Assembly: GCA_027490155.1 (NCBI GenBank)
Contig: JAIXYP010000002.1
Span: forward strand, 124,001 to 188,000
Reading direction: 5' to 3'
DNA length: 64,000 bases
Origin: Cytophagaceae bacterium
GTDB taxonomy: Bacteria; Bacteroidota; Bacteroidia; Cytophagales; Flexibacteraceae
In this document: positions 1 through 64,000 of the stretch, in pieces
How the letters are laid out: every line of letters begins with the position of its first letter
Position numbering within the stretch: position 1 is the first letter of the stretch
Program-made: the position numbers and the translations under genes
Notes under the pieces: generated by a model
What the model was told of the DNA's origin: nothing
What the model saw: only the letters and a program-made list of their open reading frames with translations
Database searches by the model: none

Positions 1-189
1 TTAGAGTATCCACTTTTTACCGTGTTAAAATTGATAAAATGCCCGCTGCTAGCGACTGTTATCACAACAGGCTCCGCAAACGGACTGCAAAAGTACGGCA
101 TGGACTCCGATTTCCCAATACCTAAGCTGATATTATCAGCTAGATATTTGGCCAAATATCCAATTGGCCGGTCGCTTCGGTTTCAATAA
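1..189 (+). CDS. Possible 3' end of a gene cut by the window edge
   Basis: Frame 1 is open from the first base to a TAA at 187-189 (62 codons, no start inside the window). It ends in a basic tail of the type RSLRFQ. I recognise no family. A random 62-codon open frame is not rare, and two perfect palindromes lie inside it, so it may be non-coding. It would converge on gldH. Confidence 0.3.
   Translation, partial: LEYPLFTVLKLIKCPLLATVITTGSANGLQKYGMDSDFPIPKLILSARYLAKYPIGRSLRFQ
125..167. repeat. Cluster of three perfect palindromes
   Basis: Positions 125-141 form an 8+1+8 palindrome (AGCTGATA, T, TATCAGCT). Positions 143-160 form an 18-bp perfect palindrome centred on TTTGGCCAAA, and 160-167 is CCAATTGG. 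They follow one another almost without gaps. Function unknown: operator, structured RNA end, or chance within a coding end. Confidence 0.6.
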
Positions 190-218
190 GGTTGCTCAAA
201 CCCCTTAGGGCCACCTAT

Positions 219-259
219 TAGCAAGGTAGGACGAGCCCCTGGAAGCCCCTACTTTGCTA
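219..259 (-). terminator. Stem-loop over the gldH stop codon
   Basis: Positions 248-259 and 219-230 pair over 11 of 12 bases, reading TAGCAAAGTAGG and CCTACCTTGCTA on the minus strand. The stem includes the gldH stop codon. No T-run follows, so it may be a 3'-end protecting structure or a weak terminator. Confidence 0.35.
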
Positions 260-815
260 CACTTACCTTCTGGACCAACACCCCAACGCAAGCAATTCCG
301 GGCAGGGTGCTCTGGCGCATGTATTGCCTTAGGCTAAGCCTATACTGCCCTGGTTGCTTAAACTGGACCTCTTTATAGGCAAGCAGGGTATTATCGCGCA
401 CGTCTGCCAAACCACTGCCTAAGGGCTGGCCAGTCTCGGGATTGGCTAAAAAGAACTGCTTGAGGCTACCTGTCGGTTTGGATGTTCCGGGACCCACGAT
501 TTCGTCTTTGAGGTAGATGTTAGCGTAGGGGTAGTCTAGGTTGTTGCGCATGAAGTAGTAGATGTTGTAGCTTGCCTGCACATCATCAATCTGGAAGGCA
601 AAGGTTTTAGCGCTATCCTGCACCCATTGCCCATCTGCCATAATTACTTGGTCCTGAAAAACGACATCATGTTGCTGGCAGCTGCTCAATAAGGCCATCA
701 GGCTGATCATGAGACCCCAAACCCCTATCTTGACCAAGGAGAAAAACCTATCGGCTTTACTTAGGTAAGTAGTTTGCCAACTGTGGGCACCATTAAGTTG
801 ATTAGGTAACTTCAT
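249..815 (-). CDS. gldH: Gliding motility lipoprotein GldH
   Basis: A 188-residue lipoprotein matching the GldH family, an essential gliding component in Flavobacterium that is found alongside T9SS genes; it is expected on the periplasmic side of a membrane. A hydrophobic stretch leads to a lipobox (LLSSC) with the lipidated cysteine at about residue 46, then a beta-rich domain with the family's YNIYYFMRNN stretch. I chose the ATG at 815; an upstream GTG at 821 lies inside the promoter -7 element. The region before the lipobox is unusually long, so a start closer to the cysteine (for example a TTG or the Met near residue 36) is possible. It is divergent from pyrR. The family call rests on overall resemblance and the lipobox. 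Confidence 0.8.
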   Translation of the reverse strand: MKLPNQLNGAHSWQTTYLSKADRFFSLVKIGVWGLMISLMALLSSCQQHDVVFQDQVIMADGQWVQDSAKTFAFQIDDVQASYNIYYFMRNNLDYPYANIYLKDEIVGPGTSKPTGSLKQFFLANPETGQPLGSGLADVRDNTLLAYKEVQFKQPGQYRLSLRQYMRQSTLPGIACVGVLVQKVSVAK

Positions 816-820
816 CAGCA

Positions 821-828
821 CAAAGATA
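821..828 (-). promoter_or_regulatory. Bacteroidota -7 element for gldH
   Basis: The minus strand reads TATCTTTG, an exact match to TAnnTTTG. It lies 6 bases before the chosen ATG, implying a very short or absent leader. No clear TTG -33 element is present at the usual spacing. Confidence 0.5.
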
Positions 829-1090
829 GGGGCAAAATTAGGTCCATGCCTCGTGAGGGACAGGTTGTTGTTGGCAGGAAAATGGCAGCTCCCCTTGGCA
901 CCATACTAGCTGGAGGACAATCTGCAATACTGAAGGGCAAAAGATTTTGATGTGGGCAGTGCCATTGCTATCAATATCATACGCTAATTTGCAGCAAGGT
1001 TGCAGGTTGATCCTAATAAAAGCAAGCACTAAGTCCCGGACATCCTAGTCTCTCAGTCCTAGTTGCTGCCCCTGCACCAGCATAGGTGAT

Positions 1091-1654
1091 ATGACAAGTA
1101 AGGTCTTGATTTCGGCACCGAGAATTGAGGTGATGCTCACCCGACTCTGCCATCAGTTATTAGAAAACCACGAGGACCTTACCGAAACTGTTATCCTCGG
1201 GCTCCAACCACGGGGGACCTTGCTGGCCAAACGCATTGGTGCTAAACTTTCCGAAATTAGTGGTCAGGCCGTCGCCATAGGGTGGATTGATGTTACTTTT
1301 CACCGCGATGACTTTAGGCGGCGTGACACCCCACTCCAGCCCAATGCTACCCATGTGCCCTACGTAATAGAAGGCAAACGTGTAGTTCTTATCGATGATG
1401 TGTTATTTACAGGCCGTACTGTCCGCAGTGCGCTGGATGCCATGATTGCCTATGGCCGTCCTCGTAAGGTGGAGCTACTGGTCCTGATCGACCGATATTA
1501 TGCCCGTGAGCTACCAATTGAAGCTAGTTACATCGGCACCAGTATCAACTCGAGCTTCAACGAACGTGTGCAAGTCAACTGGGCCGGCGAAAACGATGCT
1601 ACTCAGGATGAAGTTTGGCTTTTGAGCCCAGACGCCCCTACCCTGTCATCTTAA
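1091..1654 (+). CDS. pyrR: PyrR: pyr regulator / uracil phosphoribosyltransferase
   Basis: A 187-residue type I phosphoribosyltransferase of the PyrR family. The PRPP-binding loop VVLIDDVLFTGRT is at about residues 98-110, and the RRRDTPLQP stretch at about 76-84 is typical of PyrR. In Firmicutes PyrR binds pyr mRNA to cause attenuation and has weak UPRTase activity (UMP from uracil and PRPP). I see no attenuator hairpin ahead of pyrB, so an RNA-binding role here is unproven. It lies 52 bp before pyrB, consistent with co-transcription and with pyrimidine control. Length and motifs are complete. Confidence 0.93.
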   Translation: MTSKVLISAPRIEVMLTRLCHQLLENHEDLTETVILGLQPRGTLLAKRIGAKLSEISGQAVAIGWIDVTFHRDDFRRRDTPLQPNATHVPYVIEGKRVVLIDDVLFTGRTVRSALDAMIAYGRPRKVELLVLIDRYYARELPIEASYIGTSINSSFNERVQVNWAGENDATQDEVWLLSPDAPTLSS

Positions 1655-1706
1655 TACTAATAGCTACCTGCTTGACCGAAACTTCGAAGCCACTCAAATC
1701 CTACCG

Positions 1707-2630
1707 ATGAAAGTCCTGAGCGTAAAGCACCTACTTGGCATCAAGAACCTTACCAATGCCGATATCGAGCTGATCTTGGAGACGGCGAGCTATTTTAAGG
1801 AGGTCCTTAATCGGCCGATCAAGAAGGTACCATCATTGCGGGAGGTCACTGTAGCTAATATCTTTTTTGAGAATAGCACCCGGACCCGCTTATCCTTCGA
1901 ACTGGCCCAAAAACGCCTAAGTGCCGATGTCATCAACTTTGCGGCTAGTAATAGCTCGGTCAAAAAGGGCGAAACACTGCTGGATACTGTCAACAATATC
2001 TTGGCAATGAAGGTGGACATGGTCGTGATGAGGCATGCAAGTGTTGGTGCACCTCACTTTTTGGCGCAACATATCAAAGCCAATATCGTCAATGCAGGGG
2101 ATGGCACCCACGAACACCCAACCCAGGCCCTGCTTGATGCCTTCACGATCAAGGAAAAACTAGGGGATGTGGCTGGCAAAAAGGTGGCCATCATTGGTGA
2201 CATCACGCATAGCCGGGTGGCACTGAGCAACATCTTTTGTTTGCAGAAACTCGGTGCTGAGATTATGGTCTGCGGCCCCACCACCCTAATCCCGCGGCAT
2301 CTGCACCAATTAGGAGTCAAAGTGAGTCATGATGTAGATGCAGCCCTAGCCTGGGCAGATGTGGCCAATGTGCTACGTATACAACTTGAGCGGCAACAGA
2401 TCCAGTACTTCCCGTCCTTGCGCGAATACAGCCGATACTTTGGCATCGACAAGGCCCGCCTTGATAAACTAGATGCCCCTAAGGTAATCATGCACCCAGG
2501 GCCTATCAACCGAGGGGTGGAGCTCAGCAGCGATGTAGCAGATAGTGATCATGCCGTTATCCTGGACCAAGTAGAGAACGGCGTAGCCGTCCGGATGGCG
2601 GTAATGTATTTGCTGGCGAATGGGGGGTAG
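1707..2630 (+). CDS. pyrB: Aspartate carbamoyltransferase, catalytic subunit
   Basis: A 307-residue ATCase catalytic chain, which joins carbamoyl phosphate and L-aspartate to N-carbamoyl-aspartate in de novo UMP synthesis. Visible motifs are the carbamoyl-phosphate loop STRTR at about 57-61, HPTQALLD at about 137-144, and the C-terminal HPGPINRG at about 263-270. No pyrI regulatory subunit is adjacent; many Bacteroidota carry pyrI elsewhere, so this does not show a free catalytic trimer. pyrR is directly upstream, and carB, which makes its substrate, lies at 50.3 kb. The ATG at 1707 gives the expected N-terminus. Confidence 0.96.
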   Translation: MKVLSVKHLLGIKNLTNADIELILETASYFKEVLNRPIKKVPSLREVTVANIFFENSTRTRLSFELAQKRLSADVINFAASNSSVKKGETLLDTVNNILAMKVDMVVMRHASVGAPHFLAQHIKANIVNAGDGTHEHPTQALLDAFTIKEKLGDVAGKKVAIIGDITHSRVALSNIFCLQKLGAEIMVCGPTTLIPRHLHQLGVKVSHDVDAALAWADVANVLRIQLERQQIQYFPSLREYSRYFGIDKARLDKLDAPKVIMHPGPINRGVELSSDVADSDHAVILDQVENGVAVRMAVMYLLANGG

Positions 2631-2721
2631 GGGTTGGTTTTGTAGAAAAGATTTTAACAAGGTAGAGAATTAATAACACCTACCATACGCCTACAAGAAA
2701 TACACCCACCAAACACCCTGT

Positions 2722-3145
2722 TGGAACTTTCGGTTCCAGATTTTTGTAAAGGCTCTTGACTTGCTTTAGGAAGCCGTTATCCAGTACCGTAGTGGGGAGC
2801 TGTCACAGCTAGCTATGGAGGGTCTAATCCAACGCTTTGAGTACACCTGGGAGTTGGCATGGCAAGTCTTGAAGGATTATCAGGAATACCAAGGGATCGT
2901 TATAGTCACCATCAGCCCAAGATTAGTGATTAATAAAGCCTTTTGTAGCCAAACTAATTGATGATCCAGAGGTTTTGTTTTAGATGATAGATGTTCGTAA
3001 TGGGTTATCTTATAGGTATGACCGCACTGATTTTTTGGCAGCATTAGAGAATATTGATACCCATTTTTTGGCTGCTCGGACTAAAATAAAAACAGATTTC
3101 AGCAATCGGTTAAACGAAGATATGGCATGCTTCAGTTTGGCCTAA
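2722..3145 (+). pseudogene. Decayed HEPN-type (HI0074-like) nucleotidyltransferase partner
   Basis: Conceptual translation gives a HI0074/TIGR01987-like protein in pieces. From 2722 it reads WNFRFQIFVKALDLL, then a TAG at 2767-2769, then EAVIQYRSGELSQ and LIQRFEYTWELAWQVLKDY. A one-base frameshift near 2945 moves it to frame 2 (AKLIDDPEVLF). A second TAG follows at 2981-2983, then MIDVRNGLSYRYDRTDF up to a TAA at 3143-3145. Two nonsense codons plus one frameshift and no clear start indicate a dead gene. The family is the small helical partner of MNT nucleotidyltransferases in toxin-antitoxin-like pairs. It overlaps the next pseudogene by 19 bases, the usual arrangement of such pairs. Confidence 0.8.
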
Positions 3146-3425
3146 CTGAAGCACAATTGAAAATCGTCCTCGAAATAGATCGATTACACCATAATCAATA
3201 CGGTAATATCGAAAAAGTTGCTATTGAGGGTTCTTGGGCTGTTGGGTGTTACAAGCCTTATTCTGACCTTGATTTAGCCTTGTTTGGAAACATCTCAACT
3301 AGGCAAATTACCGAACTCCGTGAAGCATTTGCCGAAACAACCTCCCTATGATGGTTGACTTAATAGCATACGACAAGGTCACCAATCAAGTCCTGAAAGA
3401 AAAAATTATTGCGGAGGGGGTATAG
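3127..3425 (+). pseudogene. Decayed MNT-type nucleotidyltransferase
   Basis: A minimal nucleotidyltransferase (NTP_transf_2/MNT, HI0073-like). The first part has the active-site region IEGSWAVGCYKPYSDLDLAL; functional members usually have GSRA, so the arginine is replaced by tryptophan while the DLD pair remains. A frameshift at about 3342 breaks it: the original frame stops at 3349-3351, and the family-like C-terminus (LPMMVDLIAYDKV, ending KIIAEGV) continues in another frame to a TAG at 3423-3425. It would have been the antitoxin-like partner of the upstream HEPN remnant. Frameshift plus active-site change suggest long-term decay. Confidence 0.8.
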
Positions 3426-3715
3426 TTAAGTTAAAAACAACTTCGTTCCAAAGGGAATATCTATTATTTGATTAAGTTTTAGGTACAATAATATTGTTTA
3501 TTTAATTTAAAGGCTCGTTAGATTGAGGCATCTAAACTTAGGTAATTTCACCCCAACAAGTCTTGTTTTCAGGTAGGAAGATCGTGACATTCTTGACGGT
3601 AGCAACGCCCCAAATCCCGCCCAAATCACTAAATTGCAGCCCCTTTGCCTGTTTTTAGCCCTTTTGGGGCCTCATTGGCAAGTGGATACCTGTCAAGACC
3701 CCACATTAGCACAGC
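3426..3715. other. Intergenic region before valS
   Basis: An AT-rich half (3426-3530) next to the pseudogenes is followed by more typical sequence. I see no gene, RNA or convincing promoter. GCCCC and GGGGC blocks around 3640-3670 could form a weak stem ahead of valS, but no T-box-like element is recognisable. Confidence 0.4.
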
Positions 3716-6367
3716 ATGGAGCTCACCAAGACCTATAACCCCTCCGAAGTAGAACAACACTGGTACCAATACTGGCTCGACAATGGCTATTTTGCTAGTA
3801 AGCCGAACCCAGATAAGGAGCCTTACTGTGTCGTGATCCCGCCACCTAACGTGACGGGGGTGCTTCACATGGGCCACATGCTCAATAATACGATTCAGGA
3901 TGTGATGGTTAGGCGGGCAAGGATGCTAGGTAAGGAAGCCTGTTGGGTTCCAGGTACTGATCATGCCAGCATCGCAACGGAGGCCAAGGTGGTCCAAATG
4001 CTACGGGCCGAAGGTATCCACAAAAAGGACCTGAGCCGTGAAGCCTTTTTGGAGCGGGCATGGGAGTGGAAAGAAAAGTATGGCGGCATCATCCTGAAGC
4101 AACTGCGGCACCTAGGCTGCAGTGCCGACTGGGACCGTACGCGTTTCACCATGGAACCCAAACTGTCAGCAGCGGTGATTGATACCTTTGTAGACTTGTA
4201 CAACAAAGGCCTGATGTACCGTGGCTTGCGTATGGTTAACTGGGACCCAATTGGCAAAACAGCCCTTAGCGATGAAGAGGTTTTCCATAAGGAGGTCAAT
4301 AGCAAACTCTATTACGTCAAGTACTATTATGCAGATGCGGCTGGCAAACCTACCGCTGAGTTCCTGACTGTAGCGACCACTCGACCTGAGACCATTTTGG
4401 CTGACGTTGCGATTGCTGTCAACCCAGAGGACGAAAGGTATCTGGCATTACTTGGCAAACACGTCATTGTGCCCTTCACCGACAGGCTCATTCCGATTAT
4501 TGGGGATAATTATGTCGATGCTGCCTTCGGTACTGGTTGCCTTAAGGTGACCCCAGCGCATGACATCAATGACTATGAAATCGGCCTTAGGCATAACCTG
4601 CCGATCATCGAAGGGCTTAATGATGACGGCACCCTGAGTGAGGCTGTTGGCATACCGAAATATATTGGCCTTGATCGGTTTGAGGCACGTAAGCTGATGG
4701 GGCAAGACCTCGAAGAGGCTGGCCACATCCTTAAGGTCGAAGAGATCAAAAACAACCTTGGCTATAGCGAACGCACCAACGCCGTGATCGAGCCAAGATT
4801 GAGCCTGCAATGGTTCCTGAAGATGAAGGAGCTGGCAGGCCCTGCACTTGATGCAGTGATGAACGACACCATCAAACTGCACCCTGCAAGGTTCAAGAAC
4901 ACCTATCGCGTCTGGATGGAAAACGTCCGCGACTGGTGCGTTAGTCGGCAGCTGTGGTGGGGCCAACGAATCCCGGCCTACTACTTGCCAGATGGCCAGA
5001 TTGTAGTCGCCAACTCGGATGAAAAGGCATTGGCTTTGGCACAAGCCTTGGTCTCAGGCATCACGGCTGACCAGCTGAAGCAGGACGAAGACGTAATGGA
5101 CACTTGGTTCAGCTCGTGGCTATGGCCGATCTCGGTTTTTGATGGCTTCGAAAACCCAGATAACGAGGACATCAACTACTACTACCCAACTGCTGACTTA
5201 GTGACTGCCCCAGAGATCTTATTCTTCTGGGTAGCAAGGATGGTCATGGCTGGGTATGAATACCGTGGTCTTCCGCCTTTCCGCAACGTATATCTGACAG
5301 GAATCGTCCGAGATAAACAAGGGCGAAAAATGAGCAAAAGTCTCGGTAATAGCCCCGATCCGCTTGATCTTATTGCCCAATATGGTGCTGATGCCGTCAG
5401 GGTTGGGATGTTGCTTTGCTCCCCAGCAGGGAACGACCTGCCCTACGACGAAAAACTGGTCGAGCAAGGCCGCAACTTCTGCAACAAGATCTGGAACGCC
5501 TACCGCCTAATCCAAGGCTGGCAGGTTGATGAAACCCTTGCGCAACCGGCTGACAATCAGGTAGCGATTGCGTGGTTCGGTAGCCGCATTAGCCAGGCCA
5601 TCACCGAGGTTAACGACCTGTATGACAAGTTCAGGATGAGTGAGGCCCTGATGACTACCTACAAATTGGTCTGGGATGACTTCTGTGCTTGGTACCTCGA
5701 GCTGATCAAACCTGCCTATCAGGCCCCGATCGATGCGCAAACCTTGGCTGCTACCCACCAGTTTCTGGAGCAAGTTTTGGCTTTGTTGCACCCCTTCACT
5801 CCCTTCATCACGGAGGAGCTTTGGCAGAACCTGAATAACCGCAATACCGAGCAGGCCCTTATCATCTCTGCATGGCCACAGGCCCAAACAGTTGATACCG
5901 ACCTACTAGCCGCTGCAGATCATGCCTTTGAGGTTATCAACCAAATCCGGAACGTACGCAGCAACAAAGGCCTATCACCTCGTGAGCCATTGGCCCTATT
6001 GGTCAAAACAGCCGACACATCCGCCTACCAGCAGTTTGGCGGCCTGATAAGCAAACTGGGCAACCTCAATGAGCTTGGCATCAACGCCGAAAGCGCAGAG
6101 GCTATCCAGGGGGTGCAGTTCGTCGTCAAAGGTGATGAATGTTTGATCCCGATGGAAGGCCTGATTGATGTTGAGGCCGAACGCGAAGCCCTCACCAAAG
6201 AGCTGAACTATACAATCGGCTTCCGTGACTCAGTTAAAGCCAAACTCAGCAACGAAAAGTTTGTGGCCAATGCCAAAGCTGACGTTGTGGAGCGCGAACG
6301 CCAAAAACTAGCAGATGCTGAAGCCAAAATCAATGCCTTAGAGCAATCCTTGGTTTCCTTGGCCTAG
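3716..6367 (+). CDS. valS: Valyl-tRNA synthetase
   Basis: An 883-residue class I synthetase that charges tRNA-Val in the cytosol. The HIGH motif is HMGH at residues 51-54, and KMSKS is at about 538-542. Between them lies the CP1 editing domain. The C-terminus ends in an alanine- and lysine-rich coiled coil typical of ValRS, which clamps the tRNA. Length matches bacterial ValRS. The ATG at 3716 starts with the usual ELTKTYNPSEVEQHWYQYW. It is a single gene after the decayed HEPN/MNT pair, with tdk starting about 140 bp downstream on the same strand. Confidence 0.97.
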   Translation: MELTKTYNPSEVEQHWYQYWLDNGYFASKPNPDKEPYCVVIPPPNVTGVLHMGHMLNNTIQDVMVRRARMLGKEACWVPGTDHASIATEAKVVQMLRAEGIHKKDLSREAFLERAWEWKEKYGGIILKQLRHLGCSADWDRTRFTMEPKLSAAVIDTFVDLYNKGLMYRGLRMVNWDPIGKTALSDEEVFHKEVNSKLYYVKYYYADAAGKPTAEFLTVATTRPETILADVAIAVNPEDERYLALLGKHVIVPFTDRLIPIIGDNYVDAAFGTGCLKVTPAHDINDYEIGLRHNLPIIEGLNDDGTLSEAVGIPKYIGLDRFEARKLMGQDLEEAGHILKVEEIKNNLGYSERTNAVIEPRLSLQWFLKMKELAGPALDAVMNDTIKLHPARFKNTYRVWMENVRDWCVSRQLWWGQRIPAYYLPDGQIVVANSDEKALALAQALVSGITADQLKQDEDVMDTWFSSWLWPISVFDGFENPDNEDINYYYPTADLVTAPEILFFWVARMVMAGYEYRGLPPFRNVYLTGIVRDKQGRKMSKSLGNSPDPLDLIAQYGADAVRVGMLLCSPAGNDLPYDEKLVEQGRNFCNKIWNAYRLIQGWQVDETLAQPADNQVAIAWFGSRISQAITEVNDLYDKFRMSEALMTTYKLVWDDFCAWYLELIKPAYQAPIDAQTLAATHQFLEQVLALLHPFTPFITEELWQNLNNRNTEQALIISAWPQAQTVDTDLLAAADHAFEVINQIRNVRSNKGLSPREPLALLVKTADTSAYQQFGGLISKLGNLNELGINAESAEAIQGVQFVVKGDECLIPMEGLIDVEAEREALTKELNYTIGFRDSVKAKLSNEKFVANAKADVVERERQKLADAEAKINALEQSLVSLA

Positions 6368-6503
6368 TCTGAACTACATTGCAGACAGTACTCGATAACC
6401 CACAACCTACCATCCATTAACGCTTTCCTCCGTTTTGCAACTTCATCCCTCGCCCGAAGCACATCGATTTAATCAACATCCTAACAACCACAACGGCAAC
6501 CTA

Positions 6504-7067
6504 ATGGTACAGCCTACAGGTTGGGTCGAGGTCATTTGTGGCTGTATGTTTAGTGGCAAAACTGAGGAGCTGATCCGACGCCTGAAACGTGCACAACTAG
6601 CAGGTCAGAAGGTGGCGATCTTCAAACCGGTGATTGATGTCCGTTACCACCTCGAGAACATCGTCTCGCACAACAACAACCACATCAGCAGCACCCCTGT
6701 ACAGTCAGCTAAGGAGATCATTATGCACGCCCCAGATCATGATGTGATCGGGATAGACGAAGTGCAATTTTTCGACCCTAACATCGTTGAGGTCGTGGGA
6801 TGGCTGGCCAACCATGGTAAACGGGTCGTGGTCAGCGGGCTGGATATGGACTTTGCAGCCAAACCATTTGGGCCAATGCCATCCATTATGGCAGTAGCCG
6901 AGTTTGTAACTAAACTGCATGCTATCTGCATGAAGTGCGGTAACGAGGCCAGCTACAGTTATCGTCTGGTCCGGAGCGAAGAGACCTTCCTCTTGGGCGA
7001 AACCGAAGCCTATGAAGCCCGCTGCCGACACTGTTATTACCAATCAATGGACGAGCGCAATGCCTAA
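6504..7067 (+). CDS. tdk: Thymidine kinase (type II)
   Basis: A 187-residue type II thymidine kinase, phosphorylating thymidine in the salvage pathway. The P-loop GCMFSGKT is at residues 13-20, the DEVQFF Walker B-type stretch is mid-protein, and a zinc site is formed by CMKCG and CRHC near the C-terminus. An upstream in-frame TTG at 6435 would add 23 low-similarity residues; the ATG at 6504 gives the start expected for Bacteroidota homologues (a few residues, then VEVICG). Its stop overlaps the chosen porZ start by 8 bases, suggesting coupling. Confidence 0.95.
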   Translation: MVQPTGWVEVICGCMFSGKTEELIRRLKRAQLAGQKVAIFKPVIDVRYHLENIVSHNNNHISSTPVQSAKEIIMHAPDHDVIGIDEVQFFDPNIVEVVGWLANHGKRVVVSGLDMDFAAKPFGPMPSIMAVAEFVTKLHAICMKCGNEASYSYRLVRSEETFLLGETEAYEARCRHCYYQSMDERNA

Positions 7068-9525
7068 CAAAACAGCTGAATTCATGACGACTCCTAACAA
7101 CCAGAACAGGCCATCGATTGTTTGGGAGTTACGTGAGCCATTATGCAAGCGACTTGCTTGGCTCATGACCCTGATCATCTTTTGTTTTGGATGGATCGAT
7201 AGTGTCGCCCAGGTTGGGTCAGATATTCCGTTAGGTACATGGCGCACCCACCTGAGCTATACAGCCGTTAAGAACGTTGAAGTCAGCGCAACGCGCATCT
7301 TTGCTGCTAGCCAAGGGGGCTTGTTCGAGCTCGATAGATCGGATCTCAGCCTCAGGAGTTATAGCAAACTAGATGGATTTTCGGATGTCAACATCTCGGC
7401 GATGCGCTATGTGCCTAGCCTAGATATGTTGATCATCGGCTACGAAAACGGCAATATTGACCTCTTTAAGGGCAACACTGTAACCAACATCGAAGGCATT
7501 TTGCGTGCTAGGATTGTCGGCAGCAAACGAATCAATAGTATTGAATACCAAAACGGCAATGCCTATCTGGGTTGTGATTTTGGACTTGTTGTCGTCAATG
7601 TCGCCAAAGCCGAGATCAAGTCCTCCAATACCCAGATTGGCTCAGGTAGTAGCGCCATCAGGATCAGTGGTACAGCCATTCTGAACGACTCCTTGTTCCT
7701 TGCTACTGACGAAGGTGTCAAGTCGGTCAGCCTGCAGCGCAACCTGATGAACAGTAGCAACTACCGAAGCTATGGCAATGCCGACGGCATCAGTGGTCAG
7801 CCGCTTAGTGCTATTACAGTCTGGCAGAATAAGGTTTATGTTGCCAACGCAAACTTTGCCAATGGCCAGCCAGACGTCAGCAATGGCATCTATTGCAAAC
7901 AAGGTACACGCTGGACACCGACAAACTTTGGTGTCGGATCCATCAGAAAACTGGTGCCCAAAGGTGACTCCCTCTACATAGTCATCAATAACCAAGTTAC
8001 TGCCATTGGCCCCACTGGAGGAGCCTATTTGTACAACGGACCTTTGTTCACCGAGCCACAGGATGTTGATATCGACGAAACAGGGCACCTCTGGATGGGA
8101 GATATCCGAAGTGGTTTGGTCGGCAACCCAGAAGGCACTTTTGCTAGTTTCAAATCCAATGGGCCATACGCCAACTCTTATGTCCGGCTCCAGGCTAGTG
8201 GCAACAAAGTCTTGGCTGCTGGTGGTACTATTGACATCGCAGGCTACCGTGCCTTAGGCAATAGGTCTGGTTATGCCATCTTCGAGAACAACCAATGGGA
8301 CAATACCAATGTGGAGCTTGGCAACTTTGCCTTTGATGCTGTTGATGTTACAGATGTTGCCTACAACCCAACGGATGGTGCTACTTACGCAGCTACTTAT
8401 GGTCGAGGTATCATCATCAAGAAGGCAGACGGAAGTTTTGATGCCCTGACAGAAGGTGTACCAGCAAGCTCAGGCTTGGTAAGACTTTTCAGAGGCACAG
8501 GTGCTGACACCGCATACGTCCGGATGAGTGCTGTCAGGGTTGATAATCAAGGCAAAGTCTGGATGCTCAATTTTGGGAGTATACAAGGCAAAACCGTCAT
8601 TCCACTGCACAGATATGACCCAGTTACCAAATTGATGAAAGCCTTCCCAGTTCCAATCCCTGGTTTCACTTGGGAAAACGGAATGGATTTCGTCATCGCC
8701 AACAACAATGATAAATGGATTTTGCTGGCTAATAGACAAGATATTAACGGCTCAGGATTCAATACGCAACTTGGGATCTTGGTTTACAACTCAGAAGGTA
8801 ATAGGGCAATCTTAGTCAACACAGGTTCGTCAACTGGTGAGCTACCTGGTAACATAGTCTATGACCTTGCCAAAGATACCCAAGGTGCTATTTGGGTGGC
8901 GATGAATAAGGGATTTGGGGTATTTTTTAATCCGTCAGCAGTATTTTCTTCTAGCTTTAAGATCAGTTTACCGATCATAAATGGTCGCCCAGTGCTCGAA
9001 AATGATGTTGTACGGGCCATTGCCATCGATGGTGCTGACCGCAAATGGGTAGCAGCCAACACAGGAGTCTATTTGTTTGACAAAGACGTGACTAGGGTCA
9101 TGGCCACCTATACGGCTGAAAACTCACCTCTGATTTCCAACAACGTCAACGACATAACGATCAATCCTGTCACGGGAGAGGTTTTCTTTAGTACCGATGT
9201 CGGTATCTGTAGTTTCCGAGGCGATGCAACTGGCGTACCAGGCGAACAAGCCAGGGAGTGCAAAGATCTCAAGATTTTCCCTCAGCCAGTGCCCATCAAT
9301 TTTGAAGGTACTGTCAGCATAAACGGCGTGCCGTATAACAGCATGGTCAAAATCACAGACCTGAATGGCAAACTAGTTTGGGAAACAAAAAGCAACGGTA
9401 ACACTGCCACTTGGACTGGGCGAGACTACAACGGCGACAAAGCCAAAACTGGTATCTACACGGTCTTCATCGCCTCCGAAGATGGTAGCACAGGTTGTAT
9501 TTCTAAAATCGCTGTGGTGGAGTAA
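7060..9525 (+). CDS. porZ: PorZ-like T9SS component (two-propeller surface protein)
   Basis: About 821 residues. A signal anchor (LIIFCFGWIDSVAQ) is followed by a region opening with DIPLGTWRTHLSY, the hallmark of the PorZ N-terminal beta-propeller. Many short WxA/KxWxL propeller blades follow (two-component regulator propeller type). The last about 80 residues form a type-A-like sorting domain (FPQPVPINFEG, then WTGRDYNGDKAKTGIYTVFI). PorZ is a surface part of the T9SS attachment complex that supplies anionic LPS to the PorU sortase in Porphyromonas. The ATG at 7060 overlaps the tdk stop; 7084 is an alternative, and 7012 would overlap tdk by 56 bases. Orthology to PorZ is inferred from architecture. 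Confidence 0.83.
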   Translation: MPNKTAEFMTTPNNQNRPSIVWELREPLCKRLAWLMTLIIFCFGWIDSVAQVGSDIPLGTWRTHLSYTAVKNVEVSATRIFAASQGGLFELDRSDLSLRSYSKLDGFSDVNISAMRYVPSLDMLIIGYENGNIDLFKGNTVTNIEGILRARIVGSKRINSIEYQNGNAYLGCDFGLVVVNVAKAEIKSSNTQIGSGSSAIRISGTAILNDSLFLATDEGVKSVSLQRNLMNSSNYRSYGNADGISGQPLSAITVWQNKVYVANANFANGQPDVSNGIYCKQGTRWTPTNFGVGSIRKLVPKGDSLYIVINNQVTAIGPTGGAYLYNGPLFTEPQDVDIDETGHLWMGDIRSGLVGNPEGTFASFKSNGPYANSYVRLQASGNKVLAAGGTIDIAGYRALGNRSGYAIFENNQWDNTNVELGNFAFDAVDVTDVAYNPTDGATYAATYGRGIIIKKADGSFDALTEGVPASSGLVRLFRGTGADTAYVRMSAVRVDNQGKVWMLNFGSIQGKTVIPLHRYDPVTKLMKAFPVPIPGFTWENGMDFVIANNNDKWILLANRQDINGSGFNTQLGILVYNSEGNRAILVNTGSSTGELPGNIVYDLAKDTQGAIWVAMNKGFGVFFNPSAVFSSSFKISLPIINGRPVLENDVVRAIAIDGADRKWVAANTGVYLFDKDVTRVMATYTAENSPLISNNVNDITINPVTGEVFFSTDVGICSFRGDATGVPGEQARECKDLKIFPQPVPINFEGTVSINGVPYNSMVKITDLNGKLVWETKSNGNTATWTGRDYNGDKAKTGIYTVFIASEDGSTGCISKIAVVE

Positions 9526-9635
9526 GTCCTTGTTGGTCTCTATCTATTGCTGGTTTTGATCATTTTTGCGCTATCCAATCCAACCTACCCTATCAACACA
9601 TTTCAACGCTCTGAGATGCAGAGCAACTCCTGAGG

Positions 9636-10256
9636 ATGAAGATTTTTTGTATTGGACGTAATTATGTGGCCCACATTGCAGAGCTCGGCAATGACCGCCC
9701 CACTGCCCCTGTTGTGTTCATGAAGCCAGATACGGCCCTTCTGCGCAACAACGAGGACTTCTACATACCAGACTTCAGCCAAGACATCCACCACGAGGTT
9801 GAGTTAGTGTTACGTGTCGGCAAGGAAGGCAAAAACATCCAGCCTCAGTTTGCACACAAATACATTGACGGCATTGGGCTTGGCATTGATTTCACCGCTC
9901 GTGATCTGCAAGCTGGGCTCAAGGCTAAAGGTCTGCCATGGGAGATTTCCAAATCATTTAACTCCTCTGCACCGATCTCACACATCATGCCGGTCCCGGC
10001 CTGGGAAACCTTGCAGCAGTTGCACTTCCATCTGGACGTCAATGGGGAACGCCGCCAAACAGGGGACACCGCCTTAATGCTGTTCCCGCTAGAAGAATTG
10101 GTGGCTTATATCAGTCAGTTTTTCCACCTCAAGCATGGTGACCTGATCTATACTGGCACCCCCGAAGGTGTAGCAGCAGTCAAGGCTGGCGATCGCCTGC
10201 AAGGCTATTTGCCCTCCGTGCAAGAAGCCCCCATGTTTGATTTCTTGGTCAAATAA
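9636..10256 (+). CDS. Fumarylacetoacetate hydrolase-family protein (FAHD1-like)
   Basis: A compact 206-residue FAH-fold enzyme. Acidic metal ligands are visible as E54 and E56 (HEVELVL) and D85 (GIDFTARD), with a lysine at about 106 (SKSFN) and the C-terminal YTGTPEGV loop. Short members of this size act as acylpyruvases or oxaloacetate decarboxylases rather than tyrosine-pathway FAH. The exact substrate cannot be read from sequence. The ATG at 9636 gives the standard MKIFCIGRNY start. It sits between porZ and dnaG with no tyrosine-catabolism neighbours. Confidence 0.9.
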   Translation: MKIFCIGRNYVAHIAELGNDRPTAPVVFMKPDTALLRNNEDFYIPDFSQDIHHEVELVLRVGKEGKNIQPQFAHKYIDGIGLGIDFTARDLQAGLKAKGLPWEISKSFNSSAPISHIMPVPAWETLQQLHFHLDVNGERRQTGDTALMLFPLEELVAYISQFFHLKHGDLIYTGTPEGVAAVKAGDRLQGYLPSVQEAPMFDFLVK

Positions 10257-10399
10257 CAAGAGAGCAACTGGCAAGTTTTTTGGGCCGGTCACAATGAATC
10301 TTGGCTGCCTTAGCTACAAAACTTGCGCTAGGCGGTCCAACTTTGCTATCTTGCTACTAGTGCAACCAAGGCCAAAACCTCCCCTACCACCAATTACCA

Positions 10400-12697
10400 A
10401 TGGGCATCTCGCGCGAAACGATCGAAAAAATCAGGTCTGCCGCCGATGTTGTGGAGGTCATCAGTGACTTTGTCCAGCTCAAACGTAGGGGGGCAACCTA
10501 CCTAGGGCTTTGCCCTTTCCATAACGAAAAGTCACCGTCGTTTAACGTCAATCCCGTTAGGGGAATCTATAAATGCTTCGGCTGTGGTAAGGCAGGCGAC
10601 TCCATCTCGTTCATGATGGAGCACGACAAGATGAGCTACCCTGAGGCCCTACGATACCTCGCCGAGAAGTACAACATCAAGGTTGAGGAAGACAGGGTCA
10701 CGACGGATGCAGACAAGGCCGCGCATAACGAACGTGAAAGCCTATACATTGCCCTCAAATGGGCCAAGGATCATTATGTTGACCGCCTAAACCAACATCC
10801 GGATGGGCAGGCAATTGGCCTTTCCTATTTCCGTGAGCGGGGATTCAGCCTGCCCACCATTGATGCCTTTGAGCTTGGCTACTCCCTCGACAAGTGGGAC
10901 GATCTACTAATATCTGGCACCAAAACAGGCTATAGCCAAGATGTAATGGAACGGGCGGGCCTGCTAGTCGCCAAAGAGGATGGCAAGGTATTCGACCGCT
11001 TTAGGGCCCGTGTCATTTTCCCGATCCATAACGGCTCTGGGCGTGTCATAGGGTTCGGGGCTCGGTTCCTAGGGAAGGACAAAACCCAACCCAAGTACCT
11101 TAATAGTCCTGAGTCAACAGTTTATCACAAAGGGGATGTGCTCTATGGGCTATTCCAGGCCAAAAAGTCCATCCGTGAGCTTGATAATGTGTACCTCTGC
11201 GAAGGCTACACCGATGTCATTTCGTTGTATCAGGCAGGAGTCAAAAATGTGGTGGCATCCTCTGGCACAGCCCTAACACCCGAGCAGATCAAATTGGTTA
11301 GCAGGCATACCAAGAACATCACCGTGCTTTATGATGGTGATTCGGCTGGTATCAAAGCCTCACTGCGGGGGATCGACCTTTTGCTGGAAGGTGGGATGAA
11401 TGTGCGCGCGGTTGCCTTCCCAGATGGTGAGGACCCCGATAGTTATGTCCGCAAAATCGGCAATGATGCTTTTATTGAATATCTGACGGCCAATAGCGTT
11501 GATTTCATCAAGTTCAAGGCCAGCCTTTTCCTAGATGAGGCCCGTGCCGATCCTATCCGCAAAACGGCAATTGTAAGGGATATAGTCGGTAGTATCACTA
11601 AAGTGCAGGATGCCATTCTGCGCTCGATGTACTATACCAATAGTGCTCGCCTGCTCGATGTGGACGAACAACTGCTGATCAGCGAGGGCAACAAAATCAT
11701 CCAGCAAGAAAAGGCTAGGGCTCAAAAAGAGGCCCAAACTAAACAACGAATTGAGGACCGCAACCAAGGTAGGCCTAGTGGCACCCCACCCCCTTCAGGA
11801 ACTCAATCTTTTGGTCCACCAAGGGCTAATCCTGACTTCCCTAGTCTAGGTAATCCACCGCAACAAGCGCCTGACTGGGGACCTAGTTCGGTCCCTGGCC
11901 TAGATTTACCTCCTGGGGTGAGCCTCCCCCCTTCAACAGATGGGGAGGCCAGTTTTAGCGCCCCACCGGCTGGTTTTGATCCCTTCTATGGAAGCCCATT
12001 AACAGATGAAATTGGTGGGCAAGGTTATGCTGGAGCTGCCTACCCAGATGATGATTTTGCCAGTGGTTTGGGCGACGGCCTGTACATGCCGCCGCTGCCC
12101 GACGCACCCGCAGCCGAACAACCAGAATTGGCCAACCGTAGCCGACGGATGGTCAAACTGCAGGGTGAATACGAAAAAGAGGTTTTGCGATTCCTGATCA
12201 CACATACAGATAACGGGGGTGAGCAAGCCGTTGAGCTAGCCCAGTACTTTTTGCACGAGCTGCATGACGTGGCTTTCAGCAACCCGATGTATGAGCGTAT
12301 CTATGGGTTCTATTGTCAGGAACTTGAAGAAGGACGCCTACCTAGCATGGCCTATTATATGGCCCTAGAAGACCGTGAGCTGGCCAATGCCGTTGCCAGC
12401 CTCGTTGGACTCAATATTGAGGTGAGCCCCAATTGGAAGGATAAACACCTCATTGTGACTCCACGCGAAGAAGACGACCTCCAGAATGCCGCCTTCAATA
12501 CGATCGCTAGGCTTAAGCTGATCGTCCTCAGGGCACAGGTGTTTGAAGTCCATCTACAGATTCAATCAGCTACGGATGACGCCGTCGTGGATGAGCTGTT
12601 GCAACAATATTCCGACCTCAAGGCACAAGAAGTGGTCCTGGGCGAAGAAATCGGCCAAGTCTTGTCAGATTTTCATATTGGACGGGCGAGTAAATAA
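10400..12697 (+). CDS. dnaG: DNA primase
   Basis: A 765-residue DnaG that synthesises RNA primers at the replication fork. The N-terminal CHC2 zinc ribbon has C38, H41, C59 and C62. The TOPRIM catalytic core shows EGYTDVI at about 265-271 and YDGDSAG at about 312-318. A proline-, glycine- and serine-rich linker of about 120 residues (about 453-575) precedes the C-terminal helicase-binding region. Bacterial primases are usually 580-680 residues, so the linker explains the extra length. The ATG at 10400 gives the canonical MGISRETIEKIR start. It is not beside rpoD or rpsU as in Proteobacteria. Confidence 0.96.
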   Translation: MGISRETIEKIRSAADVVEVISDFVQLKRRGATYLGLCPFHNEKSPSFNVNPVRGIYKCFGCGKAGDSISFMMEHDKMSYPEALRYLAEKYNIKVEEDRVTTDADKAAHNERESLYIALKWAKDHYVDRLNQHPDGQAIGLSYFRERGFSLPTIDAFELGYSLDKWDDLLISGTKTGYSQDVMERAGLLVAKEDGKVFDRFRARVIFPIHNGSGRVIGFGARFLGKDKTQPKYLNSPESTVYHKGDVLYGLFQAKKSIRELDNVYLCEGYTDVISLYQAGVKNVVASSGTALTPEQIKLVSRHTKNITVLYDGDSAGIKASLRGIDLLLEGGMNVRAVAFPDGEDPDSYVRKIGNDAFIEYLTANSVDFIKFKASLFLDEARADPIRKTAIVRDIVGSITKVQDAILRSMYYTNSARLLDVDEQLLISEGNKIIQQEKARAQKEAQTKQRIEDRNQGRPSGTPPPSGTQSFGPPRANPDFPSLGNPPQQAPDWGPSSVPGLDLPPGVSLPPSTDGEASFSAPPAGFDPFYGSPLTDEIGGQGYAGAAYPDDDFASGLGDGLYMPPLPDAPAAEQPELANRSRRMVKLQGEYEKEVLRFLITHTDNGGEQAVELAQYFLHELHDVAFSNPMYERIYGFYCQELEEGRLPSMAYYMALEDRELANAVASLVGLNIEVSPNWKDKHLIVTPREEDDLQNAAFNTIARLKLIVLRAQVFEVHLQIQSATDDAVVDELLQQYSDLKAQEVVLGEEIGQVLSDFHIGRASK

Positions 12698-12790
12698 AGT
12701 CATCCAACTCAGGTAGTGGCTACTATTCAAATTTTGGTCTTTCTGCCTCAAAAACGACTATCTGGTCTTACTTTTAGGCACTGATTGCAG

Positions 12791-13240
12791 ATGAAAACAC
12801 CTTTTAGGACTTTACTAAATTCTAGGGCAGCCGCACGTGGTTATGTGTGGTTGCTAGGTTTGATCGCCCTCATGTGTACCTCCAACGCAAGTTTTGGCCA
12901 AGTGTTAAATAGGGCAGCTGATCGTGGTTTGGTTGAAGTCGCTGATAGTATTAGTCAATCAAACACTGCGCTAGCTACGATTACTAGTCTCAATCCACTA
13001 TGCAATTGTGAGGTTCGGCTATCAGTCAAGCCTAACCCAGTGCAGGATATAATGCACCTTACCCACGGCATCAAGGGTGGCGCAGAGATCACCGTTACGG
13101 ACCTCATAGGTCGCAGTTATACCTTAAGCAAGGTACCGATGGAGGCGGAAATTAGCGTCATGGGTTGGCCCAAGGGCATCTATATGGTGAGCCTTAGGCT
13201 TGGGCAAGATCGTCGTGTTCAAACCATTCTAGTCCAATAA
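12791..13240 (+). CDS. Minimal secreted protein: signal peptide plus T9SS sorting domain
   Basis: 149 residues. An N-terminal signal peptide (LLGLIALMCTSNASFGQ) is followed by about 45 residues without recognisable fold. A type-A T9SS sorting domain of about 80 residues follows, with VKPNPVQD, a central ITVTDLIG and the end WPKGIYMVSLRLG. There is almost no cargo, which is unusual because sorting domains normally follow large enzymes or adhesins. A TTG at 12785 is also in frame, but the ATG at 12791 is better. Only a few bases separate its stop from the next gene, so the two are probably translated together. Function unknown. Confidence 0.75.
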   Translation: MKTPFRTLLNSRAAARGYVWLLGLIALMCTSNASFGQVLNRAADRGLVEVADSISQSNTALATITSLNPLCNCEVRLSVKPNPVQDIMHLTHGIKGGAEITVTDLIGRSYTLSKVPMEAEISVMGWPKGIYMVSLRLGQDRRVQTILVQ

Positions 13241-13245
13241 GGTTG

Positions 13246-14631
13246 GTGCAAGGCATATTGGTATATACCACCATCCAGAGTCCCAGGCTGACATACGCAC
13301 TGGAGCATTTGTTGGGTGCAGTGAGCCAAACTGCGGACGCCACCAAGTGGATAGGCCACCAAGGACCTAGGCTTTGGTACCATGCTTCTGCTCCACCAAG
13401 CCTTGGACTGCACATCTGCCCCACTGCCGAAACCGTTTGGGAAGTAGGGACCCTGCCAGTTGTCCCATCCCCAATCCTGTCCGAGAACCAACTACCAGAC
13501 GGTAGCCCATATGCCCTACCGATTCTCTACCCGACAGGTGGACATTTGGGGTATGATGCTGTAGCGGCAACGTTTTATTTGCTCAGCTGCGCTGCTGAGT
13601 ATGACACAAACAACACTAGCCTCAAACTAGTGACGCCTGTGGCAGACCTGCCAGACTTTAATGACTTTCTGGATGAGCATAATCGATTCAGGGGCAACCC
13701 TAAACTCAAACGCATCTATAAAAACAGCTTACCCGTTCTGGATCTCTGGAAAGGACAGGTATTACAATCACTCCGCCATTTAGGGTTTGAAGTTGCAAAC
13801 CTACCAGCACAACCTAAGCTACGCCTGAGCCTAGATATTGATAACTGGTATGCCTTTAAGGGTAAACCAATATGGAAACAAATAGGTGGGGCCGTTCGGG
13901 ATTTGTTTTTGTTTGGGCCAATATCAGTTGTACAAAGGTTGCAGGTATTGATGGGTGCTATGGTTGATCCATTTGACCCAGAGCGCACATTTGAATTATT
14001 AAAGGAATATCCTATTGATGTATTCATCCTGAATGCACAGCAACAAGGACCTTACGACAAAAACAGCCCAACCAAAGCGAACTTATTGACGGCTTTGCAG
14101 ACCAAGTACCCCAACATCAGGATCGGTATCCACCCAAGCTATCAAGGAGGCGAAAATGGGGCCAAGCCTTCGGTCTGGCAAACAGAAATGGCTGATTTGA
14201 GCCAGAAAATTAAACAACCAATCACCTCGAGTCGGTTTCATTACCTGCATTTCAGATTGCCAAGACACTATCGGCAACTGATCGAGCTGGGAATTACTGA
14301 GGACCATAGCCTGATGTTTGCCAATACACCAGGCTGGCGAGCAGGTACAGCACTCCCTTTCTATTGGTATGACCTTGAGTCCGAAACTACCACCAATCTT
14401 ACGATCTACCCACAACTGCTGATGGACACCCGATTGGTTGAGCTCTACCGTCGCCAACCCCATGAAGCGGAAAATTGGGTAGTCAAAACCTATTTACAGC
14501 CACTATCAGCACAAGGACTACCATTACCCCTAGTCCTGCACAATGAAAGCCAAGGCAACTATGGTGTTTGGAGAGGTTGGGCGGCGTTTTTGAGGGTAAT
14601 AATGTTTGAAAAAAAAGGACCTCTACTTTAG
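13246..14631 (+). CDS. Polysaccharide deacetylase-family protein (DUF7033-like plus NodB-like fold)
   Basis: 461 residues with no signal peptide. The N-terminal half resembles the DUF7033 domain found before NodB-like deacetylases in Bacteroidota (ILVYTTIQSPRLTYALEHLL). The C-terminal half carries the catalytic-type motifs: LSLDIDNWYAF (metal-binding Asp pair) and IRIGIHPSYQGG (His/Ser motif), with HYLHFRLPRHY further on. Such proteins often sit in polysaccharide clusters and may deacetylate a surface glycan; the substrate is unknown. There is no ATG. The start is GTG 13246 or TTG 13243, 2-5 bases after the upstream stop. Its last codons (KKGPLL, stop) are also the opposite-strand terminator. 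Confidence 0.82.
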   Translation: MQGILVYTTIQSPRLTYALEHLLGAVSQTADATKWIGHQGPRLWYHASAPPSLGLHICPTAETVWEVGTLPVVPSPILSENQLPDGSPYALPILYPTGGHLGYDAVAATFYLLSCAAEYDTNNTSLKLVTPVADLPDFNDFLDEHNRFRGNPKLKRIYKNSLPVLDLWKGQVLQSLRHLGFEVANLPAQPKLRLSLDIDNWYAFKGKPIWKQIGGAVRDLFLFGPISVVQRLQVLMGAMVDPFDPERTFELLKEYPIDVFILNAQQQGPYDKNSPTKANLLTALQTKYPNIRIGIHPSYQGGENGAKPSVWQTEMADLSQKIKQPITSSRFHYLHFRLPRHYRQLIELGITEDHSLMFANTPGWRAGTALPFYWYDLESETTTNLTIYPQLLMDTRLVELYRRQPHEAENWVVKTYLQPLSAQGLPLPLVLHNESQGNYGVWRGWAAFLRVIMFEKKGPLL

Positions 14632-14640
14632 CAAAGGTCC
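14609..14640 (-). terminator. Intrinsic terminator of the outer-membrane barrel gene, inside the converging gene
   Basis: On the minus strand GGACCT (14640-14635) pairs with AGGTCC (14622-14617), followed by eight T (complement of 14616-14609). It lies 38 bases after the minus-strand stop and overlaps the last codons of the plus-strand deacetylase. Confidence 0.85.
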
Positions 14641-14678
14641 ACTGATAATTGTTTTGCATTCACTAAAGGCAACCTCTA

Positions 14679-15365
14679 CTACTTAGCGAAATTAAAGATA
14701 ATTCCTACAGCAGGATTGATTGCCTCAATATTTGAGGTCGCATTTTCCATGCGTGCACTCAAATACTTTACAGATCCTATAAATGCTACACGGGAGGTAA
14801 GAGGGGTACGAAAGTTCGCCCCTGCCATCAAGACTGATCCTCGGTTTGTAATCTCTACGGAATTTGTTCCAGAACTAGCCCTTACAATTGCAGATGCTGT
14901 ACCAAGACCAGCCATCAGACTAAATTGGGATTTCTCACTTAGGTCAAAGCGATATTCAGCACCAACGGCCAAATATCCTGTTGAAAAAGAGCCAGTGGCA
15001 TCGGTGCCCTTGACCTTACCTGCATAGCCAAAGCCACCCCAGTCAGCACGAACTGCCAGACCTTGATAAACTTTTGCCGAAAAGAATAGGTCAAAGTTAA
15101 ACTGAACAACTTGGTCTAGGCCACTTGTGGATTTTCCATAATCACCAAGACCAAACGATGGACCTACCATGAGGCCGAAGTAATAGGCGTCCTTGCGTTC
15201 GCCAGCAACCTTGATTGCCTTGTTGGTTACAGGAGCGTATTTGGATGTTTTAGACTCCTGATTTGATTGATCTTTGTTGGTTTCACCAAAGAGGGTTGCG
15301 TGGGAAGGCAGAGCCATCGCTAGGCCTAACAATATTACCACCAAAATGCTACTTAACTTTCTCAT
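14679..15365 (-). CDS. Outer-membrane beta-barrel (porin-like) protein
   Basis: 228 residues. The ATG at 15365 gives a signal peptide (MRKLSSILVVILLGLAMALPSHA). After a polar linker come alternating aromatic/polar beta strands (YYFGLMVGPSFGLGDYGKS, VRADWGGFGYAG, YLAVGAEYRFDL, FSLMAGLGTASAIV) and a terminal strand AVGIIFNFAK, typical of small 8-stranded barrels. In-frame codons upstream of 15365 would add 10 residues within the leader. Its own promoter and terminator make it a single unit. Ligand unknown. Confidence 0.82.
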   Translation of the reverse strand: MRKLSSILVVILLGLAMALPSHATLFGETNKDQSNQESKTSKYAPVTNKAIKVAGERKDAYYFGLMVGPSFGLGDYGKSTSGLDQVVQFNFDLFFSAKVYQGLAVRADWGGFGYAGKVKGTDATGSFSTGYLAVGAEYRFDLSEKSQFSLMAGLGTASAIVRASSGTNSVEITNRGSVLMAGANFRTPLTSRVAFIGSVKYLSARMENATSNIEAINPAVGIIFNFAK

Positions 15366-15392
15366 GTTTTGATTTGTGGGTAAGGTTCGGCG

Positions 15393-15424
15393 CAAATATA
15401 TTTCACAAAAAGAATCATGAGATC
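15393..15424 (-). promoter_or_regulatory. Promoter of the outer-membrane barrel gene
   Basis: The minus strand has TATATTTG at 15400-15393 (exact TAnnTTTG). A TTTG lies 23 bases upstream (15427-15424), slightly longer than the usual -33 spacing. Predicted transcription starts about 20 bases before the ATG at 15365. Confidence 0.55.
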
Positions 15425-15484
15425 AAATATTATAATTAAATTTTAATTAATGACGAAGATTTACATTAAATCTAAATTCGCCAA

Positions 15485-15886
15485 TCACCCCAACGCACCC
15501 CGTACATCCTTTGTAGATGTCTTGGCAAACACCAGTAAAGCACCAATCACCATTACGTTCCGGAAAACATTAACCATGTCCATTTCGCCACCAGTCATTG
15601 TTACCGGGTCAACTGGTGCTGCCGCACGTGGGATATGGACTAAGATCGTGACCAAGAACACATAAACGACCATTAGTTGGGTGGCTAGGCGGTCATACTT
15701 GCCGATCATGCAGGATACAATAAAGGCAAGTAAACAGACTGCCGTAATGTAGTTCAATGCCAATGGGAAGGGAATAAAACTGGGTATAAAGCCTGCACCT
15801 ACTTCAGGTTTGCCAAAATGCAGGCCGACGTACAACAAAAACGAAAGTGGAAACAGCCGACGGCCAAAAGCGTATAAAGCGTCCAT
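15485..15886 (-). CDS. Small DoxX-like membrane protein
   Basis: 133 residues from the ATG at 15886, with four hydrophobic segments: LFPLSFLLYVGLHFG, LNYITAVCLLAFIVSCMIG, LATQLMVVYVFLVTILVHIP and NVFRNVMVIGALLVFA. Size and the fourth segment's FRNVMVIGALLVFA pattern resemble the DoxX family, whose members have poorly defined redox-related membrane roles. An upstream extension to 15970 is in frame but lies over the terminator of the VOC gene. It stands between the barrel gene and the VOC gene on the same strand, but a terminator separates it from the latter. Confidence 0.7.
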   Translation of the reverse strand: MDALYAFGRRLFPLSFLLYVGLHFGKPEVGAGFIPSFIPFPLALNYITAVCLLAFIVSCMIGKYDRLATQLMVVYVFLVTILVHIPRAAAPVDPVTMTGGEMDMVNVFRNVMVIGALLVFAKTSTKDVRGALG

Positions 15887-15943
15887 ATGGATAAATAAGA
15901 TTTTGAAAAAAGTGATTGTAGAAACTGGAATTTGCGATAGGGG

Positions 15944-15990
15944 AAAAAAACAAAAGCAGGCCATAGACACCTAATGGCTAGACCTGCTTT
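15944..15990 (-). terminator. Intrinsic terminator of the VOC gene
   Basis: AAAGCAGG (15953-15960) pairs with CCTGCTTT (15983-15990), with an inner CCAT/ATGG extension. On the minus strand a T-rich run (complement of 15951-15944) follows. It lies 24 bases after the VOC stop. Confidence 0.85.
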
Positions 15991-16013
15991 GGTCAATGAT
16001 ACTTACCTATTAA

Positions 16014-16391
16014 CTAGGCATTGCCATGGAGGCCAACGACATTGCCTTCGATATCGGCAAAAAGGGCCATGAAGCCGATTGGTCCGATGCTTGTGGTCGG
16101 CAACAGCACGCGGCCTCCTGCCTCAGCAATGCGGCCGACTACAGCATCGATGCTTGGGTTGGCATTGAGGTACACCACAGCGCCGCCATCGCCAGGTTTG
16201 TGGAAGGGGCCTTTGGCCAAGGCACCATTGACGAACTTGCCCTCACCAGATGGGAAGGTAGCCATTTGGGTACCCTGCAGATCAAACGTGCCCAGAGTAA
16301 CGTCGAAGATGGTTTCGTAAAAGGTTTTGGCACGGTCTAGGTCACTGACCGGGATCTCGAACCAGTTGAGGTTGTGGCTGTTTGCGTCCAT
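16014..16391 (-). CDS. VOC (glyoxalase/bleomycin-resistance fold) protein
   Basis: 125 residues from the ATG at 16391. Two beta-alpha-beta-beta-beta modules are visible: the first begins NLNWFEIPVSDLDRAKTFYETIF, the second starts around VVYLNANPSIDAVVGRIAEAGG and ends FMALFADIEGNVVGLHG. Metal-ligand-like positions are conserved in part (E near the C-terminal EGNVVGL). Members act as lyases, dioxygenases or binding proteins; this short solo type is of unknown substrate. It is divergent from a GlxA-like AraC regulator, a common pairing that suggests control by that regulator. Confidence 0.88.
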   Translation of the reverse strand: MDANSHNLNWFEIPVSDLDRAKTFYETIFDVTLGTFDLQGTQMATFPSGEGKFVNGALAKGPFHKPGDGGAVVYLNANPSIDAVVGRIAEAGGRVLLPTTSIGPIGFMALFADIEGNVVGLHGNA

Positions 16392-16472
16392 GATTGTTGT
16401 TTTTGAGGGGGTAGATGTGATGAAAAGAAAGTGAATGTAACAAGGCCGATTTCTCCTCCGAACTTGATAACA

Positions 16473-16493
16473 CAAAGGTATTTTGGCCAAATC
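16473..16493 (-). promoter_or_regulatory. VOC promoter -7 element with adjacent TTTGGCCAAA palindrome
   Basis: The minus strand reads TACCTTTG at 16480-16473 (TAnnTTTG). Immediately upstream, 16484-16493 is the perfect palindrome TTTGGCCAAA, in the spacer of the promoter. It is a candidate repressor or activator site. Related TTGGCC-like sites occur at about 16533 and 16610. Confidence 0.5.
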
Positions 16494-16555
16494 AGCAGGC
16501 AGAGGGGGAAATCCGCCACAGATAGGGCCATTTCGGCCAACCTTGTTTTTGAAGA

Positions 16556-16593
16556 TGGCTGACCTTGTTGCGTCTGCTATATTTGGTCAGCCA
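16556..16593 (+). promoter_or_regulatory. GlxA-like gene promoter flanked by a 9-bp inverted repeat
   Basis: TGGCTGACC (16556-16564) and GGTCAGCCA (16585-16593) form a perfect inverted repeat with a 20-base spacer. The -7 element TATATTTG (16578-16585) overlaps the right arm by one base. The layout fits an operator that occludes or contacts the polymerase, probably for autoregulation by the downstream AraC-type protein. Confidence 0.55.
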
Positions 16594-16652
16594 ATCTTGA
16601 TAGAGCCATTTTGGCCACAAATAGTCCCAAACCTTTCCTAGCCACCTGCGCC

Positions 16653-17639
16653 ATGAACGTCCTGATCCCTGTTTTCCCCGAAAGTGTCCCTGCTACTTAT
16701 ATTGGTATGATGGATATGCTCAACTACGCAGCGGTCTTTAACCAACGTCTCAATCCCGACTATAAGGGTGCCCCACCATTTGTGGTATCACTTGTTAACT
16801 TGGGTGCAGACAAACGTGTGGTACACGGGCCCATCGGGATCGATACGCACTACACACTCGAGAATTGCCCAACTGATACCGACCTTATTATTGTACCAGC
16901 AGCGGTTGGATATATGCCCGTATTGGTGAAGCAATATCCGCAATTGGTGGGCTGGCTTAAGTCCGAGGCCGAGAGAGGTGTAACCCTATCGAGCACCTGT
17001 ACTGGCACTTTCTTCATAGCTGCTACAGGTTTGCTAGATGGCAAAGAGGTAACGACTAGCTGGTTTGCCGCTGATGACTTTAGGGTCTCCTACCCTAATA
17101 TCGCGCTTCATGACGAAAAACTCATCGTGGACAATGGCCATAACATCACGAGCGGCGCCACACTCAGCTACATGAACTTGGCCATCTACCTCATCGAGAA
17201 GTACCACAGCAAAGAATTGGCGAGCTTTTGTGCCAAGTTTTTCCTGGTGGACAAGGGCAAAGATTCGCAACTGCCCTACTCCATATTTAACAGCCAAAAA
17301 CAGCACCATGATCAGGATATCCTGAAAGCGCAGCAGATGATTGAGCAAGACACTCAGGAACGAATCAACATCACCGAGCTAAGCTCTGCCGTGGCAATGA
17401 GCGAGCGGAGTTTCTTGCGCCGATTCAAACAAGCCACTGGCAACACCCCCTCCGAATATATCCAGCGGGTCAAGGTGGAACAAGCCAAAGCCCTGCTCGA
17501 AAGTCAAAGCCTGAGTGTCAAGGAGATTGGATTCCAGATCGGGTATGATGACCTGAGCCACTTTAGGCAGACCTTCAAACGTTATACGGGCCTCACCCCT
17601 ACCGACTATAAGGCTCGGTTTAGTTTTGCCAATCGTTAA
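16653..17639 (+). CDS. GlxA-like transcription regulator (DJ-1/PfpI + AraC HTH)
   Basis: 328 residues from the ATG at 16653; an in-frame TTG at 16611 lies only 18 bases after the promoter operator. Residues 1-185 form a DJ-1/PfpI-like domain with a nucleophile-elbow cysteine (STCTGT, C116), probably a ligand sensor. Residues about 225-325 hold two AraC-type helix-turn-helix motifs (ITELSSAVAMSERSFLRRFK and VKEIGFQIGYDDLSHFRQTF). The family regulates diverse metabolic genes. The neighbouring divergent VOC gene is the likeliest target. The inverted repeat at its own promoter suggests autoregulation. Confidence 0.9.
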   Translation: MNVLIPVFPESVPATYIGMMDMLNYAAVFNQRLNPDYKGAPPFVVSLVNLGADKRVVHGPIGIDTHYTLENCPTDTDLIIVPAAVGYMPVLVKQYPQLVGWLKSEAERGVTLSSTCTGTFFIAATGLLDGKEVTTSWFAADDFRVSYPNIALHDEKLIVDNGHNITSGATLSYMNLAIYLIEKYHSKELASFCAKFFLVDKGKDSQLPYSIFNSQKQHHDQDILKAQQMIEQDTQERINITELSSAVAMSERSFLRRFKQATGNTPSEYIQRVKVEQAKALLESQSLSVKEIGFQIGYDDLSHFRQTFKRYTGLTPTDYKARFSFANR

Positions 17640-17834
17640 GCTTAGGCTTATCCAATTTGACGACCTTGAGGGTCCAAATGTTAAAATAGGAACCTTTGCA
17701 ATTGTTTTGACAGGCCAGATGCAACCATATTCGTATTATTGAGGTCTGGAGAAGGAAGTACCATAATGCCTTTAGATTCTGTTTACTGAGACTTTGGCAT
17801 ATTCATACCCACAATCACCCACCCAAACCGAACG

Positions 17835-19304
17835 ATGAAACTTTTTACTGTTAATGGAGCTCTAGGACTCTGCTTATCCTTTTTAGCCTTACTCCCGATG
17901 GCAGCGGAGGCACAGTTCTATTCCTGCGTCAATAAACGGCGGGTTGACTTTTTCTACACAGCCGACCCACTAGCACCTAACCAACGTAAGATGGTTAAAC
18001 TCAAAGTGGACTATATAGACCAGATTGCGTCGGACTCCATTATGTACTTAGGGCCTGAGTTTAATGGTGGCACCCGGATGAACAACCAAAATCCGCTCTG
18101 CCCCAAAACCCAAAGTCGTACCTGGGCTGGTGATGCCATCAGCCGTCGGTTCCGTGACAATGTTTTCATCAACCAAAACGGGTGGTCATTTAACCTGAAG
18201 TGGAACGTCAGTCTAGGTCGGAGTTTCCAGTTTAACACCTGGAACACCGACTCCATCAGGATGCAGCTCACGCTCAGCGCTGTCGAGCTAAGTAATTACT
18301 TTGGTCGCCCTGATAGCGTCAGGATCTTCACGATCAACCGTATTGACGCCCAAGGGAATGTTGTGCCCCACCTCTTTAATGGCAAGACGATCATCGTCAG
18401 CAAAAACTTTGGCCTAGTTAAGGGATACCAGATGAACTTGTTCCCTTACGACACCAATACCGTTTGGCGAGCTAGCGCTGCCACACCACAACTGCCATAT
18501 GCGACACTACGCAGCCGGGAGATTTACGGTATGGCCACAGGGGATGAGTACCATATCGTTACCTATTGTCCTGCATGTGCAGGGCCTGGAGGACCGATCA
18601 AATACACGAAGCGCAAAGTAACTGCCGTTGACAACTCAATCCCGACGGAGGCAACTTTTACCTTTGCTGATAGCGTCAAAATAGGGAATGGCATCACTTC
18701 ATTCAGCACCAAAACACAGCGCATCGTTTATACTGATCTAGCCTATCTGGACAGTTCTACGTTCGCTCAAATAACAAGGGGAGCGGCTAGGCCCTATAGC
18801 CGGGTGATCTTGTTCCAGCGTGTTGATGCTCTTGGTAATCGCCTAAAAGTGCAGGATACTGCCGCCTGGGTTGAGGATGCAACTGGCGGTTTAGGCTGTT
18901 TCCGGAGCCCCCAAAATGTAGGACTTGGCAATTATCGTTACTTCGAGAAGGCAGGTGGGCCATGGTCAGAAAACAGTGGCGAAACAGACGAACTTGCCTA
19001 CATCAGCAATAGCGCGGGCGTTAAAGGCACACCTATCTACTTAGGGGGAACAGTGGTCGGCCTCAGCACTGCATCACGGCTTAAAACGCTCAGCATCCTA
19101 CCCAACCCAGCAACCGAATCGGCACGACTAGTGCTACCAACAGATGCTCAGATAGTCAACATAAGAGCCTATGATGCCAATGGCAAAACCATTGAACTAG
19201 GTACAAGCCCTAGCCTTGACCTGACAAGCATGGCTAAGGGCCTCTATCACCTGAAGGTGGAGACCGACAAAGGCCATCATAGTAGCCGGTTGGTGGTGCA
19301 GTAA
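17835..19304 (+). CDS. Secreted protein of unknown function with T9SS sorting domain
   Basis: 489 residues. Signal peptide LCLSFLALLPMAAEAQ, then a cysteine-containing region (FYSCVNKRRVDFFY). The body of about 400 residues has no family I recognise; it contains YCPACAGPGGP. It ends in a type-A T9SS sorting domain (LSILPNPATESARLVLP, then LTSMAKGLYHLKVE, then SRLVVQ). It would cross the outer membrane through the T9SS and be anchored or released. No operon partners are evident: a strong terminator follows and 513 bases separate it from the giant adhesin. Adhesin or structural surface protein are both possible. Confidence 0.83.
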   Translation: MKLFTVNGALGLCLSFLALLPMAAEAQFYSCVNKRRVDFFYTADPLAPNQRKMVKLKVDYIDQIASDSIMYLGPEFNGGTRMNNQNPLCPKTQSRTWAGDAISRRFRDNVFINQNGWSFNLKWNVSLGRSFQFNTWNTDSIRMQLTLSAVELSNYFGRPDSVRIFTINRIDAQGNVVPHLFNGKTIIVSKNFGLVKGYQMNLFPYDTNTVWRASAATPQLPYATLRSREIYGMATGDEYHIVTYCPACAGPGGPIKYTKRKVTAVDNSIPTEATFTFADSVKIGNGITSFSTKTQRIVYTDLAYLDSSTFAQITRGAARPYSRVILFQRVDALGNRLKVQDTAAWVEDATGGLGCFRSPQNVGLGNYRYFEKAGGPWSENSGETDELAYISNSAGVKGTPIYLGGTVVGLSTASRLKTLSILPNPATESARLVLPTDAQIVNIRAYDANGKTIELGTSPSLDLTSMAKGLYHLKVETDKGHHSSRLVVQ

Positions 19305-19360
19305 CCGCAAAACAAGCACAACTTGGTTGGGTATTGAGTCAACACAAAGCTAAGTTTTTC

Positions 19361-19419
19361 AAAAACCAAGTCAACAAAATGCCCTCAGAAAAAGCAAGGC
19401 ATTAGTTGACTTGGTTTTT
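19361..19419 (+). terminator. Very strong intrinsic terminator
   Basis: A perfect 15-bp stem joins 19361-19375 (AAAAACCAAGTCAAC) to 19405-19419 (GTTGACTTGGTTTTT), with an inner ATGCC/GGCAT pair. A T-run closes it. An upstream ACTTGGTT (19321-19328) could pair with AACCAAGT (19364-19371) instead. Confidence 0.92.
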
Positions 19420-19817
19420 ATGCTTTTAGTCACTTAGCGGTTTCAAAAGGGATGTAAGTAGAACTATTAGCGATTGTAAAATTAGGGTACTGCACAATAA
19501 AAATATTCTAGGATCAGCATGCAATTCCTTACAACCGGCACCGACAAGTCTGCATATACTGGCCTACAAACAACAATCTGAGAAGGACAGATCCATGTGC
19601 ACAGATAACAGTCAACTTAAATATTGAACCAGTGAACTGCATGATAAAAACAACAAACTTGCATAGTCAAGATACTTTGCCCAACTTTAGGGTTAAGTTT
19701 TCTGTCCAAAACTGGTGACGCAGGTCTGGACGTTAATCCCAACGCTTTAGATAAATGCGGTGTAAGGCCTCGGCCGAACGCTGCCATATCAGTACCAACA
19801 CCTCTTAACCAAATACC
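19420..19817. other. Long leader region before the giant adhesin
   Basis: About 400 bases without an ORF or recognisable RNA. The only promoter-like hint is GATACTTTG near 19670, one base short of the TAnnTTTG consensus. A long untranslated leader for the adhesin mRNA is possible but not shown. Confidence 0.35.
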
Positions 19818-22800
19818 ATGAAGAAGCGATTACTGACCTTGGCCCTTGGCCTGGGTCTGGTAGGGTCTGGCTATGCCTTTACCAATCTGGCAGACTGGAC
19901 CGTATCAATCCGAACAGGTGTAAGCACCTTGCTAGACAAGGTTAGCTCACCAGACAAGCCAAGCCCATCGGCACTGCCTAAACCAAGTGCTCAGGGGCAA
20001 AAACTGGTTCCCATTGGGGGAAAACCACTTCCGGTTCCAGTTACTGCTCTGACAGCAACAACAGTCTGCCAAGGACAAACTGTAACGCTAAGTGCCCCAA
20101 GTGGCTACAGCCAATATCTCTGGAGCAATGGCGAAACCACCCAAACCATTAACCCTACCGTTAGCGGACATTATACCGTACGGGTTGCTGGGCCTAATGG
20201 TGTGTTCTCGGATACACTTGGTGGTGCTTATAACTCTGGTGTGACCATCTACCCAATAGGTGCAACTTCCGAAGACAGTATCTGGATGTTTGTAGACCCA
20301 ACAGGCACTTGTCCATTGGCCGTCAACAATGCAAACCAAAGCCTAGTTGGTGCGACACAAATGCGTGCCCACGCTGGTGTTAGGACCAACAACAACAACT
20401 TCCAGAACGTAGTAGCTGCTAATGACGGCAATCCTAACTCGCCATCATTGTTTTCATTGGATGCCAACAGAGGCTGGGTGAAAGGCTACAAACCACGCAC
20501 GTATCACAATGTAGCAGGTGCTACTACAATCCAGGCTCTAACGTTTGTGTTAACTGGAAATGCCCAAAACGGCGGCTGGTTCCCGAAGGAAGGCAAGAAC
20601 GTCTCCGGCTGTAGTGATTTTGTCATCAACCTGCCTATCGTTGGTGCAGCTCGTAAGAGCCCTTTTGGTGTAACTGTCACATTTTCTGCCCCTGCAGCAG
20701 CACCAACCATTTCTGCCAACCGCACGATCCAGAACGACTCGATCGTGATGTGTCAAGGTCAGTCCGTCACACTGACTGCTGCTGGCGGCGCAGGAGGATA
20801 TAACTGGAGCACAGCCGAAGTCGGAAGCTCTATTACTGTAAACACTAGCGGCATTTATAGCGTCAACAGCAATGTTGGTGCTTGTACGTCTGCTACTTCA
20901 ACCCCTGTTACAGTAGTGGTGACCAACAGCGGCATTGCTGTTCCAACAATCACTGCTGGTAGCGCCCTAACATTCTGCCCAGGTGGTTCAGTAGTCCTTG
21001 ACGCTGGCGTTGCCCCGGCAGGTCATAAATATCGCTGGTCAAATGGCGATACCACCCGTACAACAACTGTACGTCGCTCTGGCAGCTTCACTGCCTCGTT
21101 CCTAGATGGTGAGTGCCTTTCAAACCCAAGCAATGCACTAGTTGTCAATGTATTGGCCAAACCACTCCCAGTCCAGGTAACAGCTAGCGGACCAACGAGT
21201 TTCTGTACAGGTGGCTCTGTCCAACTGTCTGCCCCAGTAGGCTACAGCCAATATCTCTGGAGCAATGGCGAGACGACTCGCACCATCAACGCTACCGTCG
21301 CTGGCCATTACACAGTACGTGTTGCCAATGCCAACGGCTGTTTCTCTGATACACTTGCTGGTACCTACACATCTGGCCTTACTGTTTATCCAGTTGGCGC
21401 TACAGGCGATGATAGCGTATATATGTTCCTCAATCCTGCGCTTACCTGCCCACTGCCTACATCCAATGCATTCCAGTCATTGTTCGGGGCAACTTCAGTT
21501 CGTGCTCACCTTGGTGTCCGGATTAACAACAACAATTTCTCGAATGTTGTAGGTGCCAATGATGGCAACCCGAACTCACCGTCCTTGTTCCAGTCAAATG
21601 GCCCAGGCGCATGGGTAAAACGTTTTGTACCTCGCACCTACAACGGTGTCAACCCTGCCACCCCAATTCAGGCACTTACCTTTGTCTTGACTGGCAACCC
21701 ACAAAATGGTGGCTGGTTCGACAAAGAAGGCAAAGTACAGCCAGGCTGCGGTGACTTCGTGATCAACTTCCCGATCGTTGCATCACCAGTACGTAGCCCA
21801 TTTGGTGTAACAGTATCAATCAACAGCACCCCTGCGGTTCCGACTGCTACCCCTGCTGGCCCAACAACTTTCTGTCAAGGTCAAGGCGTACGTCTTGTAG
21901 CCTCAGGTGGCACATCTGGTAACTATATTTGGTCTAACGGCGATGTATCTGATACCCTCCGTGCTACAGTTGCTGGCAACTATTCTGTGCGTTCTTTCGC
22001 TGGTGCGTGTACATCAGCAGCATCGGCTCCTGTTACTATCACGATCACCTCTTCGGCTGCACCAATTATCCAAGCAGCTGGTCCTACTACATTCTGTAGT
22101 GGCGGTAGTGTTGTTCTGACAACGCCTGCCATTGTAGGTGCTACTTATGAGTGGAGTAACGGCGCAACCACCCGTTCAATCACCGTCAAAACAAGCGGAA
22201 GCTATACCGTACGTGTTTATCGCAATGGCTGCGGCAGTGCCCTTAGCACCCCAACCGTCGTTAACATCTTAGCTCGTCCATTGCCAGTACAGGTCGTAGC
22301 AAGCGGACCAACCGCAATTTGCCCAGGAGACTCGGTAACACTATCTGCACCAATGGGATATACTTCCTATCGTTGGAACAATGGTGCCACCACACGTACC
22401 ATCAAGGTCAAGTCTGCTGGCAATTTTACCGTCCGTGTCGCCAATGCAAATGGCTGTATGTCTGATACCTTAGGTGGTACGACAACCTCTGGATTGACAG
22501 TTTATCCGATCGGTGCAACCGCTGACGATAGCGTCTTCTTGTTCCTGAACCCTAGCAAAACCTGCCCATTGCCAGCTAACAATGCATTCCAGAGCCTTGT
22601 CGGCGCTAGCGAAGTTCGTGCTCACCTTGGTGTCCGGATTGGCGGAAGTGGATTCCAGTATGTTGTTGGTGCCAATGATGGCAACACCAACTCTAGGTCT
22701 AAATTCACAGCCCTGAATGACGGTTGGGTTAAAGGTTTCATGCCACGCACCTACAATGGTGTGCCAGGCAACACCGCCATCGAAGCCCTTACCTTCGTAT

Positions 22801-25241
22801 TGACAGGTGGTCCACAATCTGGCGGCTGGTTCAACAAAGAAGGCAAGCAGACACCATTCTGCTCTGACTTTGTAATCCCTTTCCCTATTGTAGCTTCTGC
22901 TGGTACTAGTCCATTTGGCATTAGTGTTACAATGAAGGCACGTGCTGTAGCTCCGGCTATTGTTGGTACTGCCAATATCTGTGCTGGCACCCAGACTACC
23001 TTATCGACTTCACAGCCACTTACTGCTAACGAAGTCTATGTTTGGAACAACGGTGCAGCCACAGCAAGCATCAATGTTTCTGCAGCTGGCACCTACTCTC
23101 TCCGGATTCTGAATACAACAACAGGTTGCTTCAGCCCTGTGAGTAACAGCATCAATGTCACTGTAACCCCGGCTCCAAGCACTCCACTTGTTTCAACCTC
23201 TGGTCCTACGACGTTCAACGTTGGCGGATTCGTGAACTTGACAGCATCTAACGGTGCTAGTAGCTACCTATGGTCTAATGGCCTGACAACGCAATCGATC
23301 CGTGTCCGGACCGCTGGCAACTACTCTGTCCAAGCTATCAGCAATGGTTGTACATCTGCAGCTAGCACCCCTGTGACTGTCACTGTAAACCGTACCAGCT
23401 CTGACCTTGTTGTAAGCGATGCCCAATCGAATGGCGGCACTTTCTATAACGTAACTATTGATGCTTCTGGCTTCCTTACGCTCAGCGCTCCGTTGGTTGT
23501 AGAAGGCACCATGACCGTCAATGGCGTACTCAATACAGGTGGGTTTAGCATTTCAGGTCCTGGCGACTTTATGCTGGCCGATGGTGCAACACTCGTTGTC
23601 ACCAGCCCAGCTGGTATCAACGCTACTGGCAACACTGGCGACATCACTGTTGTTGGTAACCGTATGATCAATGCAGGTGCTAATATCTTCTACGGAGGTA
23701 CAGGTCCGCAAGTAACCGGAACTGCCCTTCCTGCCAAGATCAAATCGATCTCGATTGGAAATAGCGGTGGCGTCACCTTGACATCCCCTACCTCTGTAAC
23801 CGAGAAACTGGTTTTGGAAGTTGGTAATTTCAACCTCAACAACCGTGTATTCACGATGGTGTCTGATGCCAATGGCACAGCTTATCTTGACCAAGGTGCT
23901 GGCAACGGTAGCGTCAGTAACGCATCTAACTTCACTGTAGAGCGTTGGATTAATCGTGCTAGGACAAGCTCTGATGGTGGTTGGTTCTTTGTGGGCGCCC
24001 CTGTCCAGAACTTTGCCGCAAGTGGTTGGTCTGCATTTAACGTCTTTTCTAGCAACACTTTCAACACAAGTGTAGCAGGTGGCTCGTCGTTGTTCTTGTA
24101 TGATGCTACCGCCCCAGCCAGTGCCAATAACAATGGCTACGTTAAAGTATCTAGCGCCAGCACCGTTATTGCCCCAGGTGTAGGTGCCCGTCTCTGGATC
24201 CGTAACGGTAACTTCTTTAATGTAGGACAAGGTGATAGCAGGCTCAGAGCTAAAGGCGCCCCAGTATTGGGTACCTACAACTTCCCGAACCTGCGCTATT
24301 GCGCCTCTGGTTGTACCTTCGCTAACGAAAACGGCTTCAACCTTGTCGCTAACCCTTATGCAAGCGCCATCGACTGGGATGATGCCTCTTGGACCAAAAC
24401 TAACCTCGAAGACGCCATCTATATCTATGACTTCCTCAATGGCCGCTACACGACCTACATCAATGGTGTTGGTGTTAATGGTGGTAGCAACATGATTGCG
24501 TCGTCACAAGGTTTCTTCGTTTGGGCCAATGCAGCTTCGCCAGCCTTGACTATCCAGAAAGAAGCTGCTAAGGCAGCCAACGCATCGTTCCGCCGTGCTG
24601 GAGCAGTGACCAATGTATTGCACCTGACACTCAGCAATGCTGCAAATCAGTCAGACGAATCTGCTGTTCGCTTCAGCCCAACAGCTACTGCTGGGTACGA
24701 TGCCAACCTTGATGGTCGTAACCTTGCTGGTGACAACCTAGACATCGCAACGATTGGTGCCAATGGTGAGTCACTTTCTGTCGATAGCCGCCCTGTTGTT
24801 GGTACAAGCACCATTCCGCTTGCGCTGAAACTTACAGGATCAGGTATCATCACCTTCAGTGGTCTCAATTCGTTTGACAATGGCGTTAGCCTCAGCCTGT
24901 TGGATCAAACCACTGGCCAGACGACTCCAGTTGCCGAAGGCCTTCAGGTTGCTGTCAATGGTGGTAATCGTTATGCCCTTGTGGTCAATAACGTTACTAG
25001 CCTCAACAACAATTTGGCTAATAGCTTCAGCATCTATCCGAATCCGACTCGTGACCAACTGACCCTCAACTTTGCGGATGCCGCCAGCCACAAGCTGACC
25101 CTACGCAACACCTTGGGCCAAGTAGTTTACAGCTCGACCGAGGAGGGCAACACTGCTGTCATCAACATCAGCCATTTGGCTGCTGGTGTCTACTACCTAG
25201 ACATCCCAGGTTATGGCAAACAAAAAGTTGTCAAAGAATAA
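19818..25241 (+). CDS. Giant repetitive T9SS-secreted surface protein
   Basis: 1807 residues. Signal-peptide-like start (LLTLALGLGLVGSGYAF). Three copies of a roughly 220-residue cassette lie at about 75-295, 454-673 and 825-1050. Each has an Ig/PKD-like unit (VxLSAPxGYxxYxWxNGxTT pattern) followed by a 150-residue beta-rich module (VRAHLGVRI, VVGANDG, ALTFVLTG, GGWFxKEGK). Further Ig-like units with a cysteine after GPTTFC fill the gaps. Residues about 1200-1400 resemble beta-helix-like filler. The last about 75 residues are a type-A sorting domain (FSIYPNPTRDQLTL, ending KQKVVKE). Likely an adhesin or glycan-binding surface fibre; function is inferred from architecture only. Confidence 0.85.
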   Translation: MKKRLLTLALGLGLVGSGYAFTNLADWTVSIRTGVSTLLDKVSSPDKPSPSALPKPSAQGQKLVPIGGKPLPVPVTALTATTVCQGQTVTLSAPSGYSQYLWSNGETTQTINPTVSGHYTVRVAGPNGVFSDTLGGAYNSGVTIYPIGATSEDSIWMFVDPTGTCPLAVNNANQSLVGATQMRAHAGVRTNNNNFQNVVAANDGNPNSPSLFSLDANRGWVKGYKPRTYHNVAGATTIQALTFVLTGNAQNGGWFPKEGKNVSGCSDFVINLPIVGAARKSPFGVTVTFSAPAAAPTISANRTIQNDSIVMCQGQSVTLTAAGGAGGYNWSTAEVGSSITVNTSGIYSVNSNVGACTSATSTPVTVVVTNSGIAVPTITAGSALTFCPGGSVVLDAGVAPAGHKYRWSNGDTTRTTTVRRSGSFTASFLDGECLSNPSNALVVNVLAKPLPVQVTASGPTSFCTGGSVQLSAPVGYSQYLWSNGETTRTINATVAGHYTVRVANANGCFSDTLAGTYTSGLTVYPVGATGDDSVYMFLNPALTCPLPTSNAFQSLFGATSVRAHLGVRINNNNFSNVVGANDGNPNSPSLFQSNGPGAWVKRFVPRTYNGVNPATPIQALTFVLTGNPQNGGWFDKEGKVQPGCGDFVINFPIVASPVRSPFGVTVSINSTPAVPTATPAGPTTFCQGQGVRLVASGGTSGNYIWSNGDVSDTLRATVAGNYSVRSFAGACTSAASAPVTITITSSAAPIIQAAGPTTFCSGGSVVLTTPAIVGATYEWSNGATTRSITVKTSGSYTVRVYRNGCGSALSTPTVVNILARPLPVQVVASGPTAICPGDSVTLSAPMGYTSYRWNNGATTRTIKVKSAGNFTVRVANANGCMSDTLGGTTTSGLTVYPIGATADDSVFLFLNPSKTCPLPANNAFQSLVGASEVRAHLGVRIGGSGFQYVVGANDGNTNSRSKFTALNDGWVKGFMPRTYNGVPGNTAIEALTFVLTGGPQSGGWFNKEGKQTPFCSDFVIPFPIVASAGTSPFGISVTMKARAVAPAIVGTANICAGTQTTLSTSQPLTANEVYVWNNGAATASINVSAAGTYSLRILNTTTGCFSPVSNSINVTVTPAPSTPLVSTSGPTTFNVGGFVNLTASNGASSYLWSNGLTTQSIRVRTAGNYSVQAISNGCTSAASTPVTVTVNRTSSDLVVSDAQSNGGTFYNVTIDASGFLTLSAPLVVEGTMTVNGVLNTGGFSISGPGDFMLADGATLVVTSPAGINATGNTGDITVVGNRMINAGANIFYGGTGPQVTGTALPAKIKSISIGNSGGVTLTSPTSVTEKLVLEVGNFNLNNRVFTMVSDANGTAYLDQGAGNGSVSNASNFTVERWINRARTSSDGGWFFVGAPVQNFAASGWSAFNVFSSNTFNTSVAGGSSLFLYDATAPASANNNGYVKVSSASTVIAPGVGARLWIRNGNFFNVGQGDSRLRAKGAPVLGTYNFPNLRYCASGCTFANENGFNLVANPYASAIDWDDASWTKTNLEDAIYIYDFLNGRYTTYINGVGVNGGSNMIASSQGFFVWANAASPALTIQKEAAKAANASFRRAGAVTNVLHLTLSNAANQSDESAVRFSPTATAGYDANLDGRNLAGDNLDIATIGANGESLSVDSRPVVGTSTIPLALKLTGSGIITFSGLNSFDNGVSLSLLDQTTGQTTPVAEGLQVAVNGGNRYALVVNNVTSLNNNLANSFSIYPNPTRDQLTLNFADAASHKLTLRNTLGQVVYSSTEEGNTAVINISHLAAGVYYLDIPGYGKQKVVKE
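20030..22950 (+). repeat. Three imperfect DNA repeats in the adhesin gene
   Basis: Units begin near 20030, 21163 and 22278, each about 670 bp, spaced about 1.13 kb apart. The first two share a 32-base identical stretch (20103-20134 and 21240-21271). Divergence is otherwise substantial, so the cassette is an old duplication with possible later gene conversion. Confidence 0.8.
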
Positions 25242-25333
25242 TCCAGCTTATCAGCAGCTTAATCGCTTGCGCTTTCTCTAACCCGTCTGAATAGCGTGTC
25301 TTAAACCCGATTAGACCCTAGCGTCTCAGACTG

Positions 25334-25367
25334 AAAACCCCGACCATTGGTTGGGGTTTTCTTTTTT
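25334..25367 (+). terminator. Terminator of the giant adhesin gene
   Basis: AAAACCCC (25334-25341) pairs with GGGGTTTT (25353-25360), with an inner ACCA/TGGT extension, followed by CTTTTTT. Between here and the gpmI terminator (25368-25531) I see no gene. Confidence 0.92.
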
Positions 25368-25531
25368 CATATAGGTGGACATGTACCTACACTTATGATT
25401 GCATGACAACCAAAGCCAATATCAAATTCTGTTATGGTCTAGCCCTGTTTTGATCGAGGGTATACCGAATCGCACCAATAGGTCAAAGGCTGCGTTTGAG
25501 CCTGACATTACGTTTTTACTAACCCAAATGC

Positions 25532-25566
25532 AAAAAAGCCCAGCACCTAGTAATAGGGCTGGGCTT
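25532..25566 (-). terminator. Terminator of gpmI
   Basis: AAGCCCAG (25536-25543) pairs with CTGGGCTT (25559-25566). On the minus strand the stem is followed by six T. Sequence on the other side is also T-rich, so it may work in both directions. Confidence 0.85.
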
Positions 25567-25609
25567 CTTGTTGCTTTTTTATAATCGGGATGGGGTCGAT
25601 CTAGGACGC

Positions 25610-27142
25610 TTAATCCACCAAAACAGAACCTGTCATTTCTGTTGGGATGGGTAGGCCCATGATGTGCAAAATGGTCGGTGCAATGTCACCAAGCTTGCCT
25701 TCTTTAACGTGCTGGGTGGTGGGATTGGCGAAGTCCGTACTTACGACTATGAACGGCACTGGCTGGGTAGTGTGCGCTGTGTTCGGCGATCCATCCTCAT
25801 TAATCATGCAGTCGCTGTTGCCGTGGTCGGCGAGGACTAGTGCCGTATAACCGCCTGCTTGGGCCGCCTCGATGACTTGTTTTAGGCAGGCATCCACCGT
25901 TTCGGCCGCAGCAATGGCTGCAGCCATAATGCCTGTGTGACCTACCATGTCCGTATTGGCAAAGTTGAGACAAACGAAGTCCGCACTGCCGGCCTTCAAC
26001 TCCGGCACAATCAGATTTGTGATATCCTGAGCAGACATAGAGGGCTGGAGGTCGTAGGTCGCAACCTTTGGTGATGGCGCCATTAGACGTCTTTCGCCTT
26101 CGAAAATAGCCTCTCGCCCTCCGCTGAAGAAAAACGTCACATGGGGGTATTTTTCGGTCTCAGCGATCCTGATCTGGGTTTTGCCATTGTTTGCCAGGAC
26201 CTCACCTAGGGTATTGTTTAGGTTGTCCTTATCATAGACGACATGGACACCTTTATAGGTGTCATCATAGTTGGTCATCGTGACGTAATAAAGATCTAGT
26301 GGCTCCATCCCGAAATCAGGGAAGGCCGTTTGGGTCAGTACTTGCGTGATCTCACGACCACGATCGGTCCGGAAATTGAAACAGAGCACCACATCCCCAG
26401 GCGCGACTTTGGCTAATGGTTGGCCTGAGGCATCAGTGACAACAATAGGTTCAATAAACTCGTCCGTTATGTTGGCTTCATAACTCTGGTTAATGGCCTG
26501 GATAACATCCTGTGTTGGCTTGCCTTTGCCCTTGACCAATAGGTCATACGCTAGTTTGACTCGTTCCCAACGCTTGTCCCGGTCCATCGCATAATAACGG
26601 CCAATTACTGATGCTACTTGACCTGTAGTTTTGGCTGCATGGTCTAAAATTCCTTGGACGTACCGAGCACCCGCCTTAGGGTCTGTATCACGCCCATCAG
26701 TAAAGGCATGGACAAAGACATCCTGCAAGCCAGCTTGATGGAAAGCTGTTAATAGCCCATTAATATGATCTGTATGGGCATGGACACCACCATCTGACAC
26801 TAGCCCAATGAGGTGGATTTTTTTGTTCTGCGCCTTTGCATAGCTGATGGCGTCTTTGATGGCTGGCTCGTTGGCAATACTGCCATCCTTTACGGCAAGG
26901 TTGATCCGGACAAGATCCTGATAAACCACACGACCAGCTCCTAGGTTAGTGTGTCCTACCTCGCTGTTACCCATTTGACCATCGGGTAGGCCAACTGCTA
27001 GGCCCGATGCAGATAGTTGGCTATGGGCATAGTTGCTGATTAAAGACTTGAAAAAAGGCACATTTGCCTTGTCCAGGGCAGATACTTCCGGATTTTTGGC
27101 AATACCCCATCCATCCAGGATCACTAAGATTACTTTTTTCAT
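25610..27142 (-). CDS. gpmI: Phosphoglycerate mutase, 2,3-BPG-independent
   Basis: 510 residues of the alkaline-phosphatase superfamily, interconverting 3- and 2-phosphoglycerate in glycolysis with manganese. Start MKKVILVILDGWG (metal ligand D10). The phosphorylated serine is S60 in GQMGNSEVGH. Other motifs are DGRDTDP, FNFRTDR and the C-terminal LADHGNSD. Full length for GpmI. The ATG at 27142 is clear. A terminator lies 44 bases after the stop. It is divergent from the basic DUF4783-like gene. Confidence 0.97.
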   Translation of the reverse strand: MKKVILVILDGWGIAKNPEVSALDKANVPFFKSLISNYAHSQLSASGLAVGLPDGQMGNSEVGHTNLGAGRVVYQDLVRINLAVKDGSIANEPAIKDAISYAKAQNKKIHLIGLVSDGGVHAHTDHINGLLTAFHQAGLQDVFVHAFTDGRDTDPKAGARYVQGILDHAAKTTGQVASVIGRYYAMDRDKRWERVKLAYDLLVKGKGKPTQDVIQAINQSYEANITDEFIEPIVVTDASGQPLAKVAPGDVVLCFNFRTDRGREITQVLTQTAFPDFGMEPLDLYYVTMTNYDDTYKGVHVVYDKDNLNNTLGEVLANNGKTQIRIAETEKYPHVTFFFSGGREAIFEGERRLMAPSPKVATYDLQPSMSAQDITNLIVPELKAGSADFVCLNFANTDMVGHTGIMAAAIAAAETVDACLKQVIEAAQAGGYTALVLADHGNSDCMINEDGSPNTAHTTQPVPFIVVSTDFANPTTQHVKEGKLGDIAPTILHIMGLPIPTEMTGSVLVD

Positions 27143-27272
27143 AACAAGGTTTTGGAATTATGGGGCGCCTAGGGCCTCTGATCCTTTGGCAATTTGCCCA
27201 TTTTAAGGGTACAGATCACAAAAAGCACCTTTTTGCATCAATTTTTCGTTCCCGAATAAGGTTGGCACGGTT

Positions 27273-28160
27273 TTGGCTTACCATGAACCATCATTACCAG
27301 TCATCTCCTTGCGGATACTCGTTCTTTCCCTTCTGATTTCAGCATTGATCTTTGGTCAATCGGTCCAGACAGTTGCCCGCAATGCCTCTGCCAGCCAGCC
27401 AAGCCAAAAGAAACAAGCGAAATCAAAAAGTAAAGCCAAGCCAACCAAAACTGCCCAATCAAACAAGCAAAAGCAGGTTAGCTCGGATAAACGAAAACCC
27501 AACCAACGTAGCAAGTCAAAGTCCAAACGTCAGGACCGCCTGTCAAGTAAAATTGCCCAGTCCAAGTCTAACACACGGTCTAGAGCAAAAGACAAAAACT
27601 TAGAACGGAGTAACTCCTTACGCCGATCTTCGAAACAAGCTACAACGTCCAGAGATACTAATTCTGATGCCCCATCTGATGGCAAACGAGCCCTCAATCA
27701 TACCAGTGATACCTTAACATCACGTCTCGATACTGTCGCCAAAACAAGTGCCACCGAGCCTAGTCAAGCACAGCAAAAAGTCGCCAAAGAAGCCCCTTTT
27801 ATCATTCAAGAGGCAATTTTGACAGCCAACCAGACTACCATGTTTAAGCTACTAAAGCCAGACGGCCTCGAAGTCAACCTGATGAGCAACCGCGGTAGAT
27901 ACCTACCAAAGGAAGCCATTAAGTTGCTAAGCCTTTTCTATCAGCAGTACACCCCTACCTCGTTGAAGTGGGTGCACAAAGGCAGAACAAAATCTGGTCT
28001 CCATTATGTACTCGGCAAGCTCCAATGTCTCACCAACATCGGCCAAGCAAAGTCTAGCACACCTAAACCAGAAGCCAAAACAACCGAGGTTGCACTGTAT
28101 CTGGTTTACCGAATTAAAAACAGTCAGGTCATGATCCAGAATCTGGAGTTAGACCGCTAA
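27273..28160 (+). CDS. Secreted basic low-complexity protein with DUF4783-like C-terminus
   Basis: About 295 residues. A hydrophobic segment (LRILVLSLLISALIFGQSV) looks like a signal peptide. Residues about 38-130 are extremely rich in Lys, Arg, Ser and Gln (repeats of KSKSK type). The C-terminal 120 residues resemble DUF4783: MFKLLKPDGLEVNLM, LLSLFYQQYTPTSLKWVHKG and a final LVYRIKNSQVMIQNLEL. No ATG occurs in frame before the signal peptide; the start is TTG at 27273 or 27309. An ATG at 27282 is out of frame. The basic stretch could bind acidic polymers such as LPS, wall glycans or DNA. Function unknown. Confidence 0.68.
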   Translation: MAYHEPSLPVISLRILVLSLLISALIFGQSVQTVARNASASQPSQKKQAKSKSKAKPTKTAQSNKQKQVSSDKRKPNQRSKSKSKRQDRLSSKIAQSKSNTRSRAKDKNLERSNSLRRSSKQATTSRDTNSDAPSDGKRALNHTSDTLTSRLDTVAKTSATEPSQAQQKVAKEAPFIIQEAILTANQTTMFKLLKPDGLEVNLMSNRGRYLPKEAIKLLSLFYQQYTPTSLKWVHKGRTKSGLHYVLGKLQCLTNIGQAKSSTPKPEAKTTEVALYLVYRIKNSQVMIQNLELDR

Positions 28161-28195
28161 CGATATTTCATTAATAACGCAATTTTCTTGTGCCG

Positions 28196-28227
28196 AAAGG
28201 GCTCCGAGCATCTCGAAGCCCTTTTTT
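28196..28227 (+). terminator. Terminator of the DUF4783-like gene
   Basis: AAAGGGCT (28196-28203) pairs with AAGCCCTTT beginning at 28216, and a T-run ends at 28227. The stem stands 35 bases after the stop. Confidence 0.88.
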
Positions 28228-28338
28228 GTTGCCCTTAGGCTGCGCTCAATGCCTCTATAATAATCTGAGTAGCGCCTCTAGGTAGTGAACTCTATCATCC
28301 TTTGATTCTAATTTCTATACTGGTCCGGAGCTGGCTAC

Positions 28339-28375
28339 AAAAAAGGCAACAACCAGACGATCTAGTTGTTGCCTT
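28339..28375 (-). terminator. Terminator of wecB
   Basis: AAGGCAACAAC (28343-28353) pairs perfectly with GTTGTTGCCTT (28365-28375). On the minus strand a T-run follows (complement of 28344-28339). It lies 33 bases after the wecB stop. Confidence 0.92.
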
Positions 28376-28408
28376 CTGATGATTGTTGTATATGTCTACT
28401 AGCAAATG

Positions 28409-29557
28409 CTATTTGGAAAGGAATGACGCAATCTCGCCTGTGATAAACTCAGCAGCTTTGCCATCACCAAAAATAGGCGGATAGCTACTGGACTCGTTGG
28501 CCCTCAATAAACGCATAGCCAAGATCATACGCATAGGGTCAGCATCCACTATCATCGAGCTACCTTGCTGAATCAGCTCGACCCACTCGGTCTCAGACCT
28601 TAGCACCAAGCATTGTTTCTGAAAAAAGTAGGCTTCCTTCTGGACACCGCCACTATCGGTCATGACCAAGGCGCATTTTTTTAACAATAGGCTCATCTCC
28701 AAGAAGCCGACAGGCTCACACAAGATCACATCAGGATTAGCAACTATAGAGCCATAAAGCGCAGCGTTGGCCTCGGAGGTTAATACCTTAAGTGTCCTTG
28801 GGTGCAACGGAATCACAGCCTTGGCACCTTGGTCCTTAGCCACCCGCATAATCCCATTAAATATGCCTTCGAGCCGCTGCGGATCGTCTGTGTTGTTATT
28901 TCGGTGGATGGTTGCTAGGATAAAGGGCTTATCCTCGATCCCGAGGCGGTTCAATACATCACTTTTTTGTGCAGCAGCCTCTACAAAATAAAGGCTATTG
29001 TCATACATAATGTCTCCACAATGGTAGGCCAGTGGTTTGGACGGCGTGATGTGCTCCTGCATTTTGCGGTTGAAGCCTTCGTTCTGGAGGTTCTGGAGTC
29101 CCGCTTTGGTCGGCGAAAACAATAAGGTGCTAACGTGATCAGTCATGATGCGATTGACCTCTTCGGGCATTGTGCGGTTGAACGACCGAATGCCCGCCTC
29201 GATATGGATCACCGGGATATTGAGCTTGGCAGCTGTAAGTGCCCCCGCGAGGGTCGAGTTGGTATCCCCATAGACGATGACAGCATCGGGTTTCTCGTCC
29301 AACATCACTTTCTCGAGCGCAACCATCATTTCACCCGTCTGGGCACCGTGGCCCATCGAGCCAATATGGAGGTTATAGGCTGGTTTTGGTAGCTCTAACT
29401 CATCAAAAAACACATCAGACATGTTGTTATCATAGTGCTGGCCTGTATGGACGATAAGCTCTGTGACTTGGTTGGCATAATGAGCGCGGAAGGCTCTGCT
29501 GATGGCAGATGCTTTAATAAACTGAGGCCTAGCCCCTACTACTGTGATTATCTTCAT
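28409..29557 (-). CDS. wecB: UDP-N-acetylglucosamine 2-epimerase (non-hydrolysing)
   Basis: 382 residues with a GT-B-like fold. It converts UDP-GlcNAc to UDP-ManNAc for surface polysaccharide synthesis. Motifs: GARPQFIKA at residues 8-16, HTGQHYD, VYGDTNST, EAGIRSF and the C-terminal DSGGVQKEA that binds UDP. Length matches WecB/MnaA. The start is the ATG at 29557. No wecC or glycosyltransferase genes are next to it, although a Wzx-like flippase lies 24 kb away. It is a single unit with its own terminator. Confidence 0.95.
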   Translation of the reverse strand: MKIITVVGARPQFIKASAISRAFRAHYANQVTELIVHTGQHYDNNMSDVFFDELELPKPAYNLHIGSMGHGAQTGEMMVALEKVMLDEKPDAVIVYGDTNSTLAGALTAAKLNIPVIHIEAGIRSFNRTMPEEVNRIMTDHVSTLLFSPTKAGLQNLQNEGFNRKMQEHITPSKPLAYHCGDIMYDNSLYFVEAAAQKSDVLNRLGIEDKPFILATIHRNNNTDDPQRLEGIFNGIMRVAKDQGAKAVIPLHPRTLKVLTSEANAALYGSIVANPDVILCEPVGFLEMSLLLKKCALVMTDSGGVQKEAYFFQKQCLVLRSETEWVELIQQGSSMIVDADPMRMILAMRLLRANESSSYPPIFGDGKAAEFITGEIASFLSK

Positions 29558-30066
29558 TTGTAAATGGCAGTCTGGCGCAAATGCGGCAGAAAAAATACAG
29601 CTTTCTCGATTTGGGGTGTTAAGCAGTAACGGAGATAGCAGTCAAAAGTAGCTTTTTTATTTTGATGAAGCTAAATAGGGTCGACTGCCTAATCAGGTGG
29701 CATTTTCACAATGGTTAGATATTGACTATTGAGCTCTGCTGCCAACTAAACGCACTTATTTAGGACCAACAAGCTGGCTTTTGCCCTCCAGGTCCCTGTT
29801 TCAACCACAAGACAGGCTTAGATTCCGAAAAGTTCGGATGGTCGTTGATTTTCTGGCTTTCCAGGCCAGCCACTAACAAATCAGGGCACTAATGACCTAA
29901 CCGAGAAAGGAGGATTTGTCCACCAATAAACCTAGGCTTGATCGTTCAAACTTGGCTGAATGCCACATGACTGGCCAAAAACAACCAAAAAAACCTAATT
30001 TGCGCCATCATTGGGTGGCTTCTGAACTTTGCCAGATCATCACCCCATAGCAACGCTTAACCATCC
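29558..30066. other. Divergent intergenic region between wecB and aspS
   Basis: 509 bases with no ORF of note and no tRNA or recognisable RNA. A CCTAATTTGCG near 29995 is one base short of the TAnnTTTG -7 consensus and could serve aspS. I find no strong stem-loop with a T-run. Confidence 0.4.
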
Positions 30067-31839
30067 ATGCTCCATACGCATATCCGGACCGCCACCTGCG
30101 GCCAACTCCGCCTCTCTGATATTAACACCACTGTTACCCTTTGTGGTTGGGTACAGAACGTACGAGACAAAGGTGGTCTCATCTGGATCGACCTTCGTGA
30201 CCGATACGGTATCACCCAGCTGATCATGAATGAGTCTGATGCAGATAAAGATGTTGTGTTGCTGGCCCGTACACTAGGGCGTGAATTTGTCGTGAAGGCG
30301 ACAGGCATGGTGATTGAGCGCATTGCAAAAAACGACAAAATCCCTACTGGCGACATCGAGGTTCGACTGAAGGCTCTTGAGGTGCTGAACGCCGCCAAGA
30401 TCCCACCCTTCCTGATACAGGACGAAACAGATGGAGGTGAGGATCTACGGATGAAATATCGTTATCTAGACCTTAGACGTAATCCGGTCCGTCGCAACCT
30501 AGAGCTACGTCACCGTGTGATGCAAGAAACCCGCCTTTATATGGATGGCCACGGTTTCCTTGAAGTTGAAACCCCTGTTCTGATCAAAAGCACCCCAGAA
30601 GGTGCCCGCGACTTTGTGGTGCCTAGTAGAATGAACCCTGGCGAGTTCTATGCCTTGCCACAAAGCCCTCAGACTTTTAAGCAGTTGCTGATGGTTAGTG
30701 GGTTTGACCGCTATTTCCAGATCGTGAAATGTTTCCGGGATGAGGACTTGCGTGCTGATCGACAACCAGAATTCACCCAAATTGACTGCGAGATGAGCTT
30801 CGTGACCCAAGAAGACATCCTAGAAGTGTTCGAGGGCCTTACGAAGCATATCTTCAAGGCTGTTAAAGGGATCGATCTGCCTGCTTTCCGCCGCATGACC
30901 TACGCCGATGCGATGCGGCTGTATGGTAACGACAAACCAGACCTTAGGTTCGGTATGCCTTTTGTAGAGCTTAATGACCTGACCCAAGGCCATGGCTTTG
31001 GCGTTATGGACGAGGCAGAGTTGGTTGTGGGCATCAATGCGAGTGGCTGTGCTAATTATACCCGCAAGCAAATTGATGAACTCACAGACTATGTCAAACG
31101 GCCACAAATTGGCGCCAAAGGACTTGTCTGGATTCGCTATCAAGAGGATGGAACATTGAAGTCGTCTGCCGACAAATTCTGGTCAGCCGAGCACCTAGCC
31201 GCCATCGCTGCCCGCACCGAAGCCAAACCAGGTGACCTAATCCTGATTTTGGCCGGTGCCGCCGCCAAAACACGCAAAGCCCTCAGCGAGCTGCGCCTAT
31301 TGGTAGGCAGCCAGCTAGGCCTGCGCCCAACTGATAAGTTCGAAGTTTTGTGGGTGCTAGACTTCCCGCTACTTGAATATGGCGAAGAGGAAAATCGTTG
31401 GTTTGCCATGCACCACCCCTTCACAAGCCCAAAACTAGAAGACTTGCACCTGATAGAAAGCAAAGACCTAGGCAAGGTTCGGGCTAATGCCTATGACTTG
31501 GTCATCAACGGAGTCGAGATCGGTGGAGGCAGCATCCGGATACATGACCGCAAGGTCCAAGAAGAAATGTTTGCTGTCCTTGGGTTCAGCCCAGAAGAGG
31601 CCCGCAAACAGTTTGGCTTCCTGATGGAGGCGTTCGAGTATGGGGCCCCACCACATGGTGGAATCGCATTTGGCTTTGACAGGCTATGCGCGATGCTGGG
31701 TGGGCAAGACTCGATTAGGGACTTTATCGCCTTCCCGAAGAACAACTCAGGCCGAGACATGATGATCGACTCGCCGAGCACAATCAGCCAAGCCCAATTG
31801 ACAGAGCTATCGCTTGATGTCAAACTTACAAAGGTATAG
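30067..31839 (+). CDS. aspS: Aspartyl-tRNA synthetase
   Basis: 590 residues, class II synthetase of bacterial type. An N-terminal OB-fold anticodon-binding domain ([20 protein letters not shown]) is followed by the catalytic core with [14 protein letters not shown]. Motif 2 is [18 protein letters not shown], and the GAD insertion domain lies mid-protein. Motif 3 is [10 protein letters not shown] near the C-terminus. Full length. The start is the ATG at 30067. A terminator follows 28 bases after the stop. Whether it is discriminating or also charges tRNA-Asn cannot be told here. Confidence 0.97.
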
Positions 31840-31867
31840 GCCTTGTCCAAATCACCTATCCCCTCAG

Positions 31868-31900
31868 GCCCTACCGTCGGAAGATGGTGGGGCTTTTTTT
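31868..31900 (+). terminator. Terminator of aspS
   Basis: GCCCTACC (31868-31875) pairs with GGTGGGGC (31886-31893), with one G-T pair, followed by seven T. Confidence 0.93.
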
Positions 31901-32044
31901 GCGGATCAGTAACAACAACCCTGCTCCGATTTGTGCTGCTAGGGCTTGATAGCCCTTAGGTAGCACAATCCGTATTACATTTGCGACGCTGGTTTGGGGC
32001 CGTTAGATATTAGGGCCTTACAGCAGATCGATAGCCTGCATCCG

Positions 32045-33709
32045 ATGACCCTTCTTTCGTTTTTATTGATAGTCCCGATCCTAGCAGGCGTGGCACTATT
32101 GCTGATGCCTGATAGCTGGACAAAGGCGCATCGAGGTACCAATATATTGGCTGCGGCTATCCAGATAGGGTTGGTCGTTTTGGTTTATCGGTCTTTTGAC
32201 CTAAGCATAGGCACCTATCAGCTCATTGAGCGACACGACTGGTTTGGCTTACCACTAGGGGCATTGGGGCAGGTGAATATCCAATACCTATTAGGCGTCG
32301 ATGGGCTCAACCTCGCTTTGGTGGCCTTGTCATCGGTTGTCTTGTTGTTGGGGGCGATTGCAAGCCCAGTGCATACACAATATAGCAAAGGGTATCATAG
32401 CCTTTACCTATTGCTCTCTGCAGCGGTGATGGGGACCTTTTTGGCACTTGATCAGTTTTTGTTTTTCCTCTGTTTCGAGTTCATGTTGCTGCCGATGTAT
32501 TTCCTGATCGGCATCTGGGGTGGCGCTAAAAGGACCTATGCAGCTATTAAGTTTTTCCTGTACACATTGCTAGGCTCTGTCATGATCTTGGTCGTGATCA
32601 TTGGGCTGGCCAACGCCACACTGGACACCGAGGCAACAGCCAAAAGGTATGCTACGATGACAGGCCAATCCATCTCAACTCAGCATGTCCAAGTTGATTT
32701 GTTATCAAGGTCCCTCCCACAACAATACTGGGTCCGCACATTTGCGATCACGGACATGGCCAAGGCCGAAAGCCAAGTGCCCGATTCCTTGCTCAATCCA
32801 CTGACCAAAGGGACAATCGGTGGGGTAGATGCGCGCTGGCTAGCCTTCCTGCTGCTACTCATTGGTTTCGGAATCAAGTTGCCTACAATACCGTTCCATA
32901 CTTGGCTGCCAGATGCCCACGTCGAGGCACCGACAGCTATATCTGTATTGCTGGCAGGTATCTTGCTCAAGATCGGTGCTTATGGTCTCCTAAGATTAGG
33001 CTATGGCCTATTGCCAGAGGCCGCCACCTCGCTTAGCTGGCTGGTTGGCCTACTAGGTGCGATTAGCCTAGTTTACGGAGCTCTAGTCGCAATGGCCCAG
33101 ACCGACCTCAAGAAGATGGTGGCCTATAGTTCGGTTTCGCACATGGGCTTGGTATTTCTAGGGATAGCAAGTGGCACAACAGCAGGCCTTCAAGGTGCGG
33201 GTTTTCAGCTTATTAGCCATGGTTTGCTTTCAGCTGGATTGTTTTTAGCCGTCGGGGTCCTTTATGACCGCACTCACAAACGAGATATTAATACCTATCA
33301 GGGGCTTGCGAAACCGATGCCTTACTACACCGTCCTGACCGGAATGCTGTTCTTTGGTTCTCTTGGCTTGCCTGTTTTCTCAGGCTTCATAGCCGAGCTT
33401 ATGGTTCTGAATGGAGCAGTAGAGGCAGCTAGCATCGGGGGAATGACATGGATTTATGTAGGTGCCCTGCTTCTGACCCTTTTGCTAACTGCAGGGTATT
33501 TTTTATGGGCGTTCAGGCGGATGTTCTTGGGTACTTTTTCGGTTTCAGACTCTGTGGCTGCCTACCTAGGCAACAAACCCCTGACAGATACCACCAAGGT
33601 GGAATCCTTCCTGCTACTGGTCACGGTCCTTGGCAGTGTTTGGTTAGGGCTTTTCCCGAACATCTTACTCGACATCATGGGGGCTGCAGATATACTAAAG
33701 GCGCACTAG
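32045..33709 (+). CDS. nuoM: NADH-quinone oxidoreductase subunit M (proton pump subunit)
   Basis: 554 residues from the ATG at 32045 (a TTG at 31994 is in frame but adds polar residues before the first membrane helix). About 14 membrane segments are visible. Signature stretches are KLPTIPFHTWLPDAHVEAPT and KKMVAYSSVSHMG, with the proton-pumping helix lysines. A periplasmic-type loop of about 80 residues (about 180-265) lengthens it beyond the roughly 500 residues of E. coli NuoM. No other nuo gene is adjacent: aspS precedes and a MoxR ATPase follows. It may be a split-off complex I subunit or part of another MrpD-type complex. Confidence 0.88.
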   Translation: MTLLSFLLIVPILAGVALLLMPDSWTKAHRGTNILAAAIQIGLVVLVYRSFDLSIGTYQLIERHDWFGLPLGALGQVNIQYLLGVDGLNLALVALSSVVLLLGAIASPVHTQYSKGYHSLYLLLSAAVMGTFLALDQFLFFLCFEFMLLPMYFLIGIWGGAKRTYAAIKFFLYTLLGSVMILVVIIGLANATLDTEATAKRYATMTGQSISTQHVQVDLLSRSLPQQYWVRTFAITDMAKAESQVPDSLLNPLTKGTIGGVDARWLAFLLLLIGFGIKLPTIPFHTWLPDAHVEAPTAISVLLAGILLKIGAYGLLRLGYGLLPEAATSLSWLVGLLGAISLVYGALVAMAQTDLKKMVAYSSVSHMGLVFLGIASGTTAGLQGAGFQLISHGLLSAGLFLAVGVLYDRTHKRDINTYQGLAKPMPYYTVLTGMLFFGSLGLPVFSGFIAELMVLNGAVEAASIGGMTWIYVGALLLTLLLTAGYFLWAFRRMFLGTFSVSDSVAAYLGNKPLTDTTKVESFLLLVTVLGSVWLGLFPNILLDIMGAADILKAH

Positions 33710-33907
33710 TCAAAGCCAAAATGCGCCCGATCCGATTACTACCTCCGGCTCGAAGCAAGGCAACAACCTACCTAAGAAGCATAGGCCAATTACCTAATAA
33801 CAGATCAGTGAAGGTTTTTTTGACCACCCCATAACCTCCTAGTGGCAGATTGTTATTACTTTAGGCGGTAAATCCGATAGCTACTATCCCCATGGTCTTG
33901 GTTCCTA

Positions 33908-34936
33908 ATGTCAGACCTAGACCATCAAAATACTATACAACCGAACGATATGGCCCTTAGTGAACAAGAGCGTAAAGAGCTTTACCAAGTCAAGATAGAA
34001 CAAGTTTTTACTGAGGCCGGCAAGGTCGTTGTGGGTCAACGGACCATGATCAGCCGCCTATTGATTGGCCTTTTCACCAACGGCCATATCTTGCTAGAAG
34101 GGGTTCCGGGGCTTGCCAAAACACTCACAGTCAACACATTGGCTCAAGTGTTGAGCCTTAAGTTCCAACGCATCCAGTTCACGCCCGATCTTTTACCTGC
34201 TGACCTTGTCGGCACCATGATCTTCAACCAACGCGAAAGCGTGTTCGAGGTCAAAAAAGGGCCCATTTTTGCCAACCTCATTTTGGCTGACGAAGTGAAC
34301 CGCTCACCTGCCAAGGTCCAGTCTGCCTTACTCGAGGCTATGCAAGAAAAGCAAGTAACGATCGGCGAGACAACCTTTAAGCTCGACAACCCCTTCTTGG
34401 TCATGGCTACCCAGAACCCTGTTGAGCAAGAAGGCACATATCCCCTGCCCGAAGCACAAGTGGATCGGTTCATGATGAAAGTTTTTGTGGACTATCCGTC
34501 TAGGGAAGATGAACTGGAAGTGATGCGCAGGATGTCCAACATGAGTTATAGCGAACAGGTCCATCCTGTTCTTAACAAATCGGACCTGCTTGGCATCCGG
34601 GATATGATCAATAACGTTACTATCAGCGAAACGCTGGAGCGCTACATCATCGAGTTGGTATTTGCCTCTCGTCGCCCAGCCGACTATGGCATGAAGGAGG
34701 AGGGGAACTACATCATGTTTGGTGCCAGCCCGCGTGCTAGCATCAGCCTGCATAAGGTTTCTAAGGCGCTGGCCTTCCTCAATGGGCGCGACTTTGTTTT
34801 GCCAGAAGACATCAAGGAGGCCGCCTCTGATGTACTTAATCACCGCATCATTCTCAACTATGAAGCCGAAGCGGATGGTGTTACGACACGTCAAATCATA
34901 GAGAAAGTACTGGCTAAGGTCTCAATAGGCAAATAG
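33908..34936 (+). CDS. MoxR-family AAA+ ATPase
   Basis: 342 residues. Walker A GVPGLAKT at 65-72, Walker B LILADEVNRSPAKVQSALLEAM, sensor-1 ATQNPVEQEGTYPLPEAQVDRF, then the C-terminal lid. MoxR proteins act as chaperone-like ATPases with von Willebrand factor A and DUF58 proteins. Those usual partners are absent here: nuoM lies upstream and a hybrid histidine kinase downstream. The start is the ATG at 33908. It is an isolated copy, or its partners were moved elsewhere. Confidence 0.94.
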   Translation: MSDLDHQNTIQPNDMALSEQERKELYQVKIEQVFTEAGKVVVGQRTMISRLLIGLFTNGHILLEGVPGLAKTLTVNTLAQVLSLKFQRIQFTPDLLPADLVGTMIFNQRESVFEVKKGPIFANLILADEVNRSPAKVQSALLEAMQEKQVTIGETTFKLDNPFLVMATQNPVEQEGTYPLPEAQVDRFMMKVFVDYPSREDELEVMRRMSNMSYSEQVHPVLNKSDLLGIRDMINNVTISETLERYIIELVFASRRPADYGMKEEGNYIMFGASPRASISLHKVSKALAFLNGRDFVLPEDIKEAASDVLNHRIILNYEAEADGVTTRQIIEKVLAKVSIGK

Positions 34937-34940
34937 CCAT

Positions 34941-34969
34941 TGATCATGACCCTTGTTTTGTCATGATCA
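34941..34969 (+). terminator. Stem-loop after the MoxR gene
   Basis: TGATCATGAC (34941-34950) pairs perfectly with GTCATGATCA (34960-34969). It stands 5 bases after the stop. No T-run follows, so it may protect the 3' end or terminate weakly. Confidence 0.55.
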
Positions 34970-35063
34970 TCAAGAGGACAATAACCAATCATAAAAGATC
35001 CCAACAAACGAAATAGCATCTAACACTTGATATCTGACCAGCGTTATCAATAGGTAACAACCG

Positions 35064-37664
35064 ATGAAAAGCACAACGCCAGTCTTGCCACAGCAAATCA
35101 AGTTCATCGCCCTCCTGATTGGCCTGTTGGCACTGTTTGGTTCGCTTCCCTATGCCATCACGATTGTTGAAGTGGAGCGGGATAACCAGGAGAATGACCT
35201 TGCGCTTAAACAACTGCGTGCCTTGGCAGACACCGTCAGCTTGGTCACCGACTTGCAATGTCAACTTTTACCATCGCATGGGCCCGACCGAGCATTTGCA
35301 GCTCAGCTTGAGCTTCATGTTTTCCATCAGCATCAGGCAATCCTGAGCTACCTGCGCTTACGAGTAGAAAGATATGGCAAACAGGGAAGCATTTTCCCAC
35401 CCAATCCTGAGCAGTATAAATTCAACCCAGACGTCTCTGGTGCCATCCAACTTGCCCAAGCTTCCGAGATGCTGGTAACAAAGCTCGGCACCGTGGTCCT
35501 GACGGATCCAGACCACGAACCAGATAGTTACCGATACAACTTGCAACAGTTCAGACAAGGTCAGGTGTTGTTGCACAACTGGACTAGCGAGTTTGTCAAC
35601 CGACAGGTATTGGGCCTTTCAGTAAACATCAATCGGCTTGACCAGAGTGCCAAAATCACGATCGGTATAGAAGTTCTGTGTTTGATCAGCCTGATAGGAT
35701 TTGTAGTGTGGCCTTTGACGCAACACTATATTAAGTCTGCCCAAAGCGAGGCTGACCTCAAAAACTTTGTCCTGAGCCAAGCGCAGAAACAAGATATAGC
35801 AGTCCAAGAGTTTAACCAATTGACCAAGGAGCTCAATAGCAACTCAGAAACATTGGCAGATAACCTAGCCTTGGCTGTTCGGCTCCGGACCGACCTAGAA
35901 CAACGCGAACGCGAGCTGCACGAAACCCAAGTCCTAGTCCGAGTTGGGAGGGTCAAAATCAATATCCCAGAACGCCTGGCTTTCATCACAGCTGAAGCTG
36001 CCGTTTTATTGGGCCTCGGCAACCAAGTACTCACAATGCCCGCTAGTGATTTTTGGGACTTGTTCGATACCAATAGTACCATCGACCTGAGGCAATTATC
36101 AGCTGAGAACATTAAAGGAATCGGGCTGTTTTCTTGCTGGCTACGCAAACCAGTCAAAGACAGCAGCCATAGCCACCTTAAAACAGATGTCATCCCACAA
36201 TCGAACCAATTAACACTCACGATCCAGGATCTGACCCAAGAGCGCGCAGCTACCCTCCAGATTTTTGATGCCAAACGCAAAGCCGAAGATGCTACCATGG
36301 CCAAGGCCTTGTTCTTGAGTACAATGAGCCATGAGATCAGGACACCGATGAATGCCATAATTGGACTTGCTGACATCCTTTATCAGGAAAACCCAAGACC
36401 AGACCAACAAGAAAACCTCGAAACCCTATCCTACTCGGCTAAACACTTACTCGCCTTGTTAAACGACTTGTTGGACTTTAGCAAAATTGAGGCCGGTAAA
36501 ATAGTCTTCTCCTCTGCGCCCTTTAGCACCGCAGCCTTCCTACATCACCTGATGCAGATATTTGGCCCTCAAGCTGCCCAGAAGAAACTAGCCCTTAAGC
36601 TGCAAGTTCAGGATGGCTTACCAGGACTGCTGGAAGGGGACGAGCTTCGGCTCAACCAAATCCTGACCAATCTAATCAGTAATGCCATTAAATTTTCCTC
36701 TAGCGGATATGTCCTGATACGGGTCGGGTTCCGGCAGTCTATTGACCATTTAACCAACATTCAGTCGCCATCTGGGCAACTACATATAGAGGTAGAAGAC
36801 ACTGGCATCGGCATTGCGGCAGACGTTGTACCCTTACTTTTCGAGGCCTTCCATCAGGCAAGTGCTAACACCACACGCGAATATGGTGGTACAGGTCTAG
36901 GGCTCAGTATCTGTAAACGCCTGATCGAACTACAGCACGGGACGATAAAAGTTAAATCTGTTCCTGGGCTAGGGTCTTGTTTTTCAGTCACCTTACCGAT
37001 GGTAGTGCCCGATGGGGCCGCGGATATGCCATTAGTCACATACGAACTAGTCACCCAACAATCTAGGCACCTGTCCTCCGACCAAGTATCTTCCAATCAA
37101 CATTTAAAGGCTGCGGCAAGCACCGAGCCCCAAAAGCAAGGACCAAGCACCATAATCTCGAGAGACTCAAGATCGCCCGACCCACCGTATAATGAAAATC
37201 AGAATTCAGTATCGTTACAATCCTCGCAAGACAAGCCATTATCGGGACTTCACATTTTGGTCGTTGAGGACAACCGTGTAAACCGCATGGTGCTGACCAA
37301 GTTGCTGAGCCGTTGGGGTGCTTCTTTTGACGAGGCTATCCATGGTCAGGATGCGCTAGATCAACTAGAGGCACAGGCTGCAGCGACGACTAAAGCCACC
37401 GCCCAACCAGTACTTCCGCATGTATTACTCCTAGACCTCGAGATGCCAATCATGGACGGATACCAACTAGCCCGGATCCTAAAAGAGGACTCGCGTTTTC
37501 GGTCTATCCCGATTGTAGCGCTATCTGCCAATAGTGAAAGTTTTGTGCAGGAAACAAGCACCAATCTCGGCCTTGACCAATACCTCACCAAACCCATCGA
37601 CCCTGGTCGATTGCTCCAAGCCTTGACCCCATTCATCAATAGGCTAAAGCAAATTGGCCATTGA
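35064..37664 (+). CDS. Hybrid sensor histidine kinase/response regulator
   Basis: 866 residues. TM1 ([19 protein letters not shown]), a periplasmic sensor of about 170 residues, then TM2 near 195-215 ([18 protein letters not shown]). A coiled coil and PAS-like segment follow. The HisKA H-box is [10 protein letters not shown] with phosphoacceptor H423; the ATPase domain has DTGIGI and [11 protein letters not shown]. After a disordered linker comes a receiver with phosphoacceptor D791 ([13 protein letters not shown]). There is no output domain or separate regulator beside it, so it probably acts through a phosphorelay or protein partner elsewhere. Signal unknown. Confidence 0.94.
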
Positions 37665-37727
37665 CAAGGTTGCAAATCAGTAGCATTCAATCGCACTACT
37701 TAATATCGAGCAAATACCCATATCCAG

Positions 37728-38984
37728 ATGCCAAAGACCAACCGACAACTTTTCCTAAGCCACCTTGCCCAGACTAGCCCCGCCCCTCTTTTATTGGAGG
37801 TCGAACGTGCCGAAGGGGTCTGGATGTATGAGCCGTCCGGTCATCGGGTACTGGATATGATCAGCGGCATCGGAGTTAGCACGGTGGGTCACAGGCATCC
37901 TGATATTGTTTCAGCAATCAAAACGCAGGCCGACAGTTACCTACATCTGATGGTTTATGGCGAGGTGATCCAGACCGCCCAAACGTCCCTAGCCGAGGCC
38001 TTATTGGCAACCTTACCCCATCATCCGGACCCGACCCACCCCATACCTAACTGCTTCTACTTCACCAATTCAGGCTCGGAAGCAGTTGATGGAGCTATCA
38101 AGCTTGCCAAGCGAGCAACCGGCAGACCCGATGTTGTGGTTTGTCATCATGCCTACCATGGGGGTACAAATGGGGCCTTATCAGCTGGTGGGGGTGATTA
38201 TTTCAAACAAGGCTATCACCCATTATTGCCCGGAATGCAGCGCGGCATCTTTGGCTCGGCCCAACTGCTGGATCTAATTAGTGACCAGACTGCTGCTGTT
38301 TTGGTCGAAACCATGCAGGGCGAGGCGGGTATCCGGACGGCATGCCAGAGCTGGTGGCAAGCCCTTCGCCAACGGTGCAACGAAACTGGCACCTTGCTAA
38401 TTCTGGACGAAATCCAGTCAGGCGTTGGCCGCACAGGCAAATGGTGGGGATTCGAACATTATGGCATCATGCCCGATGTGCTACTGTCCGCCAAAGGAAT
38501 AGGAGGGGGCATGCCGATTGGCTTTTTTGCCGCTCACAATGGCCTGATGTCCGTCTTTGCCGATACCCCCGTTTTGGGTCATATCACAACTTTTGGCGGA
38601 CATCCCGTTAGCTGTGCTGCTGCTTTAGCAACCATTCGCCTCCTCGGAAGCCAACCCTGGATGGATGAGGTACCCCAAAAGGCAGCCTACATCCGCGAGC
38701 GGCTTGGCCACCTACCAAACGTAATCGAAATCAGAGGAATTGGCCTTTTGATGGCTGTCGAACTAGGCAGCTATGCGCGTGTCCGGTTCGTGATCGACTA
38801 TGCATTACAACGCAATGGCGACCGCTTACTTACCGACTGGTTCCTATATTGTGATACCGCTATCAGGGTTGCCCCACCAATCAGCATCAGTCAGGACGAG
38901 CTCCGGATTGCTTGTGATATCTTGACCATTGGCATCTTGGAAGCCGCAAAAGCAGACCTGACGGCCGATCTGACGCCGCTTTAG
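37728..38984 (+). CDS. Class III aminotransferase (acetylornithine/ornithine type)
   Basis: 418 residues, PLP-dependent fold type I. Motifs: TNSGSEAVDGAIKLAKRATGR (phosphate-binding), DEIQSGVGRTGKWWGFEH, and the Schiff-base lysine K256 in LLSAKGIGGGMP. Families with this signature include acetylornithine, ornithine, 4-aminobutyrate and lysine aminotransferases. No arg or biosynthetic neighbours are present to choose between them. The start is the ATG at 37728, 63 bases after the hybrid kinase. Codon use appears ordinary. Confidence 0.93.
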   Translation: MPKTNRQLFLSHLAQTSPAPLLLEVERAEGVWMYEPSGHRVLDMISGIGVSTVGHRHPDIVSAIKTQADSYLHLMVYGEVIQTAQTSLAEALLATLPHHPDPTHPIPNCFYFTNSGSEAVDGAIKLAKRATGRPDVVVCHHAYHGGTNGALSAGGGDYFKQGYHPLLPGMQRGIFGSAQLLDLISDQTAAVLVETMQGEAGIRTACQSWWQALRQRCNETGTLLILDEIQSGVGRTGKWWGFEHYGIMPDVLLSAKGIGGGMPIGFFAAHNGLMSVFADTPVLGHITTFGGHPVSCAAALATIRLLGSQPWMDEVPQKAAYIRERLGHLPNVIEIRGIGLLMAVELGSYARVRFVIDYALQRNGDRLLTDWFLYCDTAIRVAPPISISQDELRIACDILTIGILEAAKADLTADLTPL

Positions 38985-39155
38985 GCAAAAAAATACGCAG
39001 GCTCTGGCTCATCTGTTGCTTAGGTCCGCGTCAGTACCCGGCAGGATAATCGGAAACAATGTTTGGAAAATGTGTCCCTGCACCGTTTATTCGCAACCCC
39101 ACATCCGACATCAACCAAAATTTGGTTCGTCATGCCCCTACACAATCATCAAGTT

Positions 39156-39599
39156 ATGGAACTACGCGAAATCGCAGCTATATCAGGCAAGCCAGGCCTG
39201 TACCAGATCCTGAAGCCCAGCAAGGCTGGCGTCATCGTCGAGACCATTGACGAAAACCATACCCGATTTCTGGCGGCAGCGACCAGCAAAATTTCGATCC
39301 TGAGCGAAATTACGATGTATACCACCGATGCTGAGGGAGCCATCACGCTGCGCGAAGTTTTCGCCAATATCCAAAAACAATTTGGGGACAACATGACCCT
39401 CACTGCCAAAAGTGATGGTGCTGATCTGCATGAGCTGATGGCCACCGTTGTGCCAGACTATGATCGCGATAAGGTCTATACAAGTGATCTCAAAAAACTT
39501 GTAACCTGGTATAGCATCTTGCATAAATATGCTCCTGAGGCTTTTGACGAACCTGCAGTTGACGCACCAAGTGAGGCAACCGAAGACAAAGCCAGTTAA
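39156..39599 (+). CDS. DUF5606-family protein
   Basis: 147 residues from the ATG at 39156. It starts MELREIAAISGKPGLYQIL, the typical DUF5606 N-terminus of Bacteroidota proteins of unknown function, and ends in an acidic, alanine-rich tail. In-frame codons from TTG 39063 or ATG 39132 would add 8-31 residues of low similarity. No signal peptide, so it is cytosolic. A large hairpin terminator follows. It may form a unit with the aminotransferase, but the gap is 170 bases. Confidence 0.85.
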   Translation: MELREIAAISGKPGLYQILKPSKAGVIVETIDENHTRFLAAATSKISILSEITMYTTDAEGAITLREVFANIQKQFGDNMTLTAKSDGADLHELMATVVPDYDRDKVYTSDLKKLVTWYSILHKYAPEAFDEPAVDAPSEATEDKAS

Positions 39600-39631
39600 G
39601 GCTCACAAGAGCGACAACAAAAAAATCAAGG

Positions 39632-39702
39632 ACCACTTTTGGCCAATCACACACCACTTTCATAAGAAGTGGAAGGTGAGGCCAGAGGTGGTTTTGTTTT
39701 TC
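39632..39702 (+). terminator. Branched terminator after the DUF5606 gene
   Basis: ACCAC (39632-39636) pairs with GTGGT (39688-39692), GGCC (39641-39644) with GGCC (39680-39683), and inner CCACTT (39654-39659) with AAGTGG (39667-39672). TTTTGTTTTT follows. Confidence 0.75.
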
Positions 39703-39867
39703 TAATCTTGCGGATCTTAAACCGCTGTGGTGATTGGTCGGGATGAGCCAACCGGACGCACAGGGTCAACCTAAACTGGTTTTTTTGCGGATTTTTTCGA
39801 TTTGTTTGCAAAGCAGCCGTTTATTAATGATGTTGTACTACAATATGCCTAGACCTCGATTAAACCT

Positions 39868-41715
39868 ATGAGTGCCTCGACCACCACTACAACCAACACC
39901 ACCTTATCATCAACATCGACAACTGACAAAACCCTACTCGTAGAGTGTGCATGGGAAGTCTGCAACCAGATTGGTGGTATCTATACTGTCATCCGGACCA
40001 AGGTACCGAGTGTGGTGAAGACATGGGGTGATAACTATCTAGCCCTTGGCCCATTGCTGAGCGACCAAGTCCTAGGCGAATTCGAGCCTGTAGCACCAGA
40101 CGGAAGCATATATAGTGATACTGTCCAGGAAATGCAGGCCATGGGGCTGGAGGCAATATTAGGCCGTTGGCTGATTTCGGGCAACCCCTATGTTGTGTTG
40201 CTCAACCCTTTCCAGATGATGGACAAACTGGGGGACATCAAGTATTTCCTCTACGACCATCATGGGATCAGCAGCCCCGCCTACGACGACAAATTGTTCG
40301 ACCAGGTCGTGACCTTTGGTGAGATGGTACGCCTATTCTACCAAGTGCTGAGCCGGAAGGCTGCCGAGCGGGACCACCGTGTTGTTGCTCATTTTCATGA
40401 GTGGATGGCAGGTAGTGCTATCCCGGCCATTCGACGCGAAAATCTGCCTGTTCGTATCGTCTTCACGACACACGCCACCCTACTGGGGCGGTATGTAGCG
40501 ATGAACGACCCCTATTTTTACGACCACCTCCCCTTTATGGACTGGGCCAAAGAGGCGGCGCAATACAATGCCGTTTCCCAAGTCCTGATCGAACGTGCCT
40601 GTGCCCATGGGGCTCATGTTTTCACTACAGTAAGCGAGGTGACCGCACGCGAGTGTACCCAGTTCTTGGGTAGAGTCCCGGATCTCCTGTTGCCCAATGG
40701 CCTTAATGTTGAGCGCTTTACCGCCCTCCATGAGTTCCAGAACCTCCACAAACTCTATAAAGACAAGATCAATGAGTTTGTGATGGGGCACTTTTTCCAG
40801 TCCTATAGTTTCAATCTGGATAACACACTCTACTTCTTCACAAGTGGGCGCTACGAATACCGCAACAAAGGGTTCGACATTACAACTGAGGCATTAGCCC
40901 GGCTGAACCACAAACTTAAGTCTTCAGGTTCAGACACCACTGTGGTAATGTTCTTTGTCACCAAACGGGCAGTCCATACCATTGACCCTGATATCCTGCA
41001 GTCTCGTGCGCTGATGCAAGAGATCCGTGGCACAGTAGAGGCCATGAAGGAGCAAATCGGTGACCGCCTCTTTATGCATGTCGCTAGCCAAGGCGAGATT
41101 ACCCTCCCACCGCTAAACCAATTTGTCGACCAGTATTGGCAAATGCGTCTGCGCCGTACGCTCCAGAGCTGGCGAACCAAACGCCTGCCTAACATGATCA
41201 CTCATCACCTCAAGGAACCCTTGCAGGACGAGTTACTACAAAAATTGGTCAGCACTGGCCTTCATAATTACCCTTCTGACAGGGTCAAAGTCGTCTATCA
41301 TCCTGACTTCATCGCGACCACAAGCCCATTGTTCGGGATGGACTATACCCAATTTGTGCGCGGTTGCCACCTTGGCGTTTTCCCGAGCTATTACGAACCT
41401 TGGGGTTACACGCCTATGGAGTGTGTGGCTAGTGGTGTGCCTACCATCACCAGCGACCTAACAGGCTTTGGCGACTTCGTGATGAAGGAAATGGAAAACC
41501 ATGCCGAAAATGGCATCATGATCGTGCAACGAACTGCTAAAAGTTTTGAAGTCGCAGCCGAGGACCTAGCCGAACAGTTGTTCCAGTTCTGCCAACAAAG
41601 TCGTCGCGAGCGCATCACCCAGCGAAATAGGGTCGAGCGTTGTAGTGATATGTTCGACTGGCGATCATTAGTGCGATATTATCAGGCAGCTTACGATATG
41701 GCTGTCGCCATCTAA
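39868..41715 (+). CDS. Glycogen synthase, eukaryote-type (GT3-like)
   Basis: 615 residues. After a Thr/Ser-rich start (MSASTTTTTNTTLSS) come GT3 motifs: VCNQIGGIYTVIRTKVP (sugar-nucleotide loop), HFHEWMAG, FTTHATLLGR, and the C-terminal YEPWGYTPMECVASGVPTIT with the GxG-like loop. It extends alpha-1,4-glucan chains from UDP- or ADP-glucose. Many Bacteroidota have this type instead of GlgA. The start could be a few codons later, since the Thr run is poorly conserved. No branching enzyme or glgC is adjacent. A terminator follows the stop. Confidence 0.93.
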   Translation: MSASTTTTTNTTLSSTSTTDKTLLVECAWEVCNQIGGIYTVIRTKVPSVVKTWGDNYLALGPLLSDQVLGEFEPVAPDGSIYSDTVQEMQAMGLEAILGRWLISGNPYVVLLNPFQMMDKLGDIKYFLYDHHGISSPAYDDKLFDQVVTFGEMVRLFYQVLSRKAAERDHRVVAHFHEWMAGSAIPAIRRENLPVRIVFTTHATLLGRYVAMNDPYFYDHLPFMDWAKEAAQYNAVSQVLIERACAHGAHVFTTVSEVTARECTQFLGRVPDLLLPNGLNVERFTALHEFQNLHKLYKDKINEFVMGHFFQSYSFNLDNTLYFFTSGRYEYRNKGFDITTEALARLNHKLKSSGSDTTVVMFFVTKRAVHTIDPDILQSRALMQEIRGTVEAMKEQIGDRLFMHVASQGEITLPPLNQFVDQYWQMRLRRTLQSWRTKRLPNMITHHLKEPLQDELLQKLVSTGLHNYPSDRVKVVYHPDFIATTSPLFGMDYTQFVRGCHLGVFPSYYEPWGYTPMECVASGVPTITSDLTGFGDFVMKEMENHAENGIMIVQRTAKSFEVAAEDLAEQLFQFCQQSRRERITQRNRVERCSDMFDWRSLVRYYQAAYDMAVAI

Positions 41716-41748
41716 CTAAGCTAATGAATCGTCCATAGTCTTCCTACC

Positions 41749-41788
41749 AAATGCTGTAATGTCCCGAGATGTTACAGCATTTGTTTTT
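41749..41788 (+). terminator. Terminator after glycogen synthase
   Basis: AAATGCTGTAA (41749-41759) pairs perfectly with TTACAGCATTT (41772-41782), followed by GTTTTT. It touches the stop codon of the converging gene. Confidence 0.93.
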
Positions 41789-42476
41789 ATGCCAAGACCG
41801 CCACCTCACGCCTCATCAAGAGGCTGGCTTGGTAGCGCGGATCATGCGTATAAGACCAAAGGCTATCCAGCAATGTCAAGACCTTATCAAGACCAATCCG
41901 GCTGGCCCATTCAAACGGACCAAAAGGATAGTTCACACCTAGGCGCATGCTGAGGTCAATATCTTCTCGACTAGCCGTGCCCTCTTGCAGAGTTAGATAG
42001 GCTTCGTTAATAACCATCGCAATTACCCTAGGTGTCACCAGACCCACTTGGTCTGCCACCCAACCAACTGACCACCCCAATTTAGCAAATACCTCAGCAG
42101 CCCGAGTTTGATCAGCCAAGGTTCTGGCCGACACCTCTATTGTACTGTTGGCCAAGGCACCTGGCCAGTTGTTAAAACCCACCAAAGTCAAGGGATTGTC
42201 AAGACGCTGGGTAGGGGCCTTCCAGCTATGCAAAGGCAACTCTAGCACTGGAAGCATAAGTACGGTCCCATCGGGCAGAAAATCGTACTTGCTTAGATCC
42301 CCCATTGCACTTGGCGCAAAATCTATCACACAGTCTGGCTGCTGCCATTCGTCCACCAGTGTCTTCAAGTTAAAGGTATCATCCCACCAGATCACATTGG
42401 CACGGGTGTCCATCATTTGGTTGAGGGTCTCCTTATGAGCTGCATCGCCATGAGCGAAGATAATGGGCTGGGTCAT
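41787..42476 (-). CDS. Shortened 3-hydroxyacyl-CoA dehydrogenase-like protein
   Basis: 229 residues. The C-terminal half (about 120-225) matches the 3HCDH substrate/dimer domain: GWSVGWVADQVGLVTPRVIAMVINEAYLTLQEG, then DLSMRLGVNYPFGPFEWASRIG. The N-terminal about 85 residues are shorter than a normal Rossmann domain and lack a GxGxxG NAD-binding loop. VGFNNWPG (about 97-104) replaces the usual GMHFFNP motif. It may have lost dehydrogenase activity, bind CoA only, or work with a partner. The start is the ATG at 42476. No beta-oxidation neighbours. Confidence 0.8.
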   Translation of the reverse strand: MTQPIIFAHGDAAHKETLNQMMDTRANVIWWDDTFNLKTLVDEWQQPDCVIDFAPSAMGDLSKYDFLPDGTVLMLPVLELPLHSWKAPTQRLDNPLTLVGFNNWPGALANSTIEVSARTLADQTRAAEVFAKLGWSVGWVADQVGLVTPRVIAMVINEAYLTLQEGTASREDIDLSMRLGVNYPFGPFEWASRIGLDKVLTLLDSLWSYTHDPRYQASLLMRREVAVLA

Positions 42477-42495
42477 GTGCTAATTGGTGTAGAGA

Positions 42496-42585
42496 TGGTT
42501 ACCAAGTTGGCCTCAAGATGTGATTGAAATGGTAACCAAACAGACGAGAAAGTTGTCCCCAAAGTACCAAAACGATTGGCTACCA
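42496..42585. repeat. Three TGGnnACCA repeats upstream of the 3HCDH-like gene
   Basis: TGGTTACCA (42496-42504), TGGTAACCA (42530-42538) and TGGCTACCA (42577-42585). The first two are exact inverted copies. They lie 20-110 bases upstream of the minus-strand start codon and could be regulator sites. Confidence 0.5.
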
Positions 42586-42696
42586 ACCAAGTCGGTGGAT
42601 ATTGAAAGGCCAGCCAAATAGACCTCCTTTGACCTCCTAAAGACCATATACTACAACTATTCAGCCTCTTTAGCTGTATTTTTGACCCTCTGGCCC

Positions 42697-42704
42697 TATA
42701 TTTG
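42697..42704 (+). promoter_or_regulatory. Candidate -7 element for the small outer-membrane protein
   Basis: TATATTTG matches TAnnTTTG exactly and lies 20 bases before the ATG at 42724. A second match, TATTTTTG, lies at 42677-42684. Neither has a clear TTG at the usual distance. Confidence 0.5.
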
Positions 42705-42723
42705 GCCATACATAACCAGCCTG

Positions 42724-43407
42724 ATGAAAAAAATGATTACGATCCGCTTATTTGTTTTCACGGTCCTGACAATCCTGTTGGTGAGCAGCCAAGGATTTAC
42801 CCAAGTCCGCCGCCGTACAACGTCGCCCAACAATGTCGCTACCCTTGCAGGTCCTTCAATGGTAGCACAAATAGCTCCGACACGTTACGATGGCACTGGT
42901 TGGATGGTTAGGCTAGAGCCAGCGCTTTTCTTCAGGACAGCTGGCATCGAGGTCGAAAAAATGATCACCGATAACCTATCTCTAGGTGTCAACGTCCTCT
43001 ATAAGGTCGGGTCTGGCGAGGAGCGAATTGTCAATGGTGTCTCTTACCTAGAGAACCACCGCAAAAACACCTACTTGGTCGAGTTTGCCGCCAAATACTA
43101 CTTCGAGGACAAAACACCTTCAGGTTTTTACCTTCAAGGACACCTTGGTATGGGCAATCTCATCTATGAAGATGGCACTTGGCGCCCAATCGGGATCAAT
43201 ACCAGCTTCACTAAGTACGACGCTAGCAAACGCAATGTCGTTCCTGAGCCTTCTGTACTCCGCTATGGAGCAGCTGGTGGCTATCAGTTCTTACTGCTTA
43301 ACAAGTCATTGGTTGTCAACGTGATGGCAGGTCTCCAGTGCCAAAACGATACCGAAGGATTCAAAACACTGTTGTTCTTTGCCCCTTCAGTTGGTTTCTA
43401 TTTTTAG
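42724..43407 (+). CDS. Outer-membrane beta-barrel protein
   Basis: 227 residues from the ATG at 42724; codons from 42682 fall on the promoter. Signal peptide (IRLFVFTVLTILLVSSQGFTQ), a proline- and asparagine-containing linker, then alternating beta strands (WMVRLEPALFFRTAGIEVEK, LSLGVNVLYKVGSG, YLVEFAAKYYFED, GFYLQGHLGMGNLIYED, LRYGAAGGYQFLL) and the final strand FFAPSVGFYF ending in aromatic F. Likely an 8-stranded outer-membrane barrel. Ligand and role unknown. It has a following terminator. Confidence 0.8.
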   Translation: MKKMITIRLFVFTVLTILLVSSQGFTQVRRRTTSPNNVATLAGPSMVAQIAPTRYDGTGWMVRLEPALFFRTAGIEVEKMITDNLSLGVNVLYKVGSGEERIVNGVSYLENHRKNTYLVEFAAKYYFEDKTPSGFYLQGHLGMGNLIYEDGTWRPIGINTSFTKYDASKRNVVPEPSVLRYGAAGGYQFLLLNKSLVVNVMAGLQCQNDTEGFKTLLFFAPSVGFYF

Positions 43408-43468
43408 GCCACAGGAAGCAAAACACTTACTTTTTGCACACTCGCATTTCCATATTGACTAGTCCAAG

Positions 43469-43497
43469 ACCAGCGAACCCCTGTTTGCTGGTTTTTT
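43469..43497 (+). terminator. Terminator of the outer-membrane protein gene
   Basis: ACCAGC (43469-43474) pairs with GCTGGT (43487-43492), with AA/TT inside, followed by a T-run. Confidence 0.88.
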
Positions 43498-43622
43498 GTT
43501 ACTAGCGGACCTGGCATTACCTTAGCCAATACTATTGGCCTAAATAAAACCCAAAGATATCGCATCCTCGATCGATCTATTTTGGTTAGGTCTCTTCAAT
43601 ACTACTTAGTCTAGCTTTCTTC

Positions 43623-44540
43623 ATGCTGATGCGTCTACCTCCATATTTAACTCCTGGTGACACGGTTGTGGTCGTTTCGCCATCACGACACGTTTTCCCT
43701 GAGGAGCTAAAGGCCTTTGTCCAAACAATGGCAGACTGGGGATTGGAGGTAGAGCTTGGCAAGTATGTCTATGCAGCCTTTCATCAACAGGCCGGCACAG
43801 ATGCTCAGCGCCTACATGACCTCCAATGGGCGCTGGACCACCCAACTGCAGCTGCCATCTTCGCATCGAGAGGGGGCTATGGCCTGACTCGTATCATCGA
43901 TCAGCTAGACTGGACTAGTTTTATGGTCAAGCCCAAGTGGTGTGTCGGTTTTAGTGATTTTACACCAATGCATCTCAAGCTCAAGGCCCTTAAAATAGGA
44001 AGCATCCATGGGATAGTGCCGAGGCTTTTTGGTCAGGATGGGAATGAGCAGGCACTCGCGACCCTGTATGCAGCCCTCAGAGGTTGGCCTATTAACATTG
44101 CTTGGCCAGTGTCAGACCATCAGCATGATGGCCTTGACATAGTAGCACCCATTATAGGTGGCAACCTTGCAATGATCGCCGATAGCTGCGGCACCTCAAC
44201 CCAACTGGAGACAAATGATTCCATCTTATTCCTTGAAGATGTGGGCGAGGCGCATTACAAAATAGAACGCATGGCCATGCAACTATTGCGGGCTGGTGTG
44301 CTTGATGGAGTTAAAGCCATCGTACTAGGTCAATTTTCGGAAATGCATGACCTAGCTTCAGATTTTGGGTGTACCGTTACCCAAATTTTCCAACGATTGC
44401 TGCCTTCCGTGCCAATACTCGATCAGTTCCCGGCAGGCCATGTACCAGAAAACAGAGCCATCACCTTTGGCAGCCTAGTTAGGCTTATGGTTGTAAACGG
44501 AATAGCACAAATCCTGCCACCTGATAACCCAGATGCATGA
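43623..44540 (+). CDS. S66-family LD-carboxypeptidase
   Basis: 305 residues. The S66 signature ASRGGYGLTRIIDQLDW and the catalytic serine motif VGFSDFT are both present, followed by IHGIVPRLF; the C-terminal half has FLEDVGEAHYKIERMAMQL. S66 enzymes cleave the L,D bond of tetrapeptide stems of recycled peptidoglycan, or act on microcin C7-like compounds (MccF). No signal peptide is present, so it is probably cytosolic and used in recycling. The start is ATG 43623 or 43629. Isolated gene. Confidence 0.92.
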   Translation: MLMRLPPYLTPGDTVVVVSPSRHVFPEELKAFVQTMADWGLEVELGKYVYAAFHQQAGTDAQRLHDLQWALDHPTAAAIFASRGGYGLTRIIDQLDWTSFMVKPKWCVGFSDFTPMHLKLKALKIGSIHGIVPRLFGQDGNEQALATLYAALRGWPINIAWPVSDHQHDGLDIVAPIIGGNLAMIADSCGTSTQLETNDSILFLEDVGEAHYKIERMAMQLLRAGVLDGVKAIVLGQFSEMHDLASDFGCTVTQIFQRLLPSVPILDQFPAGHVPENRAITFGSLVRLMVVNGIAQILPPDNPDA

Positions 44541-44675
44541 TTAGCCAAATCATAATGATTCAAAACCACATTTGTCGTATTAAAATTTGGTTAACAATCT
44601 AACAAGCAACCTTGCTTCTAGTTTGATTTTTGCTAGCTTTCAAGCTGACAAACACCAATCCTTTACCCTGATTCC

Positions 44676-45710
44676 ATGGCACGAAAACGAAGAAATACAG
44701 ATGATGACTACGATAACGGACGTAGTTATGACGACTATGACTACGGCAAGCTCACGTCTGAGGACGACACAATGGCTGTTGACAACTCAGACGATGAACA
44801 GGGTGCCGAGTTTGGGCGTATCTTGATCTGGAATGCTGTCAATAACACTGCCCTGTTTGTAACAGCCTATATGTTGATGTTCGTAATCTACCAAGTTGCG
44901 ACCTCAACGATTGCTTATCGACGGTTTCTCAACTCCGTGATTAGGTATTACATCACGAACGTCACCCCAGTCCATAACAACTGGTTGTACAACTACAAAA
45001 CCATCATCTGGATCTATGCAGCTGGCCCCGTGGCCTGCCTCTTGACAGGGATGGTCTGCTACTTTCTGTACTTTAAGTACTTCCAGAAAAATGTGAGCCT
45101 GATGCGCAACTTTTTGCTCTGGATGTTCCTGATCGGGGCGATGATGACCTTCGGTAACATCGCATCGGGTATCTTGATCAAAGATACGTACCGTGGTGTT
45201 GGCTATGCCATTGCTTGGGGCCGTACCTCGATGACACTTAGATACATCTATATTGGTGCCAGCATCGTGATGATGATCTTGGTTGGTTTCTTCACCGTTA
45301 AGGCCTTTTTGCAAACTGCCACCCGTAGCGACTTGGTTAGACGACGCGGTGGTGCAAGGGTTGAGTTTTTGTTCTTTAATGTCTTGATTCCGATTGGGGC
45401 TGGCTCAGTAATTGTGTTTTTCCCTAGGTTACCTGCACTGGAGTACTACGAGATTTTGGCTGTTCTGTTCTTTATCCCTACCCTACTAGCCATGTTCAGC
45501 TACGGCCGCCAGATCACAACAATTCGCCTAGTCCGTACCCTAGACGACATTCCGATTTCAAAATCTGCGATTGGGATTGCCGTGGGTGTTTTAGTGCTTT
45601 GCCGCGTCCTGCTTGACCCTGGTATCGACGTCAATGCCTTCGACAAAGAGTTAGAAAAACCCCTGAAGGAAGACAACCGCAAAACGGAGGTTAATCGAAA
45701 ACAACCATAA
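44676..45710 (+). CDS. Multi-pass membrane protein of unknown function
   Basis: 344 residues. The N-terminus (about 1-45) is very acidic and rich in Asp and Tyr (DDDYDNGRSYDDYDYG), with alternating basic residues at the very start. Six or seven hydrophobic segments follow, including FVTAYMLMFVIYQV, WIYAAGPVACLLTGMVCYFL, FLLWMFLIGAMMTFGNIASG, IYIGASIVMMILVGFF, FNVLIPIGAGSVIVFF, YYEILAVLFFIPTLLAMF and IGIAVGVLVLCRVLL. The C-terminus is charged. I recognise no family. The start is the ATG at 44676. A strong shared terminator separates it from the converging marR. Confidence 0.8.
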   Translation: MARKRRNTDDDYDNGRSYDDYDYGKLTSEDDTMAVDNSDDEQGAEFGRILIWNAVNNTALFVTAYMLMFVIYQVATSTIAYRRFLNSVIRYYITNVTPVHNNWLYNYKTIIWIYAAGPVACLLTGMVCYFLYFKYFQKNVSLMRNFLLWMFLIGAMMTFGNIASGILIKDTYRGVGYAIAWGRTSMTLRYIYIGASIVMMILVGFFTVKAFLQTATRSDLVRRRGGARVEFLFFNVLIPIGAGSVIVFFPRLPALEYYEILAVLFFIPTLLAMFSYGRQITTIRLVRTLDDIPISKSAIGIAVGVLVLCRVLLDPGIDVNAFDKELEKPLKEDNRKTEVNRKQP

Positions 45711-45744
45711 ACGACCCTAAGCCACTTTGCTGCCTTCCACAAAT

Positions 45745-45787
45745 AACAAAGGCCACCTCGCGCTACTTTGCGTTGGTGGCCTTTGTT
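45745..45787. terminator. Bidirectional hairpin between converging genes
   Basis: AACAAAGGCCACC (45745-45757) pairs perfectly with GGTGGCCTTTGTT (45775-45787), a 13-bp stem with a 17-base loop. It lies 35 bases after the membrane-protein stop and about 96 bases past the marR end; it can serve both. Confidence 0.85.
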
Positions 45788-45882
45788 GTCCTAAAGCCTT
45801 CTGAGCCCCAGCGACGTATTGCGTATTAATGGAAGCAAGGTTTGGTCATTAACCAAGTAGTCTAGTTGATCACAGCTGTAGG

Positions 45883-46383
45883 TTAGCTGGTTTCTAAGCA
45901 TGTAGATTCTTCGGTATTTTTAACATCAAAGCCATCAAGCCGAACTTTATCCAGCAAGCGGTTGAGCTCAACCGCCTCGTCGGGCGAAATCCCCATCATA
46001 CCGTGCGAGCAGCTAACAACAGGCTCGACGGTGTCTATAAGATCTAGGCCAGCCTGTGTGATCTTGACCAAAGTACTGCGTTTGTCGTTAGGGCAGGCCT
46101 CGCGAACCACTAGGCCAGCTGCCATCAGCCGATCAACAACACGCGAAGCATCACAGTTGCGCTCGATCATCCTATCCTTGATGCTATAGGTAGGTAGGCA
46201 TTGGCTGCACTGCCCACGCAAAATCCTGAGGACATTGTATTGCGTACCAGTGATCCCGAAAGGCTCGAGCATCTGACGCTGTATGTTCTGGATGTAATGG
46301 GCTGTGAACAAGATATTAAGGAATGCACGGCGGTGCTGATCCTTAATTTCGGCTGTTTGGAGCTCTTCTTCTATCGTAGGCAT
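45883..46383 (-). CDS. MarR-family transcription regulator
   Basis: 166 residues from the ATG at 46383; an extension to 46461 covers the promoter. The winged-helix core shows FGITGTQYNVLRILRG, YSIKDRMIERNCDASRVVDRLMAAGLV and the wing CPNDKRSTLVKITQAGLDLI. Cysteines (QCSQC, CPND, EACP, CSHG) are unusually many and could sense oxidants. It lies next to yceI on the same strand but is separated by a terminator and has its own -7 element. A nearby palindrome at the yceI promoter is a likely target. Regulated signal unknown. Confidence 0.9.
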   Translation of the reverse strand: MPTIEEELQTAEIKDQHRRAFLNILFTAHYIQNIQRQMLEPFGITGTQYNVLRILRGQCSQCLPTYSIKDRMIERNCDASRVVDRLMAAGLVVREACPNDKRSTLVKITQAGLDLIDTVEPVVSCSHGMMGISPDEAVELNRLLDKVRLDGFDVKNTEESTCLETS

Positions 46384-46448
46384 TTGTGCTCGGTGATTAG
46401 CAAAAATGAAAAAGGGCAATCGGCACGCATTTGAGATGATCAATGTAG

Positions 46449-46456
46449 CAAAAATA
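46449..46456 (-). promoter_or_regulatory. -7 element for marR
   Basis: The minus strand reads TATTTTTG, an exact TAnnTTTG match, about 65 bases before the marR ATG at 46383. No TTG at the standard -33 spacing was found. Confidence 0.45.
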
Positions 46457-46520
46457 GCCACACACTTGAGGACTTCTTTGGGGTCAGTTACAGCGGTATA
46501 TTGGTAGCACCAAAATCATC

Positions 46521-46561
46521 CTAAAAGCAAATGGGCACCCTATTGATAGCGCGCCCATTTG
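46521..46561 (-). terminator. Terminator of the yceI gene
   Basis: CAAATGGGC (46528-46536) pairs perfectly with GCCCATTTG (46553-46561). On the minus strand a short T-containing run (GCTTTTAG) follows. It stands 63 bases after the yceI stop and separates it from marR. Confidence 0.75.
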
Positions 46562-46624
46562 TCTGATTGATCCATAGCTACTAAAGAAATTCTGTAGGAA
46601 AGCGGAGCGTTGGCCCGGCTGTCC

Positions 46625-47203
46625 TTAGTTTTTCTTTTCTACCTTCTGGAGCTCAATGCCACCGGCAATGGCAACTTCTTCGCTAATAATAAGGGTACTA
46701 GGTTCCCCAATATTGAAATCAGTGCGCTTGATGTTACCAGAGAACTTGAAGCCTGCTTTGGTATTGCCCCATGGGTCTTTAGCGATGCCGTTAAAGTTGA
46801 CGTCAAAAGTGACAGGTTTGGTGATGCCTTTGATGGTAAGGTTGCCTTTTAGGGCATATTTTTTTTCAGAGACTTTCTTGAAAGAGGTGCCTTTGAATTC
46901 GATTTTGCCATTTTTTTCGGAATCGAAAAACTCCGCTTGTTGCAGGTGTTTGTCACGTGCTTCAGACTCAGTATTGATCGTTTTTGGGTCGACGCTGAAG
47001 TTGACGGTGGCTCCATCAAAATCCTCTTTGGTCGTCACGACGCTACCATCATAGGTACGAAACATACCATCTACTTCAGAGATCTTGAGATGCGTAATAC
47101 TGAAACCTAGTTTGCTGTGCGAGTTGTCAACCTTCCAAGTAGTTTGGGCATTGGCAGCGAACGAACCTAAAGCCAAAGCTGCGATGATGAATAGTTTTTT
47201 CAT
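46625..47203 (-). CDS. YceI-like periplasmic lipocalin-fold protein
   Basis: 192 residues. Signal peptide MKKLFIIAALALGSFAANAQ, then the YceI fold: TTWKVDNSHSKLGFSITHLKISEVDGMF at the start of the mature part, SARDKHLQQAEFFD-like centre (here EARDKHLQQAEFFD), GNLTIKGITKPVTFDV, and a C-terminal FNIGEPSTLIISEEVAI. YceI proteins bind long polyisoprenoid or similar lipids in the periplasm. A MarR gene lies just downstream. The promoter with palindrome is about 250 bases upstream, leaving a long leader. Confidence 0.93.
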   Translation of the reverse strand: MKKLFIIAALALGSFAANAQTTWKVDNSHSKLGFSITHLKISEVDGMFRTYDGSVVTTKEDFDGATVNFSVDPKTINTESEARDKHLQQAEFFDSEKNGKIEFKGTSFKKVSEKKYALKGNLTIKGITKPVTFDVNFNGIAKDPWGNTKAGFKFSGNIKRTDFNIGEPSTLIISEEVAIAGGIELQKVEKKN

Positions 47204-47453
47204 GGTGGTAGTGTGGGGTTTAAAAGTGTTGTTGGATAGGACTGGTAATAGTTCAGTAGAGATACTGGGTAAGTGGTTCAGGCTTAGCCTGTTTCATAGT
47301 GGTTTATTGCAGGTTGCAAAAGCCTAAGTTGCGCCGTAGGCACCTTTACGTTTGGCATTGACAGCCAAGGCTTGTTTCGTTACAATGTATCATTAAGGGT
47401 ATTGTTGGCTTAGCGGATCTACTGCCTTGCCTTTATTATCCTGATTGACAATG

Positions 47454-47490
47454 CAAATATACACGTTCAAACATACAAGTTGCAACATGT
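47454..47490 (-). promoter_or_regulatory. Promoter with overlapping 16-bp palindrome (candidate MarR operator)
   Basis: On the minus strand TTG (47485-47483) and TATATTTG (47461-47454) are 21 bases apart, a good Bacteroidota promoter. The -33 part lies inside 47475-47490, an imperfect palindrome reading ACAnGTTGCAACnTGT (only one symmetric base pair mismatched). MarR dimers commonly bind such sites. It is 250 bases upstream of yceI; the leader between is unexplained, with no ORF I can support in 47204-47453, and 47491-47703 holds a TATTTTTG at 47548. Confidence 0.6.
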
Positions 47491-47703
47491 AATCTACAAA
47501 TATTCCCCGAAAACCTGTATAAAGCCAATAATCACCACTGTTTTGGCTATTTTTGAAGGCGGACTTGTTAAGAAAGTCAGGGTTTTGACAATCCTAACCT
47601 GACCAAAATGAAATTTTATGGCAACTAAGGCTTCCCAATCCCAGCAAAATAATGTGGTCAGCTTAGCCCCTACTCCAACAAGGACCTAACTTTCACCTCT
47701 GAT

Positions 47704-47973
47704 ATGACCCGAGCCGACGACCAAAACCTAGTTAACATCGTGCCTCCAGCAATAACTGACGAGGCCTTTGGACAGTACCTAAAGTCCAGAAACATAGCCG
47801 CTGATAAGTTATCCGAAAGGCTACCAGCAGTCTATACCGAATGGCTACAAGATTTTATGCAAATGAGCCCCGATAGTTTTTGGTCTCGACACCGCAACAC
47901 CGTAAACCATGTTAGGCGCCAACTGCTAGGGTTACAGAGGCGGATGTCGCAGAAGACCATCTGGATGAGATAA
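47704..47973 (+). CDS. Small hypothetical protein
   Basis: 89 residues starting at the ATG at 47704, with no membrane segment. Composition is ordinary and the middle (TDEAFGQYLKSRNIAADKLSERLP, TEWLQDFMQMSPDSFWSRHR) is helical and protein-like. A strong terminator directly follows its stop, which supports a real transcript. A -7-like TATTTTTG lies at 47548. I recognise no family. Confidence 0.6.
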   Translation: MTRADDQNLVNIVPPAITDEAFGQYLKSRNIAADKLSERLPAVYTEWLQDFMQMSPDSFWSRHRNTVNHVRRQLLGLQRRMSQKTIWMR

Positions 47974-47980
47974 TGTAAAC

Positions 47981-48026
47981 AAAAAAAACTCCTACCCTGA
48001 CGTAAGCCTTGGTAGGAGTTTTTTTT
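47981..48026. terminator. Bidirectional terminator
   Basis: AAAAAAAACTCCTACC (47981-47996) pairs perfectly with GGTAGGAGTTTTTTTT (48011-48026). T-runs on both strands let it end the small plus-strand ORF and the minus-strand DUF1573 gene. Confidence 0.94.
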
Positions 48027-48067
48027 GGTTCGGCAACACATAAAGTTCTAACCAGAATGGGAAAGGC

Positions 48068-48502
48068 TTACTTAACAGCCTTTTCTGATTTCTCAGCAAC
48101 GGTGCCTTTGATGGTCAGGACAACCGGCTGAGCACTATTTTGCAAGGTTACAGTTACCGTCTTGGTGAAAGCACCAGGGCTAGCAGCATTGTAGGTAGCC
48201 GAGATTTTGTTTTTCTTGCCCGGCATGATTGGCTCCTTAGGCCATGACGGAACGGTGCAGCCGCAAGATCCGACCACATTGCTCAGCACAAGTGGTGCTT
48301 TGCCAGTGTTTTCAAAATCGAAGGTGGCAACCGCTGGGACGCCTTGAGGGATGGTACCGAAGTCATATTCGGTTTTGTTCCACTTCACGCTAGGTGCGAC
48401 GGCAGTGGTGGTGGCTGGTTTGGCAGCGTCTTGGGCATTGCTGTCAAACGACATGCAGGTAACACCCAGACCTAGTAGTAGTGCAAATGCAATTTTCTTC
48501 AT
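48068..48502 (-). CDS. DUF1573-family secreted protein
   Basis: 144 residues from the ATG at 48502 (an upstream ATG at 48541 would add 13 residues before the signal peptide). Signal peptide MKKIAFALLLGLGVTC, then an alanine/threonine linker. The immunoglobulin-like DUF1573 domain follows: KTEYDFGTIPQGVPAVATFDFENTG, NVVGSCGCTVPSWPKEPI, ATYNAASPGAFTKTVTV. Common in Bacteroidota, periplasmic or surface, role unknown. Note the signal peptide has a cysteine at its end, but no clear lipobox. Confidence 0.9.
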   Translation of the reverse strand: MKKIAFALLLGLGVTCMSFDSNAQDAAKPATTTAVAPSVKWNKTEYDFGTIPQGVPAVATFDFENTGKAPLVLSNVVGSCGCTVPSWPKEPIMPGKKNKISATYNAASPGAFTKTVTVTLQNSAQPVVLTIKGTVAEKSEKAVK

Positions 48503-48737
48503 GGTACTCGAAAGGGGAAAAATGGATGAACAATGCGTCATTGCCTAGCACCTATGCCAACCAAGACACTTTACTCAACAAAGGTGCGACTATCGGCACA
48601 GTCCAATCCCTAAGCCAACGTTAATGGTTGTTAACTGCTGGTTAACGGCAATACCTAAAGACTACTAAAGCGCCCAAAACATGCCATTTAAGCCACTGCA
48701 AGGTACTTGGTGCTAACGTTGTCTAGTTTGCATACTC

Positions 48738-48745
48738 TATCTTTG
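48738..48745 (+). promoter_or_regulatory. -7 element for the sensor kinase
   Basis: TATCTTTG matches TAnnTTTG exactly. A TTG lies 16 bases upstream (48719-48721), shorter than usual. The predicted transcript leader is about 70 bases. Confidence 0.5.
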
Positions 48746-48820
48746 TTGGGCCTATGCGAGTGTGTGGAGGGCCAAACCCTAAACCTAACCTTCGCTTCTT
48801 TAGCCACAACTCGATAACAA

Positions 48821-50131
48821 ATGTTTCAATTCCTCCAGAGTCTGTCTCGACACTTAAGCGCCATCCGGGTTTTGGTGGTGCTTGGTAGCGTGTCGGTGAT
48901 TGGGCTGCTGGGGCTACAGGTCTATTGGGTAAAGGAGTCTTACCGGACCGAGGAGGCAAAATTTAGGCAATCGGTTTTTGTGGCCCTCGAAAATGTTGCT
49001 AGGCAAATGGCTCGTGTCAGCAACTTCACCTTGCCGAACAGCAGTGTTGTCAAACAGGTCGAAGGAAATTATTTCGTGGTCAATATCAACGCCCAGATAG
49101 ACGCCAACTTGTTGGAGTATTACTTGAGGCGTGAGCTAGCCCGTAGTCAGGTCCTGACTGATTTCGAATACGGCATTTATGACTGTAGCACGACAAAGGT
49201 GATGTATGGAGGCTATGTCCCGTACGATGCAAAGGAAAAAAGGGACATCAAGGCCCCACCCCGTACCAACCTGCCGAAATACGATAAATTCCCTTACTAC
49301 TTCTCGGTACTTTTCCCGCAACGGAACAATTATCTGGTATCCCAGCTGGACTTTTGGTTGGTGAGCACGGGGATCATGGTTTTAGTAGTTGGCTTTTTTG
49401 GCTATTCTTTAATCATAATCTTGAGGCAGAAACGCCTGAGTGAGGTACAAAGGGACTTCATCAACAACATGACCCATGAGTTCAAGACACCGATCAGCAC
49501 TATCAGCCTAGCGGCCAGCATCATCGGCCAGCCTGGGACCAAGGCTCAGCCAACTCGCCTGGATAATTATGCCCGCATCATAAAGGACGAAAGCTTACGG
49601 TTAAACGGCTTAGTGGAGCGTGTGCTGCAGCTAGCCAAAACGGACCAACAAGGACTGCGACTCAACCCTGAAGTGCTGGAGCTGACCGATCTGCTACGCC
49701 AAGTAGCTGACACCTTTGACCTCCGTAGCAAACGGACTGACGGACACTTAATGCTTGACATACCGGAGGGTCCTATCCATGTCAAGGCAGACCGTCTTCA
49801 CCTGACCAATTTGCTGTACAACCTGCTTGACAATGCTACCAAGTATAACCAACGTCCACCTGAGCTTAGGCTACGAATCCAGCTGCAGGATGGCCAAGTA
49901 TCCCTAGAGGTTCAGGACAATGGTATCGGAATCCCCGAGAAGTTTCAGGACATGGTCTTTGATCGGTTTTACCGTGTGCCAACAGGTAACGTCCACAATG
50001 TCAAGGGATTCGGTATTGGCTTGTGCTATGTAAAACTGGTAGCCACCACCCATCGCTGGAGGCTCAGATTGCTTAGTTTCCCCGGTCAAGGCTCTATTTT
50101 TACAGTCCGGATGCAGCAAATACGAGCCTAG
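48821..50131 (+). CDS. Two-component sensor histidine kinase
   Basis: 436 residues. TM1 (IRVLVVLGSVSVIGLLGLQVYWV), a periplasmic region to about 180, and TM2 (FWLVSTGIMVLVVGFFGYSLIIIL). The HisKA H-box FINNMTHEFKTPISTI has phosphoacceptor H219. The HATPase domain has DNATKYN (N box), DNGIGIPEK (G1) and GFGIGLCYVK (G2). In many Bacteroidota this kinase type is followed by an OmpR-type regulator; here carB follows, so the regulator must lie elsewhere. Full length. Confidence 0.94.
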   Translation: MFQFLQSLSRHLSAIRVLVVLGSVSVIGLLGLQVYWVKESYRTEEAKFRQSVFVALENVARQMARVSNFTLPNSSVVKQVEGNYFVVNINAQIDANLLEYYLRRELARSQVLTDFEYGIYDCSTTKVMYGGYVPYDAKEKRDIKAPPRTNLPKYDKFPYYFSVLFPQRNNYLVSQLDFWLVSTGIMVLVVGFFGYSLIIILRQKRLSEVQRDFINNMTHEFKTPISTISLAASIIGQPGTKAQPTRLDNYARIIKDESLRLNGLVERVLQLAKTDQQGLRLNPEVLELTDLLRQVADTFDLRSKRTDGHLMLDIPEGPIHVKADRLHLTNLLYNLLDNATKYNQRPPELRLRIQLQDGQVSLEVQDNGIGIPEKFQDMVFDRFYRVPTGNVHNVKGFGIGLCYVKLVATTHRWRLRLLSFPGQGSIFTVRMQQIRA

Positions 50132-50261
50132 TTTAGTCAGCTGTCAAGAGCTACATCTAGCACGAGAATTGGCCTATTTTGGGGCCAGATGATGGGATAT
50201 GCCACAAAATTACCCAATTTCGCCCCGCCATAGTCTTATGAATGGCTTGGCATAAGCGCAG

Positions 50262-53075
50262 ATGCCCAGAGATATTAGCATAAAGTCAGTCCTGATTATA
50301 GGTAGTGGTCCTATTGTTATTGGTCAGGCATGTGAGTTTGACTATGCGGGTTCGCAAGCGGCACGTTCGCTGCGGGACGAGGGTATTGAGGTGATCTTGA
50401 TCAACAGCAACCCAGCCACCATCATGACCGACCCAATCACGGCCGATCATGTTTATCTGTTGCCGCTCGAGAAAAAGAGCATCAAACATATTCTGGAGCA
50501 ACACCAGATAGATGCTGTCCTGCCAACAATGGGAGGCCAGACGGCACTTAACCTAGCCATCGATTGCGAAAAAGCTGGGCTTTGGGCCAAGTACAACATC
50601 CGAATGATTGGGGTGGACATCAAGGCCATCGAGACCACTGAGGATCGTGAGCTGTTCCGCCAAAAGATGCTGGAGCTTAACGTCGGTGTCTGCAAAGGAC
50701 GAACTGCCAAGTCCTTCCTAGAAGGCAAAGAAATTGCGCAAGAAATTGGTTTCCCGCTTGTCATCAGACCATCATTCACTTTGGGAGGATCTGGCGGTGG
50801 ATTCGTTAATACAGCAGAAGAATTCCCCGAAGCACTAACCCGTGGCCTTCATGCCTCGCCCACGCACGAGGTTTTGGTCGAGCAAAGTATCCTGGGCTGG
50901 AAGGAGTATGAGCTGGAGCTGTTGCGTGATGCAGCAGGCAATGTCATCATCATCTGCAGCATCGAGAACTTTGACCCCATGGGTATACATACTGGGGATA
51001 GTATTACGGTGGCGCCTGCCCAGACCCTGCCCGACACCATCTATCAGCAGATGCGCGACCTAGCCATAAAGATGATGAATGGCATTGGCAACTTTGCAGG
51101 TGGCTGCAATGTACAATTTTCAGTATCGCCGTTTGATGATAGCATCATCGGGATCGAAATCAACCCACGGGTGTCACGTTCGTCAGCCTTGGCAAGCAAG
51201 GCAACAGGCTACCCTATTGCTAAAATTGCTGCCAAACTAGCCATTGGCTACCACCTAGACGAACTCCAGAACCAAATCACCAAAACAACTTCGGCTTACT
51301 TTGAGCCCGCGTTGGATTATGTAATCGTCAAAATACCGCGTTGGAACTTCGACAAATTCAAAGGTGCTGACCGCACCCTTGGCCTCCAGATGAAATCTGT
51401 TGGTGAGGTGATGGGCATTGGACGCAACTTCCAAGAAGCCCTCCAGAAGGCCTGTCAATCGCTTGAAATCAAACGCAATGGGCTGGGTGCTGATGGACGT
51501 GAGTTAACCAACAAGGATGCCATCCTGAAAAGTTTGGCCAATCCTAGCTGGAACCGATTGTTCCATATTTATGACGCCCTCAAGCTTGGCATTTCGCTCA
51601 AAACAGTCGAGAAAATTACCAAAATTGATCGGTGGTTCCTGACCCAGATCGAGGAGCTCATCCAGCTGGAACATACCATCCAACAGCATACGCTCAGCAC
51701 GATGCCGCGGTCACTATTGATGGAGGCCAAACAAAAAGGCTATGCCGACCGGCAAATAGCCCATCTTCTTGGGGTGCTCGAAAGCGAGGTGTTTGCCAGA
51801 CGTCAAGACGAAGGCATCAATCGGGTATTCAAGATGGTCGACACTTGTAGTGCTGAGTTCGAGGCCAAAACCCCTTATTTCTACAGCTCTTTCGGGTCCG
51901 AGAACGAGTCCATCGTAACCGATAAACCCAAGGTAATTGTCCTTGGTAGTGGGCCTAACCGCATTGGCCAAGGCATCGAGTTTGACTACAGTTGTGTGCA
52001 TGGGGTGTTAGCGGCCAAAGAGTGTGGCTACGAAACCATCATGATCAACTGCAACCCCGAAACCGTTAGCACGGATTTCAACACGGCTGATAAGCTTTAC
52101 TTCGAGCCTGTGTTCTGGGAGCATATCTATGACATTATTCTGCACGAAAACCCAGTTGGCGTCATTGTGCAGCTTGGGGGTCAAACGGCCCTCAAACTGG
52201 CTGAAAAGCTAGAACGGTATGGCATCAAGATTCTTGGCACCAGCTTCCAGGCACTTGACCTAGCCGAAGACCGTGGCGCCTTTAGCACCTTACTTAAGGA
52301 GATGGGGATCCCCTACCCTAAGTTCGGAACCATCAACACCAGCGATGAGGCCATCGAGCTGGCACGGGAGCTTGGATTCCCACTATTGGTGCGGCCTAGC
52401 TACGTCCTTGGTGGGCAAAGCATGAAGATCGTCATCAATGAAGATGAGCTCGAAAGCCAAGTAATCCAAATCTTTCAAGACCTGCCAGACAACAAAGTCC
52501 TGCTCGATCACTTCCTCGAGAACGCTATCGAGGCCGAAGCAGATGCCCTTTGCGATGGCGAGGATGTCTATATCATCGGGATCATGGAGCACATAGAGCC
52601 AGCTGGCATCCATAGTGGTGATAGCTATGCCGTGCTGCCGCCTTTTGACCTCAGTGAGGACATCATCCGCCAGATCACTGACATAACCAAACGGGTGGCA
52701 GTGGCGCTCAGGACTGTTGGTTTGCTCAACATCCAGTTCGCGATCAAAGAGGGAGTTGTCTATGTAATTGAGGCAAACCCAAGGGCGAGCCGTACCGTCC
52801 CCTTCATCTGTAAAGCTTACCGTGAGCCCTACGTCAACTATGCCACCAAACTGATGCTGGGTGCTGCCAAAATCAAGGACTTTGATTTCAAACCCCACCA
52901 ACAAGGTTATGCCATCAAGGTGCCTGTTTTCAGCTTCAACAAGTTCACGGGTGTAAACAAAGAGCTCGGCCCTGAGATGAAATCTACCGGCGAGGCCATT
53001 TACTTCATTGATGACCTGCAGGATGATTACTTCCAGCAGGTTTATGCTGAGCGGAACCTGTATTTGAGTAGGTAG
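50262..53075 (+). CDS. carB: Carbamoyl-phosphate synthase, large subunit
   Basis: 937 residues with two ATP-grasp halves in tandem: N-terminal IIGSGPIVIGQACEFDYAGSQA with IRPSFTLGGSGGGF, and C-terminal VLGSGPNRIGQGIEFDYSCVHG with VRPSYVLGGQSMKI. It makes carbamoyl phosphate for pyrimidine and arginine synthesis together with the glutamine amidotransferase CarA, not present in the window. It stops at about residue 937, whereas E. coli CarB has 1073 residues: the C-terminal allosteric (MGS-like) domain is missing. Short CarB proteins of this kind occur in Bacteroidota. UMP/ornithine control through that domain is therefore unlikely. The start is the ATG at 50262. Confidence 0.95.
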   Translation: MPRDISIKSVLIIGSGPIVIGQACEFDYAGSQAARSLRDEGIEVILINSNPATIMTDPITADHVYLLPLEKKSIKHILEQHQIDAVLPTMGGQTALNLAIDCEKAGLWAKYNIRMIGVDIKAIETTEDRELFRQKMLELNVGVCKGRTAKSFLEGKEIAQEIGFPLVIRPSFTLGGSGGGFVNTAEEFPEALTRGLHASPTHEVLVEQSILGWKEYELELLRDAAGNVIIICSIENFDPMGIHTGDSITVAPAQTLPDTIYQQMRDLAIKMMNGIGNFAGGCNVQFSVSPFDDSIIGIEINPRVSRSSALASKATGYPIAKIAAKLAIGYHLDELQNQITKTTSAYFEPALDYVIVKIPRWNFDKFKGADRTLGLQMKSVGEVMGIGRNFQEALQKACQSLEIKRNGLGADGRELTNKDAILKSLANPSWNRLFHIYDALKLGISLKTVEKITKIDRWFLTQIEELIQLEHTIQQHTLSTMPRSLLMEAKQKGYADRQIAHLLGVLESEVFARRQDEGINRVFKMVDTCSAEFEAKTPYFYSSFGSENESIVTDKPKVIVLGSGPNRIGQGIEFDYSCVHGVLAAKECGYETIMINCNPETVSTDFNTADKLYFEPVFWEHIYDIILHENPVGVIVQLGGQTALKLAEKLERYGIKILGTSFQALDLAEDRGAFSTLLKEMGIPYPKFGTINTSDEAIELARELGFPLLVRPSYVLGGQSMKIVINEDELESQVIQIFQDLPDNKVLLDHFLENAIEAEADALCDGEDVYIIGIMEHIEPAGIHSGDSYAVLPPFDLSEDIIRQITDITKRVAVALRTVGLLNIQFAIKEGVVYVIEANPRASRTVPFICKAYREPYVNYATKLMLGAAKIKDFDFKPHQQGYAIKVPVFSFNKFTGVNKELGPEMKSTGEAIYFIDDLQDDYFQQVYAERNLYLSR

Positions 53076-53142
53076 GGATTATCATCGAGTGATATAATCG
53101 AATTGTTAATTTCAGAGGTTATATATCTCACCCTAACCGTCA

Positions 53143-54432
53143 ATGTCAAACTTCTGGATCAAAGGCTTACAAGCTGTCGGCGCCACGGGTTTCCGTGCTA
53201 TTTGCAGCCTAGCTGTCCAGAAGATGATGGCCCTTTGGTTTGGCCCGGTTGGTATCACGATGCTGAACCACCTCCAGAACCTCACAGCCCTGCTGATCAG
53301 CATCCCGAACGATGGAATCAACCGAGGGCTGACAGCCCTGTTGCCTTCCACCCTAAACGGTAATGATGGCCGTCGCCGCAAGATCAAACTAGCAGGTTTG
53401 GCTTGGCATAGCGGCATTTTGCTGGTATCGATTCTCCTGTTGTTGACCTACCCTGCCTCTTTCGTGACGGTGTTCAGCCGGCAAGAGCTATCAATGGGTA
53501 CTTGGTTGTTGTGGTTTATACTAGGATTGGCTGGGTCATTTGCCTTTAGCTATTGGTGTGGTTTGCGGCTGGCAGAAGGAAGGGTGAGGCTTTATAGTTG
53601 GGTGCAAGGGTTGACAGCGGTACTTGCTTTGGCGGTTGCTGGTTTTGGCATCATCCAAGGGAAGGTGGAGGTTGCTTTGCTTTACATCATGATTGGCCAA
53701 GGGCTAGGTGGTTTGGTGGCCTGGTTCTCTACTCTGCGTCGGCGCCAACAGGTAGGGTTAGTCGTAGTTGATGACGCCTCAGAAAATATTGCCCATAGCC
53801 AGGCGACTATATGGGGTTATGTCAAAGCCATTGGACGCTTTGGGTTGATGGCTGCTGGGGTGGCACTGTTTGGCAGGCTAACCGAGTATCTTGTAAGGTT
53901 GATGGCCATCAGCAACTTTAACGAGCTGGACATTGGCTATTGGCAAGCAGTCGCGCGACTGTCAGATGCCTACATGTTGCCTCTGAATACCTTTTTGACG
54001 GTGGTGATCTTCCCTGTTTTGGCCATGACCAGCGGCAAAGGCCCCGAGGCCTGGCGCACAATCCGCACAGGTATGTCTATCGCATTGCCAATAGGTTGGG
54101 CAGGACTTGTGCTGGCTTGGTGGCTGCGGGCCGACCTGATGGTTTGGCTTAACGACATTGAGTTTGTGGCCGCAGCTCCATTGGTAGGGTGGCAAACGAT
54201 TGGCGATATGCTACGGTTACCGTCCTACTTTTTTGCCACCATGTTGCTTGCCCAGAATCGGCCAATACGCTTTTTATACCTTGAGTTTGTGAGCACAGCA
54301 GTATATGTAATGGCCCTCAGTGTTTTGCTGCCACGTTATGATGTCACTGGCTTTGTAATGGCCCACGCCATCCGGTATGCAGTATATCTACCTTGTACCT
54401 TGTGGGTAGCATACGAAGGGGATAGAAGCTAG
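53143..54432 (+). CDS. Wzx-like O-antigen/polysaccharide flippase
   Basis: 429 residues with about 12 hydrophobic segments, of the MOP/Wzx superfamily. The start KGLQAVGATGFRAICSLAVQKMMALWFGPVGITMLNHLQNL and IPNDGINRGLTALL resemble the O-antigen translocase type. It would flip lipid-linked oligosaccharides across the inner membrane. It follows carB by 67 bases on the same strand, but no glycosyltransferase cluster surrounds it. wecB, the only other polysaccharide gene, is 24 kb away. Substrate unknown. Confidence 0.85.
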   Translation: MSNFWIKGLQAVGATGFRAICSLAVQKMMALWFGPVGITMLNHLQNLTALLISIPNDGINRGLTALLPSTLNGNDGRRRKIKLAGLAWHSGILLVSILLLLTYPASFVTVFSRQELSMGTWLLWFILGLAGSFAFSYWCGLRLAEGRVRLYSWVQGLTAVLALAVAGFGIIQGKVEVALLYIMIGQGLGGLVAWFSTLRRRQQVGLVVVDDASENIAHSQATIWGYVKAIGRFGLMAAGVALFGRLTEYLVRLMAISNFNELDIGYWQAVARLSDAYMLPLNTFLTVVIFPVLAMTSGKGPEAWRTIRTGMSIALPIGWAGLVLAWWLRADLMVWLNDIEFVAAAPLVGWQTIGDMLRLPSYFFATMLLAQNRPIRFLYLEFVSTAVYVMALSVLLPRYDVTGFVMAHAIRYAVYLPCTLWVAYEGDRS

Positions 54433-54473
54433 AGCCAAGGTATCTATTTGCTATTGCCCCATAGAATAACCTG

Positions 54474-55520
54474 TTATTTGGGTATTGGGGTTGGTTTGGG
54501 TGGATTGAGTCGATCCATCACAGCCTTATCTTCAGCGGCTTTCTTTTCGGCAGCGATGCGGGCTTTTTCTTTGGCCTCTTCAGTTGCTTTATCATAGATG
54601 ACATTGCCTTTGGCATCCATGCGCTGCATAACATACCCTTCGAACTGGGGCACAAAAGACGACTCAGGATATTGTGTCTTGGTCTTGATTGTCTTCTTTT
54701 TGGTGCCTTCCCAATACTCCAACCAGATGCCGATCTTGCGGTTGTATTCGTACTTGCCATAAATCAGGACCTGGCCTTGCGAGTTGAAGAAGTAATATTC
54801 GCCATGCCGCTCACCATCTACAACAGGTGTCACTTCTTTGAACTGGGTCTGCTCAACGTCATAGTAAGTGATGTCGCTCTCCTTCGGGAACCCTTTGTAC
54901 CACTTGATCTTATCGTTTAGAATTTGGTCCGTAGTGGCACCATAGTTTTCCCAACGGCCATGTTTGGCTCCCATGTAATAGATCCCCTCCTCAACAGTTT
55001 TGCCGTCAAACGTGCGGCGATAGGGTCCGTGTAGGATTTTGGCAAACTTGGCCTCCTTGTCTGGGATGGGGCCGATGAATATCTTCCTTTTTTGTTTATG
55101 AAACCAGTGCAGGTGGGTCAGGTTGTAGGGACTAGGATCCTGTGGTTTGGCGAGGACATGGAACAGCTCAAACGTCCTCTTTTTGTTTTTGACTACCTTG
55201 GTATAGGCCTTTCGGGTCTTGATGCCATAATAAACACCACGTTTGGGCGGCTTGGGCTTGCGCTCTGGGGCCTTTTCGGTAGTATCCTTGTAGATCTCTG
55301 GTCTGTCAGACTCTAAGACTTGAGGCTTTTGGGGTTTGCAGCTTGTGGCAATAACCGAAAACGAAAAGGCTAGCCCCATGATCAGTACCCAAATTTGCCT
55401 TCCACCTATCCGCTTTGATGGCCATACGCAGTAACCGAGGTCAAGTCTATCGACCACTGTTGAGTAAGGTGAGAAATTAGGCTCTGGTTTGGGCATTTTG
55501 TCGGAATCTGTATCAGGCAT
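54474..55520 (-). CDS. MORN-repeat (YwqK-like) lipoprotein
   Basis: 348 residues. A hydrophobic segment ends in a lipobox-like IATSC with C61, so a long region (about 45 residues) precedes the signal. A start nearer the lipobox (Met48) is possible. Mature part: Pro/Lys-rich linker (about 85-95), then MORN/YwqK-type strands (EEGIYYMGAKHGRWENYG, GERHGEYYFFNSQGQVLIYGKY, NRKIGIWLEYWEG). The C-terminal tail is a charged Glu/Ala/Lys-rich helix with a PKPTPIPK end. Such proteins are often annotated as YwqK antitoxin-like without evidence. Probable periplasmic or outer-membrane protein of unknown role. Confidence 0.8.
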   Translation of the reverse strand: MPDTDSDKMPKPEPNFSPYSTVVDRLDLGYCVWPSKRIGGRQIWVLIMGLAFSFSVIATSCKPQKPQVLESDRPEIYKDTTEKAPERKPKPPKRGVYYGIKTRKAYTKVVKNKKRTFELFHVLAKPQDPSPYNLTHLHWFHKQKRKIFIGPIPDKEAKFAKILHGPYRRTFDGKTVEEGIYYMGAKHGRWENYGATTDQILNDKIKWYKGFPKESDITYYDVEQTQFKEVTPVVDGERHGEYYFFNSQGQVLIYGKYEYNRKIGIWLEYWEGTKKKTIKTKTQYPESSFVPQFEGYVMQRMDAKGNVIYDKATEEAKEKARIAAEKKAAEDKAVMDRLNPPKPTPIPK

Positions 55521-55545
55521 CTGTTACAAAATAAGCCTTGTAGCA

Positions 55546-56337
55546 TTAGATAACGGCCAGGGAGCCTAAAAAAGTATTAAGGACAGCAGCGAAGGCCTCT
55601 GGCTGTTCGGCCTGTACCCAGTGCCCTGCCTGAACGATGGTCTCGACCTGGGCTGCTGGGAAATGGTGACGCAGATTTGGCAAATCCTCCTCCCTAACGT
55701 AATGGCTATTTGCCCCACGAATAAACAATGCAGGACCATCCCAAATCATTTTTTCTGGTAAGGCATCACCCACCATACCCAGATTGGCTGCAATAGCTGG
55801 CAAATTGATCCGGAGGGCAAACTTGCCATCATCTGTCCGGTAGACATTTTTCATCAAGAATAGGCGGGTATCCATCTCTGGCACATAGGCAGCAAGGCGC
55901 TCCTCTACTTGATTGCGGGAGGTAGCTGATTGCAAGTCTAGCGCAGCAAGTCCATCGACAATCGTTTGGTGATGTATTTGGTAGGCCCGTGGAGCGATAT
56001 CAACAACAATAGCAGCACGCACCCAGTGAGGATACTGGCCTAAAAAGTTCATCAAGACCTTCCCACCCATGCTATGCCCTAGGATGACTGGTTGCTCAAG
56101 TCCTTGCTGGTCGAGCCAGTCTGCAAGGTCTTGCACCATGCTAGGGTAGTCAAAAACAGGATCTTGGAACGACCGACCGTGGTTGCGCTGATCAAGCAGA
56201 TAGACAGTATATTGAGGGTCAAACCGTTTTGCGACTGTAAGCCAGTTGTCACCTGAACCAAAGATGCCGTGCAAAACCACCAAGGGCCTCGGCCCCGAGC
56301 CGACTTGTCTAAAAAAGAGTGTTTGGGTGGTTTCCAA
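55546..56337 (-). CDS. Alpha/beta-hydrolase (YbfF-like esterase)
   Basis: 263 residues. Oxyanion-region VVLHGIFGSGDNWLT, nucleophile elbow GHSMGGKV, acid residue region GPALFIRGANSHYV and the final histidine in QAGHWVQAEQPE. The fold and the DQRNHGRS segment match YbfF/abhydrolase-10-like esterases. No signal peptide, so cytosolic; substrate unknown. The start codon appears to be TTG at 56337; no in-frame ATG or GTG precedes the conserved part. A -7 element TAGTTTTG lies about 45 bases upstream. It ends 26 bases before the MORN-lipoprotein start, so the two may share a transcript. Confidence 0.88.
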   Translation of the reverse strand: METTQTLFFRQVGSGPRPLVVLHGIFGSGDNWLTVAKRFDPQYTVYLLDQRNHGRSFQDPVFDYPSMVQDLADWLDQQGLEQPVILGHSMGGKVLMNFLGQYPHWVRAAIVVDIAPRAYQIHHQTIVDGLAALDLQSATSRNQVEERLAAYVPEMDTRLFLMKNVYRTDDGKFALRINLPAIAANLGMVGDALPEKMIWDGPALFIRGANSHYVREEDLPNLRHHFPAAQVETIVQAGHWVQAEQPEAFAAVLNTFLGSLAVI

Positions 56338-56380
56338 TGTTAATTTGGCGTATTAGGTCTAATACTGACTGTTTATACCA

Positions 56381-56388
56381 CAAAACTA
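56381..56388 (-). promoter_or_regulatory. -7 element for the alpha/beta-hydrolase gene
   Basis: The minus strand reads TAGTTTTG, matching TAnnTTTG, 44 bases before the TTG start. No TTG at the -33 distance was recognised. Confidence 0.4.
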
Positions 56389-56530
56389 CTATACATTGCC
56401 ACATCTTGACCCTTGGTTGACGAAACTAAAGTCATGTTCTAGATCTGAATAAGCCTAGGCAGCCCCGTCTGCTTGGGATTGCGAACAACCTATAACCCAA
56501 ACGACAGTTGTTGAAAACCGAAAAACCAAT

Positions 56531-57217
56531 ATGAACTGCATAGTTATTGAGGATGATGAAGCAGCAAGGCTCGTCCTTAGGCACCTGATCAACCAGATTG
56601 ATTTTCTGTACCTAAAACGCGAATACACTTCGGCCGTTGAGGCCCTTAACGATCTTGAACAAGGTGTTGACCTCATCTTTCTCGACATCGAGATGCCAGG
56701 AATGAGCGGCATGGAGTTCCTTAAACAGCTCCAGGATCCTCCTATGGTCATTGTCACGACTAGCAAGGTGGATTATGCGCTAGATGCCATCGAGCATAGT
56801 GTGGTTGACTATATGGTCAAGCCATTTACACTTGCGCGATTCTATAAGGCTGTGGCAAAAGCTAAGGAGCGCCACGACGCAAATGGGTCAAAACAAGAAT
56901 CACGCCCAGATCATATCTATGTCAAGTCCGACTCCAAACTCATCAAGATCGACCTAGAGAAGGTCTTGTACATTGAAGCACTTGCTGACTATGTCTTTTT
57001 CCATTTGGCAGAAGAGCGCATCATCGTACATAGCACAATGAAGAACCTAGAGGCGCGCTTGGCCTCCTATAACTTCAGTCGTGTGCATCGGTCCTTCATC
57101 GTCAATCTGGACCGTATCCAGCTCATTGAGGACCTTAACATCAAGATCAATAATCGTCACATCCCGATCGGGGCCAGCTACAAAGAAAGCTTCATCAAAC
57201 GGCTGAACTTGCTCTAG
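56531..57217 (+). CDS. LytTR-type response regulator
   Basis: 228 residues. Receiver domain (residues 1-118) with the acidic pair DD (8-9) and phosphoacceptor D52 (FLDIEMPGMSG). A short linker leads to a LytTR DNA-binding domain (about 130-228) with YIEALADYVFFHL, MKNLEARL, FSRVHRSFIVNLDRI and a C-terminal IPIGASYKESF. Bacteroidota LytTR regulators usually sit with a LytS/YehU-type kinase; none is adjacent here. A terminator follows about 40 bases after the stop. The start is the ATG at 56531. Confidence 0.95.
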   Translation: MNCIVIEDDEAARLVLRHLINQIDFLYLKREYTSAVEALNDLEQGVDLIFLDIEMPGMSGMEFLKQLQDPPMVIVTTSKVDYALDAIEHSVVDYMVKPFTLARFYKAVAKAKERHDANGSKQESRPDHIYVKSDSKLIKIDLEKVLYIEALADYVFFHLAEERIIVHSTMKNLEARLASYNFSRVHRSFIVNLDRIQLIEDLNIKINNRHIPIGASYKESFIKRLNLL

Positions 57218-57255
57218 ACTCTGCTTAGCTGCAAAACCAACATACCATAAGTAAC

Positions 57256-57290
57256 AAAGCGAATAGAGATTACCTCTATTCGCTTTTTTT
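57256..57290 (+). terminator. Terminator of the LytTR regulator gene
   Basis: GCGAATAGAG (57259-57268) pairs perfectly with CTCTATTCGC (57274-57283), followed by seven T. Confidence 0.94.
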
Positions 57291-57370
57291 GTCGGTTATT
57301 GTACCAAGTATTTAGCGACCCCATTCCGGGCCGATTTATCCTCACCACATTACACTCTACCCGACACCAG

Positions 57371-59617
57371 ATGTCAAGCTTTAGAAGACCAACCACATTG
57401 AGCGCCCTACTATTAAAGGGCCTTGTCCTGACCATGCTGGGCACGAGCCCAAGCATGGCCCAGCTCGCACTGCCTAAATATGATAGGCCAGAGGATAAAG
57501 AGTACAACACAAAAGTGTATGACCAGCTTCATGGCAGCAAGATGCAGGATAAATTCCGGCAGATTGCGCCAATGCCCGCCGGTGTGGTCTATGTCCAGAA
57601 ACCTGGTGATGGTGAGCCCGAAATGCGCCAACATTTCAGGACCATGAAACAGCTGGGGTTTAATGCCCTGAAGCAGATTATGGTCATTCCTGGCTGGACG
57701 ATCGAACAAGTACAGCTCATTGCCCTTGACGAAGGCATCATACCGTTCTGGTACGGCCAAGGAGGCTGGGAGCCAATCAATGCCACCCTACTCAAGAAGC
57801 TGAACATACCTTTGGTCCTCTCGCCTGATGCTGTCCGGAACCACCCTGCGATGGTTAAGCACCAGACGGAGGTGATTAGGAAAAGGATCCTGCACTATAA
57901 GGCCTACAAAGAAGCCAACGATGGCAAAATGATGCGTGACCGCAGTGTTGCTTATGAAGCCATTATCGGTGGGCGAGGTTTTGACCTTAGCGAAGAGGGT
58001 AAACGCCTGTTTGCGGGCTGGGTCAAGGCGACTTACCTTGCCGTCGAAAAGGTTAATGAGGTCTGGAACATGAATCACCATGGCCTAGCACCAAAGGAGG
58101 GCCTGCCATTTAAGGACTGGGCTGACTTTGATGCCCGTTGGACGCAACTTGGCGACCACGAATATCGGCACCTGCGGGACATCCTCAAATTCAAGGTTGA
58201 TCATGCCTGCGAGTCCATCAAACAATCGATGGAGACGTTCCACACTTTCGAGCCAGACGCCGTTTTCCGTAGTGGCGGGGAGATGGGATTGTTTTTGCCC
58301 CATGCCCATTGGGGTGTTGACCTATCTGCTATCGCCGATATCCTCCCGAACTATGGCAGCTTCTACCCCTCCATCCACTTTGCATGGCATTTTGATGAGG
58401 TGAACCATGAGCTGACCCTCCCCTATTATATGCAAGCCTCACTCTGTACTGACTTCTTCAAAGGAGGATGGTCAGCTGCATGGGAGGCAACTGGCGGCCC
58501 CCAACAGTTCAGTGGTGGCAAGGGTGGGGACGGCTTTACGGTGGACGAAAGCACTATGACCCAATTTGTGCTAAGCAAATTGGCGGCTGGCTTCAAAGGT
58601 TTTGGCCTATGGTGCTGGAACGCAAGGTCCGCTGGGTGGGAGGCTGGCGAATATGCCCTGCTCGATCGCCATAACAAGGTCACACCACGTGCCGTTCAGG
58701 TTGGCAAGATTGGCCAAGCCATGCAGCAATATCGGGACGAACTATGGCAAGCCCGCAAAGAGCCTACCGTTGGTGTCCTTTATGACTGGGACAATGATGC
58801 TCTCTGGTCCGCTATGAGTAGCAGCAACCGTGATAGCTTCAAGATGGCACCGATCAAGGCTCGTGTAGGTATTAGCCGTGCTTTGATCAATGCCAATATT
58901 CCTTTCGAATATGTGCTTGCCAAGGACCTTCGCAAAGGATTGGCCAGTCGCTACAAGGTTATCTACTTGCCAAGTATCCTAGGGCTTCCTCAGGACCTGC
59001 TGCCTATCCTGACCGACTACGTCAAACAAGGTGGTAGGGTCGTGATCGATATGCCGGGAGCCTGGTTTAACGAAACATACGCCATGCTGAGCACCGACAA
59101 AGGATCTGGTTTTGAGCAACTGTTTGGCACCATCATTAACGACTACCAATACAGCGGCGTCAACCGTAACTGGACCCTTGGTGGCAAAATCTTGTATGGA
59201 TTTACAACCAACCTAAGCACCACCACCAGTAAAGTAATCGAGCAATATGGCAATGGCCTTCCAGCCATTACCGAAAACAAACTGGGTAAAGGCACCGCAG
59301 TTGTACTTGGCTATGAGGCCTCGACCTCTTGCTTTAAGCCGGGCCAAACAGATTGGGAGAAGATGGTTATCAAACATGCTGTTGGGGCAATTGCACATCC
59401 GTACACTGCCACAGGCACTACCACCTATCGCCTTGGCGGGCCAGCAGCTGACCATTACTTCTTGATCAATGACAAGGAAAGCAGTGTGACTGCCACCATT
59501 AGTAGCAACCGTTATGCCTACAAGTCGTTCCGTGATGCCATAACAGGCGAAGAACTAAAGGGTACAGCTATCACCGTTGCAGGCAACTCAGGCCGTTGGG
59601 TACGTGCTGGTAAATAA
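57371..59617 (+). CDS. Secreted glycoside hydrolase, GH42-like (clan GH-A)
   Basis: 748 residues from the ATG at 57371 (in-frame codons from 57299 overlap the terminator region). Signal peptide LSALLLKGLVLTMLGTSPSMAQ. A TIM-barrel domain to about residue 430 is followed by a trimerisation-like flavodoxin domain (TVGVLYDWDNDALWSAMSS, YLPSILGLPQDLLPILTDYVKQGGRVVID) and a C-terminal beta domain. In GH42 the acid/base and nucleophile are glutamates; candidates are E196 (SVAYEAIIGG) and E372 (SAAWEATGGPQQ). The exact substrate (beta-galactoside or other) is unclear, and the match is remote. There is no T9SS sorting domain, so it may remain periplasmic. Confidence 0.78.
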   Translation: MSSFRRPTTLSALLLKGLVLTMLGTSPSMAQLALPKYDRPEDKEYNTKVYDQLHGSKMQDKFRQIAPMPAGVVYVQKPGDGEPEMRQHFRTMKQLGFNALKQIMVIPGWTIEQVQLIALDEGIIPFWYGQGGWEPINATLLKKLNIPLVLSPDAVRNHPAMVKHQTEVIRKRILHYKAYKEANDGKMMRDRSVAYEAIIGGRGFDLSEEGKRLFAGWVKATYLAVEKVNEVWNMNHHGLAPKEGLPFKDWADFDARWTQLGDHEYRHLRDILKFKVDHACESIKQSMETFHTFEPDAVFRSGGEMGLFLPHAHWGVDLSAIADILPNYGSFYPSIHFAWHFDEVNHELTLPYYMQASLCTDFFKGGWSAAWEATGGPQQFSGGKGGDGFTVDESTMTQFVLSKLAAGFKGFGLWCWNARSAGWEAGEYALLDRHNKVTPRAVQVGKIGQAMQQYRDELWQARKEPTVGVLYDWDNDALWSAMSSSNRDSFKMAPIKARVGISRALINANIPFEYVLAKDLRKGLASRYKVIYLPSILGLPQDLLPILTDYVKQGGRVVIDMPGAWFNETYAMLSTDKGSGFEQLFGTIINDYQYSGVNRNWTLGGKILYGFTTNLSTTTSKVIEQYGNGLPAITENKLGKGTAVVLGYEASTSCFKPGQTDWEKMVIKHAVGAIAHPYTATGTTTYRLGGPAADHYFLINDKESSVTATISSNRYAYKSFRDAITGEELKGTAITVAGNSGRWVRAGK

Positions 59618-59640
59618 ATTGATCCATTTCTAGCCTTAAT

Positions 59641-59674
59641 AAAACACCCACTAGCATATGCTGGTGGGTGTTTT
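59641..59674 (+). terminator. Terminator of the glycoside-hydrolase gene
   Basis: AAAACACCCAC (59641-59651) pairs with GTGGGTGTTTT (59664-59674), with an inner AGCA/TGCT extension, followed by GTTTGG. Confidence 0.88.
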
Positions 59675-59756
59675 GTTTGGGCTGTCAATTTCGTTTTGAA
59701 TAGAGATGCATACTTTTAAGTTAGAATAACTGTTTGTTGTTTCGATGGTCAAGGAT

Positions 59757-60629
59757 CTAGCCCAATACCCCACCATTAACGCCAAGCCCAAACAAAGCGA
59801 AATCATAACGGACAGGATCAATAGGGTCTAGTAGGCGTAAATTAGAGGTTAACTGAACCGCTGCCTGCCAAGTTGATTTGTCAGTATCCAATAAGCCTAA
59901 TTCCTGCGCATTGCGCATAACATGTACGTCAAGCGGGCAAATTAGTTGGTCTGGCCTGATTTGGGTCCAGATGCCAAAGTCAACACTATTACCAGCGGTT
60001 TTATCATTTGACGAGGTACGATCAGATCGTACCATCCATCGTAGGAACATGCAAATCCGTTTGCAAGCACTATGTGAAACTGGGGTACTAATATGTTTGC
60101 GGGTACGCCTAGGAGCCGAGGCTAAACTAAAAAATAGCTCATGAAAGGTCGAGATGCCTAGCCCCACATGGTAATAATTAGCCTTTCCATCAACTAAAAA
60201 GGCATGCTCAAGACTTTCGTGTTGGTTATAAAACCACCGAAACCAAGTCAGGAAGTAGATAATGTCCTCAGACATAAAGGTTCGGTGCTTAAACTGGGAC
60301 ATCCGCTCTAACTCCTTAGCCTGATGCGACATAACAAAGTCAAACGGCTGATTGTCCAACAAAGCAATAAGCTCGGCACATTTACCAAGCGTAATGTCAC
60401 GTCGTCCCCATGCAAACAGAGCTGCAAAGAGCCCCATAATTTCTTTGTCTTGTTTGCCTGCAAAGCCCCATGGTACACTGATAGGGTCGGGCTTGATAAA
60501 TGCAGGCTGCTGATAATAATCTACCAAAGGATCTAGGAGCGACTTCAGCTCAGCCTGCTGTTTCAAGTTGATTGTAGGCTCAAGCCACTCTTTGAGATGA
60601 CGATCTATCAATGCTTCTTTTTTTCGCAT
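59757..60629 (-). CDS. TIGR02757 (DUF2400)-family protein
   Basis: 290 residues. The C-terminal half carries the family signature KRICMFLRWMVRSD, VDFGIWTQIRPDQLICPLDVHVMR and LDPIDPVRYDFALFGLGV. The N-terminus has FAALFAWGRRDITLGKCAELI. The CPLD-type stretch and helical content suggest a helix-hairpin-helix-like fold related to DNA glycosylases, but no enzyme activity is established for the family. The start is the ATG at 60629, 52 bases after the stop of the cysteine-module lipoprotein, on the same strand as the helicase. Confidence 0.88.
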   Translation of the reverse strand: MRKKEALIDRHLKEWLEPTINLKQQAELKSLLDPLVDYYQQPAFIKPDPISVPWGFAGKQDKEIMGLFAALFAWGRRDITLGKCAELIALLDNQPFDFVMSHQAKELERMSQFKHRTFMSEDIIYFLTWFRWFYNQHESLEHAFLVDGKANYYHVGLGISTFHELFFSLASAPRRTRKHISTPVSHSACKRICMFLRWMVRSDRTSSNDKTAGNSVDFGIWTQIRPDQLICPLDVHVMRNAQELGLLDTDKSTWQAAVQLTSNLRLLDPIDPVRYDFALFGLGVNGGVLG

Positions 60630-60681
60630 TTAGTAGTTAGGCCAATACTAGATGGCAATCAATTCCATACCAATCAAGAGA

Positions 60682-61299
60682 TCAAAACGGATTCAGCTGG
60701 ACCTCTTTCTTAGGGCCCATAGGGTCGAAGGCACCAGGGGTTTTAGGGTCCTCTGGACGGTCTTTGGGCATACCCGCCTTGATGATACTATCGATGTTGG
60801 CTTGGCTTGCCTTCTGGCAGTCAACCCCAATGGCCGAGACTGCCCCATGGATGGAGGCTCGCTCCATACCATTGCCTGCTTTGTTACCGTGCATGGCCAA
60901 AATGCTACGCTCCATCAGGCAGAGGCAATAGGATGCTGGATCTTTCATGTTGCGCCAAATTGCAGCCTCCACACAAGTTTTCAGGAACTGGTCCTTAACC
61001 GAGTCAGGCCAATCCATCACGAAGGCCTTTGCCGTATCCTTGCAGTCAAACACCAAGCTATTGAACAAGGCCGGGTCAGCTTCAAGAATTTCAGGTGTGT
61101 GGTATTGTTTTTCGACACTACGGGTGAAACAGCTGCAATATCGTTGCCTGTCGCCTTCGGGTCTATCTTTTTGTTTTTTAAGGCACTCCGAAAATACCGA
61201 TTGCCGCGCTCGGTCATCCCACTCGGCATCACAAGCACCTAAGAGCATGGCACCCAGCAGAGCGAAAATGACAAAAAAGGTGCGGCGTCTAGGCTGCAT
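60682..61299 (-). CDS. Lipoprotein with duplicated cysteine module
   Basis: 205 residues. Signal peptide with lipobox LLGAC (lipid cysteine C23). The body contains two tandem modules with the same internal spacing: C39-x15-C55-x-C57 then C86, and C109-x15-C125-x-C127 then C161 (CSCF and CLCL motifs). The spacing equality implies an internal duplication. Such cysteines could form disulfides or bind a metal or haem-like cofactor; no CxxCH is present. A proline-rich C-terminus follows. Its ATG overlaps the helicase stop by 11 bases, suggesting coupled translation. I recognise no family. Confidence 0.8.
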   Translation of the reverse strand: MQPRRRTFFVIFALLGAMLLGACDAEWDDRARQSVFSECLKKQKDRPEGDRQRYCSCFTRSVEKQYHTPEILEADPALFNSLVFDCKDTAKAFVMDWPDSVKDQFLKTCVEAAIWRNMKDPASYCLCLMERSILAMHGNKAGNGMERASIHGAVSAIGVDCQKASQANIDSIIKAGMPKDRPEDPKTPGAFDPMGPKKEVQLNPF

Positions 61300-64000
61300 A
61301 CACAGGTACGATCAGTTGGTCTTGCAAATAAACCAGATGCCCAGTCACATTGGTGTGTCCCATGGCAGATAGGTGGTCCATATAGCCTAATATTTGTTTT
61401 TTATGGGCATGGTTGGCCTTACCCGTCTTAAAATCGATCACGACAGTCTCGGTCGGCAGAAGCACGATCCGATCGGGCCGGCGCAGCTGGCCGTCTGGCA
61501 ACAAGATATTGGCCTCGGTCAGAGCCCTTATACCTAGGCCAAACCACTGCCGCATTTGGGGCAGCTCCATCAGTTTGTTGATCATAGTCTCGAGGGCTTG
61601 TTTGTCCTCTAGGCTGAGATCACCTGCGAAATAGGGTTTGTCAGCTTCCTGCCTGAGGTCTTTAACATCTTGCAGACGACTGAGCAATTGATGAACATAA
61701 AGGCCAATCTGGATGCGCTTTTCGCGATAGTTTTCGCCTTCTTCATCTTGGCCGATACCTGTTTGGGTCTGGAGGTACTTGCGGGCATCCGCCTTAACCA
61801 TCATTCTATTGGTGGTGTTTCCCGCAATCATCATACCTAAGGGAATCGTCGTGATTGCATTATTGTTATCCTGTTGCTCTAGGAACACATCGGCTAGGTT
61901 GCCAAGGCTAATGAGGCCACCATCTTCTAAATGCTGATCCGTAAGGATACCTTTGTCACGTAAAACATCGATCACTAGGGCATTGATTGTTTTGGTGACG
62001 GTTCCTTTTTTGTTGTAAGGCAGTGGCATCCAAATCTTGAGCACTTTACAAGCCCGTGTGAGGGCTACATATAAAAAATTTAGCGCGTCAAAGCTATTCT
62101 GAAGTAACTCGCGGGCATGGTCAGCTGCAAAGAGGCTGTCTTTCAGGTCATTGCCATAGGCCAAGGGCAGGCCCGGAAAACCCATCAGTGCTTCTGGGTC
62201 GGAGGCTGCAAAGAGGGTTGCACCTGACTTGGGCTCTAAGGACCAGTCCACGAATGGCATCAAGACCACCGGAAACTCTAGCCCTTTGGACTTGTGCAGG
62301 GTGATAATTGTGATGGCATTTTGCCGGCCTGCTATCTTGAGGCTCTGTTTATTACCTTCGTCGTCCCACCATTTCAGGAAAGATCGAATGTCATTGGGGT
62401 TGTTGCGGCCATAGCTCAAGACTACATCCAACAACCCTTGCACGTAGGCTACTTCGCCAGATGCTTGGACAGCGATCTCGAAAAAGTCAACCAGCTGCTC
62501 AGCTACATCGTAGGCTGACTGTTGCATCATGCGCAGACGGCTGTCTACGAGGCGGGCAGGCAGGTACTTTTTCGCCCAGTCAACCCAATCCTGATCTTGT
62601 TGCAGGCTCGGCATATCCTGGACCCAAGTAGGTTGATTGGTAGAAACATCTAGGTCCATCAAGCCCTTACCACTGACTGCCTGATATTGATGCCAAAGCC
62701 CCACCAGCACTGTCGTGGCAAGTCCATCATCTGCTGCCTGCAACCATCGGAAAGCGGCAATCAGGAGCTGGACTGTAGTCGCATTGGCCAAAAACAAGGA
62801 GTCAGACGAAATCACATCAAAGACGACATCAGGGTTATCAGCACCTAGTTGGCCCGCTTTGACGACCTGCAAAGCATTGGCGACTGCCTGACCCTGTTTA
62901 TTGGTACGGACCAATATGGCGATGTCTGCTGCTACAAATCCATGTCGCTGGAGCTCGATGATTGTTAGAGGCAACTCCTGCAGTGGTAACTTTGCATCGA
63001 CAAGGTCATTTGGATCTTCGTCTTCATCGGTTGTGGCCTCGTTTCCGGATTCGGCAGGGTTTTGGGTAGCCTTTTTGTCATAGACCCGGACCTGAACCAA
63101 TCCGTTTTCGTCAGCTGGGTTGCCGGCTTTGTGTGGCGGAAAAATCTGCTGTGCCCCTGCATAAGACTCCTCCATTGCCTTAGCCAAGGCCTCAAGCTCA
63201 GGGTAGTGAAGCGACTCCCTTTCGAGCATAGTGTCCAATACCAGCGCATTCTGAAATCTAATAAGCTTGCCAGGTAATGCCTCGAATAATAGGTTATTGA
63301 AGTCAATGACAGTGCGTGTACTTCGGTAATTGCGATCCAAGGCATTTACCTGCAATGTATCAGGGTCAATTTCGTCTGCAAGTCTGCGCCCTAGGAGTTG
63401 CCAATCCCCACCCCTAAACCGGTAGATGCTCTGCTTAACATCCCCGACGATGAGCGACTCTTGCCCTTGGGCAAGGCCCTCTTGGAGCAATGGGGCGAGA
63501 TTGTGCCATTGCATATTGCTGGTATCCTGAAACTCATCCAGGAAGTAGTGCTGATAACGGGTGCCGACCTTTTCATAAATGAAGGGGGCATCATTGCCAT
63601 CGATCACGACCTTAAGCAGATCATTGATGTCCTGCATGAGCTGGACGTTATTCTCTCGTTTGTACGCCTGAACCAAGTTCAACAACTTGCTCATGAGGCC
63701 AAGCCCGAACGCATTTTTACGGATTAATTTGGCTGTGGCATAGCGTGGTGACTCTGCTTGATGTACCTCAATGGCCTCGGTAGTTAGGCGCGAAAGCGCT
63801 TCTGCAAGTTCAACGCTAGCGTTGGCTGGGCGTTTTTTGGTGAACCATGCATTAGGGTCATTAGCTGCCTTCTTGGCACTGGGACCTGGCCCCTCAAAGA
63901 CACCTTTTGCTAACTTGACTGGGTAACCAATAGGTCCACGAGACTTGTTACTAAAGTCATCAATTGACAGGCCAGCAGTGGCGACCTTTGCCATAATGTC
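61289..64000 (-). CDS. UvrD/AddA-like helicase with C-terminal nuclease domain (5' end beyond window)
   Basis: At least 903 residues; the frame stays open past 64000, so the N-terminal part including Walker A is missing. Superfamily 1 motifs visible: II YFLDEFQDTSNMQW, III VGDVKQSIYRFRGGD, IV LDRNYRSTRTVIDF, V ITLHKSKGLEFPVV and VI FLYVALTRACKVLKIW. The C-terminus has a PD-(D/E)xK nuclease core with VVIDFKTGKANHAHKKQILGY. The architecture matches AddA/RecB-like helicase-nucleases of double-strand break repair. A partner AddB is not visible in this window. It is followed by the overlapping cysteine-module lipoprotein. Confidence 0.92.
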   Translation of the reverse strand, partial: DIMAKVATAGLSIDDFSNKSRGPIGYPVKLAKGVFEGPGPSAKKAANDPNAWFTKKRPANASVELAEALSRLTTEAIEVHQAESPRYATAKLIRKNAFGLGLMSKLLNLVQAYKRENNVQLMQDINDLLKVVIDGNDAPFIYEKVGTRYQHYFLDEFQDTSNMQWHNLAPLLQEGLAQGQESLIVGDVKQSIYRFRGGDWQLLGRRLADEIDPDTLQVNALDRNYRSTRTVIDFNNLLFEALPGKLIRFQNALVLDTMLERESLHYPELEALAKAMEESYAGAQQIFPPHKAGNPADENGLVQVRVYDKKATQNPAESGNEATTDEDEDPNDLVDAKLPLQELPLTIIELQRHGFVAADIAILVRTNKQGQAVANALQVVKAGQLGADNPDVVFDVISSDSLFLANATTVQLLIAAFRWLQAADDGLATTVLVGLWHQYQAVSGKGLMDLDVSTNQPTWVQDMPSLQQDQDWVDWAKKYLPARLVDSRLRMMQQSAYDVAEQLVDFFEIAVQASGEVAYVQGLLDVVLSYGRNNPNDIRSFLKWWDDEGNKQSLKIAGRQNAITIITLHKSKGLEFPVVLMPFVDWSLEPKSGATLFAASDPEALMGFPGLPLAYGNDLKDSLFAADHARELLQNSFDALNFLYVALTRACKVLKIWMPLPYNKKGTVTKTINALVIDVLRDKGILTDQHLEDGGLISLGNLADVFLEQQDNNNAITTIPLGMMIAGNTTNRMMVKADARKYLQTQTGIGQDEEGENYREKRIQIGLYVHQLLSRLQDVKDLRQEADKPYFAGDLSLEDKQALETMINKLMELPQMRQWFGLGIRALTEANILLPDGQLRRPDRIVLLPTETVVIDFKTGKANHAHKKQILGYMDHLSAMGHTNVTGHLVYLQDQLIVPVYAA

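Follow-up and report, generated by a model that had tools for sequence, protein, structure and literature searches.

A putative T9SS-exported glycan-binding protein with three CBM98-like modules on an Ig-like stalk in a Cytophagaceae bacterium

What might a module of about 150 residues, present three times in a large protein that carries a T9SS sorting tail, do for a Cytophagaceae bacterium? Starch handling by Bacteroidota is best known from lipoprotein Sus systems, in which SusE and SusF are thought to work beside SusG. The protein studied here is encoded in a 64,000-nucleotide stretch of contig JAIXYP010000002.1 (assembly GCA_027490155.1; hereafter the window) by an ORF of 1807 aa (19818..25241, plus strand, as are all features of this gene), recognized from its translation and from Pfam matches to Ig_7 and Por_Secre_tail. 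A first-pass annotation of the DNA had proposed a repeated, beta-rich, starch-binding-type module, resembling those of SusE/SusF and paired with Ig-like units in a T9SS cargo protein, and had left the module without a domain name.

Three of the protein's own Ig units served to seed an HMM, which located nine Ig-like units in all and gave the order Ig, module, three Ig, module, three Ig, module, two Ig, a region of ~550 residues and a sorting tail. A probable signal peptide, recognized by eye (19818..19880), is followed by Ig-like unit 1 (20040..20216) and module copy 1 (aa 141–292; 20238..20693), the latter delimited by DNA repeats, a module HMM and pairwise identity. Ig-like units 2, 3 and 4 (20733..20924, 20949..21152 and 21177..21353) lead to copy 2 (aa 520–671; 21375..21830), units 5, 6 and 7 (21849..22049, 22068..22268 and 22293..22469) lead to copy 3 (aa 892–1042; 22491..22943), and units 8 and 9 (22965..23168 and 23190..23390) complete the repeat region. 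The C-terminal region (aa 1192–1738; 23391..25031) has no Pfam match above cut-off; its first part looks beta-helix-like by eye. The T9SS type A sorting domain (aa 1739–1803; 25032..25226) matches Por_Secre_tail of Pfam (E 1e-10) and TIGR04183 of NCBIfam (E 3.7e-9), and SprA is encoded in the same genome (2362.6 bits). Together, the tail and SprA support the proposal that the protein is a T9SS cargo, as judged from sequence.

The threefold repetition is real. DNA repeat families D2 and D3 cover the three module places with 75–85% identity to their reference copy, and the modules start 1137 and 1116 nt apart, a period of 379 and 372 aa. Pairwise identity between modules is 98/151, 92/151 and 101/151 residues (61–67%), with scores of 484–527 against a maximum of 57 in 200 shuffles per pair; among 100 shuffles of the whole protein the best listed match to the module HMM had an E-value of 1.1. 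Two of the four motifs first assigned to every cassette, ALTFVLTG and GGWFxKEGK, do occur in all three copies, whereas VRAHLGVRI and VVGANDG are limited to copies 2 and 3, copy 1 having MRAHAGVRT and VVAANDG. Similarly, an Ig-like unit directly precedes each module, as the pairing of one Ig unit with one module had implied, but three Ig-like units separate successive copies, and the cassette that repeats is therefore one module with three Ig units (layout 1-M-3-M-3-M-2). Compared with a same-genus orthologue that is split over two contigs, the modules have dN/dS values of 0.014–0.05 (dS 0.51–1.23), which indicates purifying selection. The constraint is not specific to the modules, since the Ig stretches are held as strongly (0.015–0.09) and the entire repeat region is thus conserved; the value for the C-terminal region is 0.133.

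Structure prediction followed by a fold search, the check that had been suggested for the module, returned a beta-sandwich whose best VIA row for both modelled copies was BoGH13ASus. The AF2 model of copy 2 (m538dba26a78f), built from ten close sequences, has a pLDDT of 74.0 and a pTM of 0.69, and that of copy 3 together with Ig-like unit 7 (mb8589904a1a1) a pLDDT of 78.7 and a pTM of 0.66; both are of moderate confidence. In Foldseek, BoGH13ASus chains filled the 11 best rows for copy 2 (best E 4.7e-4, probability 1.00), at low TM-scores of 0.46–0.52 of the query. VIA-align placed the CBM98 domain of Bacteroides ovatus BoGH13ASus first (Z 11.2, rmsd 2.4, 112 residues), followed by plant isoamylase (Z 8.4 and 7.9). 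For the two-domain copy 3 model, BoGH13ASus was again the best VIA row (Z 10.8, rmsd 2.5, 111 residues, chain residues 44–159); in Foldseek this model ranked Ig proteins first, and BoGH13ASus was absent among the 50 best rows. Both VIA matches begin at chain residue 44–46. The part that BoGH13ASus has in common with an amylase from the window's own genome by phmmer is chain 138–734, so the matched region, lying upstream of it, is the first of two N-terminal modules. That amylase has a CBM48-like match just before its catalytic domain (E 0.024, below cut-off), and the architecture is reportedly CBM98-CBM48-GH13; from the position of this match and the reported order we take the first module to be CBM98. 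A CBM98-like beta-sandwich for the window modules is therefore well supported by the predicted models, as is the assignment of the fold to a carbohydrate-binding class. An enzyme or enzyme-assembly (dockerin-like) domain, for which a length of ~150 aa and conserved E, K and H residues might speak, is very improbable given a fold that matches a binding module and a protein in which Pfam finds no catalytic family and NCBIfam none above cut-off.

Sequence profiles point in the same direction as the fold. We compared a profile of 32 rows that includes amylase-borne and DUF4961-type domains (A1), one of 23 T9SS-type rows only (A2) and one of 28 amylase-borne rows (A6). Against the PDB, A1 matched 8dge/8dl1 (CBM98) at E 3e-5 and A6 matched residues 32–132 of the same entries at E 1.8e-13. 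A2 had no match to 8dge at E ≤ 10, its sole match being an outer membrane protein at E 0.32, and the sequence of window copy 2 had no PDB match at E ≤ 10. Since A2 lacks the direct CBM98 match that A6 has, sequence kinship between module and CBM98 runs through the amylase-borne intermediates, to which A2 aligns in hhalign with a probability of 99.5. At E ≤ 0.1, 8 of the 23 A2 rows and 26 of the 28 A6 rows matched Pfam DUF4961 (PF16328), with a best E of 2.1e-6 among the A2 rows and over the last ~100 of its 283 model positions only. Window copy 2 alone had no DUF4961 match at E ≤ 0.1, and the whole window protein was not listed at E ≤ 1 and does not reach the gathering cut-off of 27.1. The SusE profile (PF14292) likewise did not list the window protein at E ≤ 1, a result compatible with distant kinship. 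The further PDB matches of A6 were non-significant (E 0.027 and 0.034 for Sas20, 0.099 for an X25 module of Sca5, 0.6 for galectins), where Sas20 and Sca5 are named after PMC9112005. The suggested likeness to SusE/SusF thus gives way to CBM98/DUF4961 as the nearest family. The modules are nameless in Pfam, and NCBIfam names only the sorting tail above cut-off. The closest named family is CBM98, which binds maltooligosaccharides (PMC11633381), but the window copies form part of a clade distinct from it, so that membership in a named family with a known function, the finding that was to refute the first-pass proposal, holds by half. We conclude that the module is very probably a distant homologue of maltooligosaccharide-binding CBM98.

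The module is not confined to the window, as the profile search proposed for Bacteroidota bears out. Iterated-HMM E-values are inflated by construction and were used just for collecting copies. Ten significant copies, spread over four ORFs, are encoded in the window's own genome: three in the window ORF, five in a 1941-aa protein (C56), one in a 1578-aa paralogue with GEVED domains (C41; L039 3641-8374) and one in a 279-aa protein (C17); an eleventh match, at E 0.145, was dropped. A single-copy query matched 7 of 59 genomes at E ≤ 0.001, and A2 matched all 11 genomes of the family at the same threshold and, across the class, at least 38 of 395 at E ≤ 1e-6 (own genome included each time), the class counts being lower bounds because at most nine candidates were scored per genome. 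Beyond the own genome, E-values below 1e-18 occurred in the class sample in G116 and G183 only. A2 also matched five ORFs in five family genomes (L062–L066; E 6e-10 to 4.5e-8), each with a GH13 catalytic domain; with these five included, 24 loci were checked (L062–L066, L070–L088), and such a domain was present in 20. Six pattern matches in viral contigs included no relative, and the three loci that the pattern picked up in named genomes all belong to one Cytophagaceae MAG. The largest number of copies in a large protein is seven, in G005; a seven-copy protein of 2358 aa (L043 2240-9313) has Big_7 units in place of Ig_7 and scores 66.7 over its whole length against DUF4961, above the cut-off. 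The module also occurs in a two-module protein of G002 (L056) and in short proteins with little beyond a secretion tail, in which a spacer would have no purpose. This occurrence, together with a CBM98 match that stands above the other beta-sandwich rows, makes it improbable that the module is a structural spacer of a long stalk that binds nothing, although such a role would agree with the other beta-sandwiches that follow in the VIA rows for copy 2 (amylases, cytokine receptors and others, Z 5.0–8.4), with the many Ig units of the protein, which are as constrained as the modules, and with the erosion of the binding motif described below.

We next consider what lies beside the module genes. At nine loci, a protein of short or medium length carries a single T9SS-type module (L040, L042, L045, L046, L047, L048, L051, L089 and L090), and at four of them (L040, L042, L045 and L089) a GH13 gene lies close by, within searched flanks of ~2 to 7 kb. 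For about 1.4% of the own genome a GH13 match lies no more than 5 kb away; the binomial probability is 4.9e-6 for 4/9 and 9.7e-5 for 3/7 (L040 merged with L042 and L046 with L048), values that apply the own-genome background to all genomes and to flanks of which some differ from 5 kb. L048, flagged as an amylase via a shared tail, was not taken as a GH13 case, and L056 is outside the neighbour counts. L088 and L091, single modules of the amylase-like clade, are also near GH13, giving 6/11. The C17 single-module gene of the own genome sits between two T9SS amylase genes, one encoding a divergent enzyme and the other a GH13 amylase with an N-terminal domain that is itself a relative. This segment (G000:C17:40500-51500; L040 1802-8931) is a compact cluster in which a T9SS alpha-amylase and a second T9SS amylase, of GH13, flank a divergent single-module protein, and a TonB-dependent receptor follows downstream; G001 (L042) and G005 (L045) have the trio as well. 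The single-module neighbourhood of G116 holds phosphofructokinase, an esterase, cyclomaltodextrinase and a SusD protein. A phosphofructokinase gene stands beside the single-module gene at L089, L090 and L091, in three genomes and two families.

No GH13 gene was found in the examined flanks of the five large-protein genes (window, C56, C41, and C104 and C20 of G005), nor by tblastn across the whole window. Ten window ORFs scanned between 10.4 and 34.9 kb include a primase, an AraC/DJ-1 regulator, phosphoglycerate mutase, UDP-GlcNAc 2-epimerase, a class II tRNA synthetase, an antiporter subunit and MoxR, among others. The idea that the window gene lies in a starch locus was dropped, there being no GH13 in the window and only unrelated scanned neighbours. 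Just upstream of the module gene (17835-19304) is a 489-aa protein with a T9SS sorting tail, besides which Pfam names nothing in it at E ≤ 1.

The window copies also differ from the amylase-borne domains in their putative binding residues. In a tree of 71 rows, from which eight loci were omitted as duplicates or near-copies, a group of 29 rows with support 99/89 consists of 19 from large proteins, 8 from single-module proteins and 2 from L056, and within it the window copies cluster (96/92). Many of the other forks lack resolution, and L056 sits on long branches. The W...WG motif followed here is one we infer from conservation, not one read from the CBM98 paper. Its second Trp was sought in the ten residues that follow the first aromatic; 27 of 30 amylase-borne, 14 of 17 other and 2 of 8 single-module rows (L089 and L051) have it, and so does 1 of 27 distinct large-protein copies, a count that includes same-genus orthologues and the lone C41 copy. 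L090, counted as 'other' though the tree puts it in the T9SS-type clade, retains it as well. Early-branching single modules thus keep the Trp (as WD) and large-protein copies are nearly all without it. The first aromatic is kept in all 27 large-protein copies (W in 14, F in 13) and is Phe in all three window copies. At column 90 the Tyr/Phe of amylase-borne relatives is replaced by Asn or His in the window copies. Cys occupies column 24 in 26/26 large-protein and 8/8 single-module rows, and column 129 in 16/26 and 7/8. Y60 and W72 form the platform for maltotriose in Sas20d1 (PMC9112005); W72 aligns with the first aromatic of the modules in a non-significant alignment, which we treat as a lead only.

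These changes raise the alternative that the CBM98 fold was kept and its binding face rebuilt for another ligand (another glycan, an exopolysaccharide, a glycoprotein or a metal-dependent partner), which would make the protein an adhesin and not a starch binder. The second Trp missing from 26 of 27 large-protein copies, the gained Cys, the W/F in GGWFxKEGK, the Asn/Asp-rich loops of the window copies and the large-protein genes' distance from GH13 would all fit, as would the likeness of the Ig units to those of the giant GhpA protein of Aureispira. However, of the four single-module genes linked to GH13, three (L040, L042 and L045) also lack the second Trp and still lie beside amylases, and the first position has stayed aromatic throughout the large-protein copies. 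We regard a rebuilt face with another ligand as rather unlikely, while allowing that the ligand of the window copies may differ from that of CBM98. For the family, alpha-glucan is the best guess because of the kinship to CBM98 and the GH13 linkage of single-module genes; for the window copies it is weakened by the changed motif aromatics and the distance of the gene from GH13 genes. Glycan binding by the module is likely, and alpha-glucan binding by the window copies is somewhat favoured.

Our preferred reading, held with modest confidence, is accordingly that the window protein is a non-catalytic, T9SS-exported, multivalent glycan binder, probably of alpha-glucan. T9SS would export it to the cell surface, where the Ig-like stalk would space three CBM98-related beta-sandwich modules; each module may grip glycan, and three in a row would provide avidity. 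The likeliest ligand would be an alpha-1,4-glucan (starch, glycogen or maltodextrin), held at the surface for cutting by T9SS GH13 amylases from separate genes, in the manner of SusE/SusF beside SusG and without lipoprotein anchors. Surface attachment and cooperation with amylases, like the glycan ligand, are parts that we infer. SusE/SusF, other X25 modules and Ruminococcus bromii Sas20 are likewise non-catalytic starch binders at the cell surface, as the window protein may be, but they are lipoproteins or dockerin proteins of other sequence families. CBM98, the N-terminal domain of BoGH13ASus/BoSusG (PDB 8DGE, 8DL1, 8DL2), shares with the modules the predicted fold, the H-x-G motif and the aromatic that follows it; unlike it, the window modules are not joined to an amylase, show 13–14% identity in the fold alignments, belong to a type that has added Cys and GGWFxKEGK, and stand in tandem on a T9SS stalk instead of singly on a lipoprotein enzyme. 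Likeness to the Aureispira GhpA Ig-like arrays (PDB 9FLY and others) is limited to the stalk: the Ig-like unit by copy 3 matches them at Z 8.7, with up to 35% identity over 74 residues, but human Ig receptors score equally high, and there is no sign of a grappling hook here.

If this reading is right, starch handling at the surface would have a second strategy in the form of a purely binding, T9SS-exported array of an amylase-type module, a lipoprotein-free counterpart of SusE/SusF that holds alpha-glucan or another polymer. The T9SS-type modules might, tentatively, constitute a separate binding family akin to the CBM98-like amylase domains, free of enzymes, with a rebuilt face and up to sevenfold on Ig-like stalks. 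Among the matches listed in literature searches on CBM98, GH13_47, DUF4961 and T9SS with starch binding or amylases, titles and the opening parts of abstracts contained no description of this clade. The Pfam-nameless module of the window is now anchored structurally, which makes its ligand directly testable, and its relatives range from an enzyme-borne domain through a single secreted module to a tandem array, along which the evolution of the binding face can be traced. A 2630-aa ORF of G152 (L092 4584-12473) carries one WG-type module near its C-terminal part.
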